NCBI GenBank assembly: GCA_902812365.1
Contig: CADDZC010000022.1
Span: 1 to 49,862, forward strand
Length of the DNA stretch: 49,862 nt
Source of the DNA: Acidobacteriota bacterium
GTDB taxonomy: Bacteria; Acidobacteriota; Terriglobia; UBA7540
Direction: 5' to 3'
The translations under genes and the position numbers were made by a program. Shown here one piece after another: positions 1 to 49,862 of the stretch. Each line of letters begins with the position of its first letter. Position 1 is the first letter of the stretch. The notes below the pieces were generated by a model. That model was not told the origin of the DNA and ran no database searches. It worked only from the letters and a program-made list of their open reading frames with translations.

Positions 1-2551
1 TCCCAAACTGACGCTGAAGCGTGAAATTATAGTTCTCCGAATAAGGAGTTTGGGCAGTGATCTGAGGCACCGGATAACCGGAAAGCGGCAGATAATTGGC
101 CCAGACGAAGTTCGTGCTGCCCGGCGGCGGCGGCGTGTAAGGAAACGGCTCAAAATGGACCGCGCCGTCTGTGCGGTTGCGGTATGGAGTCGCAAACAAC
201 GGCGGCGCCGGAGCCAGGTAGAAAATGTCAAAGGGAGCCAGGCCGGTATTGTCGAGCATCTGAGCGCCTTCGACATCGGTGTAAAAAAGACCGAATCCGC
301 CGCGAAGGCTGAACTTGCCCGGCCCGCCCGTCAACCAGCCAAACGGCCCCTCGCCCGTTCCGGAAGGTGAATAGGCAATGCCAAAACGAGGCGCAAAGTT
401 GTTGAGAGGAGTGCGGGAGATCGTGTTCGGGATGGTTCCGAAGCCTGTGACTTGGTCGCCTGGGAAAACGTAACCAGAGGGTGCCCCAGGGTAAACCTTC
501 GATTGAGCCCCGAGGACAAACGTACTTAATTGATTGTGCTTCTCATACCAGGGCTGAAAGATCTCGTAGCGCAAGCCGTAATTCAGGGTGACATCATGCC
601 GGGCTCGCCAGCTGTCCTGCCCATACAGCCCCAGGTAATTGCGGCGGTTGTCATACCAGAAGCCACCTTCCTGGACAAAGGAAGTTGGGGCGCCAATCAG
701 GTAGTCGACAAAATCACTTCCGGTCTCAGTTCCTGAGAAGCTGATGAATCCGTTGCCGCCCACGAGAGGCATCGGTTCGTAAAAGTCATTGAACGTGTAC
801 TGTCCGCCTACCTTGACGGTGTGATTCTTTATCACTTTTGAGAAATTGTCGAGAACGGAAGGTGAATCCTCGTAGCGATTGTACGCTACACCGGTCAAAC
901 CAATCGAATAATTGAGGAACCCGATACTGGGGGCTCCGGAGAACTGCGCGGAGGCGGGAACGAGACCACCGGGCACGCCCTGCGGAAAGCCGTATTGGCT
1001 GAGCGGCACCCCAGTGTTACCCGCCGGCGCGTTGTTGTGAAAGACGTAACGGTTCCAGCTAAGATGCAGTTCATTTAACGTTGGCGCCCCAAACGACTTC
1101 GTGTCCCCCAAGGTCACGAATTGCGACCGGCCGCCGTTGAAAGTGGGAAATCCCGGGGTATTGTTTGTACCAAAGGGCACCAATTGGAACGTGTCGTCGA
1201 TGAAGTAGTAGGCCGAAAGCATTCCCCAACGGTTGCTGTTGCCATCAATCCGAAGTCCCCCAAGGTCGTCTCGAGTGTGTTGGTCGTTCGCCGAAGTGAC
1301 AAAGTACGGGCCTTCGTTGGGTAAGGGAATATATTTGAGGAGGGCCTTGGAGGGGGCTGTGAAGGTCGATGCAGGAACGAACCCGTTCGGAAACACGCAC
1401 TGCGACGACGCGACACATCCCGGTGTGTAGTAGGGCTCCGACGCGCTTACCGGATAACCCAGTTCCTGCGAGAGGACGCTAGCGAAATAGGGGCCGCTTA
1501 CCGAGCCCGTGAACAAGGTTGAAGCCACAGCAGAAAAGTCCCCGTTCCGTTCCGCTAGGGTGGGCACCAGCACCAGTCCGCTGGGGATTCCTTGTGACTG
1601 GCGGGTGCCCTGGTAGTCCGCGAAGAAGAACGCCTTATTGCGCCGAATGGGGCCGCCAAAGGTTCCTCCGAACTGGTTTCGCCGCAGGATGCCGCGGGCT
1701 GAACCCGGGATCTCCTGATTCGTCACCGGGTTCACTTGGTTGTATTCATAGAAATTGCGCGAGTCCATCCCGCTGTTGCGCAGAAATTCAAATGCATCTC
1801 CATGCCATTCGTTGGTACCTGACTTCGTCACGACGCTCACCATCCCCCCGCTGTAATTGCCATATTCCGCGTCGAAACTCGCCGTGAGGACACGGAATTC
1901 TGCAATCGAGTCCAGGTTGGGAATGATCGTTGCTCCGTTATTGAGGGCGTTATCGACGTTGGCACCGTTCACCAGAAATCCGTTTGCCGTTTCTCGCTGC
2001 CCGCTGATGGAGACATTGCCCTGCTCGGTGCTGTCAAAGGTGTTGACCTTGCCGGGGGCGGAATCGGCAGGAACGATCCCAGGCTGAAGGCCCAGCAAAT
2101 CCGTATACTGCCGACCATTGAGCGGCAGCGCTTCCATGCTTCTGCTCTTGATGACATCGCCTAACTGCGTGTTCGCCGTCTCGACGTGCAAGGCGCCCGT
2201 CGTCACCCGAACTTCCTGCGTGACTGGCCCCACTTGCAAGGTCACGTCATACCGCAATTGATCGTTAGTGTTCAGCGTGATGTCACTGCGCTGATAGGTC
2301 TGGAACCCGGTCTTGCGAACCACCAACCGATAGCTGCCGACTGGAAGTGCCAGAAACGTATAAGCACCCAAAGAGTCTGTTCTGACACTTTGACCGATCC
2401 CTGTATTCACATTCGTGACGACCACCGTCGCCCCGGGAACCACACCGCCGCTGGAGTCCCGAACTATCCCTGAAATACTTCCCGAAACGGATCCCCAAGC
2501 CTCGATCCCGCCAGCCAGAAATGCCACCATGAGAAAAATTAATCTCCGCAT
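1..2551 (-). CDS. TonB-dependent receptor, Oar-like, C-terminus cut by window edge
   Basis: About 850 codons are open from the ATG at 2551 to the window edge with no stop. The start has a good ribosome site (GGGAGGA five bases upstream) and a hydrophobic signal peptide beginning MRRLIFLMVAFLAGG. Next comes a carboxypeptidase-regulatory-like Ig fold (residues about 25-105, GTV-type 'SGSISGIVRDSSGG' then 'GSYRLVVRKTGFQ'), then a plug domain containing 'LPLNGRQYTDLL', 'NGANVDNALNNG' and 'VVTKSGTNEWHGDAFEF', then the start of the outer-membrane barrel. Members of this family in Acidobacteriota are usually 1050-1250 residues, so roughly 200-350 residues lie outside the window. The substrate cannot be read from sequence; related proteins are assumed to import plant- or microbe-derived oligosaccharides or peptides. 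It is divergent from the GntR regulator at 3107, a likely controller. Confidence 0.93.
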   Translation of the reverse strand, partial: MRRLIFLMVAFLAGGIEAWGSVSGSISGIVRDSSGGVVPGATVVVTNVNTGIGQSVRTDSLGAYTFLALPVGSYRLVVRKTGFQTYQRSDITLNTNDQLRYDVTLQVGPVTQEVRVTTGALHVETANTQLGDVIKSRSMEALPLNGRQYTDLLGLQPGIVPADSAPGKVNTFDSTEQGNVSISGQRETANGFLVNGANVDNALNNGATIIPNLDSIAEFRVLTASFDAEYGNYSGGMVSVVTKSGTNEWHGDAFEFLRNSGMDSRNFYEYNQVNPVTNQEIPGSARGILRRNQFGGTFGGPIRRNKAFFFADYQGTRQSQGIPSGLVLVPTLAERNGDFSAVASTLFTGSVSGPYFASVLSQELGYPVSASEPYYTPGCVASSQCVFPNGFVPASTFTAPSKALLKYIPLPNEGPYFVTSANDQHTRDDLGGLRIDGNSNRWGMLSAYYFIDDTFQLVPFGTNNTPGFPTFNGGRSQFVTLGDTKSFGAPTLNELHLSWNRYVFHNNAPAGNTGVPLSQYGFPQGVPGGLVPASAQFSGAPSIGFLNYSIGLTGVAYNRYEDSPSVLDNFSKVIKNHTVKVGGQYTFNDFYEPMPLVGGNGFISFSGTETGSDFVDYLIGAPTSFVQEGGFWYDNRRNYLGLYGQDSWRARHDVTLNYGLRYEIFQPWYEKHNQLSTFVLGAQSKVYPGAPSGYVFPGDQVTGFGTIPNTISRTPLNNFAPRFGIAYSPSGTGEGPFGWLTGGPGKFSLRGGFGLFYTDVEGAQMLDNTGLAPFDIFYLAPAPPLFATPYRNRTDGAVHFEPFPYTPPPPGSTNFVWANYLPLSGYPVPQITAQTPYSENYNFTLQRQFG

Positions 2552-2772
2552 TGGATTCCTCCCGATCCTTATGGCCACGCGACGACGGCACAGAGAAGCG
2601 CTTGACCCGCTTCTGAGCTGGTCGGCCCGATACCACCGCATCCGCTCACTCCAATAGCCCGGCGAAAGCTGTGCCGAATTTCTGGCCTGCCCGCCTGAAT
2701 GGGGAATCACCTGCGTCACTTGCCGCGGTCGAATCCTCGTAGAGTGGCGGGGTGAACCAAAGCCTATCGATA

Positions 2773-2786
2773 TATGATCGATCATA
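2773..2786. promoter_or_regulatory. Perfect 14-bp palindrome, probable GntR operator
   Basis: TATGATCGATCATA is a perfect inverted repeat centred on CG, about 222 bp upstream of the receptor start and 320 bp upstream of the regulator. FadR-subfamily GntR proteins bind short palindromes of this size near their own genes. A near copy of its core occurs at 3070-3079, which supports a shared binding protein. Assignment to the adjacent regulator is inference. Confidence 0.5.
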
Positions 2787-3069
2787 CGTAAAGGCGATCA
2801 TTTGTACCACAACAAATTCTTTTGTCAATCTTTTTTTTTGGAAATTTTGGTCAGTCGTAACTGATAACTTACTTATATGCAATTACTTAAATGAGCAATC
2901 TAGAGAATCAAAAGCACTGCCTCTCGACGGAGAGTGGCTTTGCACAGAAGTGGAATCAGGTATCCGACTTCCACATGCGTCGGAGGTTCTTGACGCGGAG
3001 CGAGTAAATTTTAGGACCGCGGAAGGCTAAAAACTCGTAGACTTTAAGTTTCGTAGTATCATTGTTCGA

Positions 3070-3079
3070 TCATCGATCA
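3070..3079. promoter_or_regulatory. Degenerate second copy of the operator core
   Basis: TCATCGATCA matches the ten-base core TGATCGATCA of the upstream palindrome at nine positions. It lies about 28 bp before the ATG of the GntR gene, a position suited to autoregulation. Confidence 0.35.
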
Positions 3080-3106
3080 CTGGTCTGACTCAGATCGGCT
3101 TTTCCT

Positions 3107-3796
3107 ATGGAAAACGTGTTCGAGAAGCTATCCAGCAGTACCTTGCGGTCGCGAATCGCAGAAAAAATCCAGGAGGCGATCCTGACTGGAAGACTGCACG
3201 AGGGCGAACGGCTGGTCGAACGGAAGTTAGCGGAACAGTTTGACACCAGCTTGACCGCGGTCAGGGAGGCGCTAATTCAACTCGAAACGGCAGGGTTCGT
3301 AATCAAAAAGCCCAACTCCGCCACCTATGTTACTAAGCTCTCGCTCGAGGCCGCGGAAAAGATCTTCACGGTCCGAAAGGTGCTCGAGGCGTTTGCCGTC
3401 GAAGAGGCTGCTCGAGTAGCCTCCCCCAGGCAGGTCGAGCAGCTGGAAGCGGCCTACGGGGAGTTGCTGGATACGGCGCGGTCTCAAAGCGCCCAAGCGT
3501 TCATTCTGAAGGATCTGGCGCTGCACGAAATGATCTGGCAGCTCACGGCCAATGAGTACCTTGAGATCGCGTTACGAAGAATTGTCCAGCCCGTTTTCGC
3601 ATTTACCGCCATTCGCGTTCTTTCCTGCGGCCCCTTTGACTTGCTTCAGGACGCCCAGTCACACGGACCCATAATTCAAGCCATTAAGCGTAATCATCCA
3701 ACCCAGGCAAAGGATGCATTTCTGGCTGCGGTAGAGGAATGGCTCAACAAAACCAGGGATTACCTGTTCGCACAATTCAAGAAATCCGGGGGATAA
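3107..3796 (+). CDS. GntR-family transcriptional regulator, FCD (FadR) subfamily
   Basis: A 229-residue ligand-responsive repressor or activator. The N-terminal winged helix-turn-helix spans about residues 10-76 ('GERLVERKLAEQFDTSLTAV' followed by REAL and 'LETAGFV'), and the all-helical FCD effector domain about 82-220. FCD proteins often bind a metal through one Asp and three His. D136, H140 and H186 fit that pattern, but the last expected His, near residue 208, appears to be replaced (AAVEE), so metal binding may be altered. It is divergent from the TonB receptor at 1-2551, and this pairing suggests control of receptor expression in response to a small organic acid or sugar acid. The effector is unknown. 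Downstream, 222 bp without a gene separates it from the cysteine desulfurase. Confidence 0.9.
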   Translation: MENVFEKLSSSTLRSRIAEKIQEAILTGRLHEGERLVERKLAEQFDTSLTAVREALIQLETAGFVIKKPNSATYVTKLSLEAAEKIFTVRKVLEAFAVEEAARVASPRQVEQLEAAYGELLDTARSQSAQAFILKDLALHEMIWQLTANEYLEIALRRIVQPVFAFTAIRVLSCGPFDLLQDAQSHGPIIQAIKRNHPTQAKDAFLAAVEEWLNKTRDYLFAQFKKSGG

Positions 3797-4018
3797 TCTT
3801 ACCGCTCCCTCGGCCTTCAAACGGACCATCCTTTTTGCCGCCGCCCGACCCGGAAACGGGGCCGCCAGCCGGCTCAAGGCGACCACGATGTAGGCTACTC
3901 TCTAGATCGTCGGCGTTGACAGCTTCCCCTCCGTCGGATACCATGAGATGGCGAATAGACGATTCCGGCGGAGCCCGGTGGGAGGAAGGCGCCGGTCTCC
4001 GAGGCCGGCCAGACGAGT

Positions 4019-5269
4019 ATGCGCCGAGTTTATCTGGACTACAACGCCACGACGCCGCTCGACCCGGAAGTGTGGGAAGCCATGCGGCCTTACTGGATGG
4101 AAGAGTTCGGCAACGCCTCGTCCATCCATGCGTACGGGCAGCGGGCCAAAGCCGCCCTCGAGGTGGCGCGAGAGCAGGTGGCGGAACTGCTCCGAGCGCG
4201 GCCCGACGAGATCGTCTTCACGAGCGGGGGCACGGAGAGTGACAACGCGGCGATCTTCGGTGCGGTTGAGGCCGCCCGGCCGCGCACGCCGAGCGGTGCC
4301 AAGCATGTCATCACCACGGCGATCGAGCATCACGCCGTGCTGCATGCGGTCAAGGCACTCGAAGCGCGGGGCGTGGAGGTTTCGCTGGTGCCCGTCGGCC
4401 AGACGGGCGTCGTGGACCCGGACGACGTGGAGCTGGCGATCCGACCCGAAACCGTGCTGATCTCAGTCATGCACGCCAACAACGAGCTCGGCACTCTTCA
4501 GCCAGTCCAGGAAGTCGGCCGCCGGGCGCGGGCGCGCGGCATTCTGTTTCACAGCGACGCCGTTCAAACCGCCGGCAAGGCGCCCGTGGACGTCGAGGCT
4601 TTGGGCGTCGATTTGTTGTCGCTTTCCGCGCATAAGTTTTATGGACCGAAGGGCGTCGGGGCGCTTTACATCCGCCGGGGCACGCGCCTTCACCCCTTGC
4701 TCTATGGCGGCCATCACGAGCGCGACCGGCGGCCGGGTACGGAGCCTGTGCCGGGGATCGTGGGCCTCGGGAAGGCGGCAGAAATCGCGGCGCGCCGGCT
4801 TCAAGACGAGGCCGCGGAAGTGGAGCGCCTGCGCGACCGCCTGGAAGCGGGAATTCTGCAGAGGGTGCCCGGCGCAGCCGTGAACGGCGACCCGGCGCGC
4901 CGCCTGCCTTCCACTTCCAATCTCCGCTTCGAGGATGTGGATGGCGAAGGTCTGGTCATCGCCCTGGATCTCAAGGGCGTGGCCTGCTCGACCGGGGCCG
5001 CCTGCTCGTCCGGCTCACTCGAGCCCTCGCACGTGCTCGCGGCAATCGGATTGAAGCGCCAAGAAGCCCGATCGAGCGTTCGCTTCAGCCTGGGGCGGTT
5101 TACGACGGCCGAAGATGTCGATTACGCTCTTGAGGTTATTCCCGCCGCCGTTGAGCGTTTGCGGTCGCTTTCGCCCCATTCCGCGCGGTCGGCGACCGGC
5201 GATCGGGTGTCGCCGCTCAGTTCGAGCGGCCAGGTCGCCGCTTCCGGACGGCCGCCGAGCGGGCGCTGA
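4019..5269 (+). CDS. Cysteine desulfurase (NifS/IscS family)
   Basis: A 416-residue pyridoxal-phosphate enzyme that removes sulfur from cysteine to give alanine and an enzyme persulfide. The start 'RRVYLDYNATTP' is canonical. H105 (IEHHAV) would stack on the cofactor, K206 in SAHKFYGPKG forms the Schiff base, and C329 in STGAACSSGS is the persulfide cysteine; K206 and C329 sit almost exactly where E. coli IscS has K206 and C328. The last 30 residues or so are a low-complexity tail rich in Ser, Ala and Arg beyond the usual end. mnmA follows 18 bp downstream on the same strand, so this copy probably supplies sulfur to tRNA thiolation; no iscU or other Fe-S assembly gene is nearby. No strong ribosome site precedes the ATG. 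Confidence 0.95.
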   Translation: MRRVYLDYNATTPLDPEVWEAMRPYWMEEFGNASSIHAYGQRAKAALEVAREQVAELLRARPDEIVFTSGGTESDNAAIFGAVEAARPRTPSGAKHVITTAIEHHAVLHAVKALEARGVEVSLVPVGQTGVVDPDDVELAIRPETVLISVMHANNELGTLQPVQEVGRRARARGILFHSDAVQTAGKAPVDVEALGVDLLSLSAHKFYGPKGVGALYIRRGTRLHPLLYGGHHERDRRPGTEPVPGIVGLGKAAEIAARRLQDEAAEVERLRDRLEAGILQRVPGAAVNGDPARRLPSTSNLRFEDVDGEGLVIALDLKGVACSTGAACSSGSLEPSHVLAAIGLKRQEARSSVRFSLGRFTTAEDVDYALEVIPAAVERLRSLSPHSARSATGDRVSPLSSSGQVAASGRPPSGR

Positions 5270-5287
5270 GCATTCAGGACTTTTCCT

Positions 5288-6415
5288 ATGATTACTGCCG
5301 TCGCCATGAGCGGGGGCGTGGATAGCTCGGCGGCTGCCGCCCTGCTGGCCGCGAACGCCCGGCCGTCGGTGGTCGGGCTGACCATGCAGCTGTGGAACCA
5401 GCGGCGGCTGCCGGCCCTGCAGGGGCTTGAAGTGATCGGCCCGTCCGGCCACGCCAGCGGTCGTTGCTGCTCGCTCGACGACGTGTATGACGCGCGCCGC
5501 GTGGCTCACGTTCTGGGCATTCCCTACTACGTCGTCAACTACGAGAGCCGCTTCGAGGACGACGTGATCCGCCCTTTTGTCAGCCGCTATTTGGCCGGCG
5601 AGACGCCGATTCCGTGCAGCCTGTGCAATACCGAAATCAAGTTCGAGCGGTTGGTGACCACGGCGCTCGAGATCGGCGCCGACCGTCTCGCCACCGGTCA
5701 TTACGCGCGCCTTCTCTGTGACGAGCGAACCGGCCGCTATCGGCTCTTCGCCGCCCGGGATCGCGCCAAAGACCAGTCCTACTTTCTTTTCGGGCTTACC
5801 CAGCAGCAACTGGCGCGCGCCGCGTTCCCGCTCGGCGAGCTCACGAAGGAGCAGGTGCGCGCCATCGCCCGCGAGCGCCGGCTTCCGGTAGCGGAAAAGC
5901 CCGAGAGCCAGGAAATCTGCTTTGTGCCCGCCGGCAGCTATCGAGACTTTATTGCCGCGTATCTCGCCGAACAGGGCGGCGCGCTCCCGGATCGCCGCGG
6001 GGAAATCGTGAGCCGCGACGGCCGGCCGCTCGGCGAACACACGGGCTTGCACAATTTCACCGTCGGCCAGCGTAAGGGATTGGGTTTGGCCACCGGCTCG
6101 CCGCTGTACGTGATCGAACTCGACGCGGAAAGGAATCGCGTCGTGGTGGGCTGCAAAGACGACCTCTACCGGCGCGTCTGCCGCGTGCGGCAGGTGAATT
6201 GGATCCGCGACGTAGCCAGCGGGGAGGTCCTGGAGGCGCAGGTCAAGATTCGCCATAAGCACGTGGCGGCCCCGGCTCGGATTGAGTCACGTGCCAACGG
6301 GGAGGCGATGGTCGCCTTCGCTGAGCCGCAGCGCGCCATTACCCCGGGCCAAGCGGCGGTGTTTTACGATGGGGACGAGGTGGTGGGCGGGGGCTGGATC
6401 GCGGAAGCGCGGTAG
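5288..6415 (+). CDS. mnmA: tRNA-specific 2-thiouridylase MnmA
   Basis: 375 residues. MnmA adenylates uridine 34 of the Lys, Glu and Gln tRNAs and replaces O2 with sulfur. The PP-loop SGGVDSS is at residues 8-14. The catalytic cysteine is C113 in LCNTEIKF and the persulfide-accepting cysteine is C211 in SQEICF, matching the conserved pair C102/C199 of E. coli. The 'GHYAR' and 'KDQSYFL' motifs are present. A segment rich in Gly and Pro around 37-60 enlarges the first loop compared with the E. coli enzyme. It lies 18 bp behind a cysteine desulfurase and is probably cotranscribed, giving a two-gene sulfur relay. Confidence 0.97.
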   Translation: MITAVAMSGGVDSSAAAALLAANARPSVVGLTMQLWNQRRLPALQGLEVIGPSGHASGRCCSLDDVYDARRVAHVLGIPYYVVNYESRFEDDVIRPFVSRYLAGETPIPCSLCNTEIKFERLVTTALEIGADRLATGHYARLLCDERTGRYRLFAARDRAKDQSYFLFGLTQQQLARAAFPLGELTKEQVRAIARERRLPVAEKPESQEICFVPAGSYRDFIAAYLAEQGGALPDRRGEIVSRDGRPLGEHTGLHNFTVGQRKGLGLATGSPLYVIELDAERNRVVVGCKDDLYRRVCRVRQVNWIRDVASGEVLEAQVKIRHKHVAAPARIESRANGEAMVAFAEPQRAITPGQAAVFYDGDEVVGGGWIAEAR

Positions 6416-6623
6416 GTGTTCGATGGACGGCCCCCGCGAGCTCGTTCAAAGCCGACCCGACTTGCTATGCCCAACCCTCGCGCGGCTTCATGCATCGAAA
6501 GATGTGACGGCCGACGGGACCGGCCGTCCGCAGACGGAGGCTGGGTCTTCTCGTGCGCCCTCCAGCGTGGAACGGCTCCAGCTTCCGTCAGCCCGACGTT
6601 ACGTCCCGGCCAGAGCAGCCCGC

Positions 6624-6836
6624 CTATCGGCTGAGCATTCCGAGCACCGTCGCCAGTGCCCCGGCCAGAGCCTCGCCGGCCCACTGCCGCAACGTGGCCC
6701 ACACCAACAACGTCGCCGTCAACAGCACCAGGACGTCGACGCCGGTCGTCGAAAGCAGGCAGACGACGAAGTAAATGAAGAGAATAGCTGCTAAGTTAAT
6801 CGGCCGGCTGATCCCGGCCGCTCGGCCTCTTTCCAT
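6624..6836 (-). CDS. Small two-helix membrane protein, hypothetical
   Basis: A 70-residue frame starting at ATG 6836 with GAGAGGG about seven bases upstream. It reads MERGRAAGISRPINL and then two hydrophobic segments, about residues 15-33 (AAILFIYFVVCLLS) and 36-50 (DVLVLLTATLLVWATL), separated by a short TTG turn. It lies between mnmA and the FGGY kinase, on the opposite strand to both. The amphipathic layout favours a real small membrane protein, but I recognise no family and a longer start at 6896 is possible. Confidence 0.42.
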   Translation of the reverse strand: MERGRAAGISRPINLAAILFIYFVVCLLSTTGVDVLVLLTATLLVWATLRQWAGEALAGALATVLGMLSR

Positions 6837-7094
6837 CCAAGACCCTCTCGCTTCCAAGCTTCCCGACAACCTGCTTCTTGGCACACTCAGTGCCAAACGT
6901 CCCGGCCGGAAGGGCCGCTAAGTGCTTGAAAAGGCGATCTTGGTTACTAATATCGATAATGCCTTCGCCGTTCTGCCCCAAAGGGCCATGGAAGGCGGTT
7001 GCCTACACTTTCCCATCCCTTGCCACTCCTGGCTTGACGAACTCCCAGCCTGCCAGGATGATGGAAGCCCGCGAATCGTCAGGAGAGAGCGTTC

Positions 7095-8621
7095 ATGTCG
7101 ACGGAAGGACTCCTTCCCGGCGAAGCGGCGGCGGCAGGCCTGGCCGAACCGCTGATCGCCACCGTGGACGTCGGCACGTCGTCCGTGCGGTCGATGGCGT
7201 TCGACGCGCGCGGCCGCGAAATCGAGGGCTTCGGCGCCCAACTCGCCTACGACGTCACAACCACCGCCGATGGCGGCGTGGAAGTGGACGCCGACACTCT
7301 GGCCTCGCTGGTGTTTCAGGCGGTCGACACTCTTCACGCCGCCATGAGCGCCGCCCGGCTGCGTCCGGCCGCCGTTGGGTGCTGCACGTTCTGGCACAGC
7401 CTTCTGGGCGTCGACGGCCACGAGCGCCCGACCACACCGGTGATTCACCTGTTTGACACGCGGAGCGCGGCGGCGGCGCGCGCCCTCGCCCAGAAAGTCG
7501 ACGGGCGCGCCCAGCACGCGCGCACAGGATGCGTTCTGCACCCCAGTTACGTGCCCGCCAAGCTCTTGTGGCTTTCGCAGTCGAACCCGCCGGCATTTCG
7601 CGCCGCGCGGCGCTGGATGTCGTTTGGCGAATACTTGTTTCTGAAGATTTTCGGCAAGGCGGCCGCCTCGACGTCGATGGTGTCGGGCTCGGGCCTGTGG
7701 GACCAGAACGAGAATCGCTACGATGCCGAGATTCTCAGCGCGCTGCCCATCACGCCTGACCAGCTGGCCTCCCCGGCCGAGCTCGACCTCCCGGCAACCG
7801 GCCTCCGCCAGGAATACGCGGCGCGCTGGCCCCAGTTTCGCGGCGTTCCGTGGTTCCCGGCGCTCGGCGACGGCGCCTGCAACAACATCGGAAGCGGGGC
7901 GCACGCGCCCGACCGCTTCGCGTTGATGGTGGGCACCAGCGGAGCGCTCCGTGCGGTTTGCGAGATGGAGCGGATCGAGATTCCCGAGGGTTTGTGGTGC
8001 TACCGGGTGGATCGCCGGAGATTCGTGCTGGGCGGCGCGCTCTCGAACGGCGGCGAGGTCTTTACCTGGATGAAGCGGACGCTGCGCCTGCCCCCCGATG
8101 AGGAGATCGAACCCCAAATCGCCGCTCTGCCGCCGGGCGCCCACGGCCTGACCGTGCTGCCCCTCTTTGCCGGTGAACGCTCCACTCGGTGGCGCGCCGA
8201 GGCGCGGGCCGCCATTACGGGTCTAGGCCTGCGCAGCGGGCCGATCGAGATTCTGCGGGCCGCCCTCGAGGCCGTAGCGCTGCGTTTTCGCAGCATTTAC
8301 GACTTGATGGTCGAGCGCCTGGGCGTGCCGGCCACAGTCATTGCCTCGGGCGGCGCCCTTACGCGGTCGCCGGCGTGGACGGCTATGATGGCCGACGCCC
8401 TGGGACGCCCGGTGGTCATGTGCCTTGAAAGAGAAGCCACGAGCCGGGGCGCCGCGTTGCTGGCCCTCGAGCGGCTGGGAGCGATCCGGCACATCCGCGA
8501 GCTCGAGCCCGCCCTGGGCGAGGCGCACCAGCCTGTCACCGAGCACCGCGCCATTTACGAAGAGATGCTGCGCCGCCAGCGCCGGCTTTACGCCAAATTA
8601 TTCGAAGAACCGTGGGATTAA
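7095..8621 (+). CDS. FGGY-family carbohydrate kinase, gluconokinase-like
   Basis: 508 residues, the usual length for FGGY kinases, which phosphorylate sugars or sugar acids with ATP in the cytosol. The N-terminal phosphate-binding motif DVGTSS is at residues 25-30. The second ATP site appears as 'GDGACNNIGSGA' followed by 'LMVGTSGALR', and the C-terminal signature as VIASGGALTRSPAW. The arrangement resembles gluconate or xylulose kinases; the exact sugar is not determined. The first 18 residues precede the conserved core and could be an overlong start. It converges on the GH20 gene, the two stop codons overlapping in one TTAA at 8618-8621. Confidence 0.9.
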   Translation: MSTEGLLPGEAAAAGLAEPLIATVDVGTSSVRSMAFDARGREIEGFGAQLAYDVTTTADGGVEVDADTLASLVFQAVDTLHAAMSAARLRPAAVGCCTFWHSLLGVDGHERPTTPVIHLFDTRSAAAARALAQKVDGRAQHARTGCVLHPSYVPAKLLWLSQSNPPAFRAARRWMSFGEYLFLKIFGKAAASTSMVSGSGLWDQNENRYDAEILSALPITPDQLASPAELDLPATGLRQEYAARWPQFRGVPWFPALGDGACNNIGSGAHAPDRFALMVGTSGALRAVCEMERIEIPEGLWCYRVDRRRFVLGGALSNGGEVFTWMKRTLRLPPDEEIEPQIAALPPGAHGLTVLPLFAGERSTRWRAEARAAITGLGLRSGPIEILRAALEAVALRFRSIYDLMVERLGVPATVIASGGALTRSPAWTAMMADALGRPVVMCLEREATSRGAALLALERLGAIRHIRELEPALGEAHQPVTEHRAIYEEMLRRQRRLYAKLFEEPWD

Positions 8622-10795
8622 GGGCTCGGCGACGCCGACGGCGGCAGCAAGCCGAGCGACTCGGCGGAAGGCAGCGGCTGGGACTGGCTGAGCCGGCGCT
8701 GAAGCTCCTGGAACTGAGCAATCTTGTCCTGCCAAAGCTGGCTGTTGCGATCGTAGAGCTGGAGCATGTTGGGCAGCCAGGTGGGCAGGTTTTCGGCCAG
8801 CCAGCGCTCCCGGTACAGCTCGCGCAGCCGCGTCGTGTAATCCCGCAGGTCTTCCAGGCGGCCGTTGGTGGATTCGATCTGGCTCAGATCAGCGAAGGCG
8901 TGCCGGCGGCGCTGGCCCGGACCCTGTTGTCCGGCCAGGGCGGCGGCATAAAGATCGGAAATCTCCTGCATAAATTCATACCGCATGCCGAGGGCGTCGA
9001 TCTTGAGCGCCGCCAATGCCAGGTCCTGAAGCACATCGGGGTGGCGCTGGCCGCGGCTCGCGCCCTCGACGAAAACACGGTAGGCATCCTCGGCGGCGCG
9101 GCGGATCTCGGCCGCGACGGGCAGAGCTTTCTCCATGTCCGTGCGTCCGGCGGGTGAGAACGGATCGTGCCAAAACAGAGAGTCGCCGGTGCCGCCGAAC
9201 TTGACGTCGTAGGTCTCCACCGGCTTGCCGGCCCGCATGACTTCATTGACGTGCCCCAATTCCCAGATGGCCTCGGCAAAGCGATGGTCTGTGTTGCGGT
9301 AAAATGCCCAATCGAACTTTTGGTTGAACTCCCGAACGTCCGTCCTGCCGGCCTCCCAGGCGCAGGCGGCGCCGTACACAATGCTCCACCAGTTGGGACC
9401 GTAAAGAGATTCGCCGTCGTCGTTCCATACCGTCACATCGGTGCCGATCGCACCCGCCTTCTTGCCGTCGCTGAGGAATCCTTCGATATTATAGGCGGCT
9501 TCCTCGTAATCGGGCACCATCAGGCTGGTATTCCCCACCCACGGGCACACGAAGACCTTCATTCCCGTGCCTTCAAAGGGCCGGATCCAGCGTTCATAGC
9601 TAGGGTGCGGACCATATTCCCAGCTCGCCACGATCAGGTCGCGCGGCAGGTCGGGTATCATCTCGGGATGCTCAACGGCAATATCACCCCAAAACATGAC
9701 TTGCTTGCCGTAGCGCTGAACGATGCGGGCGGCGGCAACGAGGCTGTTCACATAGACTCGCCCGTAACCTTGCTGCTCCACCAACGCCCGGCTGCGGCCC
9801 TGACCCAGCTCAAACGTCTCGTCGCAGCCGATGTGGTAGACAGGCGAGGAAAGAACCGGAACCATCTGGCCGTACAAGTCGTTTAAAAACGCTTCCGCCG
9901 TGGGGTCGCCCGCCGCCAGCACGTGGCCGTGTGGGCGCTCCGCCATGCCGCTGTACTGATCGAAACGGAGGATTTTGTGAAGGTGTCCGCAGGCCTCGGT
10001 AGCAGGCACGATCTCTACGTGGTACTGGCCGGCGTAAGAGACCAGGGTCTTCCAATCCTGGCGAGAAAGCGTGTCGCTCAGCACGCCGACCAGCGGCTGG
10101 CCGTCCAAGCGGAAGGAGTCTTCGATGTACATGTAAAGCTGGTTCATCTTAAAGTCCGCGATCGTCCGCACGATGGACTCCAGGTAACTCAGGCGGGGCA
10201 CAGGGCCGCGACTCAAGTCGACCTGGGTGCCGCGATAGGCGAGCGCCGGCCAGTCGCGAATGCGCACGGCCTGAAAACGGGCGCCCGCGCCTTCGCCCGC
10301 CAGTAATTGTTTGAGCGTCTGCACGCCGTAAAAGAGACCGGCACCGTCTTTTCCCGCCACCACAATGCGCTCCGGCTCGACCTCCAACGCGTATCCTTGT
10401 GCGCCAATGCCGGCGGTGCTGATCCCCGATTTGCTCAGCAGCTGCGAAACTAGCGGCTGGTCAAGACGTCCGAGAACGATCGCCCGGGTGCCGGACGGCG
10501 GTTCCGCCGCCGTGACCGGCAACCGCGACCCGGACACCAGCTCCAGTTCCTCGTTCAGGCTGCGAGCCGCAGCCCGATCTTCGGCCGCCGTCGCCGGAGG
10601 TAGAACAATCGCCACCTTCGGCGTCACCGAAAAGCTTCCCGATTGGGTCTCCACCTCTCTCGGCTGCGGGATCAGGGCGGGCTGCTCGGCGCGCGCCGGG
10701 CTCGACCAGCCCAGCAGCACGGGAACGAGGGCCAGCAGAGGGATCAGCCGGTGCCACCGGCAGCGACGGGCGTTCGGCAGGGCGACGGACCGCAC
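8618..10795 (-). CDS. Secreted glycoside hydrolase family 20 (beta-N-acetylhexosaminidase-like)
   Basis: 725 residues. The signal peptide includes 'LIPLLALVPVLLGW' and probably ends near SPARA (about 36). A GH20b non-catalytic domain (about 38-180, beginning 'LIPQPREVE') precedes the TIM barrel. The catalytic Asp-Glu pair characteristic of GH20 is D325-E326 in HIGCDETFELG, which uses substrate-assisted cleavage of terminal GlcNAc or GalNAc. About 200 further residues form a helical C-terminal region with a Ser/Pro-rich end. Compared with chitobiases, the barrel shows unusual segments such as 'ATEACGHLHKILRF', so the substrate may differ. It has a GGGAGG ribosome site and a TTGACA promoter upstream at 10883-10911. 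Confidence 0.88.
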   Translation of the reverse strand: MRSVALPNARRCRWHRLIPLLALVPVLLGWSSPARAEQPALIPQPREVETQSGSFSVTPKVAIVLPPATAAEDRAAARSLNEELELVSGSRLPVTAAEPPSGTRAIVLGRLDQPLVSQLLSKSGISTAGIGAQGYALEVEPERIVVAGKDGAGLFYGVQTLKQLLAGEGAGARFQAVRIRDWPALAYRGTQVDLSRGPVPRLSYLESIVRTIADFKMNQLYMYIEDSFRLDGQPLVGVLSDTLSRQDWKTLVSYAGQYHVEIVPATEACGHLHKILRFDQYSGMAERPHGHVLAAGDPTAEAFLNDLYGQMVPVLSSPVYHIGCDETFELGQGRSRALVEQQGYGRVYVNSLVAAARIVQRYGKQVMFWGDIAVEHPEMIPDLPRDLIVASWEYGPHPSYERWIRPFEGTGMKVFVCPWVGNTSLMVPDYEEAAYNIEGFLSDGKKAGAIGTDVTVWNDDGESLYGPNWWSIVYGAACAWEAGRTDVREFNQKFDWAFYRNTDHRFAEAIWELGHVNEVMRAGKPVETYDVKFGGTGDSLFWHDPFSPAGRTDMEKALPVAAEIRRAAEDAYRVFVEGASRGQRHPDVLQDLALAALKIDALGMRYEFMQEISDLYAAALAGQQGPGQRRRHAFADLSQIESTNGRLEDLRDYTTRLRELYRERWLAENLPTWLPNMLQLYDRNSQLWQDKIAQFQELQRRLSQSQPLPSAESLGLLPPSASPSP

Positions 10796-10882
10796 ATGGA
10801 CCTCCCTATTTCACTTGCCGGGGCGCAACGGTCAAACTTCCCCGGAAGCAGGACTAAAACCGGAGCGCTCATGAAGCGGGTC

Positions 10883-10911
10883 AGTCTATGAGGCTCGGCT
10901 AGGACTGTCAA
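10883..10911 (-). promoter_or_regulatory. Sigma-70-like promoter of the GH20 gene
   Basis: On the minus strand TTGACA (10911-10906) is followed after 17 bp by TAGACT (10888-10883). The predicted transcript start leaves an untranslated leader of about 80 bases before the ATG at 10795. Confidence 0.6.
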
Positions 10912-10945
10912 GCCAACCCGGCTGCGCTGCGAATCGCGTCCGAAA

Positions 10946-12004
10946 TCACTCTCGGGCGGCGGCGAGAGCTTCCGCAATGTCGACGGCATTTTCGGCCGCC
11001 AGCCGCAGGTTATCCACTGCCGCCCAAATCCAGAAGCCTCCCGCCCGTCCCGGGTCGGCGGCGATGGCGTCGACGAGAATGTCGCCGGTGCCGCTAGTTT
11101 CCGCCTGCGACGGAGCCGGATCGGCGTAAAGGTGCAGGCGAACGCGCTCACCGCTCAGAGACTCGGCGAGGTGGGCGGCGCTCGCCGGCTCCGGCACCTC
11201 CACATAGAGCGAGATGGCCATCGAATAAAACACCGGCGCCTGAAGGATCTTTAAGGCCGGCGGCGAAATGCCGCGGCCGAAATGTTCGCGAAGCTCGCGG
11301 CGCACCCGTTGTTCGATAAGGGTGAGGCCGCTCCCTTCCGCGCGCCCCAGCCGGGGTAGGAGATTAAAGGCCAGTTGCGCCCCGAAGACATGGCGAGGAA
11401 TCTTCTGAAAACTCAAAAGATTGACCGTCTGCTTCTGAAGTTCCTCAATCGCCCGAGGCCCGAAACCGGAGGCGGGGCTGAAAATTTGGGCGGCGGCGGT
11501 CCGGATTTCGAAGCGGGCCCGCAAGCGCCCGAGGAGCGTGCTCAAGACGATCGTGGCGGGGTGAGGAGCGACGAGGATTCCACCGGACAAACCGCCGGCG
11601 CGGGCGGCCGCAGCCCGGTCAAGAAAAGGGATCAAGACGGGGGCGCCCGCAGAAGGCTCGAAGTTTCCCTCCAGGTCGATCACGGAACCGCCGGTGGACT
11701 CGGAGGCCGCCGGCTTTCCCCGGCCGGCCGGCCCGCGCTCGAGGCCGCTCAGGAAGGCCGGGGGATGGCGGGGCCGGGCGGCGAGAAACGCGAAGTCCAG
11801 GTCCGCGAGCGTCACCTCGCGATCGGCCACCGCCTGTCGCGAGCCTCCCCGCAGGTCGACGATCGGCAACTCAGGTTCGCCCTCGTCGGCTTCAAAGGTC
11901 ACCAGGCGACAGGTGGGAAAGCGGCGCTCCTCAAGGACGCCGAGCAATTCCTTGCCGAGAAGGGAGGAAGCGCCGAACACGGCGACGCGGAAACCCTCGC
12001 TCAT
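10946..12004 (-). CDS. Aspartate-semialdehyde dehydrogenase-like protein lacking the catalytic Cys (USG-1 type)
   Basis: 352 residues starting at MSEGFRVAVFGASSLLGKEL, an N-terminal NAD(P)-binding fold with GxxxLLG near residues 11-17. The semialdehyde-dehydrogenase dimerisation domain follows, with 'EIRTAAAQIFSPASGFG' and 'EELQKQTVNLLSF'. In true enzymes the nucleophile lies in a motif like ANPNCSTI; here the aligned residues are APHPATIV (146-153), with Ala150 in place of Cys. It should therefore not catalyse phosphorylating dehydrogenation and resembles the USG-1 paralogues, whose role is unknown. A longer in-frame start exists inside pssA, but the ATG at 12004 overlaps the pssA stop as ATGA, which indicates translational coupling and sets the start. 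Confidence 0.85.
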   Translation of the reverse strand: MSEGFRVAVFGASSLLGKELLGVLEERRFPTCRLVTFEADEGEPELPIVDLRGGSRQAVADREVTLADLDFAFLAARPRHPPAFLSGLERGPAGRGKPAASESTGGSVIDLEGNFEPSAGAPVLIPFLDRAAAARAGGLSGGILVAPHPATIVLSTLLGRLRARFEIRTAAAQIFSPASGFGPRAIEELQKQTVNLLSFQKIPRHVFGAQLAFNLLPRLGRAEGSGLTLIEQRVRRELREHFGRGISPPALKILQAPVFYSMAISLYVEVPEPASAAHLAESLSGERVRLHLYADPAPSQAETSGTGDILVDAIAADPGRAGGFWIWAAVDNLRLAAENAVDIAEALAAARE

Positions 12005-12879
12005 CCCGCGTGTACCTCTTTTGGCGCCGGCGGATGGGGGCGCAGGCGGGCGATGATCCGCAGAGTCGGACCCGATAGCATGTAGGCGACGGCCAGAGCC
12101 AGGAGCGTATACTCGGAATAAATCCAGACGGCGTAAATCACCACCCCGATGAGGATGATGGCGGCGTAAGGCCGGCGCCGGCGCAGATCGAGCGATTTGA
12201 AGCTCGGATAGCGAATGCGGCTGACCATCAAAAACCCCAGCAGGGCCACGGTCCCGAGCCACACCACGCCGTAGTTCCAGTCGTGGATTGCGTACTTGCG
12301 GCAATGCACCACCGCGGCAATCACACCGGCCGCCCCCGGAATCGGCAACCCGACAAAATAGCGCCGGTCGCTCGTGGGCCGCGCGGTCTGGATATTGAAG
12401 CGCGCCAACCTGGCCGCCCCGCAAATGACGAAGCCAAAGGTGACCATCCAACCGGCCTGCTGGAAGTGAGGGCCAAAGATCGGTCCGATGGCCTGCTCGA
12501 CCGGCCGGATGCCCCACGCCAGGGCCAGCAGGGCCGGGGCGATGCCAAAGGTGATGACATCAGCGAGGGAGTCAAGTTCTCGGCCAAAATCCGAGGTTGC
12601 TCCCGTCAACCGGGCGATGCGTCCGTCGAGGCCGTCCAAGAGGATGGCCCAGCCGATGGCCTTCGAGGCGTTGTCAAACGCCAACCGGCTCAAATCAGCT
12701 CCAGCGCCGGCCGTCAACAAGATCGAGGCGGCCCGAAGCGTTGAAACCACGGCGTAGTACCCACAAAGAAGCGTCCCGACAGTGAACAGGCTGGGCAAAA
12801 TGTAAAACCCGCCGTGGAGCCGGCTCTTGTCTCCGGACACTTCTGCAGGCGAATAGTCCAAGTCATCTCCTCGTCTCAT
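12001..12879 (-). CDS. pssA: CDP-diacylglycerol--serine O-phosphatidyltransferase
   Basis: 292 residues, an integral membrane enzyme making phosphatidylserine from CDP-diacylglycerol and serine. The CDP-alcohol phosphotransferase signature is complete: D85-G86-x2-A89-R90-x8-G99-x3-D103-x3-D107. Several hydrophobic segments follow, consistent with 6-8 helices, and the C-terminus is basic. Psd, the next enzyme of the pathway, is 181 bp upstream on the same strand, and the semialdehyde-dehydrogenase-like gene is coupled downstream through ATGA. Confidence 0.95.
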   Translation of the reverse strand: MRRGDDLDYSPAEVSGDKSRLHGGFYILPSLFTVGTLLCGYYAVVSTLRAASILLTAGAGADLSRLAFDNASKAIGWAILLDGLDGRIARLTGATSDFGRELDSLADVITFGIAPALLALAWGIRPVEQAIGPIFGPHFQQAGWMVTFGFVICGAARLARFNIQTARPTSDRRYFVGLPIPGAAGVIAAVVHCRKYAIHDWNYGVVWLGTVALLGFLMVSRIRYPSFKSLDLRRRRPYAAIILIGVVIYAVWIYSEYTLLALAVAYMLSGPTLRIIARLRPHPPAPKEVHAG

Positions 12880-13060
12880 GGGCGGGCGGGCCGATGCGCC
12901 ACGATGATCGTAACCTGTTTATTTTCTATAAAATATAAAACCATTGGAACCTGTCCACCATCGGGTCGGCCTTCAACCCCTTCTGCCGGCCCCACCGGTG
13001 ACGAGTCTGCCGCCATCTCGGCGCGGCAGAGCCCGGCCCGTTATTTTGTGGCCGCACTGT

Positions 13061-13744
13061 TTAAATAACCCTTGTGTTTTCTGCAACATCCTGGATTCTT
13101 CCGGCTTCGCCTTCAGGCCTCGGGGTTGGGTCCGCCGCTGACACGGCGACCACCGAACTTCCTGCCCGCACTCGATCCCCCACCTTTACCCGTAACTGAA
13201 CCCCCGGAGCCACCATCAGGTCTACCCGTGATCCAAACTTGATCATCCCCACCCGCTCCCCAAGTTGCAGCCGGTCCCCCGGACGCTTCCAAAATACGAT
13301 GCGGCGGGCCAGCAGCCCCGCGATCTGCTTGACCACCACCAATCCCTGCTCGCCTTCGACGCTAAACACGTTCTGTTCATTCTCCATCGACGCCGCCGCG
13401 CGGGAGGCCACCCGGAAGCGGCCGGGCTTATAGATAACGGCTCGCACGGTTCCAGCCATGGGCGAGCGGTTCACATGGACGTCCAGAGGCGACATGAAGA
13501 TGCTGAGGCGACGCATCGGGCGCCCCTCAAAGTCGTCGTCGGCCACGGCAACCACCTTGCCGTCGGCCGGGGACACAATGACCCCGGGATCGGTGGGAAC
13601 GCTCCTCTCTGGGTCGCGGAAGAAAGCGAGGGTCAAGGCGGAGAGCACGAAAAAGACCGCAGCCGGCCCGTAAAGATGCAACAGCAGCGAACCGCCGGCC
13701 ATCACCAGGAGCGGCAGTCCGTACCCGTATCCTTCTTTCACCAT
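13061..13744 (-). CDS. psd: Phosphatidylserine decarboxylase, short (PSD-A) type
   Basis: 227 residues, the compact PSD-A form rather than the longer E. coli form. It decarboxylates phosphatidylserine to phosphatidylethanolamine at the membrane. Two hydrophobic segments near the N-terminus (about 9-40) anchor it. 'SPADGKV' (59-65) contains the catalytic Asp61, 'SPLDVHVNR' (85-93) the His90, and self-cleavage between G171 and S172 in FGSRVD would create the pyruvoyl group. With pssA 181 bp downstream this forms the complete route to phosphatidylethanolamine. Confidence 0.95.
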   Translation of the reverse strand: MVKEGYGYGLPLLVMAGGSLLLHLYGPAAVFFVLSALTLAFFRDPERSVPTDPGVIVSPADGKVVAVADDDFEGRPMRRLSIFMSPLDVHVNRSPMAGTVRAVIYKPGRFRVASRAAASMENEQNVFSVEGEQGLVVVKQIAGLLARRIVFWKRPGDRLQLGERVGMIKFGSRVDLMVAPGVQLRVKVGDRVRAGSSVVAVSAADPTPRPEGEAGRIQDVAENTRVI

Positions 13745-13874
13745 AGGTCTTGCGCGGTCAGCTCGGCCGCAGCGCCTCGCGACGGTGCCCGCGGGGACGC
13801 GCGACCTCTTCCGCGCTGGGATGTTCCCTGCCCTCCGGCTTCTTTCGAATCGAAACCGTACCGGCCCGACCGCT

Positions 13875-14099
13875 TTAGGCGTTCCCGGCTTGCCGCATCA
13901 ACCTTTCCATCTGGTCCTTGACGCGCAGCTTCAGCTTCTTCAAGCGCACCTCTTCCATCTGTTCTTGTTCGGTGAGGTAGCGGCGGGAAGCCAGTTGGTC
14001 AAGCAAGGCGTCGTAACGGGCGTGCTCTTCACGAAGGTGTTGGTACTCTGGATTATTGACCATCGACGACTCCCGGATGGTCCCGGTCGAAGTGCTCAC
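13875..14099 (-). CDS. DUF465 (YdcH-like) small protein
   Basis: 74 residues. The frame starts with GTG at 14099, preceded by GAGGAGGTGA, a strong ribosome site. The 'YQHLREEHARYDALLDQLASRR' stretch (residues about 19-40) and the later 'EVRLKKLKLRVKDQMERLMR' form the helical hairpin typical of this family, whose function is unknown. An internal Met at residue 13 is less likely as the start because it lacks a ribosome site. It lies upstream of psd on the same strand with about 130 bp between them. Confidence 0.82.
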   Translation of the reverse strand: MSTSTGTIRESSMVNNPEYQHLREEHARYDALLDQLASRRYLTEQEQMEEVRLKKLKLRVKDQMERLMRQAGNA

Positions 14100-14597
14100 G
14101 GACGCGTCACCTCCTCGACGAAGATCACGGCTGGAAGAAGCCTAGCACACTGTCATCGGAGCTTCAATCAATTCTTTGAAGGCCGCTCCAAGCACGCCGC
14201 CGGCCGCGAGAACGGGCACGGCACGTGGAGTCAAAACAGCCGGGAAGCGGCCGGGCGACCGGCCTTCAGTGGCCCTAGGATCGTCCAGAACGGGCGGGCA
14301 GCTACCACCCCCTAGCCCGGCAAGTCAAGCGTGGTTACCACGTGGTTACACGCAATGGCGGGCCCTTCGGCCGAGGGCCCGGGAAGCCAAATTGACCCGG
14401 AAAAGCGAATTTCGAGGTTTTAGGCCGCCTAACGTGGCTTGCAGGATTTTCCTTCGCCCCGGGGAGTCGATAGCGTAAGTGATAGACAAAACAGGGTTTA
14501 GCGATTGTGAGAGTCGGCAGGGAACGGAATGGGCAGGAGGGTCTGGGCAACGACACCCCCGGTCTCGGGATGCGGAGGCACTTGCGCCCCCCAACCC
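14100..14597. other. Divergent intergenic region with a GTGGTTAC direct repeat
   Basis: About 500 bp between the DUF465 gene and the TPR gene. I found no convincing coding sequence. GTGGTTAC occurs at 14331-14338 and again at 14342-14349, eleven bases apart or one helical turn, and GTGGTTACCAC is itself a near-perfect inverted repeat. This could be an operator; nothing else stands out. Confidence 0.4.
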
Positions 14598-15836
14598 ATG
14601 CTTGGCATGATGACTCGCATGGCGCTCTGCCGCTCCCACCTGAGGTCCGCGGTCCTGGCCGGCAGCTTGGCCGTCGCTTGGGCCGGAATGGCCGCCGCCC
14701 GCACGCTTTCGGAAGGACCCCAGCTTTCGAAACCTGATACGGCGGAAGCCCATCTGGGCAGAGGCTACGAAGCCCTGAAAGATGAGCGGTATCGTGAAGC
14801 CACTGACGAATTTCAGGCGGCGCTGGCTCTGAATCCCAGCCTCACACCTGCGCGCTACCAACTCGCCGTCTGCCGGTTCGCTTTGGGCGATTTCCGGCGG
14901 GCGCGCGAAGAGTTCGAACGCTTGGATCAGGAGACCGGCGGGAGTCCCAATATCGCCTACTACCTGGCCAGACTGGACCTGAGCGAAGGAAACCCCGAGG
15001 CGGCCATCAAGAGACTCGTCCGGCTGGTGAAAGATCCGCCTTTTGCCGACACGCCGTATTATCTGGGTAAGGCGTACCTCGAGCGGCAGCAGCTGGATCA
15101 GGCCGAGAAATGGTTGCTGGCCGCGGCACAGGCCAACCCCCGCGATTACCGCGTCGCCGACCACTTGGCGCGAGTCTACCAGCGCGAGGGGAGGAAGGCG
15201 GACGCTGAGAAGCAATTCGAGATATCGTCGCGCCTGCGGCAGTATTACGATCAAAGCGCTCAGGAAGCCGTGGCGTGCAGCCGGATGCTCGAGACCCAAC
15301 CCTTGGACGTGGCGCGCCCGGCCTGCCAGCGGCTCTTCGATCTCCGCGATCCCGACCGGCTCACCACCCTCGGATTGCTATACGGCCAGCATGGTTTCTA
15401 CGCCGAAGCCGTCCCGCCGCTCGAGATGGCCAGCCGCCTTGATCCCGATTCTTTCGAAATCCAGCACGATCTAGGACTGACCTACTTTCGGCTGCGGCGC
15501 TATGCTGAGGCGTGCGCCGCCCTGGCCAAGGCCGTCGTTCTGCGCCCGGAGTTTTTCGGGTCCAACGCTCTGTTGGGTGCTGCGCTTTATGCTCTGGGCC
15601 GGGACGACGCGGCGTATACGGCGCTCAGCCACGCCCACGCGCTGAACCCCCAGGATCGCGACACGGCGGAACTTCTGTTTAAAGAGTCCATGATTCTGGC
15701 TGACCGGGAGGAGAACCATAAAAACTACAGCTCGGCGCTGACTTACCTCCAGAGCGCCGTGCAGTTGCGGCCTGAGGATCAGGAGATTCGGAAGCGGCTC
15801 TCCGCGTTATCACGGCGCATGGGTGAAGCCCGGTGA
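14598..15836 (+). CDS. Secreted tetratricopeptide-repeat protein
   Basis: 412 residues from the chosen ATG at 14598. An upstream ATG at 14529 is in frame, but the stretch from 14598 gives a normal signal peptide (basic 'MTRMALCRSHLRS', hydrophobic 'AVLAGSLAVAWAGMAAA'). The rest is made of TPR units: 'AEAHLGRGYEALKDERYREA', 'TPARYQLAVCRFALGDFRRA', 'DTPYYLGKAYLERQQLDQAE', 'LTTLGLLYGQHGFYAEAVPP', 'FEIQHDLGLTYFRLRRYAEA' and others, about nine in all. TPR arrays mediate protein contacts in the periplasm. No enzymatic domain is seen and the partner is unknown. Confidence 0.85.
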   Translation: MLGMMTRMALCRSHLRSAVLAGSLAVAWAGMAAARTLSEGPQLSKPDTAEAHLGRGYEALKDERYREATDEFQAALALNPSLTPARYQLAVCRFALGDFRRAREEFERLDQETGGSPNIAYYLARLDLSEGNPEAAIKRLVRLVKDPPFADTPYYLGKAYLERQQLDQAEKWLLAAAQANPRDYRVADHLARVYQREGRKADAEKQFEISSRLRQYYDQSAQEAVACSRMLETQPLDVARPACQRLFDLRDPDRLTTLGLLYGQHGFYAEAVPPLEMASRLDPDSFEIQHDLGLTYFRLRRYAEACAALAKAVVLRPEFFGSNALLGAALYALGRDDAAYTALSHAHALNPQDRDTAELLFKESMILADREENHKNYSSALTYLQSAVQLRPEDQEIRKRLSALSRRMGEAR

Positions 15837-16095
15837 TCGGGACCCGGCGACTGGAACCGCGGCCGCGAACCTCCCACGAGCCGGCGCTCGGGATCGCCGC
15901 CTGCCGCCACGGGTTCGAGCGTAGACACGACCGGCGGCAACACAGCGGCCAGAGAGACGCGCCGCGCGCGGCGTTCTCGCCTGTCACCGGGAAGACGGCC
16001 GTCGTCACCTTCCAAAGCGGAGAATGCCGTTAGAAATAGATGGCTGCTGGCGAGGCTTGAAGGGGGGTGGGTCACAAGGTCTTTGGGGAGGAAAT

Positions 16096-16869
16096 ATGAA
16101 GCTCAGAAATCGGGTTGCGGTGATCACGGGGGCCGGTTCTGGGATAGGCCGCGTCTCGGCCGTGGAGTTTGGGCGCGAGGGCGCCCGAGTCGTCGTGGCG
16201 GACATCAACGTGGCGGGCGCCGAGGAGACGGTGAAGCAGGTCGAAGCCCTGGGTGCTACGGCCCGCGCCATCCGCACGGACGTGGCCGATCCAAACTCTG
16301 TGCAGCGCCTGGTGACAGAGACTCTCGAAGCCTTCGGGCAGGTCCACGTGCTGTTTAACAATGCCGCGATCCAGGTGAACAAGACCGTGGAAGAGACGAC
16401 CCCCGAGGAGTGGAACCGGGAAATGGGCGTGAATCTCGGCGGCATTTTTCTTTGTTCAAAATTCTTTCTGCCCCACCTTCGGCGCACTCGCGGATGCATC
16501 ATCAACATGGCTTCTGTGAATGGCTTCTTTGTGGAGCCGATGTGCGCGGGTTACTGCGCCACCAAGGGAGGCATCATCGCCCTCACCAAGGCGATGGCCA
16601 TCGACCACGGCAAGGACGGTATCCGAGTCAACTGTATCTGCCCCGGGTACATCGACGCGGGTCTGGCGTGGGGCTATTTCAAGGCCCAGGCCGACCCCGC
16701 CGCCGCCCGCGCCGCCGCTGGGAAGCTCCACGCCCTGGGCAGAATCGGCAAGCCGGAAGAAGTCGCGCGGGTGGCGGTCTTCCTGGCCAGCGATGATGCG
16801 TCGTTCATGACCGGCTCGGCCGTGGTCGTGGATGGAGGATTTGGGTCTGGTCTTCCCCCGCAGACTTAA
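16096..16869 (+). CDS. Short-chain dehydrogenase/reductase (classical SDR)
   Basis: 257 residues. The ATG at 16096 has a strong GGGGAGGA site; a longer upstream frame is not supported. The cofactor motif TGAGSGIG (11-18) and NNAA (88-91) mark a Rossmann fold, probably NAD-dependent since Asp36-Ile37 follows the second strand. Catalytic residues are S140, Y153 and K157 (YCATK). 'PGYIDAGL' and the C-terminal 'ASFMTGSAVVVDGGFG' are standard for glucose- or 3-oxoacyl-type dehydrogenases. The substrate is unresolved. Confidence 0.9.
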   Translation: MKLRNRVAVITGAGSGIGRVSAVEFGREGARVVVADINVAGAEETVKQVEALGATARAIRTDVADPNSVQRLVTETLEAFGQVHVLFNNAAIQVNKTVEETTPEEWNREMGVNLGGIFLCSKFFLPHLRRTRGCIINMASVNGFFVEPMCAGYCATKGGIIALTKAMAIDHGKDGIRVNCICPGYIDAGLAWGYFKAQADPAAARAAAGKLHALGRIGKPEEVARVAVFLASDDASFMTGSAVVVDGGFGSGLPPQT

Positions 16870-16957
16870 AGGACGGCTTGGATTGGTGGCGGTTTGCGAG
16901 GGGAGCATCCTCGGCTGGGAGTGTGATCGACGGGCAGCTTCCCGAGGACTGAAAGAA

Positions 16958-17032
<75 letters not shown>

Positions 17033-17093
17033 TCGTTCCAAGAGAACCCCTGCGTTGGCCGCTCCCAGGGCGATCTCCCGCCGCGCACCTTCA

Positions 17094-17861
17094 CTATATC
17101 ACATCCCGGCCGCCGCCGGCCGTCAAGTCGGCTACCCATGACGAAAGATGGTTAAGGCTTCGATAGTCGGTACGGTCCGCCTGCAACGGAGTAATGGAAA
17201 TTTCGTGCTTCAAGACGGCGGCATAATCGGAGTCCGGCTCAACGTGTTCGCGAATCACGTTTTCGTCCTGCCAGTAATAAGGGCGACCCCGGGGATCGCG
17301 CTTCTCGTGAATGATATTCTGCGAAACCTTGCCGCTCTGCCGCGTGAAGCGGATGCCGCGCGCCGGCCCCGGCGGGACGTTCACGTTGAGCATGACGCCG
17401 GGCGGCAGGCCTTCGGCCAGCACCTTGCCCGCCAGCCGGCCGGCGAAGGCGGCGGCGGTCGAAAAATCCGGGTTGTGGCGCACAGCGAGCGAGACCGCGA
17501 TGGCCGGAACTCCGTGCAAGGTGGCCTCAAGAGCCGCGGCCACGGTGCCCGAGTAAACGATGTTCTCGCCCAGATTGGCGCCCAGGTTGATGCCCGAAAC
17601 CACCAGTTGCGGCTGGAACCGCAGCAGGTGGAGCGCGATGATGACGGCGTCAGCGGGCGTGCCGGAGACGCTGAAGTGACGCTCGTCGATCTGCTGAAGG
17701 CGTAAGGGAGCGTGGATGGTGATGGCCTGGCTGGTGCCGCTTCGCTCTGAGTCCGGCGCCACCACCATGAGCTCGCCGAGCGAGGCCAGGCTCTGCTCGA
17801 GCGCCTTCAACCCCTCGGCGTGGATGCCATCGTCATTGGTAAGAAGAATTCTTGCGGTCAC
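17094..17861 (-). CDS. surE: 5'/3'-nucleotidase SurE
   Basis: 255 residues from the GTG at 17861, which gives the usual start 'TARILLTNDDG'; the frame stays open to a GTG at 17942, but that extension is Arg-rich and atypical. SurE is a metal-dependent phosphatase acting on nucleoside monophosphates. The metal-binding D10-D11 pair is in NDDGI, 'VVAPDSERSGTSQAIT' carries the conserved Ser, and 'SGINLGANLG' carries the conserved Asn. In many bacteria surE lies near pcm or nlpD; here the upstream neighbour is a YceI gene. Confidence 0.94.
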   Translation of the reverse strand: MTARILLTNDDGIHAEGLKALEQSLASLGELMVVAPDSERSGTSQAITIHAPLRLQQIDERHFSVSGTPADAVIIALHLLRFQPQLVVSGINLGANLGENIVYSGTVAAALEATLHGVPAIAVSLAVRHNPDFSTAAAFAGRLAGKVLAEGLPPGVMLNVNVPPGPARGIRFTRQSGKVSQNIIHEKRDPRGRPYYWQDENVIREHVEPDSDYAAVLKHEISITPLQADRTDYRSLNHLSSWVADLTAGGGRDVI

Positions 17862-17954
17862 GCTCGGAGCCCGGCGGAAGGTCTGCTGGCTGCGCCGGCC
17901 GCGGCGCCGCGGACCAGCGCCAAAACCGGCGGGCGACGCCACGCGAAGGATGAG

Positions 17955-18509
17955 TTACGGCTGCTCCTGGATGGCTTCGGCGTCGATGGTGATGTCGACG
18001 AAGCGACCTACGACAACCCCCCCGTTATCGAGGGTGCTGTTCCAACTCACGCCAAAATCGTGCCGATTGACGGTCGTTGTGGCGAGAGAACCGGCGCGAA
18101 TCTTGGGTCCCTGGTCTGCCCCGTCGACCCACCATGGGGTCGCCCATTGTCCGAGATAGCGCACCTTCAGGAGGACTTCCCGCGCAACACCGCGCAGAGT
18201 CAATTGACCCGTGACCAGATAATCGCGGTCGCCGATGATTTCAACCTTGCCGCCTCGGAAGCTGATCTCCGGGTGGTTTTCCACGTCGAGAAAGTCCGCG
18301 CTGCGCAGGTGGGCGTCACGGTCAGGTTCGCCGGTCCAGACGGACGCAGCGTCCAGGTGAGCCTCCACCTGTGAGTCAAGCGGCCGCTTGGGGTCGAACG
18401 CCAGTCGCCCGCGGACGTTCTTAAAATGACCACGCACGTGCGTCACCATCATATGGCGGACACAAAACTCCGCCGCCGTGTGTCCGGGCTCAAAAAACCA
18501 CTCCGCCAT
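17955..18509 (-). CDS. YceI family lipocalin-like protein
   Basis: 184 residues forming an extended beta-barrel that binds isoprenoids or amphipathic lipids in characterised members. Typical features are 'WFFEPGHTAAEFCVRHMMVTHVRGHF', 'SVWTGEPDRDAHLRSADFLDVENHPEISF', 'GQLTLRGVAREVLL' and a late 'HDFGVSW'. There is no signal peptide, so it should be cytosolic, unlike many periplasmic YceI proteins. A possible -10 element TATACT lies 26-31 bp upstream (18535-18540). surE follows in the same direction. Confidence 0.9.
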   Translation of the reverse strand: MAEWFFEPGHTAAEFCVRHMMVTHVRGHFKNVRGRLAFDPKRPLDSQVEAHLDAASVWTGEPDRDAHLRSADFLDVENHPEISFRGGKVEIIGDRDYLVTGQLTLRGVAREVLLKVRYLGQWATPWWVDGADQGPKIRAGSLATTTVNRHDFGVSWNSTLDNGGVVVGRFVDITIDAEAIQEQP

Positions 18510-18590
18510 GATCCCGCTCGCCGAGCCACGCTGGAGTATAACGCCATCCGAAGCCGGGGCCCATCCGTAGGGAAAAGAGCGCCGCCCCGC

Positions 18591-18620
18591 TTGACAGCCT
18601 CGGAAGCAGACTGCTAGCCT
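18591..18620 (+). promoter_or_regulatory. Possible promoter of the secreted protein at 18666
   Basis: TTGACA (18591-18596), 18-bp spacer, then TAGCCT (18615-18620). The -35 is perfect and the -10 is weak; the ATG follows about 45 bp downstream with a GAGGAG-like site. Confidence 0.45.
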
Positions 18621-18665
18621 CGATCATAGCATCAGGAGAGGGGGAAGAGCGAGGAGAAAAACACT

Positions 18666-19055
18666 ATGAAGGTTCGCTCGGTGCTGCTTGCCGCTTGGCT
18701 GGCCGCCGGTCTGTGGACGGGGAGCGCCTACGGCCAGGAGCAGGAGCCCCCGAAGGCCGGGACGGCCCGATTCGGGAATCCGACCGGCGTGGCTCGAACT
18801 CTTCAAGGGTACGTTTACGGGGTCGTGAAGCAGATCGAGAAGGACGCCCTGATCCTTGACAAGACGGAGTTTGGGGACGATCAGACCTTTAAGCTTGAGC
18901 TTAAGACCAAGTTCGTTCACGATGGAAAGCCCAGCAAGATCGAAGACCTGAAAGTGGGCGAGATGGTCTTCGTGAAGATGAAGCGAGACCGGAAGACCCA
19001 CGAGATGATCGCAGAGCGCGTCGTGAGCGGCGTCGAGCCGACCGTGGCCCCGTAA
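18666..19055 (+). CDS. Small secreted protein, hypothetical
   Basis: 129 residues. A signal peptide (KVRSVLLAAWLAAGLWTGSAYG) is cleaved probably after AYG. The mature part has a beta-rich core with 'GYVYGVVKQIEKDALILDKT' and 'KFVHDGKPSKIEDLKVGEMV', resembling the single-stranded-binding-like fold of DUF5666 proteins that cap secreted polypeptides. Many charged residues, no cysteine. I do not assign a function. Confidence 0.7.
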   Translation: MKVRSVLLAAWLAAGLWTGSAYGQEQEPPKAGTARFGNPTGVARTLQGYVYGVVKQIEKDALILDKTEFGDDQTFKLELKTKFVHDGKPSKIEDLKVGEMVFVKMKRDRKTHEMIAERVVSGVEPTVAP

Positions 19056-19134
19056 CGACGCCCTCGGGCGCCAGGCGAGTGGAAATCCGCGTCCGCCGGC
19101 CGAGGCCCTTCCGTCGCCGCGCGATGGCCCGCCT

Positions 19135-20061
19135 TTGAAGACCGCCACGTTGATCTATAATCCCGTCGCCGGGCGAGTTCCGGGACGGCGCGAAGGCGAA
19201 ATGCGCCAAGCCCGCGCCGTGCTCGAAGCTTCAGGCTTCCGGGTGAGGCTGGAGCGGACATGGGGGCCGGGCAGCGCCGAACACCTGGCGCGGGAAGCTG
19301 CCGCCGAAGCGGAGGCGGTGATCGTGTGCGGGGGCGACGGGACCCTCAACGAGGCTGTCAATGGCCTGGCGGGCTGCGCGACCCCGCTGATCATATTGCC
19401 GGGCGGCACGGCCAACATTGCGGCGCGTGAGCTCGGGTTGCCGCTCGATCCGGTGCTCGCCGCCCGCGCCGCCGGCGGATGGATCTCGCGCCGCATTTCG
19501 CTGGGACTGGCCAGGTTCACGTCGGGCTCGGCGGCCGAATCCCGGCGATATTTTTTGAGCGTCGCCGGGGTGGGATTCGACGCCTACGTCATCTCCAAAC
19601 TCTCCGTCGCGTTCAAGACCTCCTGGGGAGTGGCCGCTTATGTGGGCGAAGCGTTTCGGCAGTGGGCTCGAGGCCGGTTTCCGGGGCTCGTGTGCCGCGT
19701 GGACGGTCGAGAAGTGGCGGGCACGTTCGGCGCCGTTCAGCGGACGAGCCTGTACGGCGGCTGGCTGCGCCTGGCCCCCGGCGCCAGCCTGTTTCGCGAT
19801 CGACTCACCCTGTGCCTGTTCAAAAGCTCGAGCCGGATTCGCTATTTGACCTATGCGGTCGCCGTGCTGCTGCGCCGGCACACGCGGTTGCCCGACGTGG
19901 CCTTGATCGAGGCGGGCGAAGTCGGCTGCGCGCCCGCGCCGGAGGGGGAAAGGGTCTACGTGGAGACGGATGGCGAGCTGGCCGGCGCGCTGCCGGCCAC
20001 GTTCTCGGTGGCCCCAAACGCGCTGACGCTGCGAGTGCCGCAGAGGGCGGCCGAGGGTTGA
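19135..20061 (+). CDS. Diacylglycerol/lipid kinase family protein (DagK-like)
   Basis: 308 residues. The start is TTG at 19135, giving 'KTATLIYNPVAGR', the standard beginning for this fold; no ATG or GTG fits. The kinase signature GGDGT is at 66-70, followed by LNEAVNGL, then 'ILPGGTANIAARELG' and 'SVAGVGFDAYV'. Such enzymes phosphorylate diacylglycerol, ceramide-like lipids or undecaprenol-like alcohols with ATP; the lipid is unknown. The DUF457 membrane hydrolase gene is downstream on the same strand. Confidence 0.88.
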   Translation: MKTATLIYNPVAGRVPGRREGEMRQARAVLEASGFRVRLERTWGPGSAEHLAREAAAEAEAVIVCGGDGTLNEAVNGLAGCATPLIILPGGTANIAARELGLPLDPVLAARAAGGWISRRISLGLARFTSGSAAESRRYFLSVAGVGFDAYVISKLSVAFKTSWGVAAYVGEAFRQWARGRFPGLVCRVDGREVAGTFGAVQRTSLYGGWLRLAPGASLFRDRLTLCLFKSSSRIRYLTYAVAVLLRRHTRLPDVALIEAGEVGCAPAPEGERVYVETDGELAGALPATFSVAPNALTLRVPQRAAEG

Positions 20062-20142
20062 CCGGCAGCACCGAGCCGCCGCCCGACCCGCGACGGTTGG
20101 GCATTGGCGGCGTTCCGCGCCCGGCACGCAACGGTTGCGCCC

Positions 20143-21156
20143 GTGGATAACCTCACTCACACCCTCACCGGCATGGCCATCAGTCGAGCCGGAATCCATC
20201 GCCAGACGCGCTTCGCCACGGCCGCCTTGATCCTGGCGGCGAACGCGCCGGATGTGGATCTGGTGACGCGCTTCTGGGGAAGCGCCACCTACCTCAAAGA
20301 CCATCGCGGCCTCACCCACTCGATTCTCGGTGTCACCCTTTTGGCGGCCGTGACGGCCGGGCTGGTTTATGGCATCGGGCGCCGGGCGCGGCCGAAGGCC
20401 GGCGCGCCGCCGCTCGATGGGCGCTGGCTCGCCCTCGGCTGCTGGATCGGCACCGCCAGCCACCTGCTGCTCGACTGGACGAATGCTTACGGCGTGCGGC
20501 CGTTCATGCCCTTCAACGATCGCTGGTACGCCGCCGACATCATGCCCATTATCGATCCGGCGCTGCTCCTGCTGCTGCTCGCCGGGCTTCTGCTGCCGGG
20601 GCTGTTTCGAATGGTTTCCGAAGAGGTCGGCGCGCGGAAGCCGGTCTCGCGCCGCGGCGCCTTCTTCGCCCTCGGAGCCATGCTGGCCCTCTGGCTGGTT
20701 CGCGGCTTCGCCCACGCCCGCGTGCTCAGTCTGCTCGAGGCCCACACCTACAGCGACGAAGCGCCGCTTCAAGCGGGCGCGTTTCCCACCCTCAATCCGC
20801 TCGCTTGGACTGGCGTGATCGAAACCGAATCGGCTTTCCACCTTCTTCCGGCCAGCGCCCTTGCGGGCGATGCCGACCTTGAGCACGATGAGATCTTCTA
20901 CAAGCCCGCTCCCTCCCCGGCTCTGACGGCGGCGCTCGGCACCAGCCTGGGCCGGGTTTTTTCCCGCTTCGCCCGCTTTCCGTGGGCCCAGGTGACGCCC
21001 GCCGAGGACGGCTTCGAGGTCACGATTCAAGACCTGCGCTTTGCTTCGCCTCACGCGGCGGGGCGCGCCTTCTATATCGATATCCGGCTCGATCGCAACC
21101 TGTGTGCCGTCTCCGAGGAATTTCACTTCGCCGGCCCGCCCGCCGCCGGCCGCTGA
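20143..21156 (+). CDS. Membrane-bound metal-dependent hydrolase, DUF457/YdjM family
   Basis: 337 residues from GTG 20143, which gives the conserved start DNLTHTLTGMAISRAG; a TTG at 20104 would add 13 unlikely residues. The N-terminal metal motif includes H5 (LTHTL), 'NAPDVDLV' and 'DHRGLTHSILGV'. 'ASHLLLDWTNAYG' is the second His/Asp set. Several transmembrane segments run through the middle (about 100-220), followed by a soluble C-terminal domain of about 115 residues. Family members are uncharacterised. It overlaps the convergent VTT gene by 34 bp. Confidence 0.86.
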   Translation: MDNLTHTLTGMAISRAGIHRQTRFATAALILAANAPDVDLVTRFWGSATYLKDHRGLTHSILGVTLLAAVTAGLVYGIGRRARPKAGAPPLDGRWLALGCWIGTASHLLLDWTNAYGVRPFMPFNDRWYAADIMPIIDPALLLLLLAGLLLPGLFRMVSEEVGARKPVSRRGAFFALGAMLALWLVRGFAHARVLSLLEAHTYSDEAPLQAGAFPTLNPLAWTGVIETESAFHLLPASALAGDADLEHDEIFYKPAPSPALTAALGTSLGRVFSRFARFPWAQVTPAEDGFEVTIQDLRFASPHAAGRAFYIDIRLDRNLCAVSEEFHFAGPPAAGR

Positions 21157-21767
21157 CCGAGCCGCTCCCCCCGCTTTTGCCAGTAACGATAGAGCGTCCA
21201 GGCCACCAGAATGAAAGCCGCCATGGCCAACGAAAACGATACCAGGTGGCGCTTGAGGTAAGCCTCCGCTTCCCCGCCGTATCTCATGCCGACGAAGGCT
21301 TCGAAAGCGAACCGCAGACCCCGCCCCAGCACCAGCGCCGCCCCAAATCGCGCCGCGTTCACCGAGACGGCCCCGGCCACGATCGGCACGATCTTGAACG
21401 GCGCCGGCGGCGGAAGCAAAGAGGCCACGAGAACGGTGACGAAATCATTGCGCTCGAGCCAATGCTGGGCGCGCCCGGCCTGGCTGGGGGGAGCGTTGCG
21501 GCGCAGAAACCGGCTGCCGTGGTGCGAGAGTCCATACATGGCGAAAGCACCCGCCACGGATCCGAGAGTCGAGTCCAGGGCGTAGAACAGCGCCAGCTCC
21601 GGGTGGCGGCCGGCCAGATGGAGCAGCAGAAGATCGTTGATCACCGGGAAGGCGAGAAAGGAGGAGTCGAGAAAATTAATGCCGAACAGCCCCCAGCCCC
21701 CGTGCCGGCCGAAGGCACCTGCCAGGTGAAGGGAGAGGGCCTTGATCAGATGCAGCAGATGGCGCAG
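21123..21767 (-). CDS. VTT/DedA-like (YqaA-type) membrane protein with likely CTG start
   Basis: 214 residues if translation starts at CTG 21767. The first ATG or GTG in frame (21644) would remove the conserved N-terminal half-loop 'GLFGINFLDSSFLAFPVIND', which belongs to the VTT fold. The only stop upstream is TGA three codons before, and GAGGTGA lies directly before the CTG; the possible promoter at 21794-21822 would give a short leader. The rest contains 'TLGSVAGAFAMYGLSHHGSRFL', 'ASLLPPPAPFKIVPIVAGA' and a C-terminal helix, as in DedA-type membrane proteins thought to scramble or export lipids. Its gene end overlaps the convergent DUF457 gene. Confidence 0.78.
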   Translation of the reverse strand: MRHLLHLIKALSLHLAGAFGRHGGWGLFGINFLDSSFLAFPVINDLLLLHLAGRHPELALFYALDSTLGSVAGAFAMYGLSHHGSRFLRRNAPPSQAGRAQHWLERNDFVTVLVASLLPPPAPFKIVPIVAGAVSVNAARFGAALVLGRGLRFAFEAFVGMRYGGEAEAYLKRHLVSFSLAMAAFILVAWTLYRYWQKRGERLGQRPAAGGPAK

Positions 21768-21793
21768 GCGTCACCTCACGGCGCAAAAGGGCT

Positions 21794-21822
21794 ATTGTAG
21801 GCGCCGGCGGGCGGCCGCGCAA
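21794..21822 (-). promoter_or_regulatory. Possible promoter of the VTT protein gene
   Basis: Minus strand: TTGCGC (21822-21817), 17-bp spacer, TACAAT (21799-21794). The transcript would start about 20 bases before the proposed CTG codon and include its GAGGTGA ribosome site. The -35 is weak. Confidence 0.45.
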
Positions 21823-21868
21823 CGCCCCCGCCCCGCGGCATCATGCTAGGCTACATCATGGCCGGTTC

Positions 21869-21898
21869 TTGACACCGCCGCTCCGCCTCGGTTATGCT
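21869..21898 (+). promoter_or_regulatory. Sigma-70 promoter of gyrA
   Basis: TTGACA (21869-21874), 18-bp spacer, TATGCT (21893-21898). Transcription would begin near 21905, about 60 bases before the gyrA ATG. Confidence 0.7.
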
Positions 21899-21966
21899 AG
21901 GTAGCGAGGGGTGGTGGCATTTCCATCCCGCAAGCGTAACTCGACCCTCCGAAAGGGCTCCCACTC

Positions 21967-24489
21967 ATGGCGGATCAAGAACTGATTCCGGCGGCGAGGC
22001 AGATTCCCGTCAACATCGAAGACGAGATGCGCAGCTCGTATCTCGACTACGCGATGAGCGTGATCATCGGGCGGGCTCTGCCCGACGTCCGCGACGGGCT
22101 GAAGCCTGTCCACCGCCGCATCCTCTACGCGATGTACAAAGAGGGCATCACGTCGGACAAGCGCTACGTGAAATGCGCCGGCGTGGTGGGCGAGGTGATC
22201 AAGAAATACCACCCGCACGGCGACTCCGCCGTCTACGACACCTTGGTGCGCATGGCCCAGGATTTTAATATGCGTTATCCGTTGATCGACGGCCAAGGCA
22301 ACTTCGGCTCCGTCGACGGCGACCCGCCGGCCGCCTATCGGTACACGGAGTGCCGCCTGGCGCCGATCGCCGAAGAGCTGCTTGCCGACATTGAAAAGGA
22401 GACGGTGGATTTTGTCCCCAACTTCGACGAGTCCACGTCGGAGCCCACCGTGCTCCCGGCGCGCGTCCCGAATCTGCTCGTCAACGGCTCGGACGGGATT
22501 GCCGTCGGCATGGCCACCAAGATCCCCCCTCACAATTTGACGGAGATCATCGACGCCACGATTTTGCTGATCAACAAGCCCAACGCCACCCTGGATGAAG
22601 TGCTGGCGGTCGTGCCCGGTCCGGACTTTCCCACCGGGGCCTACCTGTACGGCCGCAGCGGCATCAAGGCCGCCTACGAGAGCGGACGGGGCCAGTTCAC
22701 CCTGCGCGCCAAGGCGGCCATCGAACGCCCCAACAAGGAGAAACAACAGATTGTGATCACCGAGATTCCGTATCAGGTCAATAAGGCCGCGGTGATCAAG
22801 CGCATTGCGGAGCTCGTGCAAAACAAGAAGATCGAAGGCATCGCCGACGTGCGCGACGAGTCGGACCGCGAGGGGATGCGAGTGGTGATCGAGCTCAAGC
22901 GGGGCGAACAGCCGGAGGTGGTTCTGAACAACCTGTACAAGCACACCCAGTTACAGGAAAACTTCGGCATGATCATGTTGGCCATCGTCAACGGACAGCC
23001 GCGAACGCTGCCGCTGATGGAGGCCATCCAGCTCTTCATTGACCATCGCGTCAGCGTGGTGCGGCGCCGCACGGTGCACGATCTCCGCAAGGCCGAGGAA
23101 CGCGCCCACCTTTTGGAAGGCTTTCTGAAGGCGCTCGACCACATTGATGCCATCATCCGGCTGATCCGCGCCTCCGCTGCCCCCAAGGAAGCCCGCGACG
23201 ACCTGATGACCCGCTTCGCCTTCACTGAACGCCAGGCCCAAGCCATCCTCGAGCTGCAGTTGCAACGCCTCACCGCGCTCGAACGGGGAAAGATTCAGGA
23301 AGAATACGACGCTCTGCAGAAAAAGATCGCCGAATATAAGGAAATGCTGGCTAGCGAGAAAGTTCTGAAGCGGGTCATCGTCGAGGAGTTGAAAGCCGTG
23401 CAGAAGCAGTACGGCGACGCGCGCCGGACTGCGATCATCGAGGAACAGGCAGAAATCAAGCTGGAAGACCTGATTGCCGACGAGGACGTGGTCATCACCC
23501 TGTCCCACTCCGGATATCTCAAGCGCACGCCGCTGTCCACCTACCGCCAGCAGGGACGGGGCGGGAAGGGCCGCATGGGGATGAAGACCCGGGACGAGGA
23601 CTTCGTGGAACACCTCTTCATCGCTTCGACGCACAGTTACATTCTGGTGTTCACGAACACGGGCCGGCTTTACTGGCTGAAGGTATACGAAATTCCCGAC
23701 GTGGGCGCAGCGGGCAAAGGGAAACATATCTTGAACCTTGTCAACCTGGGCCCGGGCGAGAAGGTGGCAGACGTGGTCGCGGTGAAGGACTTGCCCGATC
23801 AACCCCGCGACGTGGCGGTGGACGGCGAAACCTACGCGGCCGAGGGCTACGTCACCATGGTGACGCGCCGCGGCGTCATCAAGAAGACGCGCCTGGCGGA
23901 GTTTTCCAATCCGCGCACGGCGGGCATCGTGGCCATGAAAATCGAAGACGGCGACGAACTGATCGCCGCCCAGCGCACCTCGGGCCGCGATACGATCTTT
24001 CTGGCCTCGCACGAGGGCATGGCGATTCGCTTCCCGGAGTCCGACGTCCGCGACATGGGCCGAGCCGCCTTCGGGGTCAACGGCATGAATCTTGATCCCG
24101 ATGATTTCCTGGTCGGAATGGAAATTGTGGGCGAGAAGGAGTTGATCCTCTCGGTGACCGAAAAAGGCTTCGGCAAACGGACGCCGATCACGGAGTACCG
24201 TCTGCAGTCGCGCGCCGGCAAAGGTGTGATCAACGTCAAGACCACTGAGCGCAACGGAAAGGTCGTGAGCGTGCTCAGCGTCAGCGAGGACTCTGAAGTG
24301 ATGATCATCACCCAGCAAGGGAAGATCACGCGCTTGGACGCCAGCACGATTCGCGAGTCCGGCCGCTCGGCGCAGGGCGTCAAGCTGATCAGCCTGGAAG
24401 AAGGCGATCAGGTGGCCGCGGCGTGCCTGGTGACCAACGAAGCGAACGATAACGGCGAGGGCCCGCCCCCCGGCACGCTCCTGCAGTGA
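21967..24489 (+). CDS. gyrA: DNA gyrase subunit A
   Basis: 840 residues, normal length. GyrA forms the DNA-cleaving half of gyrase, which introduces negative supercoils using ATP hydrolysed by GyrB. The breakage-reunion domain starts '[22 protein letters not shown]'. The active-site tyrosine is Y126 in AAYRYTECR. The quinolone-resistance region [10 protein letters not shown] has Ser87 and Asp91, the drug-sensitive residues. The C-terminal pinwheel carries the GyrA box as QGRGGKG (about 530), distinguishing it from ParC. gyrB is not adjacent; the promoter is at 21869-21898. Confidence 0.98.
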
Positions 24490-24535
24490 CCCGGCCGATA
24501 GCGATGAGCGGTTCGAGCGGTCTTGTCCTCGGCCG

Positions 24536-25609
24536 TCACCCTTGCGGCCGGCGATCGATCGATTGAATATAGATGCCGAGAGGCCGGTCCCCCGCCATAA
24601 CGAACACCACCGCCTTGAGCCGCCGGGCCGGCGTGTCAAATGCTGCCAGCGGCACCTGGAACGCCACCACGGCCGCGCCGCCCGGCGAATCGGGGAGCGA
24701 AGCGTAGAGGGCCAGACTGCCGTCGCTGGCGCGGTAGGCCTGCCACCTCGCACCGACAATCTTGCCTCCACCGTGGAAATTAACGGCGATCCGCAGGCGG
24801 GCGCCGACCCCATTGCGGAATCGGACCGGGATGCGCAGCGAAAGATTCTCCCCGCGGGGATCGACGGCGGCCTTGACGGCTTCGATAAGGGCGAGTGGCG
24901 GTGCGTTGCCGCCCGGCGACGCCGCGGCGTTCGGCCATTGAGCACGGAAGATGGCCAGAGCTACCCTGGCCGTGTCGGCGTTCTGAGCCTCGCGGTCTTC
25001 CCAGCGCGGGTGCGTCAGTAGGAACCGCCCGAGCCGCGGCTGGTCGGGGACGTAGAAGCGGATGCAGCGGTCGAACGCGATCACATAATCGGGATGAAAG
25101 CCGGCCGCAGCCATTAACAGCATTCCCACCCGATCCGCTTGGTATTCACGCCGGCGTGCATGGGCGAGACGGCCCCTTTCGTCGCCGGCCGTATCCAGGT
25201 GCAGGATCGACCGCGCCGGAGGGTCGGGGTTGGCGCCACGGCCCCGATAAAGCTCTTCCAGCTTCTTCTCGAATCCCGGCCGGTAGGCTTCATCCTGGGG
25301 CAGAATGATGACGTGCGCGATTTCGTGGCTTAGCACGGCGGCCCACAGCCCGCGATCCTGGCCGAGAACGTCGGCCAGGCCGCCCGTGACGAAGATCTCG
25401 CCATCACCGCTCGAGGCCGCGTTGAGGTGCCGATCCCCTGAAATCGTGACCCGCCAGCGATACGGTGGCAGGGCCTGACCGGGCGGACTCGAGATCAAGG
25501 TCCGTAGAACTTCGCTGGCGACCGTAGGAAGAGGCAGCCTCGGCGGCGAAGCGCCGGCGGCGCTGATCGCCGCCGCTAAGGTCCAGATTGCTGGTGGTAG
25601 GAAGACCAT
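24536..25609 (-). CDS. Secreted M48-like zinc metalloprotease
   Basis: 357 residues from ATG 25609, which starts a signal peptide (VFLPPAIWTLAAAISAAGA); an ORF extension to 25666 is less likely. The zinc motif HEIAH is at 95-99 and the third ligand is probably E155 in REYQAD, as in M48 peptidases. Between them lies a loop with 'YRGRGANPDPP'. Beyond the protease core (to about 210) is a region of about 145 residues that looks beta-rich ('IPVRFRNGVGARLRIAVNF'), perhaps a sensing or binding domain. No transmembrane helix is seen after the signal peptide, so it is probably periplasmic. It is convergent with gyrA and divergent from larE. Confidence 0.82.
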   Translation of the reverse strand: MVFLPPAIWTLAAAISAAGASPPRLPLPTVASEVLRTLISSPPGQALPPYRWRVTISGDRHLNAASSGDGEIFVTGGLADVLGQDRGLWAAVLSHEIAHVIILPQDEAYRPGFEKKLEELYRGRGANPDPPARSILHLDTAGDERGRLAHARRREYQADRVGMLLMAAAGFHPDYVIAFDRCIRFYVPDQPRLGRFLLTHPRWEDREAQNADTARVALAIFRAQWPNAAASPGGNAPPLALIEAVKAAVDPRGENLSLRIPVRFRNGVGARLRIAVNFHGGGKIVGARWQAYRASDGSLALYASLPDSPGGAAVVAFQVPLAAFDTPARRLKAVVFVMAGDRPLGIYIQSIDRRPQG

Positions 25610-25655
25610 AGCAGCTCTGCAACGCCGGGAGGGGCGAGCCACCCGGCAGAGCACC

Positions 25656-25685
25656 ACGTTAGGCAAAGACCGCGCTGGTTGTCAA
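25656..25685 (-). promoter_or_regulatory. Possible promoter of the M48-like protease
   Basis: Minus strand: TTGACA (25685-25680), 18-bp spacer, TAACGT (25661-25656). The -35 is perfect and the -10 is weak; about 40 bases of leader would precede the ATG. Confidence 0.45.
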
Positions 25686-25719
25686 CGCCGCGCGGGCCCG
25701 GCCGCGCCCGGCCTCGACG

Positions 25720-25748
25720 TTGCCAAACGCAGGCGGCGGCGCTATGCT
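25720..25748 (+). promoter_or_regulatory. Sigma-70-like promoter of larE
   Basis: TTGCCA (25720-25725), 17-bp spacer, TATGCT (25743-25748). Transcription near 25755 leaves only about 11 bases before the ATG at 25766, so larE may be nearly leaderless. Confidence 0.55.
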
Positions 25749-25765
25749 GGAGCGTGCCGATTTCG

Positions 25766-26620
25766 ATGAATGACCTGCAAGCCAAAGAGCAACGGTTATA
25801 TGAAGACATGGCGCGAGTGGGCTCGCTCATCGTCGCCTACTCGGGCGGTGTCGACTCAGCGTACCTGGCTTACGCCGCCCATCGGGTGCTCGGTGAGCGC
25901 ATGCTCGCCGTGACTGCCGTCAGCGCCAGCTATTCGGCGCGGGATCGCGAGCTGGCGAAAGCCTGCGTGGCGCGGACCGGGTTTCCGCACGAGTTTATCG
26001 AAACGGACGAGCTGTCCGATCCCCGCTACCGCGCCAACCATCCCGATCGCTGCTACTTTTGCAAGGACGAACTGTTTACCCGCCTAGATGAGCTGAGGGC
26101 GCGGCGCGGCTATGCCGCCGTTGCTTACGGCGTGAACGTCGACGATCAAGGTGACTGGCGTCCGGGCCAGCTCGCCGCCCGAGAGCACCGAGTGCTGACG
26201 CCCCTGCTCGACGCCGGTCTCACCAAAGCGGAGATCCGCGAGCTGGCCCGCCGCGCGGAGTTGCCGGTGTGGGACCGTCCGGCCTCCGCCTGCCTGTCCT
26301 CCCGCATCGCTTACGGCCTGGAGGTGACGGCCGAGCGGCTGGCGGTGGTCGAGAGAGGAGAGGAAGCGTTGCGCCAGCTCGGTTTCCGTCAATTCCGCGT
26401 GCGCCATCACGACCAACTCGTGCGCATCGAAATCGCGCCGGATGAGCTGCCCCAGGCCCTTTCACCGGCCATGGCACGCCGGTTGGTGGAAGTGTTCAAG
26501 GCGTTGGGATTTGCGTTTGTGACGCTGGACCTGGAGGGCTACCGGCAGGGATCGCTGAATCTGATCAAGCTTTCCCACCGTTCGGCCGACTCGGCGGGAT
26601 CGCCGCGGCGGACGCCGTGA
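25766..26620 (+). CDS. larE: ATP-dependent sacrificial sulfur transferase LarE
   Basis: 284 residues from ATG 25766; the upstream frame is Arg/Pro-rich and not conserved in character. LarE adenylates a pyridinium-dicarboxylate precursor and donates sulfur from its own cysteine in building the nickel-pincer nucleotide cofactor of lactate racemase-type enzymes. The PP-loop SGGVDS is at 26-31, and the sulfur-donating cysteine is C176 in PASACLSSR, the same number as in the Lactobacillus plantarum enzyme. A CYFC motif (96-99) is also present. larB, larC and larA are not in the window, so the gene is an orphan here. Confidence 0.9.
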   Translation: MNDLQAKEQRLYEDMARVGSLIVAYSGGVDSAYLAYAAHRVLGERMLAVTAVSASYSARDRELAKACVARTGFPHEFIETDELSDPRYRANHPDRCYFCKDELFTRLDELRARRGYAAVAYGVNVDDQGDWRPGQLAAREHRVLTPLLDAGLTKAEIRELARRAELPVWDRPASACLSSRIAYGLEVTAERLAVVERGEEALRQLGFRQFRVRHHDQLVRIEIAPDELPQALSPAMARRLVEVFKALGFAFVTLDLEGYRQGSLNLIKLSHRSADSAGSPRRTP

Positions 26621-26654
26621 GGCCGGTCGCGGTGACGGCGAGAGAGAGGATTGC

Positions 26655-27581
26655 GTGCGTCATCGAGTGCTGTTCGTCGCTGCAGCAGCCATGGTCTCTT
26701 GGGTTTCGCCAACGGCTTCTGCTCCCGTGAAGTCGATCGCCGAGCGGCTCGGCTACCCGGCCGATGCCAAGCTGTTGATCATCCACGCCGATGATCTGGG
26801 GGTGGCTCACTCGGTGGACGCAGCCACCTTCGCCGCGCTGGACGAGGGCGCCGTCACCTCAGCCAGTCTCATGGTTCCCTGCCCGTGGTTGAGCGAGGTC
26901 GCCGAGTATGCGAAAGCGCATCCCGACGCCGATTTGGGATTGCACCTCACGCTGACGAGCGAGTGGAAGACATACCATTGGGGGCCCGTGGCGCCTTGGG
27001 ATCAGGTGCCCAGCCTGCTCGACCCGGAAGGATACTTTTGGAACGAGGTCGAACCGCTAGCCGAACACGCCCGACCCCCCGAGGTGGAGCGGGAGATTCG
27101 CGCTCAGATTACTCGCGCTCTGGCGGCGGGCATTCATCCCACCCATCTCGACATGCATATGGGGGCGCTGGCCGCGCGGCCGGAATTTTACGCCGTCCTG
27201 GTGAAGGTCGCCCACGAATACCGGCTGCCCTTCCTGGCCGTCCGGGTCACCGACGAGCGCCGCAAGATGCTCTCGCTTCTCGGGCCGAACGATATCGTGA
27301 TGGATTCGCTCGTCATGTTCGACTCGCGCGTGCCCGCCAACCAATGGACGCCTTCTTACGTCCGGGCCTTGCAGTCGCTTCAGCCCGGTCTTCATTACCT
27401 GATCGTGCATCTGGGTCACAACGATGCGGAATTGCAAGCGATCACGGTTGATCACCCCGATTACGGAGCCGCTTGGCGCGAGCGCGACTTCCGTGCCGTC
27501 ACCAGCTCGGAATTTCGCCGCGCCCTGGATGAGAATCACATCACTTTGGTTCGCTGGCGGGACCTGCAGAAACTGATGTAG
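26655..27581 (+). CDS. Secreted ChbG/YdjC-type carbohydrate deacetylase
   Basis: 308 residues starting with GTG 26655. A signal peptide (RHRVLFVAAAAMVSWVSPTASA) suggests export, unlike cytosolic ChbG, which deacetylates chitobiose. The metal motif HADDLG is at 44-49, followed by LGLHLTLTSEW (about 95-105) and a second His motif 'HPTHLDMHMG' (about 160-170). A late H-containing 'IVHLGHND' supplies another candidate ligand. It lies 34 bp behind larE on the same strand. The substrate is probably an N-acetylated sugar. Confidence 0.88.
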   Translation: MRHRVLFVAAAAMVSWVSPTASAPVKSIAERLGYPADAKLLIIHADDLGVAHSVDAATFAALDEGAVTSASLMVPCPWLSEVAEYAKAHPDADLGLHLTLTSEWKTYHWGPVAPWDQVPSLLDPEGYFWNEVEPLAEHARPPEVEREIRAQITRALAAGIHPTHLDMHMGALAARPEFYAVLVKVAHEYRLPFLAVRVTDERRKMLSLLGPNDIVMDSLVMFDSRVPANQWTPSYVRALQSLQPGLHYLIVHLGHNDAELQAITVDHPDYGAAWRERDFRAVTSSEFRRALDENHITLVRWRDLQKLM

Positions 27582-27586
27582 CGGGT

Positions 27587-27623
27587 TCCCCGGCAATCGA
27601 AGAAACCGTTGCGGGCCCGGGGA
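27587..27623. terminator. GC-rich hairpin between convergent genes
   Basis: TCCCCGG (27587-27593) pairs with CCGGGGA (27617-27623) across a 23-base loop, in the 45-bp gap between the convergent ChbG-type and deacetylase genes. There is only a short T run (GCTTTAC) on the plus side, so it may be a weak bidirectional terminator. Confidence 0.35.
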
Positions 27624-27626
27624 GCT

Positions 27627-28568
27627 TTACGACTCCGGGCGGCCGCGATCGGCCAGCTCTTTAGCTACCCGGATCGTCGTGGCGTGAATCCGGACGGTGT
27701 CGTCCAGGCGCCGGGCGTACCCGCCGGCCAGCGTTACCGCCACCGGAATGTGGTTCGCGCGTGCGATTTCCAACACCATCCGATCGCGCCGTTCAAGCCC
27801 ATCGAGACTGAGCCGAAGCCCGCCCAGTTGGTCTTCCCGATAGGGATCAGCGCCGGCCACATAGAAGATGAGATCGGGCTTAAACCTAGCCAGCGACCGA
27901 TGAAGGCCGTCTTCGAGGGCAGCCAAATATTCGTCATCTTCCGTTCCGTCTTGAAGGTTGATGTCCAAAGAACTGGGAGGTTTCGGATACGGGTAATTGT
28001 TCTCCTGATGAATCGAAAATGTGAACACTGTGGGATCGTCCCGGAAGATGGCCGCCGTGCCATTCCCCTGATGAACGTCACAGTCCACCGTCATGGCCCG
28101 TTCGAGCGCCCGGTCCTTCTGCAAGCGGCGAATAGCGATGGCCACGTCATGGAGCACGCAGAAACCCTCGCCGTGGTCCGGGAAAGCGTGATGGAATCCG
28201 CCGCCGACGTTCGCGCTGATGCCGTCCTCGATCGCCCGCCGGCCAGCCAGGATCGATCCTCCGGCCGCCAGCCATACGGCGCGGACCAACTCGGGCGAAT
28301 AGGGGACTTCCAAGCGCAGAATTTCAAGGTATGAGAGCGTGCCGGTCTTTAGCTTGCGAATGTAGTCGCGACGATGGACCAAAGCCACGTCGTCATCCGA
28401 AGCCGGCTCGGGCTCGATGATGTCTTCCGGCCGCACGACGCCTTCGGCCACCAACTTCTCTTTCGTCAGCCGGTATTTGGCGGAGGGGAAGACGTGGTCG
28501 CCGAGGTGCAGATCGTAATCGTCCGAGTAAACAAGCGTCATCAGCGTGGGGTCGCCCGTGCCGTCCAT
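27627..28568 (-). CDS. Histone deacetylase/AcuC-family amidohydrolase
   Basis: 313 residues. These zinc enzymes remove acetyl or other acyl groups from lysine side chains, polyamines or small molecules. The paired active-site histidines are H126-H127 in GGGFHHAF. Zinc ligands D164 and H166 are in DCDVHQGNG and D241 in AGADPYREDQLGG. GGYARR near the end carries the usual catalytic Tyr. Start at ATG 28568; M10 (TLVYSDDYD) is an alternative and gives the conserved beginning. The gene sits 23 bp behind the radical SAM gene and is probably the last gene of a glmS-radical SAM-deacetylase operon. Confidence 0.9.
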   Translation of the reverse strand: MDGTGDPTLMTLVYSDDYDLHLGDHVFPSAKYRLTKEKLVAEGVVRPEDIIEPEPASDDDVALVHRRDYIRKLKTGTLSYLEILRLEVPYSPELVRAVWLAAGGSILAGRRAIEDGISANVGGGFHHAFPDHGEGFCVLHDVAIAIRRLQKDRALERAMTVDCDVHQGNGTAAIFRDDPTVFTFSIHQENNYPYPKPPSSLDINLQDGTEDDEYLAALEDGLHRSLARFKPDLIFYVAGADPYREDQLGGLRLSLDGLERRDRMVLEIARANHIPVAVTLAGGYARRLDDTVRIHATTIRVAKELADRGRPES

Positions 28569-28591
28569 CCTACCCGGGGGCCGGCCGATAC

Positions 28592-29596
28592 TTACGCGGC
28601 ATGACCAAAACGCTCGCCGATCTTCTTCGATAGCGATAGCAGATCGGCAACCGGCACGAGGCCTGCCAACTTATACCTTCCAATCGAGGCCAGGCCGGCC
28701 GAGGCCATGCAGCCGCATTCGCTGCACACCGGATGACCCCCGAACTGGCACGGGCTGATGACCGTGGCAAGGTCCGCCGAGAAGCAGGTCGTGGTCTGGG
28801 CAAAAATACACTCGCTCGGAGACGACGGAGGACAAAGATAGCCGGCCAGCACCCCGTCGGGGACATCCACTTTTCGAAACTTCTCTCGAACCTTGGCCAG
28901 CGCGGCGACGGCGCGGAGTCGATCGTCGCGGGTCAGCCGCTCCTCCGAACAGCCCCCTTCCTGCGGCGTGAACAGGCTGAACCAAATTTTTCGAACTTCC
29001 GGCCGGCCCGACCAAAAGCCGGCGAAATCATCCAGGTAAGTCGGGCTCCGGAGGAGCTGCCGGGTGATGGTGCAGTGGACAATCACATGGTGGCCAGCGA
29101 TGTGCTTCAGAATGCGATCGTAGGTGGCAGGCGCGCGCCGCCGGTCGTGTTCCGGCTGCAAACCGTCGACCGAGACAGCGAGGTGAAGATGGGGAAAAAC
29201 CCTCCAGCCTGCTGGAATCGGGCGCACGGCGCTGGTCACCAGCTGCACTTCGATGCCGAGCTTTCCAAGCTGGGGAAGCAGGACGTTTAGTTCGCGATAG
29301 CGGACCAACGGCTCGCCCCCAACAATCGAGAGGTGTAAGGGGCGCAGGCGGCGCACCAACTGCAGGACGCCGTCGATCAGGGCCTGGCCCTTCAGGTCCC
29401 GCAATTGGCGGAGCGGTCCTGCCGCGCCCAGGTGGCCGAGCTCGTAGGCATAGCACCCGGGGCAGCGAAGCGGGCACTCGCGGGTGATTTCAATCGACAG
29501 CAGGGGCCTCCGACCGGCCAGAATCTTGCCCCAGGCGGGAATGACATCCAGCTTCCTGATCGTGACCTCCTTGACGCCTTGCCCGGCTCCCAGCAA
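28592..29596 (-). CDS. Radical SAM protein with C-terminal cysteine cluster
   Basis: 334 residues from TTG 29596. The [4Fe-4S] motif C41-x3-C45-x2-C48 is in TRECPLRCPGCYAYE. The core continues with 'LHLSIVGGEPLVRY' (GGEP) and 'HLHLAVSVDGLQPEHD'. After about residue 240 there are eight or more cysteines (CPPSSPSEC..CFSAD..CQFGG..CSECGC), which could hold auxiliary clusters as in SPASM proteins. Function is unknown to me; the core resembles HpnH or peptide-modifying enzymes. The true start is uncertain: a perfect AAGGAGGT sits at about 29560 and is followed by ACG ATC AGG, while the first possible ATG, GTG or TTG is the TTG upstream of it. Confidence 0.82.
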   Translation of the reverse strand: MLGAGQGVKEVTIRKLDVIPAWGKILAGRRPLLSIEITRECPLRCPGCYAYELGHLGAAGPLRQLRDLKGQALIDGVLQLVRRLRPLHLSIVGGEPLVRYRELNVLLPQLGKLGIEVQLVTSAVRPIPAGWRVFPHLHLAVSVDGLQPEHDRRRAPATYDRILKHIAGHHVIVHCTITRQLLRSPTYLDDFAGFWSGRPEVRKIWFSLFTPQEGGCSEERLTRDDRLRAVAALAKVREKFRKVDVPDGVLAGYLCPPSSPSECIFAQTTTCFSADLATVISPCQFGGHPVCSECGCMASAGLASIGRYKLAGLVPVADLLSLSKKIGERFGHAA

Positions 29597-29648
29597 TCAT
29601 GCACCGGGCGACGCGGCTTTTCAAGGCCGTCTCTCCGGCGCCGCCGCG

Positions 29649-31607
29649 CTACTCGACGGTGACGGACTTGGCGAGGTTGCGCGGCTGATCGACATCGCAA
29701 CCGCGCAGAACAGCGATGTGATAAGCGAGCAGCTGGAGGGGCACCACCTCGGGAATCGGCGACAACAGTTCGTTCGTCGGCGGAAGCGGCACGGCGTGAT
29801 CCGCCATCTCGGTCACCTCGTGGTCACCCTCGTTGACCAGCGCCACAATCGCAGCTCCCCGCGCCTTGGCTTCTTTGATGTTGAAAATCGTCCGCTCATA
29901 ACGCACGTGCGATTCGGGCGCCCGCGTGTCCCACGTGGCGATGACGACGACGGGCAGTCCGTCGGCGATGAGGGCGTTCGGGCCATGCTTCATCTCGCCC
30001 GCCGGGTAAGCCTCGGCATGAATGTAGGAGAGCTTCTTCATTTTGAGCGCTCCTTCGAGCGCCACCGGAAAATGCACGCCTCGCCCCAAAAACAGAAAAT
30101 CCGTCGAGCGGTAGAACTGGCCAGCCAGGTCTTCAAACTCTTCGTCCCGCTCAAGCACCCGCTCGAGTTGTTGCGGCATCGCGACCAAATCAGCCAAAAG
30201 CTGGCGCGCCTCCGCCGCCGGCAGCAGGCCGCGAATCTGGCCGAGATAGACGGCGAACAGATAGAGGGCGGTGAGTTGGGCGGCAAACGTCTTCGTAGAC
30301 CCCACTCCGATTTCCGGTCCGGCATGAGTGTAGACCGTGCCGTTGGCTTCGCGCGGCACCATGCTGCCGAGGGCGTTGCAGATGGCGAGGGTCTTTGAGC
30401 CCTTGTTCTGGGCCTCCCGCTGCCCGGCGATCGTGTCGGCGGTTTCGCCGGACTGGGTCAGCAGAATGGTCAGAGTTTTGGGATCCACCAGCGGGTCGCG
30501 ATAGCGGAACTCGGAGGCATAATCCACCTCCACCGGCACGCGCGCCAGGCGCTCGATCATGATCTTGCCAGCCAGGCCGGCGTGTCGCGAGGTTCCCGCC
30601 CCGACAATTTGAATCTTTCGAAACGAACGGAAGTCATCTTCGCTGATTTCCATCTCGTCGAGAAACACTTCTCCGGTCTCGGCCGAAAAGCGCCCCAGGG
30701 CCGTATCGCGCACGGCGCGCGGTTGTTCGTAGATTTCTTTGAGGGTAAAGTGTTTAAATCCGCCCTTTTCAGCCAGAATCGGGTCCCAGGTAATATGCTG
30801 CACGCGGCGGGTGACGGGATGGCCGTCAAAGTCCGTGACTTTCACGCCGTGGGGAGTCAGAACGGCCACGTCGCCGTCAGCCAGAAAAAACAGGTCGCGA
30901 GTGTGATAGAGGATCGCCGGAACGTCGCTGGCCGCGAAATACTCGTCCTTGCCTAAACCGATCACGGCGGGCGGGCCTTGGCGGACGGCGACGACCTTGT
31001 TGAGATCCCGGGTGGAAATAATCGCCAACGCAAACACACCCACCAGACGGCGCGTGGCGGCGCGCACGGCCTCTTCCAGGCTTGCCTCAGCGGCTCCCGA
31101 CCCCAACGTCGGAGGTGGGGCTGAGGGAGGACCGGGGTCGCCGGCGGCCGGGCCGCTCGTGCCCGGACCGGGAACAGAGCCCATGCGCGCTCCATTCAGA
31201 TACTTCTCGATGAGGTGGGCGATGACCTCCGTATCGGTCTCGGTGACGAACGTGTGTCCCTCCGCCTCCAGTTCTCGTTTCAGGTCAAGGTAATTCTCGA
31301 TGATGCCGTTATGCACCACCACGACCGTGCCGCGGCAATCGCGGTGCGGATGGGCGTTCTCCTCGGTCGGAGCGCCGTGTGTGGCCCAGCGGGTGTGGCC
31401 GATGCCATAAGTGCCGTCCATCGGATGGAGGCGGATGACTTCTTCCAGATTGCGCAGCTTACCGACGGCCTTGCGAATCTGGAGAGTTCCGTCTTTGATG
31501 ACGGCCACGCCGGCCGAGTCGTACCCGCGGTACTGGAGCCGCCGCAGTCCGTCGAGCAGCACCGGCACTACGCGCTTGTTCCCGATATAACCAATAATTC
31601 CCGACAT
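29649..31607 (-). CDS. glmS: Glucosamine-6-phosphate synthase GlmS, catalytic Cys replaced by Ser
   Basis: 652 residues. GlmS makes glucosamine-6-phosphate from fructose-6-phosphate and glutamine. Normally it starts MCGI and the Cys becomes the N-terminal nucleophile after Met removal; here the codons read ATG TCG GGA, so the residue is Ser. All other glutaminase motifs remain (HTRWATHG about 71-78, HNGIIEN about 99-105, TETDTEVIAHL about 122-132). A 35-residue Gly/Pro/Ala-rich insert (about 141-175) has no counterpart in typical enzymes. The two SIS domains and C-terminal 'DQPRNLAKSVTVE' are normal. Promoter at 31651-31659. A radical SAM gene and a deacetylase-like gene follow 52 and 23 bp apart. 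Confidence 0.95.
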   Translation of the reverse strand: MSGIIGYIGNKRVVPVLLDGLRRLQYRGYDSAGVAVIKDGTLQIRKAVGKLRNLEEVIRLHPMDGTYGIGHTRWATHGAPTEENAHPHRDCRGTVVVVHNGIIENYLDLKRELEAEGHTFVTETDTEVIAHLIEKYLNGARMGSVPGPGTSGPAAGDPGPPSAPPPTLGSGAAEASLEEAVRAATRRLVGVFALAIISTRDLNKVVAVRQGPPAVIGLGKDEYFAASDVPAILYHTRDLFFLADGDVAVLTPHGVKVTDFDGHPVTRRVQHITWDPILAEKGGFKHFTLKEIYEQPRAVRDTALGRFSAETGEVFLDEMEISEDDFRSFRKIQIVGAGTSRHAGLAGKIMIERLARVPVEVDYASEFRYRDPLVDPKTLTILLTQSGETADTIAGQREAQNKGSKTLAICNALGSMVPREANGTVYTHAGPEIGVGSTKTFAAQLTALYLFAVYLGQIRGLLPAAEARQLLADLVAMPQQLERVLERDEEFEDLAGQFYRSTDFLFLGRGVHFPVALEGALKMKKLSYIHAEAYPAGEMKHGPNALIADGLPVVVIATWDTRAPESHVRYERTIFNIKEAKARGAAIVALVNEGDHEVTEMADHAVPLPPTNELLSPIPEVVPLQLLAYHIAVLRGCDVDQPRNLAKSVTVE

Positions 31608-31650
31608 ATTGTTCGCAGCGGGCCCACGGCCCCGAGCGGCGCGCCAGTTG

Positions 31651-31659
31651 ATTATAGCA
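31651..31659 (-). promoter_or_regulatory. Extended -10 promoter of glmS
   Basis: The minus strand reads TGCTATAAT, a perfect -10 hexamer with a TGN extension, about 44 bases upstream of the glmS ATG. I could not find a good -35, as is common for extended -10 promoters. Confidence 0.55.
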
Positions 31660-31707
31660 AAGGGGTGGCAGCGCGCCGGGTGAGACCATCCTCAGCCGGC
31701 CGGAGGA

Positions 31708-32916
31708 TTAACGGGCGGCACGGTTCAGCGCCATCAAGAAGCTACCGGCAAGCGCTGCCGCCATTAAAGCCACCATGATGTAGGTCGGAGCGAAACGGGA
31801 CAGCCCCCCAGCCGCGGCTCCTCCGGTAAAACTGCCGAGAAACTGAAGGGTCTGAAACGAGCCGAGCACCGTACCGTAAGAACTTTCCGGCGCCACTTTG
31901 CTCACCAGACTCGGCAATATCGGCTCAAGCCCGGTAAAGCCCACCAGGAACAGAGTGCCCGGCACCAACACCGCCTCGAGGCGATTCGGATCCAGGCCGC
32001 CGACAGTCGGATGAAACAGCAACAGCGCGCTCGCCATCATGATGAGAAACGCCACGGAGGCCAGGCGCTGTCCCCAGCCGCGATCGGCCCCCCACGAGAA
32101 GCCAAACATGGTGACACCGCTGATCAGAAGCATGGGCAGGAGCACCAGATAATATCGGGTCAGGGGAAGGTGATGCTGCCCGGTCACGATGAGGGGGAAG
32201 AAGAACCAAAATGAGGTCATAAAGGTGTTCATCAAGAATCCGCAGAGGTCCAACATCACGACCGCGGGCTGGCGCAGAATCTCGACCAGGCGTGCGGGCC
32301 GGCCGGCGCGGGGCGCCGACGCGGGCAGATAGCGGGCGATCATCGCCACCGAGGCGAGGCCGAGGCACCCGGTGAGCCAGAAGAGAGACTGGGTTGTGAA
32401 CCGGCCGGCCATCAGCGGTCCTCCGACCACCCCGATCATGAACGACACGCCGATCGGGATGCCGAGCACGGCCATGGCCGTCGAACGGCGCTCCGAAGGA
32501 ATGTGGTCGGCGACGGTGGCAAAGGCGGTCGACGTGATGGTCCCAACGCCTTGGATAAGCCGCGCCACAATCAGTTCACCGATGCGAAAGGGGCGCGGCA
32601 ACCAGCTGGGAATCGCGCACAGGAACGAGCCCAGGCTAAACACCGACATGCCGATCAGCAAAACCTGGCGGCGGCCGATGCGATCGGAAAGCCGACCCAA
32701 GGGCATTTCCAGGCAGGCCATCGCCAAGCCGTAAGATCCAAAGGCGAATCCGACGAGAAACCGGGAGCGCGTGAACTGGAGTCCGTAGAGCGTAAAGACC
32801 GGCAAGACCAGAAACAGGCCGAGCATCCGCAGGCCGACGGCGGTGGCGAGGGCCAACAGGATTTTCCTCTGCGCAGAGGTCAAGGAAACGTGGGTTGAGG
32901 AAGTCGCCGTCGTCAT
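31708..32916 (-). CDS. MFS transporter (12-helix drug/metabolite type)
   Basis: 402 residues from ATG 32916 (MTTATSSTHVSLTS); a longer frame to 33012 is not conserved in character. The MFS signature after helix 2 is visible as 'GRLSDRIGRRQVLLIG'. There are about 12 hydrophobic helices, including 'RFLVGFAFGSYGLAMACLEM' and 'FAPTYIMVALMAAALAGSFL'. The layout resembles YajR/YfcJ-like efflux pumps; the substrate is unknown. It lies upstream of glmS on the same strand with 100 bp between. Confidence 0.88.
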   Translation of the reverse strand: MTTATSSTHVSLTSAQRKILLALATAVGLRMLGLFLVLPVFTLYGLQFTRSRFLVGFAFGSYGLAMACLEMPLGRLSDRIGRRQVLLIGMSVFSLGSFLCAIPSWLPRPFRIGELIVARLIQGVGTITSTAFATVADHIPSERRSTAMAVLGIPIGVSFMIGVVGGPLMAGRFTTQSLFWLTGCLGLASVAMIARYLPASAPRAGRPARLVEILRQPAVVMLDLCGFLMNTFMTSFWFFFPLIVTGQHHLPLTRYYLVLLPMLLISGVTMFGFSWGADRGWGQRLASVAFLIMMASALLLFHPTVGGLDPNRLEAVLVPGTLFLVGFTGLEPILPSLVSKVAPESSYGTVLGSFQTLQFLGSFTGGAAAGGLSRFAPTYIMVALMAAALAGSFLMALNRAAR

Positions 32917-33066
32917 TCGCCCGCTGTCCGTGGGCCACCGTTCATCGCGGTGCCGCCCTGGCATGTGGGAATGGAGCGCGCCCGCAGTCGTCAAGGCGAC
33001 TCTGGCCGGCATGGCCCTTGAAGCGAAGGTTCGTGAGGCCAGGAACCGCCAGCCGCCCGCCGCCGA

Positions 33067-33981
33067 TTACAGGTCTGCAAACTCGGCCTCCACCCGGCGA
33101 GGTAGGAGGCCTTTCTGGTAGCCCCGCTCGAGCAACATCTGAACCGCTTGCCGGCCGCGCGGGCCGTAATCGAGCGTCCACTCGTTCACGTACATGGCGA
33201 CGAAGCGGTCCGCCGTCGGAGCGTCGAGTCCGCGAGAGAACTGCAGGGCGTATTCAAGGGCCTCTTCGCGATGTTCAAGAGCGTAGTGGATGCTGTCCTT
33301 CAGCAATCGACCGGCTTGCTGAATAATGGCGCGGCCGAGCGTGCGCCGGATGGCGTTGCCGCCCAGGGGAAGCGGCAACTGAGTCTCGAGATGCCACCAC
33401 TCCCCCAAGTCCAGCACCTTAGTGAGCCCCTGATGGCCGTAAGTGAGCTGGGCTTCGTGGATGACCACGCCCGCCTCGGCCTCCCCGTCCAGCACGCAGT
33501 CCAGAATGTGATCGAACGGCACGACGACCGGCCGGACTTCCGGTTCGCACAGCAACAGCGCCAGATACGCTGTCGTCATCGCGCCCGGCACGGCCACGCG
33601 CTTTCCCTTGAGTCCGCCCGGGCCGAGCGCTCCTCGCGCCACCACGATCGGTCCATAGCGGTCGCCGAAGCTGGCGCCGCACGGCAGCAGAATGTACTTG
33701 TCGGCAAAGTAGGCGTAAGCGTGGAACGAGATCGCCGTGATGTCGTAGACCTCGTCGCGAGCCTTCTGGTTGAGCGTCTGAATGTCTTCCAACGTATGGG
33801 TGAGCTTGAGGCCGTCAGCGCGGACTTTGTTGGTCGCCAGCGCGTAGAACATGAAGGCGTCGTCGGAATCCGGGCTGTGCGCGAGCGTCAACTGCTGCGC
33901 GCGGCGCGAGGCCGTTTCGGTCGGTTGAGGGCCGGATCGGTTCAAGACTGCCCCAGAAAGTTTTCGTTGGGTACAAACCAA
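33067..33981 (-). CDS. mqnD: 1,4-dihydroxy-6-naphthoate synthase-like protein (MqnD family)
   Basis: 304 residues from TTG 33981. MqnD acts in the futalosine route to menaquinone, turning cyclic dehypoxanthinyl futalosine into dihydroxynaphthoate. The family has a periplasmic-binding-protein fold. 'LAHSPDSDDAFMFYAL' (about 33-48) is a typical start of the ligand-binding lobe, followed by 'DITAISFHAYAYFADKY' and 'GVVIHEAQLTYG'. A second TTG at 33891, right before TLAHSP, is an equally good start. MqnA has the same fold, and I cannot fully exclude it. No other mqn genes are in the window. Confidence 0.85.
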   Translation of the reverse strand: MVCTQRKLSGAVLNRSGPQPTETASRRAQQLTLAHSPDSDDAFMFYALATNKVRADGLKLTHTLEDIQTLNQKARDEVYDITAISFHAYAYFADKYILLPCGASFGDRYGPIVVARGALGPGGLKGKRVAVPGAMTTAYLALLLCEPEVRPVVVPFDHILDCVLDGEAEAGVVIHEAQLTYGHQGLTKVLDLGEWWHLETQLPLPLGGNAIRRTLGRAIIQQAGRLLKDSIHYALEHREEALEYALQFSRGLDAPTADRFVAMYVNEWTLDYGPRGRQAVQMLLERGYQKGLLPRRVEAEFADL

Positions 33982-34055
33982 CAGCTACCTTAACACACGG
34001 CGGCGGCTGCCGCAATCCCCCGCCTCGCGCTGGCATCGAGAGAGGGCCCGCGCGG

Positions 34056-34526
34056 CTAGGGGTCGGCCATCGTGTCGTCGTCAGTGTCGGATAACGGCAA
34101 CTCCTGCAATTCGGTGGGCTGCTGACAGCAGTAACACAGGCCGGGTTGAAGGTAGGCGATGTGGCAGGTCTCGCAGTAGTAGCGCACGCGATACAACCGG
34201 CCGTCCTTGACGGTATAAAACTTCTCAACCAAAAGCGTCCCGTCGCGTTTCTCAACGCCTTCGATGCGCACCTGGCGGCCGTTCAGCCGCGGGTCCGCCA
34301 ACGTCGCCTGGAGATAATCCTTCGCCGCCGCCAGCGGGTACCTCTTTCCGCGCACCTCCAGCACCGGACACGCCCCGCCCGAAGCCCTCAGCCGGCCCTC
34401 AAGGGTCGCGGTTGCGGCGGCCGAAGCTGGCCGACTACCCGCGCGAGCCAGAGCCCGGCCGACAGGCAGGAGCGCGGCTAGAGTCACGAGCAGCGCCGGC
34501 CGAGGCCTTGAATATCGCCGTCTCAT
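34056..34526 (-). CDS. Secreted protein with paired Cys clusters, hypothetical
   Basis: 156 residues. A signal peptide (RRRYSRPRPALLVTLAALLPVGRALA) is followed by an OB-like segment 'GKRYPLAAAKDYLQATLADPRLNGR' and a C-terminal 'YYCETCHIAYLQPGLCYCC'. The two cysteine groups (CETC and CYCC) could bind zinc or a cluster, or form disulfides. The ATG at 34526 overlaps the stop of the upstream gene in ATGA, so the two are translationally coupled. I do not recognise a family. Confidence 0.68.
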   Translation of the reverse strand: MRRRYSRPRPALLVTLAALLPVGRALARAGSRPASAAATATLEGRLRASGGACPVLEVRGKRYPLAAAKDYLQATLADPRLNGRQVRIEGVEKRDGTLLVEKFYTVKDGRLYRVRYYCETCHIAYLQPGLCYCCQQPTELQELPLSDTDDDTMADP

Positions 34527-35188
34527 CCCTGATACTGCCCCACGACAACGATGGCAAAAGGGAAGCCCTGCGGACCGTTCAGCTTGACGTCCAACACCGA
34601 ATGACCCTGATCGTCTTGGACGAGTATCGGCAGTGTTTTCGCATCTGCGGTCGCCGGCGCCAGACTCATCACCGCCGGGTGGCCCGTCCCCGTCACCTGA
34701 CGGCTCAGCTTCAGCAAATCGCCAAAGCTCAACACCGCGTCCACATGGGTATCGGCGCTGACCGGGCTGAGCAGCACAAAATCACGATACGTGCTCACCC
34801 CCATGTGATTACCATCGGTGGGTACGAGCGCATACCGCAGCGTGTACAAGCCCGGCTTGATCGTCTGCCCGCGAAAGTCGAAGCTTTGCGCCGGAAAGTC
34901 GATGACGCCGACGAACGTGCCCACGCCCAGATTGCCATACACAATGTCGGGCGACGTCGAGGCGTTCGGCACGGTAGGGATTGACTTGCTCCACCAGAGC
35001 TCGCACACCGTATCCTGACCGTTCACTACCTTCGTACCGTCTGACTCGAGGGCGCGCTGCACCGCCGGCGGCAAGCTCGAGGGCGGTGCCCCGGCGGCCT
35101 CGATCTTGTAATTGCCTTGTGCCCGCGCCCAGGAAACCCACCCCAGAATCAGAACGAAAATCCACAACGCGTAGCGCTTGTCCTTCAT
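34523..35188 (-). CDS. Secreted protein, hypothetical
   Basis: 221 residues. The signal peptide (KDKRYALWIFVLILGWVSWARA) ends near ARAQ. The mature region has 'GNYKIEAAGAPPSSLPPAVQ', one Cys in 'DTVCELWWSKSIPTV', and a middle beta-rich stretch 'PGLYTLRYALVPTDGNHMGV'. I see no known domain. It is coupled through ATGA to the Cys-rich protein downstream, so the two probably act together outside the cytoplasmic membrane. Confidence 0.68.
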   Translation of the reverse strand: MKDKRYALWIFVLILGWVSWARAQGNYKIEAAGAPPSSLPPAVQRALESDGTKVVNGQDTVCELWWSKSIPTVPNASTSPDIVYGNLGVGTFVGVIDFPAQSFDFRGQTIKPGLYTLRYALVPTDGNHMGVSTYRDFVLLSPVSADTHVDAVLSFGDLLKLSRQVTGTGHPAVMSLAPATADAKTLPILVQDDQGHSVLDVKLNGPQGFPFAIVVVGQYQG

Positions 35189-35289
35189 GCCCCAACTCCG
35201 TCTCTATCTATGATGCATTCGATCATGAACCGGAAGCACGGACGCCGGCGAAAAAATCACCGCGCGGGCGCCGACAGGGACCGGAACGG

Positions 35290-35327
35290 GAAAAATAAAA
35301 AGGGAAGGTACCTGTCCACCTTCCCTT
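35290..35327 (-). terminator. Rho-independent terminator of the DUF1326 gene
   Basis: On the minus strand AAGGGAAGGT pairs perfectly with ACCTTCCCTT (10 bp, loop of 8 bases), followed directly by a T-rich tract (TTTTATTTTT). It lies 32 bases after the DUF1326 stop at 35359. Confidence 0.88.
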
Positions 35328-35358
35328 CGACGAATGAGCAGCGCGTGACAACCAGAGG

Positions 35359-36030
35359 TCAAAGCGTGAACCTGCCCACGAAGGCGCTGCGGCGATCAAC
35401 CCGGTCCCAAGCGGCGTTCAGTCCTTTGCCGCTAAAAGCCTCTTCAACCGTGAAGGCCGGCATCGCCTCCGTCAGCTTGACCAGAGGCGGATAGTACACT
35501 TCCTCGTTGCCGCACAGGTCGTCTTTCGAGCACAGCGACCGCGTCTCAATCCGCGCCAAATTGCCCGCCGCCAGCTTTACGGTTCCGTGCTCGGCTCCCT
35601 GACCGATCTCGATCGAAATCGGGGCGCTTTCCACGGCGACGACGTGGCGCAGCAGTTCTCCGGCCTGGGCTTTGGCCATGGCCTCGAGCGCCGCCCGCTC
35701 GGGCGCCGTCGCCCGTTGGTCAACAATGAGCACCGCCTTCGCCGGATATGGATTGTGGTAAGGATCGCCGAGCGTGGCCGACGCCTGCACGACGGCCAGC
35801 ACGCCCAAACCGTTCAGTTTGACACCGTGCCAGCTTCCCTCGTCCACCGTCCAGGCAAGGATAGCCTGGTTGCCTTCAAGACCCACTTGCGAATTCGCAA
35901 AACATGGACCGGTATATACGTCGGCGCTGCGCACCTCGACGTAATGTCCCTTGATGGCGGCGCCCGACGGAGCCGCCACCGCAGCCACCGCTAGCACCGC
36001 ACCTGTAACCGCCGCCAATAATCTGCGCAT
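35359..36030 (-). CDS. Secreted DUF1326 family protein
   Basis: 223 residues. A signal peptide (RRLLAAVTGAVLAVAAVAAPSGA) precedes the DUF1326 pattern: 'EVRSADVYTGPCFANSQVGLEG', 'AILAWTVDEGSWHGVKLNGLGV' and 'YPAKAVLIVDQRATAPERAAL'. There are three Cys in the mature protein, two in LCSKDDLCGNEEVYY. The function of DUF1326 is not known. It has its own promoter (36071-36100), an AAGGAGG ribosome site and a strong terminator, so it is a single-gene transcript. Confidence 0.85.
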   Translation of the reverse strand: MRRLLAAVTGAVLAVAAVAAPSGAAIKGHYVEVRSADVYTGPCFANSQVGLEGNQAILAWTVDEGSWHGVKLNGLGVLAVVQASATLGDPYHNPYPAKAVLIVDQRATAPERAALEAMAKAQAGELLRHVVAVESAPISIEIGQGAEHGTVKLAAGNLARIETRSLCSKDDLCGNEEVYYPPLVKLTEAMPAFTVEEAFSGKGLNAAWDRVDRRSAFVGRFTL

Positions 36031-36070
36031 GTCAGAAGTCCTCCTTCTCCACCAATTCTCACCGCAATCA

Positions 36071-36100
36071 ATTTTATCCCTTTATCAAGATGAAATTCAA
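36071..36100 (-). promoter_or_regulatory. Promoter of the DUF1326 gene
   Basis: Minus strand: TTGAAT (36100-36095), 18-bp spacer, TAAAAT (36076-36071). An AAGGAGG ribosome site precedes the ATG at 36030. Confidence 0.65.
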
Positions 36101-36228
36101 CCGTTGCACTGGTCATGTTGTTGAGGGGCACTTGGGGTCCTTTCGCGGGGATGAAGACCGGGCCAACAATTGTTTATGATGCTCTGACGCGCATCCATCG
36201 ATCGCTCGATGCGCGCCGGGAGGCGGGT

Positions 36229-36840
36229 ATGGGGAACATCACGGCCATCTTCAGTGACGTCGGCGGGGTGCTAGCCACCAATGGGTGGGACCGAGCGTCC
36301 CGCCGCCGGGCCACCGAGCAATTCCAGCTGGACTGGGAAGAATTTGAGGATCGCCACGAGCTGTTGGCGACTGCGTTCGATACCGGCCAGATCACTCTTG
36401 ACGAATACCTCGGCCGTACGGTCTTCTACCGCCCGCGAGGCTTTACCCCCCAAGCGTTCAAGGATTTTATGTACGCTCAGTCCGAGCCTTACCCGGACTC
36501 GCTGGCTTTGGTGGGCCAACTCGCCCAGTCCGGAAAGTATTTTCTGGCCACCCTCAATAACGAATCGACCGAGATCAATCTTTACCGCATTCAGCGGTTC
36601 GGCTTGCGCCACTACTTCAGCGTGTTCTTCAGCTCTTGCTTTGTCGGCATCCAAAAGCCGGACCCGGCGATTTACCAGTTGGCTCTGAAGCTCACCCAGC
36701 GCGACCCGATCGAATGCCTGTTCATTGACGACCGCGCCTTGAATCTGGAATCCGCCGCCTCCTGCGGCATGCGCACGCTCCAGTTCCGCGGCGCAGCCCA
36801 ACTCAAGAGCGATTTGACGGCGTTGGGTGTCACATGGTAA
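36229..36840 (+). CDS. HAD-superfamily hydrolase (subfamily IA)
   Basis: 203 residues from ATG 36229 with a GGAGG-type site; an in-frame ATG at 36115 gives an unlikely extra 38 residues. The first motif is FSDVGGVLATN, with the nucleophile Asp and the Gly-Gly form common in this subfamily. The second motif (Thr/Ser) lies in 'FLATLNNEST', the Lys is in 'GIQKPDPAIY', and the acidic pair is in 'CLFIDDRALNLESAA'. The substrate is not predictable. It overlaps the convergent mutY stop by 11 bp. Confidence 0.87.
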   Translation: MGNITAIFSDVGGVLATNGWDRASRRRATEQFQLDWEEFEDRHELLATAFDTGQITLDEYLGRTVFYRPRGFTPQAFKDFMYAQSEPYPDSLALVGQLAQSGKYFLATLNNESTEINLYRIQRFGLRHYFSVFFSSCFVGIQKPDPAIYQLALKLTQRDPIECLFIDDRALNLESAASCGMRTLQFRGAAQLKSDLTALGVTW

Positions 36841-37942
36841 AGCGAGTTGGCGCCCCTGACTTCCCGCTCATGGCCGCCGCGATCTTGCGCGTGAGTTGTG
36901 AAACGGCGGCATTCCCCAGTTGCGAAAGGTCGAACCAGCGCGCCGCGCCACCTCCCCCACCAGCAGGGAGCGTCGCCGGGTAAACGTGAACGATGAGGGA
37001 GCGATAGGTAATCCCGTGGTGAAGTTCGCCGGCCGGCCGGCTCCAGCAAATGCCGGCCGGCAGCAGCTCGGCTGATCGCCCTTTCAACCGTCGCAACGCC
37101 TCGGCGCGGGACCGCCCGAACGCTCCGGGGAAGTTCCAGAGTTCATCGAGCAAACCTTCTTCGAGCCCGCGCACAAGCAACGCTTCCTGGATCGGCGTGC
37201 CATCCACCCGCCGATCGCGGGTGATCCACGCCGCCGCCAGGTACTGCGTCTCCATCGCGCGACGCGGCCGGGAAGCGGGATAGCGTTCCGGGCATCCTTC
37301 CTTATAGGCGGCGCACCATGATCGCAGAGGACACGCGTGACACCGCGGAGCGCGCGGCCGGCAGACGCTCTGCCCCAGTTCCATGAGCGCCTGGTTAAAC
37401 TCGCCGGGGCGCCGGCGTGAGAGCAGCCGCTCGAGCTCGTTTCGCAGGGCGGTTCGAAAACCGGTCTCCCGAAAGCTCGGCGGCAGCGCGAGTAGCCGCG
37501 CGATGACACGCCCCACGTTGCCGTCCAGCGCTGCCCGGGGCACTCCGTAAGCAATGCTCAGCACGGCGCTTGCGGTGTACGGTCCGATTCCGGGCAACAA
37601 CTTCGCCGCCTCGTAGTCGCGCGGAAAGCGGCCGCCATACTCATTGGCGATTCTTTGGGCGGCTTCGTGCAGTGAATGAGCTCGGCGATAATAGCCCAGC
37701 CCCGACCACAATCCCAACACCTGCTCGAGCGGGGCCGCCGCCAGCCGTTCGACGGTGGGAAAAGCGCGGAGAAAACGCTCATAGTACGGGATCGCAGTGG
37801 AGATCGCCGTTTGCTGCAGCATAACCTCCGAAATCCACACAGCATAAGGATCCTTCGTCTTGCGCCACGGAAGGGGACGCGCGTGCCGGCGAAACCAAGC
37901 GAGCAAGGCCCGCCGAATCGCCACTGGAGGCCGATTCATCAT
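36830..37942 (-). CDS. mutY: A/G-specific adenine glycosylase MutY
   Basis: 370 residues from ATG 37942 (MMNRPPVAIRRALLAWF); the frame runs on to 38227, but that extension is not family-like. MutY removes adenine opposite 8-oxoguanine. Catalytic Glu39 is in WISEVMLQQT, the helix-hairpin-helix is LPGIGPYTASAVL with catalytic Asp140 in ALDGNVGR, and the [4Fe-4S] cluster is C194-x6-C201-x2-C204-x5-C210. The C-terminal MutT-like domain recognises oxoG ('LWNFPGAFG'). The gene is 131 bp behind the thioredoxin-fold gene. Confidence 0.95.
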   Translation of the reverse strand: MMNRPPVAIRRALLAWFRRHARPLPWRKTKDPYAVWISEVMLQQTAISTAIPYYERFLRAFPTVERLAAAPLEQVLGLWSGLGYYRRAHSLHEAAQRIANEYGGRFPRDYEAAKLLPGIGPYTASAVLSIAYGVPRAALDGNVGRVIARLLALPPSFRETGFRTALRNELERLLSRRRPGEFNQALMELGQSVCRPRAPRCHACPLRSWCAAYKEGCPERYPASRPRRAMETQYLAAAWITRDRRVDGTPIQEALLVRGLEEGLLDELWNFPGAFGRSRAEALRRLKGRSAELLPAGICWSRPAGELHHGITYRSLIVHVYPATLPAGGGGGAARWFDLSQLGNAAVSQLTRKIAAAMSGKSGAPTRFTM

Positions 37943-38073
37943 GACCGACGACACGTTGGACACGACCCTCCGGTTTACCCAGCGAACAAGACGAGCGCGT
38001 TGGGAACACGCGGGAATAAAACCCGCTTGGGCCGGCTCGGTTCGAGGCGAAAGCCACGGGCCGTTGCGCCTGG

Positions 38074-38991
38074 TCAATTGCCGAGCACCGCCTGAGTCCC
38101 TTCCTGCAACTCCGCTTCGCTCACGAATCCGATCCACTGCCGGCGGATAACACCCCGGCGGTCGATCAGAAACAATGTGGGAAAGATCGAGATGCCGCCA
38201 TACGCAGCATCCGCTTCGCGGGTCCACGCGACGATGGGAAAGTTAATCCGGTGTTCTTGGGCGTAACGCTCGCGAACCCCATCGTCATAGCCGAGCCCCA
38301 GCACTTGATCGGCGTTGGCGCCAATGACGGCGAGGGCAGGAAACCGGCTCGCCAGTTTCACCAGATAGCGCGTCTCTTGCAGGCACGGCGGGCATCCTGT
38401 GAACCACACGTACAGCAACACAGGTTTCCCGCGCAAGGCGAGCAAATCAACCGTGCCGCCGCCCAGGCGTTGCAGCTTCAATTCCGGCGCCACCTGGCCG
38501 CTCCAGCCGCCGAGCTGCCGCTCGAGCGCGCGTCCGAATTGCGGATCGCTACGGATAGCCCCCACGTCCACATGGATGATCTCGCCGGTCTTGGGGTCGC
38601 GACTCAAGAACCTCGGAACGCGCGGGTCGGCTTCCATCAGCCGCAGGAGAACATCGGCCGTGCCCAGAGCATGGAAATCAAACTGTTGACTAATGACGGC
38701 CAGGCTCGGCGGCTTGGCAAACTTCTGCTGATACTCAGCGACGAAAAGCGGAATGCGGAAGAAGGCGTTATAGAGTTTATTGAGCGCCTGCCTCTCATCC
38801 GGGCGGGTAAACACCCGGTTATAAAGTTCGGTTACAGGCAGGGGCTGGCCCGGTGCAATGTGAGCACGGAGGTAGTCGACCACGCGGGTCTCGGCATCGG
38901 GGGGCCGGCCGCCCGTGAGGGGGAAGCCGGGCGCCAGAGCCAAGAGGAGCAGCCACACGGTTGGCCTCACTCCTGTTCGCTTTCGGTTCAT
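38074..38991 (-). CDS. TlpA-like thioredoxin-fold protein with a long N-terminal domain
   Basis: 305 residues from ATG 38991, which starts a signal peptide or anchor (NRKRTGVRPTVWLLLLALAPGF). The stop of the upstream esterase overlaps this ATG as TGATG, so they are coupled. The C-terminal thioredoxin domain begins near residue 170 and carries C200-P-P-C203 in WFTGCPPCLQE, as in TlpA/ResA reductases; the cis-Pro segment is IFPTLFLIDRRG. The first 165 residues hold a helical domain of unknown type. It may supply reducing power to the secreted esterases upstream, though that is inference. Confidence 0.82.
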   Translation of the reverse strand: MNRKRTGVRPTVWLLLLALAPGFPLTGGRPPDAETRVVDYLRAHIAPGQPLPVTELYNRVFTRPDERQALNKLYNAFFRIPLFVAEYQQKFAKPPSLAVISQQFDFHALGTADVLLRLMEADPRVPRFLSRDPKTGEIIHVDVGAIRSDPQFGRALERQLGGWSGQVAPELKLQRLGGGTVDLLALRGKPVLLYVWFTGCPPCLQETRYLVKLASRFPALAVIGANADQVLGLGYDDGVRERYAQEHRINFPIVAWTREADAAYGGISIFPTLFLIDRRGVIRRQWIGFVSEAELQEGTQAVLGN

Positions 38992-39968
38992 CACTGGCCT
39001 CCCGCTTGGGCCCCGCCGGTTGACGCGCCCGCTTGCCCTTGCTCGAACCAGTGCCAGTGGAACATCAACGGGTACTGCAGGTATTGAGCGAGGTACTCCC
39101 ACCCGTGGCCGCCCGGACGCAAGGCATAGGTGTGTGGAAACTGCTTTTCATTCAGGATTCGGTCCAGCAGCTCGGCGCCCTCTTCAAAGCCATAGCGGTC
39201 ATGGTCGCCGCAGTCGAAGTAAAGCTTAAGGCTGGCAAATTTCTCGGGATGCTCGGCCAGCGTCAGAGGATTGTTGGCGTCGAAGTACGCCTCGTTGAGA
39301 GGCGATCCAAAGGCGCCTTGTAGAATCCGCGCGTAGAATCTCCAACGTCCTTCATTGGGAAGCGGATTCGGAAACTGGGCCATGAGCGCAGCGCCTTGCG
39401 CGCTCGCCGAGCCGAACAGATCGGGATGTCGCATGCCCAGATGGAGCGATCCGTATCCCCCCATCGAGACCCCGGCGATGCCGCGCTCGGACGGACAGGC
39501 CAGGGTCCGATAACGGCGATCGATCGCGGGTACAAACTCCTGGATCAAGAAATCCTCGTAACGCTCGTGCCCGTCGACCGAGTTTACATAGAAGGAGTTA
39601 TCGCCGTCGGGTAGCACCACGATCAATCGGCCGATCTTTCCCTGCTCAAGCAGTTGGTCAAAGATGTCGTGGCCTCCGCGTTCGCCCCAACTGCGATTAT
39701 TTTCAAACAGTCCGTGCAGAAAGTAGAGGGTCGGATAGCGCGCCGAGGAAGTATCATAGCCCGCCGGCAAATCGACGCAATAATCCACGGCTCGTCCGAG
39801 AATGTGGCTTGGAATGGAGCTACACTGCAGGGTGGAAGGCGGCGACGGCCGCGGCGCGCCGCGCCCCATAACCGTCGCGAGCACCAGGCATGCGAAGACT
39901 GGCGCCGAGCGCCGTACAGTGTGCCGGCCGGCGCGGAGCAGAGGTTTTAGCGGCGGGGGCGGAGCCAT
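38991..39968 (-). CDS. Secreted esterase (Esterase D/feruloyl-esterase-like alpha/beta hydrolase)
   Basis: 325 residues. The N-terminus (APVFACLVLATVMG) is a signal peptide, though unusually far from the start (about 21-40). The fold is that of the putative-esterase family: 'YPTLYFLHGLFENNRSW' oxyanion loop, nucleophile S168 in GVSMGGYGS, probable acid D in 'YFDCGDHDRYGF' and His in GGHGW. Family members cleave feruloyl, acetyl or S-formylglutathione esters. It is the third gene of a leftward operon, 3 bp behind the small secreted protein. Confidence 0.88.
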   Translation of the reverse strand: MAPPPPLKPLLRAGRHTVRRSAPVFACLVLATVMGRGAPRPSPPSTLQCSSIPSHILGRAVDYCVDLPAGYDTSSARYPTLYFLHGLFENNRSWGERGGHDIFDQLLEQGKIGRLIVVLPDGDNSFYVNSVDGHERYEDFLIQEFVPAIDRRYRTLACPSERGIAGVSMGGYGSLHLGMRHPDLFGSASAQGAALMAQFPNPLPNEGRWRFYARILQGAFGSPLNEAYFDANNPLTLAEHPEKFASLKLYFDCGDHDRYGFEEGAELLDRILNEKQFPHTYALRPGGHGWEYLAQYLQYPLMFHWHWFEQGQAGASTGGAQAGGQ

Positions 39969-39971
39969 AGG

Positions 39972-40475
39972 TCAGCGACGAGCAGGCGGCGCAACCTGAG
40001 AATGGTCTATCTCGATGTCAACAGCCGTTTTGCCTGCCTTGGACGTTGCCCCCGCCGAGCCGACTTCCCGGTGAGTGCCGAGTTCACGCGCATGGACAGC
40101 GCCGTCGAGCATGCCGTGAACGCGCTTCAGCGGAGCGCTCCCTTTTCCCTGGCTGGCTAGGAACCGCCTTCTCGTGGCTTCGAACTCGCGGGGGCGGAAT
40201 TCCAGGACCGCGCCCGAGGTCGATGGGCGACTCAGCTTTCCGGCATCCGTGGCGCCCTGCGCCGCGTCACTCCGCCCCGCGGTTTGGGCGGCCGCGCGCG
40301 CGGCCTCTTCGGTGCTGATGCGAGTCACTTCGTCGAGAGTCAGCTTTTTTACCGATTGAACGGCGGCGGCGTGGGCCGCCTGCGACGGCTGAGCAGCGCC
40401 CTGGGACGCGCCGAGGGCGCCGGAGGACATACCCACGGCGAGCAGCGCGAGAAGCGTGAGCTCATGCCGTCTCAC
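39972..40475 (-). CDS. Small secreted protein, hypothetical
   Basis: 167 residues from the GTG at 40475, chosen because it gives a compact signal peptide (RRHELTLLALLAVGMSSGALGA) and has an AGGA site; an ATG at 40556 adds 27 Arg-rich residues. The mature protein is rich in Ala, Gln and Arg, with 'KKLTLDEVTRISTEEAARAAAQ' and 'LEFRPREFEATRRRFL', and has no cysteine. I recognise no family. Close packing with the esterase (3 bp) supports a shared transcript. Confidence 0.55.
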   Translation of the reverse strand: MRRHELTLLALLAVGMSSGALGASQGAAQPSQAAHAAAVQSVKKLTLDEVTRISTEEAARAAAQTAGRSDAAQGATDAGKLSRPSTSGAVLEFRPREFEATRRRFLASQGKGSAPLKRVHGMLDGAVHARELGTHREVGSAGATSKAGKTAVDIEIDHSQVAPPARR

Positions 40476-40575
40476 GCTGATCCTGTCGCTCGAGCGCCGA
40501 GCCAACCTGTTCCTCCTCTGGCGCTGATTGTGACTCGGACCCGGATGCATCGTCAAGCGGGCCGGTGACGCAGCG

Positions 40576-41586
40576 CTAATTCCCGGCTCGGCCGCTTTCG
40601 GGCCTCGACTTCTCGTTCCCAGCGCCCGCGACGGCTGCTGGGGCCTTGCTCACTTCCGCTAGAAATCTGGCGACGGCTTGTTCGTAGGGCTGCCGGCCGG
40701 AGTTAAAGCCCTCGCCGTGGCGGGTGCCGGGCAGAACAACCAAGGCTTTTTGCGGACTGGTCGAGAGAGCGTAGAGCGCACGAGCGATATCTGGCGGCAT
40801 TCGCTGGTCTCCTTCGACCGCGACAAACAGGATCGGACGCGGGTTGATGCGCTCGACCGCCGTGCGCAGATCGAAGTCGGAAGGGTGGAAGTGCCCGCGC
40901 CACGCAGCCCAGTCAATGATCTCGTCGGCGATGGGGAAAGCGGGCAGAAGTCCGAGCGGCTTGAAGAAGTGCCCCACCAGCTTCCAGTGATGTTTCACGA
41001 CGTCGTCGAACGAGAGGAACGTGCTATCGGAAATGACGGCTGTGATATCATGGTCGTCCGCCGCGGCCATAAGCATGGCCGCCGCTCCCATGGAGACACC
41101 CCAGCCTATGACCGGGCGCGCCGCCCCTTCCCGCGCCAGCGCATAACGGGCCGCGGCCTCCACGTCCAATCGCTCCCAGTAACCGATCGTCGACAGCTCG
41201 CCGCCGCTTGCTCCCTGGTGGCGGAAATCGAACAGCAATCCGTTGTAGCCGAGGCTGTGGGCGAACTGGGCCATCGGCAGCATCTCAACCCGGGTGCGAT
41301 TCTGTCCATGACCGTAAATAATCGTGCCCCGCGCCACACTGCCGGCCGGCACGTACCACCCTTCCAGGCGAACGCCATCGGAGGCGTGAAACTCCACCGG
41401 GGCGAATGCCATGCCGAAGGATTCCGGCGTCTCGCCGTCATTCGGATCATGGAAATGAAAACGGCTGCTGGTGATGATCCCGGTAAAGAAGCGCGGCACC
41501 ACCACGAAGAGAAAGATTACGAGCAAGCCGCCCAAGATGAGAAAAACCACTCTCACCACCCGCCACACGCTTCCTCTTGATCCCAC
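40576..41586 (-). CDS. Membrane-anchored alpha/beta hydrolase
   Basis: 336 residues. One N-terminal transmembrane helix (about 10-30, VVRVVFLILGGLLVIFLFVVV) anchors a serine hydrolase whose catalytic domain probably faces the periplasm. 'GTIIYGHGQNRTR' is the oxyanion loop, S165 in GWGVSMGAA the nucleophile; D in 'FVAVEGDQRMPP' and H in 'LPGTRHGEGF' complete the triad. 'GMAFAPVEFHASDGVRLEGWYV' is typical of the YpfH/YtmA-like family. First gene of the leftward operon. Confidence 0.85.
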   Translation of the reverse strand: MGSRGSVWRVVRVVFLILGGLLVIFLFVVVPRFFTGIITSSRFHFHDPNDGETPESFGMAFAPVEFHASDGVRLEGWYVPAGSVARGTIIYGHGQNRTRVEMLPMAQFAHSLGYNGLLFDFRHQGASGGELSTIGYWERLDVEAAARYALAREGAARPVIGWGVSMGAAAMLMAAADDHDITAVISDSTFLSFDDVVKHHWKLVGHFFKPLGLLPAFPIADEIIDWAAWRGHFHPSDFDLRTAVERINPRPILFVAVEGDQRMPPDIARALYALSTSPQKALVVLPGTRHGEGFNSGRQPYEQAVARFLAEVSKAPAAVAGAGNEKSRPESGRAGN

Positions 41587-41889
41587 AGGCCCCCTTCGAA
41601 AGGCTCGCGCTTGACGCCAAGGTCGCGCGCACGGCCAGGCTTCAACCGCGCGGCCAGCCCGCGCCTGTCAAATGGAGCTCAGTTTACTCCGGGAACCGCC
41701 ACCGGGCCAGCCCCGGCGCAGACCCTTCTCGGCACGGGTGCCGCCCGCAACGGCAGTGGTGAACGAGACGGGTGTTGGGGCCGCGGCGAACCTGGACGGG
41801 CCGGCGAGGCCTGGCGGCAGGAGGCCGCCCGCGCTGCCGCTGCCAGCGCCGCACGCGGGCGGTTCCGCCTGCAGAATCAGGTTCGGCCC
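41587..41889. other. Intergenic region between the hydrolase and the TonB receptor
   Basis: About 300 bp with no gene. It holds the hairpin at 41825-41862 and presumably the promoter of the hydrolase operon, which I could not place. Confidence 0.5.
41825..41862 (-). terminator. GC-rich hairpin after the second TonB receptor
   Basis: CCGCCCGCG (41825-41833) pairs perfectly with CGCGGGCGG (41854-41862). It lies about 28 bases after the receptor stop but has no T run, so a Rho-dependent or U-less terminator is the most that can be said. Confidence 0.35.
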
Positions 41890-44800
41890 TCAAAACGTAA
41901 ATCTCAGCGCAAATTGAATCAAGCGCGGATTATTGAGGGTTGAATTGACCACGCCAAAGTTACTCGAACCTACGGTCCGGTTGGGAGGACCGAACTGCGG
42001 TTTATTAAACAGGTTGAAAAACTCCGCTCGAAACTGCATGTTCAGCCTGTCCTCCGGGCCAAAGCGGGTGTTTTTGAAAAGAGCGAAATCCCAATTTTGG
42101 ATGCCCTCCGCCCGAAGGACCGGATCCACCCGACTCTCGTTGCCGAACGTGTAGTTGGGCGGCAGGCTGAAGGCTGCCGTGTTGAACCACTTGTTGAGTC
42201 GGCTTTCCGGAGAACCACTCAGCGCCCCGGTGCCGGTCTTGTTGGGACGCGCCCCGTCGCCCGGACCGGTGCTGACGCCGGTCGTGTTGAAATTCAGCGG
42301 GAAACCGCGCTGATACGTGGTGACGCCTTCGGCTCCCCAGCCCGAGACGAGCTTAGCTCCGATCCCGCTGGCGTTCGCCAAATATTTCTTGCCCTGCCCA
42401 AATGGCAGATCGAGCACGTAGCTGGCCACCAGCCGCTGCGGGACGTCAAAGCTCGACAGCGACCGCTCATTGGCGCGGTTGTTCCAGTCCTGGATGCCGC
42501 CTTGGCCACCCGCTTCCAGCCAACCCGTCAACGAGTCGACATCCCCGGTGGTGATCATCTTGGAAACTGTGTAGGCCACCAGCAGCGTGCCATTTCCTCG
42601 CATCCGTTTCTCCAACTTGGCCTGAAACGAGTGGTAGATGCTGTCGGACCACCCCGAGGCGCCGATCGCGTAACCCGTGTACTGCGGATAGGGTCGCAGG
42701 AGCTGGCCCAACGTCGTATTGGCGGCTGACAAGCCGGTGCGGTTCTTGATGAGCCCGAAGAACGGGTTGGGGACCACGTCGTTGAGGTGCGAGCTGAGCG
42801 ACAAATATTTGTCAGGCAAGGGGTTGAGTTGCTGGGCGAAATCCGGCAAATGGGTACCTTTTGCCGCCGCATATGCCAGGTCAATCAACGTGCCGTCCGG
42901 CAACTCCCGCTGCACATCCAGGTTCCACTGCTGGTAATAGGCATAAGGGTTCGTGGGCAGAAGCGCAAACGGGCCCTGCCCGTACTCGAACGCTCGGTAG
43001 CCCGCCAAATTGCGGCCGAACGGCTTCACAATTCCGTTGGGGAACGGGTTGCTCACGTTGAAGGTGGGGCCGCCCGGGCACGCTGGCTGACCTACGGCCA
43101 AGTTGGGGTTTTGGCACGGCGAATGGCCGCCGTCCACGCTGGTGAGCCACGGGGTGCTGGAGCCATTGACCCCGTCGGTATTCGGGGCCTCGTCGAACTC
43201 GACGGCATTGGAAATCCAAAACAAGCCGTATCCGCCCCGTACGACGGTCCGGTCATTCCATTGATAGGCAAAGCCGAGGTGCGGTGAGAACTGGAGCCAA
43301 GGCTTGTTTTGCGCGTACCGTTCCGGCCTGTCGCTGGTCGCCACCAACCCCAGGTCTCCCTTCAAGGGAGGCAGACAGAGCTGGCTCGATCCAAACGCCG
43401 CGGCCGTGGCCGCCGGCAAGGTGACGCACGGCGGTTGGGGCAGGTTCGTCGGGGCGTTGGGAGCCAGGTAGGAAATCCGGTTGAAGCGCTCGGAGTAGGG
43501 TCCGTTCTGCTCCCAGCGGATGCCCAGGTTGAGGGTCAGTTTGCCGGTTACCTTGAACTGATCCTGGGCGTAGAGGGCCGGATAGATCTGCTGGGAGGCC
43601 ACCGGATTCACATATTGCTGGCCGCTGCCGGTCCCGTAACCCAACAGGAAGGAAGCAAAGGCGGAACCGGTCACTTGGCCATTGGGAAGGCGGGCGTTGG
43701 TAGGAGTCACCTGGGTAAAGCCGCTGTCGAATCTAAAGTTGCCGACAGGAGTGTTGGTCTGCAAGTAATTGTGATGGTCCACGCGGTACTCGCCGCCGAA
43801 CTGCAGCGTATGCCGGCCGGAGATCTTCGTCACGCTGCCGGCCAGGCGCGGCGTGTCGTCCCGGGCGATGATGACGCTGCCGGCGCCGTTACTGTTGAAG
43901 ACATTGCCCAAAAAGGAGTCCGGGCCACCCGTGAAGTTGGGAATGGGCAGGTCGCGCAGGACCACCTGGTTATTGAGAGGAGCCCAGGCGGGTCCCAACT
44001 GCGACAGGTCCAGCCCCACATCGGAAGGAATGCGGTTGTAGGCCAGCCGGCCGTAGCTGATGCGAAGGTCCAGAATTGTCGTGGGCGAAAAATTGTACAC
44101 GTCATCCACCACGGCGTTGTGCGTTGTGAACTTTTCGGTACAGCGGTCCTGGCAGACGCCGGTTTTGAAGGGGTCGATCGGGAAGTTGAGGTTTGTCCAG
44201 CGCGTATAGCGCACAAAGATGTGCTGCTTGTCGCTCACGTTTTGATCCACCCGGGCCACTTCCTCGCCGTTGTTGCCGCCTCCGCTCGAGCTGGCCACGT
44301 AGTTGTCCACATTGGTAAAAAGATTGGCCGGGGTGGCGTTGGGAGCCGGGAACTCCTTCAGGAAGAACTGCACGGCGGGATTGCCGGCGATGATGCTGGG
44401 GCAGATGACGTTCAAGGTCCCGTTGCAACTGAGCTGCTGTCGGCTATAGGTGCCGTTGGGGTTGAGGGTAGTGGTCGTCGGATCATAGATGGGGATCAGG
44501 TTGCCGCTGGCGTCCCGATAGTTGGTGAAATCGCCATTCTTCTCGGCGAGGGTGGGCACGCTCTCCACAAACGTCTGGCCGATCCGCTCGCGAAAACCTT
44601 CGTAGCTGAAAAAGAAAAACGTCTTGTCACGCCCATCGTATAGATGAGGGATATAGACGGGACCGCCGGCGTTGGCGCCAAACTGGTTCTGGATGAAGGG
44701 GCCGCGGTTGGGAATAAAGAAATCGCGGGCGTTGAGCACCGTGTTGCGCAGATACTCGTAAGCCGTGCCGTGGAGCTGGTTGGTGCCGGATTTGGTGGTG

Positions 44801-45537
44801 AAATTGATCACCCCGCCGGCAAAACGTCCCCACTCGGCGTCCAGGTTGTTCGTCTGGACCTTGAATTCCTGGAGCGAATCCTGGGTGGGGATCAAGCTGA
44901 GCTCGTTAATGTAGCTATTGTTCAACGGCACCCCGTCCAAGTACTCCGCGCCTTGGTTGGTAATGGCTCCGCCAATCTGGTAGTTGCTGTAATCGAACGG
45001 GTTCTTGCCCACCGGATTGCCCTGCGACTGCCCTTGGGGCACCACGCTCGGCGCCAGCGCCACCAAGTTCATCGGGTTCCGCCCGTTCAGCGGTAATTCA
45101 TTAACTTGCCGCGTCTCAATCACCTGTCCCAAAGACGACGTTTCCGGCTGCAAGAGGGGCGTCTGCGCGGTCACTTCCACCGTCTGGCTCACCTGCCCGA
45201 GCTCCAGGACGATATCAATGTGCGCCGTCTGCTGGACTTCCACCACAATGGGTTGTCGCGTAAAGCGCTTAAATCCTTCCTTCTCCGCATCGATGCGATA
45301 CTGGCCCGGAATGAGATTCACAAAGGAATAGAAGCCGTCCGGACCCGTCGGTTGAGTCCGTTTCTCCGAGGTGCCCAGATTCGTCAGCGTGACCAGAGTC
45401 CCCGGAATTACGGCTCCCGTCGTATCCCTAACCGTCCCCGTAATTGACCCAAAGGTTGTCTGCCCACTCGCGGGCCGCAGACCCAGCGAAACTAAGACAA
45501 GCGCTCAAGCCAACCACTTGCCTCTGCCCCCAAACAT
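41890..45537 (-). CDS. TonB-dependent receptor, Oar-like, with in-frame TGA in the signal peptide
   Basis: ATG 45537 follows a perfect AAGGAGG with five-base spacing and starts MFGGRGKWLA; codon 11 is TGA (45505-45507). The same frame continues as ALVLVSLGLRPASGQTTFGS and stays open for about 1200 residues to 41890. If the stop were a sense codon the protein would be 1215 residues, the normal size. Domains: carboxypeptidase-regulatory-like fold (about 28-105, 'GSITGTVRDTTG'), plug ('ELPLNGRNPMNLVALAPSVV', 'VINFTTKSGTNQLHGTAYEY') and a long barrel ending in LRFTF, the aromatic C-terminal signal. The only good internal start is GTG 45321, which would lack the signal peptide. Other genes here end in TGA, so recoding is not general. 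Best read as a recent nonsense allele, an error or readthrough. Confidence 0.88.
45505..45507 (-). other. In-frame TGA, codon 11 of the TonB receptor
   Basis: The minus strand reads GCT TGA GCG here. A TGG to TGA change would restore LAWALV, a normal signal-peptide core. Confidence 0.85.
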
Positions 45538-45542
45538 TTATC

Positions 45543-45549
45543 CCTCCTT
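45543..45549 (-). promoter_or_regulatory. Perfect Shine-Dalgarno of the second TonB receptor
   Basis: AAGGAGG on the minus strand, five bases before the ATG at 45537. It fixes the natural start upstream of the TGA, so the stop is not an annotation artefact. Confidence 0.75.
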
Positions 45550-45755
45550 ATGCCTTATGCGGCATGACTGCTCAGGGATCGGAATGCGCCCCTTAAAGCA
45601 GGTCCGATGCCATTGTTCGCATGGAGTTAAGTAGTTTAGAATCAATCCACTAGCCAGAGCCAACCGACTCGAAAATCCGAATTGTTGGAGGTACTACGGA
45701 AATCAGAATATTCCGGCGTCCCGCCGCCAACGGCTTCGCGATCCCGCTTCTCCGG

Positions 45756-46136
45756 TTATTTCTTCAGTTCAATCACCAACACTCGACTAACCGTCGTTCT
45801 CGTGTTTTCGGTGCTGTGGGTGACAGCGTCCAACCAGACGGCCTGACCCGCCTTCATCACGCGCTCTTCGGACTGGCCATCCGGCGTGGTGAACTTTGCC
45901 TTGGCCGTCGTCAGCGCGTAAACGACGCTGGCCGGATGGGAGTGCATCGGGATCTTGTCACCGGGCCGGGTTACCACCCTGATGACCCGCACGCGTTCAT
46001 TGTTGAGCAGCACCGTGCAGTTCTTCGGGGCGACGGCCACCATGTCTTGATCTTGCGCAAGGGCAAGCGGTGCCGCCCCCAAGCCCAGAAACACGATCAC
46101 GGACACGCTCGCATTCAGCAGACGGAGCAACTTCAT
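45756..46136 (-). CDS. Secreted cupin-domain protein
   Basis: 126 residues from ATG 46136, which has an AGGAGG site and a signal peptide (KLLRLLNASVSVIVFLGLGAAPLALA). The longer frame to 46415 has no signal. The mature cupin contains 'VRVIRVVTRPGDKIPMHSHPASVVYAL', with the His pair H-S-H of cupin motif 1, and 'GQAVWLDAVTHSTEN' as motif 2. It may bind a metal and a small ligand in the periplasm. It faces nuoB across 266 bp. Confidence 0.82.
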   Translation of the reverse strand: MKLLRLLNASVSVIVFLGLGAAPLALAQDQDMVAVAPKNCTVLLNNERVRVIRVVTRPGDKIPMHSHPASVVYALTTAKAKFTTPDGQSEERVMKAGQAVWLDAVTHSTENTRTTVSRVLVIELKK

Positions 46137-46367
46137 GGTGTCCTCCTGTAACGGAAACGACGCTGTCCGCCAACGGGAAGCGCTTATACACCAGCGCGGG
46201 AGCGGAGTCAAACAAAAATCTAGCGAATAATCCGTTTCGCCAGGGCGACTCGATACCAAGCCCGGTGGAAAGCTTTCCTCCGCCGCCGACTCGACATCGC
46301 GGTGTCGCGGCTGGGGGAGCCGGTAACCGACCCAAACCGCCCGGAGCCCAGCGGCCTGGGCGGCGTC

Positions 46368-46396
46368 TTGTAAGAGCGGACCAAGCGTGACATAAT
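46368..46396 (+). promoter_or_regulatory. Sigma-70-like promoter of nuoB, almost leaderless
   Basis: TTGTAA (46368-46373), 17-bp spacer, CATAAT (46391-46396). The transcript should begin at about the GTG at 46403, leaving no room for a ribosome site. Confidence 0.65.
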
Positions 46397-46402
46397 CGAA
46401 TC

Positions 46403-46915
46403 GTGAGTTCGACAACCATGAACCTAAACGAATCTCCCGGGTTGGAAGGCGTCATCTTCACCCAGCTTGACAAGGTCGTCAACTGGGCCCGCAAGTCCTC
46501 GATCTGGCCCATGGCTTTTGGCCTGGCCTGCTGCGCCATCGAGATGATGTCGATGTCGGCGTCGCGGTTTGACGTGGCTCGCTTCGGCGCCGAAGTCTTT
46601 CGTGGCTCGCCCCGCCAAGCCGACTTGATGATTGTCGCCGGCCGGGTTTCCCAAAAGATGGCTCCGGTCATCAAGCGTCTGTACGAACAGATGCCGGAGC
46701 CCAAATGGGTCATCTCGATGGGTGCCTGCGCGACCTCCGGCGGTGTCTTCAACAACTACGCCATTGTCCAAGGCGTGAACCAGTGGATTCCGGTCGACGT
46801 CTACGTCCCGGGCTGCCCGCCGCGCCCGGAACAACTGCTCCACGCCATCATCATGCTGCAGAAGAAGATTGAGCGGCAGAGGGGCTCGTTTAAGGAAGCC
46901 GTGCTGCAGGGCTAA
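46403..46915 (+). CDS. nuoB: NADH-quinone oxidoreductase subunit B
   Basis: 170 residues. NuoB carries iron-sulfur cluster N2 at the quinone-proximal end of complex I. The ligands are all visible: C43 and C44 in [11 protein letters not shown]109 in GACATSGG and C138 in [10 protein letters not shown] nearby ATG at 46418 is an alternative start; the GTG at 46403 coincides with the predicted transcript start. No other nuo gene is within the window: the next gene downstream encodes a secreted protein, so this copy is isolated, where nuoA or nuoC is normally adjacent. Confidence 0.95.
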
Positions 46916-46920
46916 GGCGG

Positions 46921-46962
46921 GGCGCTCAGGCCGCGGACGGCGCGGCCAGTTCGCCGAGCGCC
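46921..46962 (+). terminator. Nested hairpin after nuoB
   Basis: GGCGCTC (46921-46927) pairs with GAGCGCC (46956-46962), and inside it GGCCGCG (46929-46935) pairs with CGCGGCC (46941-46947). This forms a long GC-rich hairpin five bases after the nuoB stop. No T run follows directly, so terminator function is likely but not certain. Confidence 0.5.
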
Positions 46963-47205
46963 GGCGGCCGCTTGTCTTATCCCTTCTTTCCGAATCTCGA
47001 GCCCAATGCAACCATATGCTAGCGAACGAGGGGCGCTTTTCAGGTATTTCGTTACCTCTTTTCGATCAGATATCATGGAATCCACAGCGGGGCGCCCCAA
47101 CCACTCCCTTCAAGTCGGCATCCAACCTTGACGATAATAAAGTCGGGAGGGCGCCCGCGGGTGCTCTCTTTGAGTTGACGTCACGATTTGAGACAGGAAA
47201 GGATC

Positions 47206-48117
47206 ATGTGCACCCGTCGCCTTCTCGCTCGTGTACTCTTTTTTCCTGCCGCTTGGTTCTCGATGGTCTCCGCCGCTTGCGGCCAGTCGTCCAGCACCGG
47301 CGCGAGTGGGCCAAAAGGCTTCACGTGGGACGAATATGTTTCCGGAAGCTCCAGCACCCTCGGCCAAGTCATGAAGCTCGACACGACGATCGGCCACCAC
47401 TTCAATCGTTACTTGGGCGTGGATGTCGGGCTCCCGGTGTATTTTGTCCACGCTTCGGCGACTTCGACGGCGAACGGCTTCACTTCCGGCACGGGTCTCG
47501 GCAACGCGTATGTTGACGTGCGTCTCACCATCGACAATCCGGTGCTCAATTTTGCCTCGGTGTTGACCGGCACCGCGCCCACCGGAAACAAGGCTGACGG
47601 CTTCAGCACCGGGCGTGCCACCTTCGACTGGGATAACCACTTCGACCGCGACTTCGGAGCCCTGCGACCTTTCCTCGATTTGGGCGTGGCCAACAGCATC
47701 TCGGATACTCACTTCTTTGTTCGCCCGTTTACGACCTTGGGCCTGGTCTCGCACTTCGAGGGCGGAGCGACTTACGGAATCCTCCCCTTTGTCCGCGCCG
47801 GGGCCTCGCTTTACGACGATCTGCCGGCGGGCCAGCAGAAGGTTTTCAGCAAGCTGATCGGACGCCGGCCGGGCGTCTCCGTTTCCAGAGGCCGCAGCCG
47901 GCGCGGCTCCGGACCGTTCGAGTCCGCCGCGGAAACCACCGGCCCGGCGGCGATTGCCCGCGACAACGGCTTCGCGATTTGGGGGGAATCCGCATCTTTG
48001 CCCGTCATCGATTTGCAGGCCGGCTATTCGCGCAGCGTTCATTACGCGCTCAACACGGTATTCTTCGGCGTGGGTTTCCATCTCGGAGGTTTAATCCACA
48101 AGGCAACCGGCCGCTGA
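47206..48117 (+). CDS. Secreted/outer-membrane protein, hypothetical
   Basis: 303 residues from ATG 47206 (an AGGA site precedes it). Signal peptide (CTRRLLARVLFFPAAWFSMVSAACG) with a possible lipobox-like Cys. The mature part alternates hydrophobic and polar residues ('RYLGVDVGLPVYFVHASA', 'GLGNAYVDVRLTIDNPVL', 'GALRPFLDLGVANSISD', 'IDLQAGYSRSVHYALNTVFFGVGFHLGG') as in an outer-membrane beta-barrel. A disordered Arg/Ser segment interrupts it at about 230-255. It is probably in one operon with the next gene. Confidence 0.68.
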   Translation: MCTRRLLARVLFFPAAWFSMVSAACGQSSSTGASGPKGFTWDEYVSGSSSTLGQVMKLDTTIGHHFNRYLGVDVGLPVYFVHASATSTANGFTSGTGLGNAYVDVRLTIDNPVLNFASVLTGTAPTGNKADGFSTGRATFDWDNHFDRDFGALRPFLDLGVANSISDTHFFVRPFTTLGLVSHFEGGATYGILPFVRAGASLYDDLPAGQQKVFSKLIGRRPGVSVSRGRSRRGSGPFESAAETTGPAAIARDNGFAIWGESASLPVIDLQAGYSRSVHYALNTVFFGVGFHLGGLIHKATGR

Positions 48118-48153
48118 GCGGTTAGCATCCGACATCAGCAGGAGGTATCAACC

Positions 48154-48648
48154 ATGAGACGTCTTGCGATCCTGGTTTCCGCTCTGAGCGTCGCTCTCTG
48201 CTTGTCGCCTATCCGCACGCGGGCCCAGCACGGTCCCGGCGGCGGTCATGGAGGCTTCGGCCACGGCCCCGCCGGCATGGCCGGCGGTGAACACGCGCGC
48301 GGATCCGCCCACCAGCACAGTTCGAGGATGGAAGGCCGGAAAACGCCCGATCAGCTGCTGGCGCAAAACTCCAAGCTTTCCTCGAAGCTTCAGGATCTTC
48401 TGCCCGCCGGCACGAACCTCCAGGAAGCGGCGGCGGGGTTCAAGAACCTGGGGCAGTTTGTCGCCGCCGTGCACGTGTCGCACAATCTGGGAATACCCTT
48501 CGACCAGCTCAAGGCCCGCATGACCGGCCCTCATGCTGAAAGCCTGGGCAAGGCCATCCACGCGCTGAAGCCGGATGCCGACGTGAAATCCGAGGTTGGC
48601 AAGGCGAAGCGCGAGGCTGACAGCGATCTGAAGGAAGCCGGCTCGTAG
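48154..48648 (+). CDS. Secreted Gly/His-rich protein, hypothetical
   Basis: 164 residues. A signal peptide (RRLAILVSALSVALCLSPIRTRA) precedes a Gly/His-rich linker (QHGPGGGHGGFGHGPAGMAGG) and a helical domain with 'SKLSSKLQDLLPAGTNLQEA' and 'GQFVAAVHVSHNLGIPF'. It has an AGGAGG site. The His/Gly segment may bind metal. Families of this type in Acidobacteriota have no known role. Confidence 0.68.
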   Translation: MRRLAILVSALSVALCLSPIRTRAQHGPGGGHGGFGHGPAGMAGGEHARGSAHQHSSRMEGRKTPDQLLAQNSKLSSKLQDLLPAGTNLQEAAAGFKNLGQFVAAVHVSHNLGIPFDQLKARMTGPHAESLGKAIHALKPDADVKSEVGKAKREADSDLKEAGS

Positions 48649-48682
48649 CCGGCTTCCCCGCCCCGCCGGGCGCATCTTCTGA

Positions 48683-48970
48683 TCAGGGCGTAGAGGTGAG
48701 GGCATCGATCTGTCGGGCGAGGTCAAAATCCTTGTCCGTCACGCCGCCCTCACTGTGGGTAGAGAGCGAGATGCCCACCACGTTGTAATTGATGGTGATG
48801 TCGGGATGATGACCCGCCTTCTCGGCCGCTTCCGCGATCCGATTGACAAATCCAATCCCCGCCATGAACGACTTCAACGTAAACTTTTTTTGCAGGGCCT
48901 TTCCCGCCTGCGACCAGCCCGGCATCCCTTTTAGTCTTTCCTGAATTTCGGCTTTGCTCAGTGCGGCCAT
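48683..48970 (-). CDS. phhB: Pterin-4a-carbinolamine dehydratase
   Basis: 95 residues, typical size. The enzyme dehydrates 4a-hydroxytetrahydropterin to recycle the cofactor of aromatic-amino-acid hydroxylases; some homologues assist molybdopterin or transcription functions. The conserved active-site H54-H55-P56 of EKAGHHPDI and H72 in LSTHSEGGVTDKD are present. No phenylalanine hydroxylase is nearby. The frame overlaps the upstream P-loop gene by 13 bp, so both are probably translated from one message. Confidence 0.9.
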   Translation of the reverse strand: MAALSKAEIQERLKGMPGWSQAGKALQKKFTLKSFMAGIGFVNRIAEAAEKAGHHPDITINYNVVGISLSTHSEGGVTDKDFDLARQIDALTSTP

Positions 48971-49620
48971 GAACCTTCCTCCCCGGCGGCCCGCGAGAAC
49001 GAAGGGTCGCCCGGTTCGAGACCGAGTCGCCAGCCCACGAAATGGGCGAGGTCCCGACTGAAATCAACCGGCGGCGTGACCGGAAACACGGGCTTGCCGG
49101 CCACGGCCGTCATGTCAACCCCGGGCCACGTTCCGCTCAGCGCCGCCGAGCCTCGCGTCACCAAAGCGTCGGCACGGGCGAGAAAGCGCACCGCCGACGC
49201 TTTAAAGTCGCCGATCGCCGTGTCGAGCACCGAGAGATACAACACAGGAGCTAGGAAGTCCAGCACGCTGTTGCTCTCGATGGCCACCCACTCGGCGCCG
49301 GCGAGCGCACGCTCGAAAGCCGGCCAAGCGCTCGCCATTCGCCCCTGGCAAACCCGCAGCCACAGCGACCGCCGTGCTCCGGCCGCCAGAAAGCGGCCGG
49401 TGTCGCTTCGCCCGCGTGCGTCGCGTTCTTCGCTCACGGCATACGGATGCTCGGCGGGCGCGCAGTCGCAGGGCCGGCCGTCGCGAGAGCAGATTCCATG
49501 GCCGTATTGGGTGATCTTCGCCGCCGTCCAGTTCAATCGCCGAAATTCGCGTAGGAGCGCGCATAGCATGGACGTCTTGCCGACGTTTCGCGCCTGCCCG
49601 CCCACCACCACGACTCGCAT
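48958..49620 (-). CDS. MobB-like P-loop NTPase
   Basis: 220 residues. The Walker A sequence GGQARNVGKTS (7-17) begins a GTPase-like fold resembling MobB of molybdopterin-guanine dinucleotide synthesis. A Cys/Asp group follows (ICSRDGRPCDCAPAEH), and the later 'GAEWVAIESNSVLDFLAPVLYL' and 'ARADALVTRGSAALS' match the second half of such proteins. The MobB assignment is moderate. The 13-bp overlap with phhB suggests a shared transcript and hints at a link with pterin chemistry. Confidence 0.65.
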   Translation of the reverse strand: MRVVVVGGQARNVGKTSMLCALLREFRRLNWTAAKITQYGHGICSRDGRPCDCAPAEHPYAVSEERDARGRSDTGRFLAAGARRSLWLRVCQGRMASAWPAFERALAGAEWVAIESNSVLDFLAPVLYLSVLDTAIGDFKASAVRFLARADALVTRGSAALSGTWPGVDMTAVAGKPVFPVTPPVDFSRDLAHFVGWRLGLEPGDPSFSRAAGEEGSWPH

Positions 49621-49750
49621 GATCGACCCAGCGAAGAGAGTATAGAAGCGACTGCAGGCCGAGTCAACGCATCCGCCAAGCGGTCGCCAGTGCCGAGACC
49701 GTTTTCGCCCGCCCGGTATCGTCTCGCCGGGCCGGCGGCCAGCCGCCGAT

Positions 49751-49789
49751 CAAAAAAAATCGAGGCGCAACCCTGTCGGTCGTGCCTCG
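49751..49789 (-). terminator. Rho-independent terminator of the gene at the right edge
   Basis: Minus strand: CGAGGC (49789-49784) pairs with GCCTCG (49766-49761), with an inner CGACC/GGTTG pairing and a single A-C mismatch between. Eight T's follow (49759-49752). It lies about 16 bases after the stop at 49805. Confidence 0.82.
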
Positions 49790-49804
49790 CGTATCCGCGA
49801 GCCC

Positions 49805-49862
49805 TTAGCGATGATGACCGCCGCCGCCCCCGCCGCCCCGGGCCGGCGCCGCACTCTCGGCC
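49805..49862 (-). CDS. C-terminal tail of a Gly-rich protein, cut by window edge
   Basis: The minus strand reads AESAAPARGGGGGGHHR followed by TAA at 49805. The terminator that follows supports a real gene end. Too little is present to name the protein; a Gly-rich C-terminal tail with two His is all that can be seen. Confidence 0.4.
   Translation of the reverse strand, partial: AESAAPARGGGGGGGHHR

Follow-up and report, generated by a model that had tools for sequence, protein, structure and literature searches.

Reversible on/off switching is known for some TonB-dependent receptors, hmbR being toggled via a poly-G tract, whereas the gonococcal hmbR has a premature stop codon instead (PMC3068627). 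The Oar-like TonB-dependent receptors of Acidobacteriota combine the domains PF13620 and PF25183, in this order, over a length of about 1200 residues, carry a signal peptide followed by a mature start QTTFG..., and are encoded by many paralogues per genome. The gene described here shares these properties, but this copy has a stop codon within its signal peptide. It is encoded in the window (the whole stretch of 49,862 nucleotides that was analysed), which is the entire contig C22 of a 3.5-Mb draft genome of 123 contigs. The elements of the locus are:

45543 to 45549, minus strand: Shine-Dalgarno sequence AAGGAGG, read directly in the sequence, at normal spacing to the ATG at 45537
45508 to 45537, minus strand: ATG (45537-45535) and ten codons, MFGGRGKWLA, the signal-peptide n-region as aligned to the n-regions of homologues
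45505 to 45507, minus strand: in-frame TGA at codon 11, read directly in the sequence
45463 to 45504, minus strand: remainder of the signal peptide, hydrophobic ALVLVSLGL and then RPASG ahead of QTTFG, at the position of the signal-peptide core of homologues
41890 to 45504, minus strand: open frame of 1204 codons behind the stop, with CarboxypepD_reg, plug and OMP_b-brl_4 barrel, by translation and Pfam
41890 to 45321, minus strand: probable gene-caller product of 1143 residues starting at GTG 45321, without signal peptide and with much of the first domain missing

Residues 20-101 of the frame behind the stop matched PF13620 (CarboxypepD_reg) with 68.9 bits, and the frame matched PF25183 (OMP_b-brl_4) from end to end of the model with 682.8 bits. 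With 1204 codons, a full-length PF25183 match and a PF13620 match, this frame is not a product of chance, and the interrupted gene is an Oar-like TonB-dependent receptor, a CarboxypepD_reg domain followed by an OMP_b-brl_4 barrel. These matches and the homologues bear out the earlier note, made from the sequence alone, which had read the gene as a TonB-dependent receptor with an interrupted signal peptide. Its Shine-Dalgarno sequence, ATG 45537, MFGGRGKWLA and TGA at 45505-45507 were likewise found on the minus strand, as were the roughly 1200 open codons leading to a normal C-terminus. The frame ends in a normal terminator of its own, the TGA at 41892-41890, and a read-through product would have the expected length of 1215. 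By descent the gene belongs to the Oar-like family, but as sequenced it is not functional. In this genome, CarboxypepD_reg-like matches number 48, while paralogues of the gene run to dozens and Oar-like receptor genes to about 45. The named relatives all belong to the Acidobacteriota, with Bryobacterales strongly represented. A second Oar-like receptor with an intact N-terminus occupies positions 1-2785 of the window and runs off the contig end. The window also holds two long open frames on the minus strand that have no Pfam match, at 19231-21126 and at 22951-24945; the latter is antisense to gyrA (21967-24489, plus strand) and most probably represents a shadow frame left open by GC-rich coding DNA.

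The position of the native start was given by the relatives. A start codon and a stop-free hydrophobic signal peptide directly preceding the mature start, QTTFG or similar, were present in 31 paralogues of this genome and in about 50 homologues from elsewhere, those with complete 5′ ends. Since these signal peptides are uninterrupted, the native start must be placed upstream of the TGA, which excludes GTG 45321; the homologue alignment that the earlier note proposed, which might have placed the relatives' starts at 45321, shows them to begin upstream with a signal peptide. A Shine-Dalgarno sequence and ATG at such spacing are expected by chance about 0.5 times per whole window; the pair at 45549-45535 is in frame and falls at the exact start site of the homologues. 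The residues right after the TGA at 45507-45505, ALVLVSLGLRPASGQTTFG..., and the segment between the TGA and the mature start, ALVLVSLGLRPASG-QTTFG, correspond to the hydrophobic core of the homologues' signal peptides. The signal peptide is therefore encoded, but it is cut by the TGA. GTG 45321 is the first ATG, GTG or TTG after the stop, and it was rejected as a native start, having no upstream Shine-Dalgarno sequence and lying inside the conserved CarboxypepD_reg domain. The only other in-frame starts past the TGA are CTG and ATT codons, none of which retains the signal peptide. In the nearest homologue (L039/L068, 73-77% identity) the contig ends before the N-terminus is reached, and a search for the missing part elsewhere in that homologue's genome gave a best match of only 45% and did not find it.

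Translation would begin at ATG 45537 and end after ten codons. Export is impossible without a signal peptide, so the receptor would not be exported and the gene would be off, trace read-through of the UGA aside.

To date the lesion, we compared the frame behind the stop with its relatives. The dN/dS ratio against the nearest homologue, L068, was about 0.085 over 905 codons, a value that is approximate since dS is near saturation. With L069 as outgroup, the window gene had 45 unique amino-acid changes and L068 had 43, and with four other outgroups the counts for the window gene were similar or lower, so that neither relaxation nor acceleration of this gene was visible in the relative-rate counts. 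The frame was under purifying selection until recently, and its 3612 nucleotides hold no further stop or frameshift. About 3% of random substitutions would create a stop in it, and the lack of further lesions limits the time without constraint to at most about 0.027 neutral substitutions per site; a tighter bound of 0.006 per site holds on our own assumption that indels arise at 10% of the substitution rate. One lesion that disables a gene whose frame has otherwise been kept by purifying selection is the picture of a recent pseudogene or nonsense allele. Together, purifying selection, the lack of acceleration and the lack of a second lesion point to one of three origins: a nonsense mutation of very recent date, an allele of the strain, or an error in the consensus.

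Probably, one of the roughly 45 Oar-like receptor genes has recently acquired a nonsense mutation, which is either fixed in the sampled population or still segregating there. An error of sequencing, assembly or consensus in this draft genome, or a consensus base drawn from mixed strains, would leave the gene intact in most cells, and we consider it rather unlikely. The genome is a draft of 123 contigs and the receptor frame has no signs of decay, which is exactly the picture that single-base errors produce; however, most of the 30 other frames scanned in the window gave intact-looking family matches, so that errors are not common there. The stop, the intact frame behind it, the purifying selection until recently and the uninterrupted signal peptides of the relatives are all shown; we infer that the cells really carry this base and that the gene stays silent in them.

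Lone stops are not exceptional in this receptor family. In the loci examined, about 99 receptors were scanned (101 motif matches, two of them plainly non-receptors; 1 of 54 in an earlier scan with stricter criteria), and the window gene alone had no start codon in the stretch from the last stop to the domain; no other receptor had a stop in its signal peptide. Elsewhere in receptor genes, single stops were found in a few per cent (among the roughly 150 matches listed), including those of relatives at G046:C369, G031:C606 and G014:C7. A second receptor of the same genome is such a case:

C14:9277-11589, minus strand: Oar-like receptor L011, interrupted once, by an in-frame TAG behind the first domain (LLQT*NASVGQV), and otherwise open to a normal C-terminus

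Given this lone TAG, single stops can be regarded as background, and a rate of a few per cent with about 45 receptors per genome leads one to expect roughly one such copy in each genome. The same genome also has a decayed receptor remnant, in pieces, at C7:23603-27048, with a TAG and two TAA codons (the multiply stopped part is cited as C7:23603-25631).

As the genome uses selenocysteine, recoding of the TGA was tested. Three elements of the machinery were found:

C25:46921-47011: tRNA-Sec, anticodon TCA
C8:67665-68738: SelB
C1:101463-102401: SelD, interrupted by an in-frame TGA behind which lies a strong hairpin (loop GGATT)

SelD is itself a selenoprotein in this genome, its in-frame TGA being accompanied by a SECIS-like hairpin. 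The organism's use of selenocysteine and a hairpin downstream of the receptor TGA (z -2.4) favor decoding of the UGA at codon 11 as selenocysteine; the hairpin is somewhat stable, and the 45 nt past this TGA fall within the top 18% of the window's TGAs. The receptor site passes loose bSECIS criteria, yet 583 of the 1325 window TGA triplets (44%) do so too in our test, a rough implementation of the published limits, and the hairpin does not rise above this background. No structured RNA was matched at the site in an Rfam comparison. Cysteine homologues exist for nearly all selenoproteins (PMC13188914), and the aligned homologues and paralogues have neither a conserved Cys nor a TGA at this position; the residue would, moreover, sit in a signal peptide that is later cut off. 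The receptor shares with SelD an in-frame TGA in an otherwise open frame and a hairpin downstream, but the TGA of SelD is at the known selenocysteine site (AAG-U-AAK), whereas the receptor site has no Cys or Sec counterpart and no distinctive SECIS. Selenocysteine insertion here is extremely improbable.

Leaky or regulated read-through of the UGA, for instance by tRNA-Trp, might sustain a low level of receptor and would agree with a frame conserved until recently. The gene itself, however, terminates at a TGA, the sole tRNA-Trp seen carries the usual anticodon, CCA, and no relative has kept a stop at codon 11, all of which make this very unlikely. The same terminator and anticodon led us to reject reassignment of UGA in the whole code. 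That the UGA is decoded, by either route, and so gates receptor export, e.g. according to selenium supply, is equally hard to credit. The earlier note had left the change as recent, an error or decoded, and this is supported; decoding, once tested, proved unlikely.

The same note had also proposed phase-variable repair, with single-base changes switching the receptor off, and the known switching of hmbR speaks in its favor. Neither direct nor inverted repeats were found at 45150-46000, and inversion of DNA or a repeat-based switch was accordingly rejected. Point stops revert too rarely to act as a switch, the G5 run at codons 3-4 could not restore the frame, and there is no tract whose slippage would. 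With a signal-peptide stop in only one of about 99 receptors as well, the proposal did not hold up, and reversible on/off switching at the TGA is highly improbable. Even jointly, recoding, read-through and switching account for little of the probability. The whole case fits an ordinary event, a recent loss-of-function change or a sequence error, rather than a new switch.

An annotation of this gene should record the interruption instead of listing a receptor of 1143 residues without a signal peptide. The case illustrates turnover within a large receptor family, and it would be of wider importance only if the UGA at codon 11 were decoded. Gonococcal hmbR (PMC3068627) is likewise a gene for a TonB-dependent receptor that an in-frame stop has inactivated; it differs in belonging to another receptor family and in that its state was established from isolates, the present one coming from the consensus of one draft genome. 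Our case resembles the premature stop of gonococcal hmbR rather than poly-G switching.
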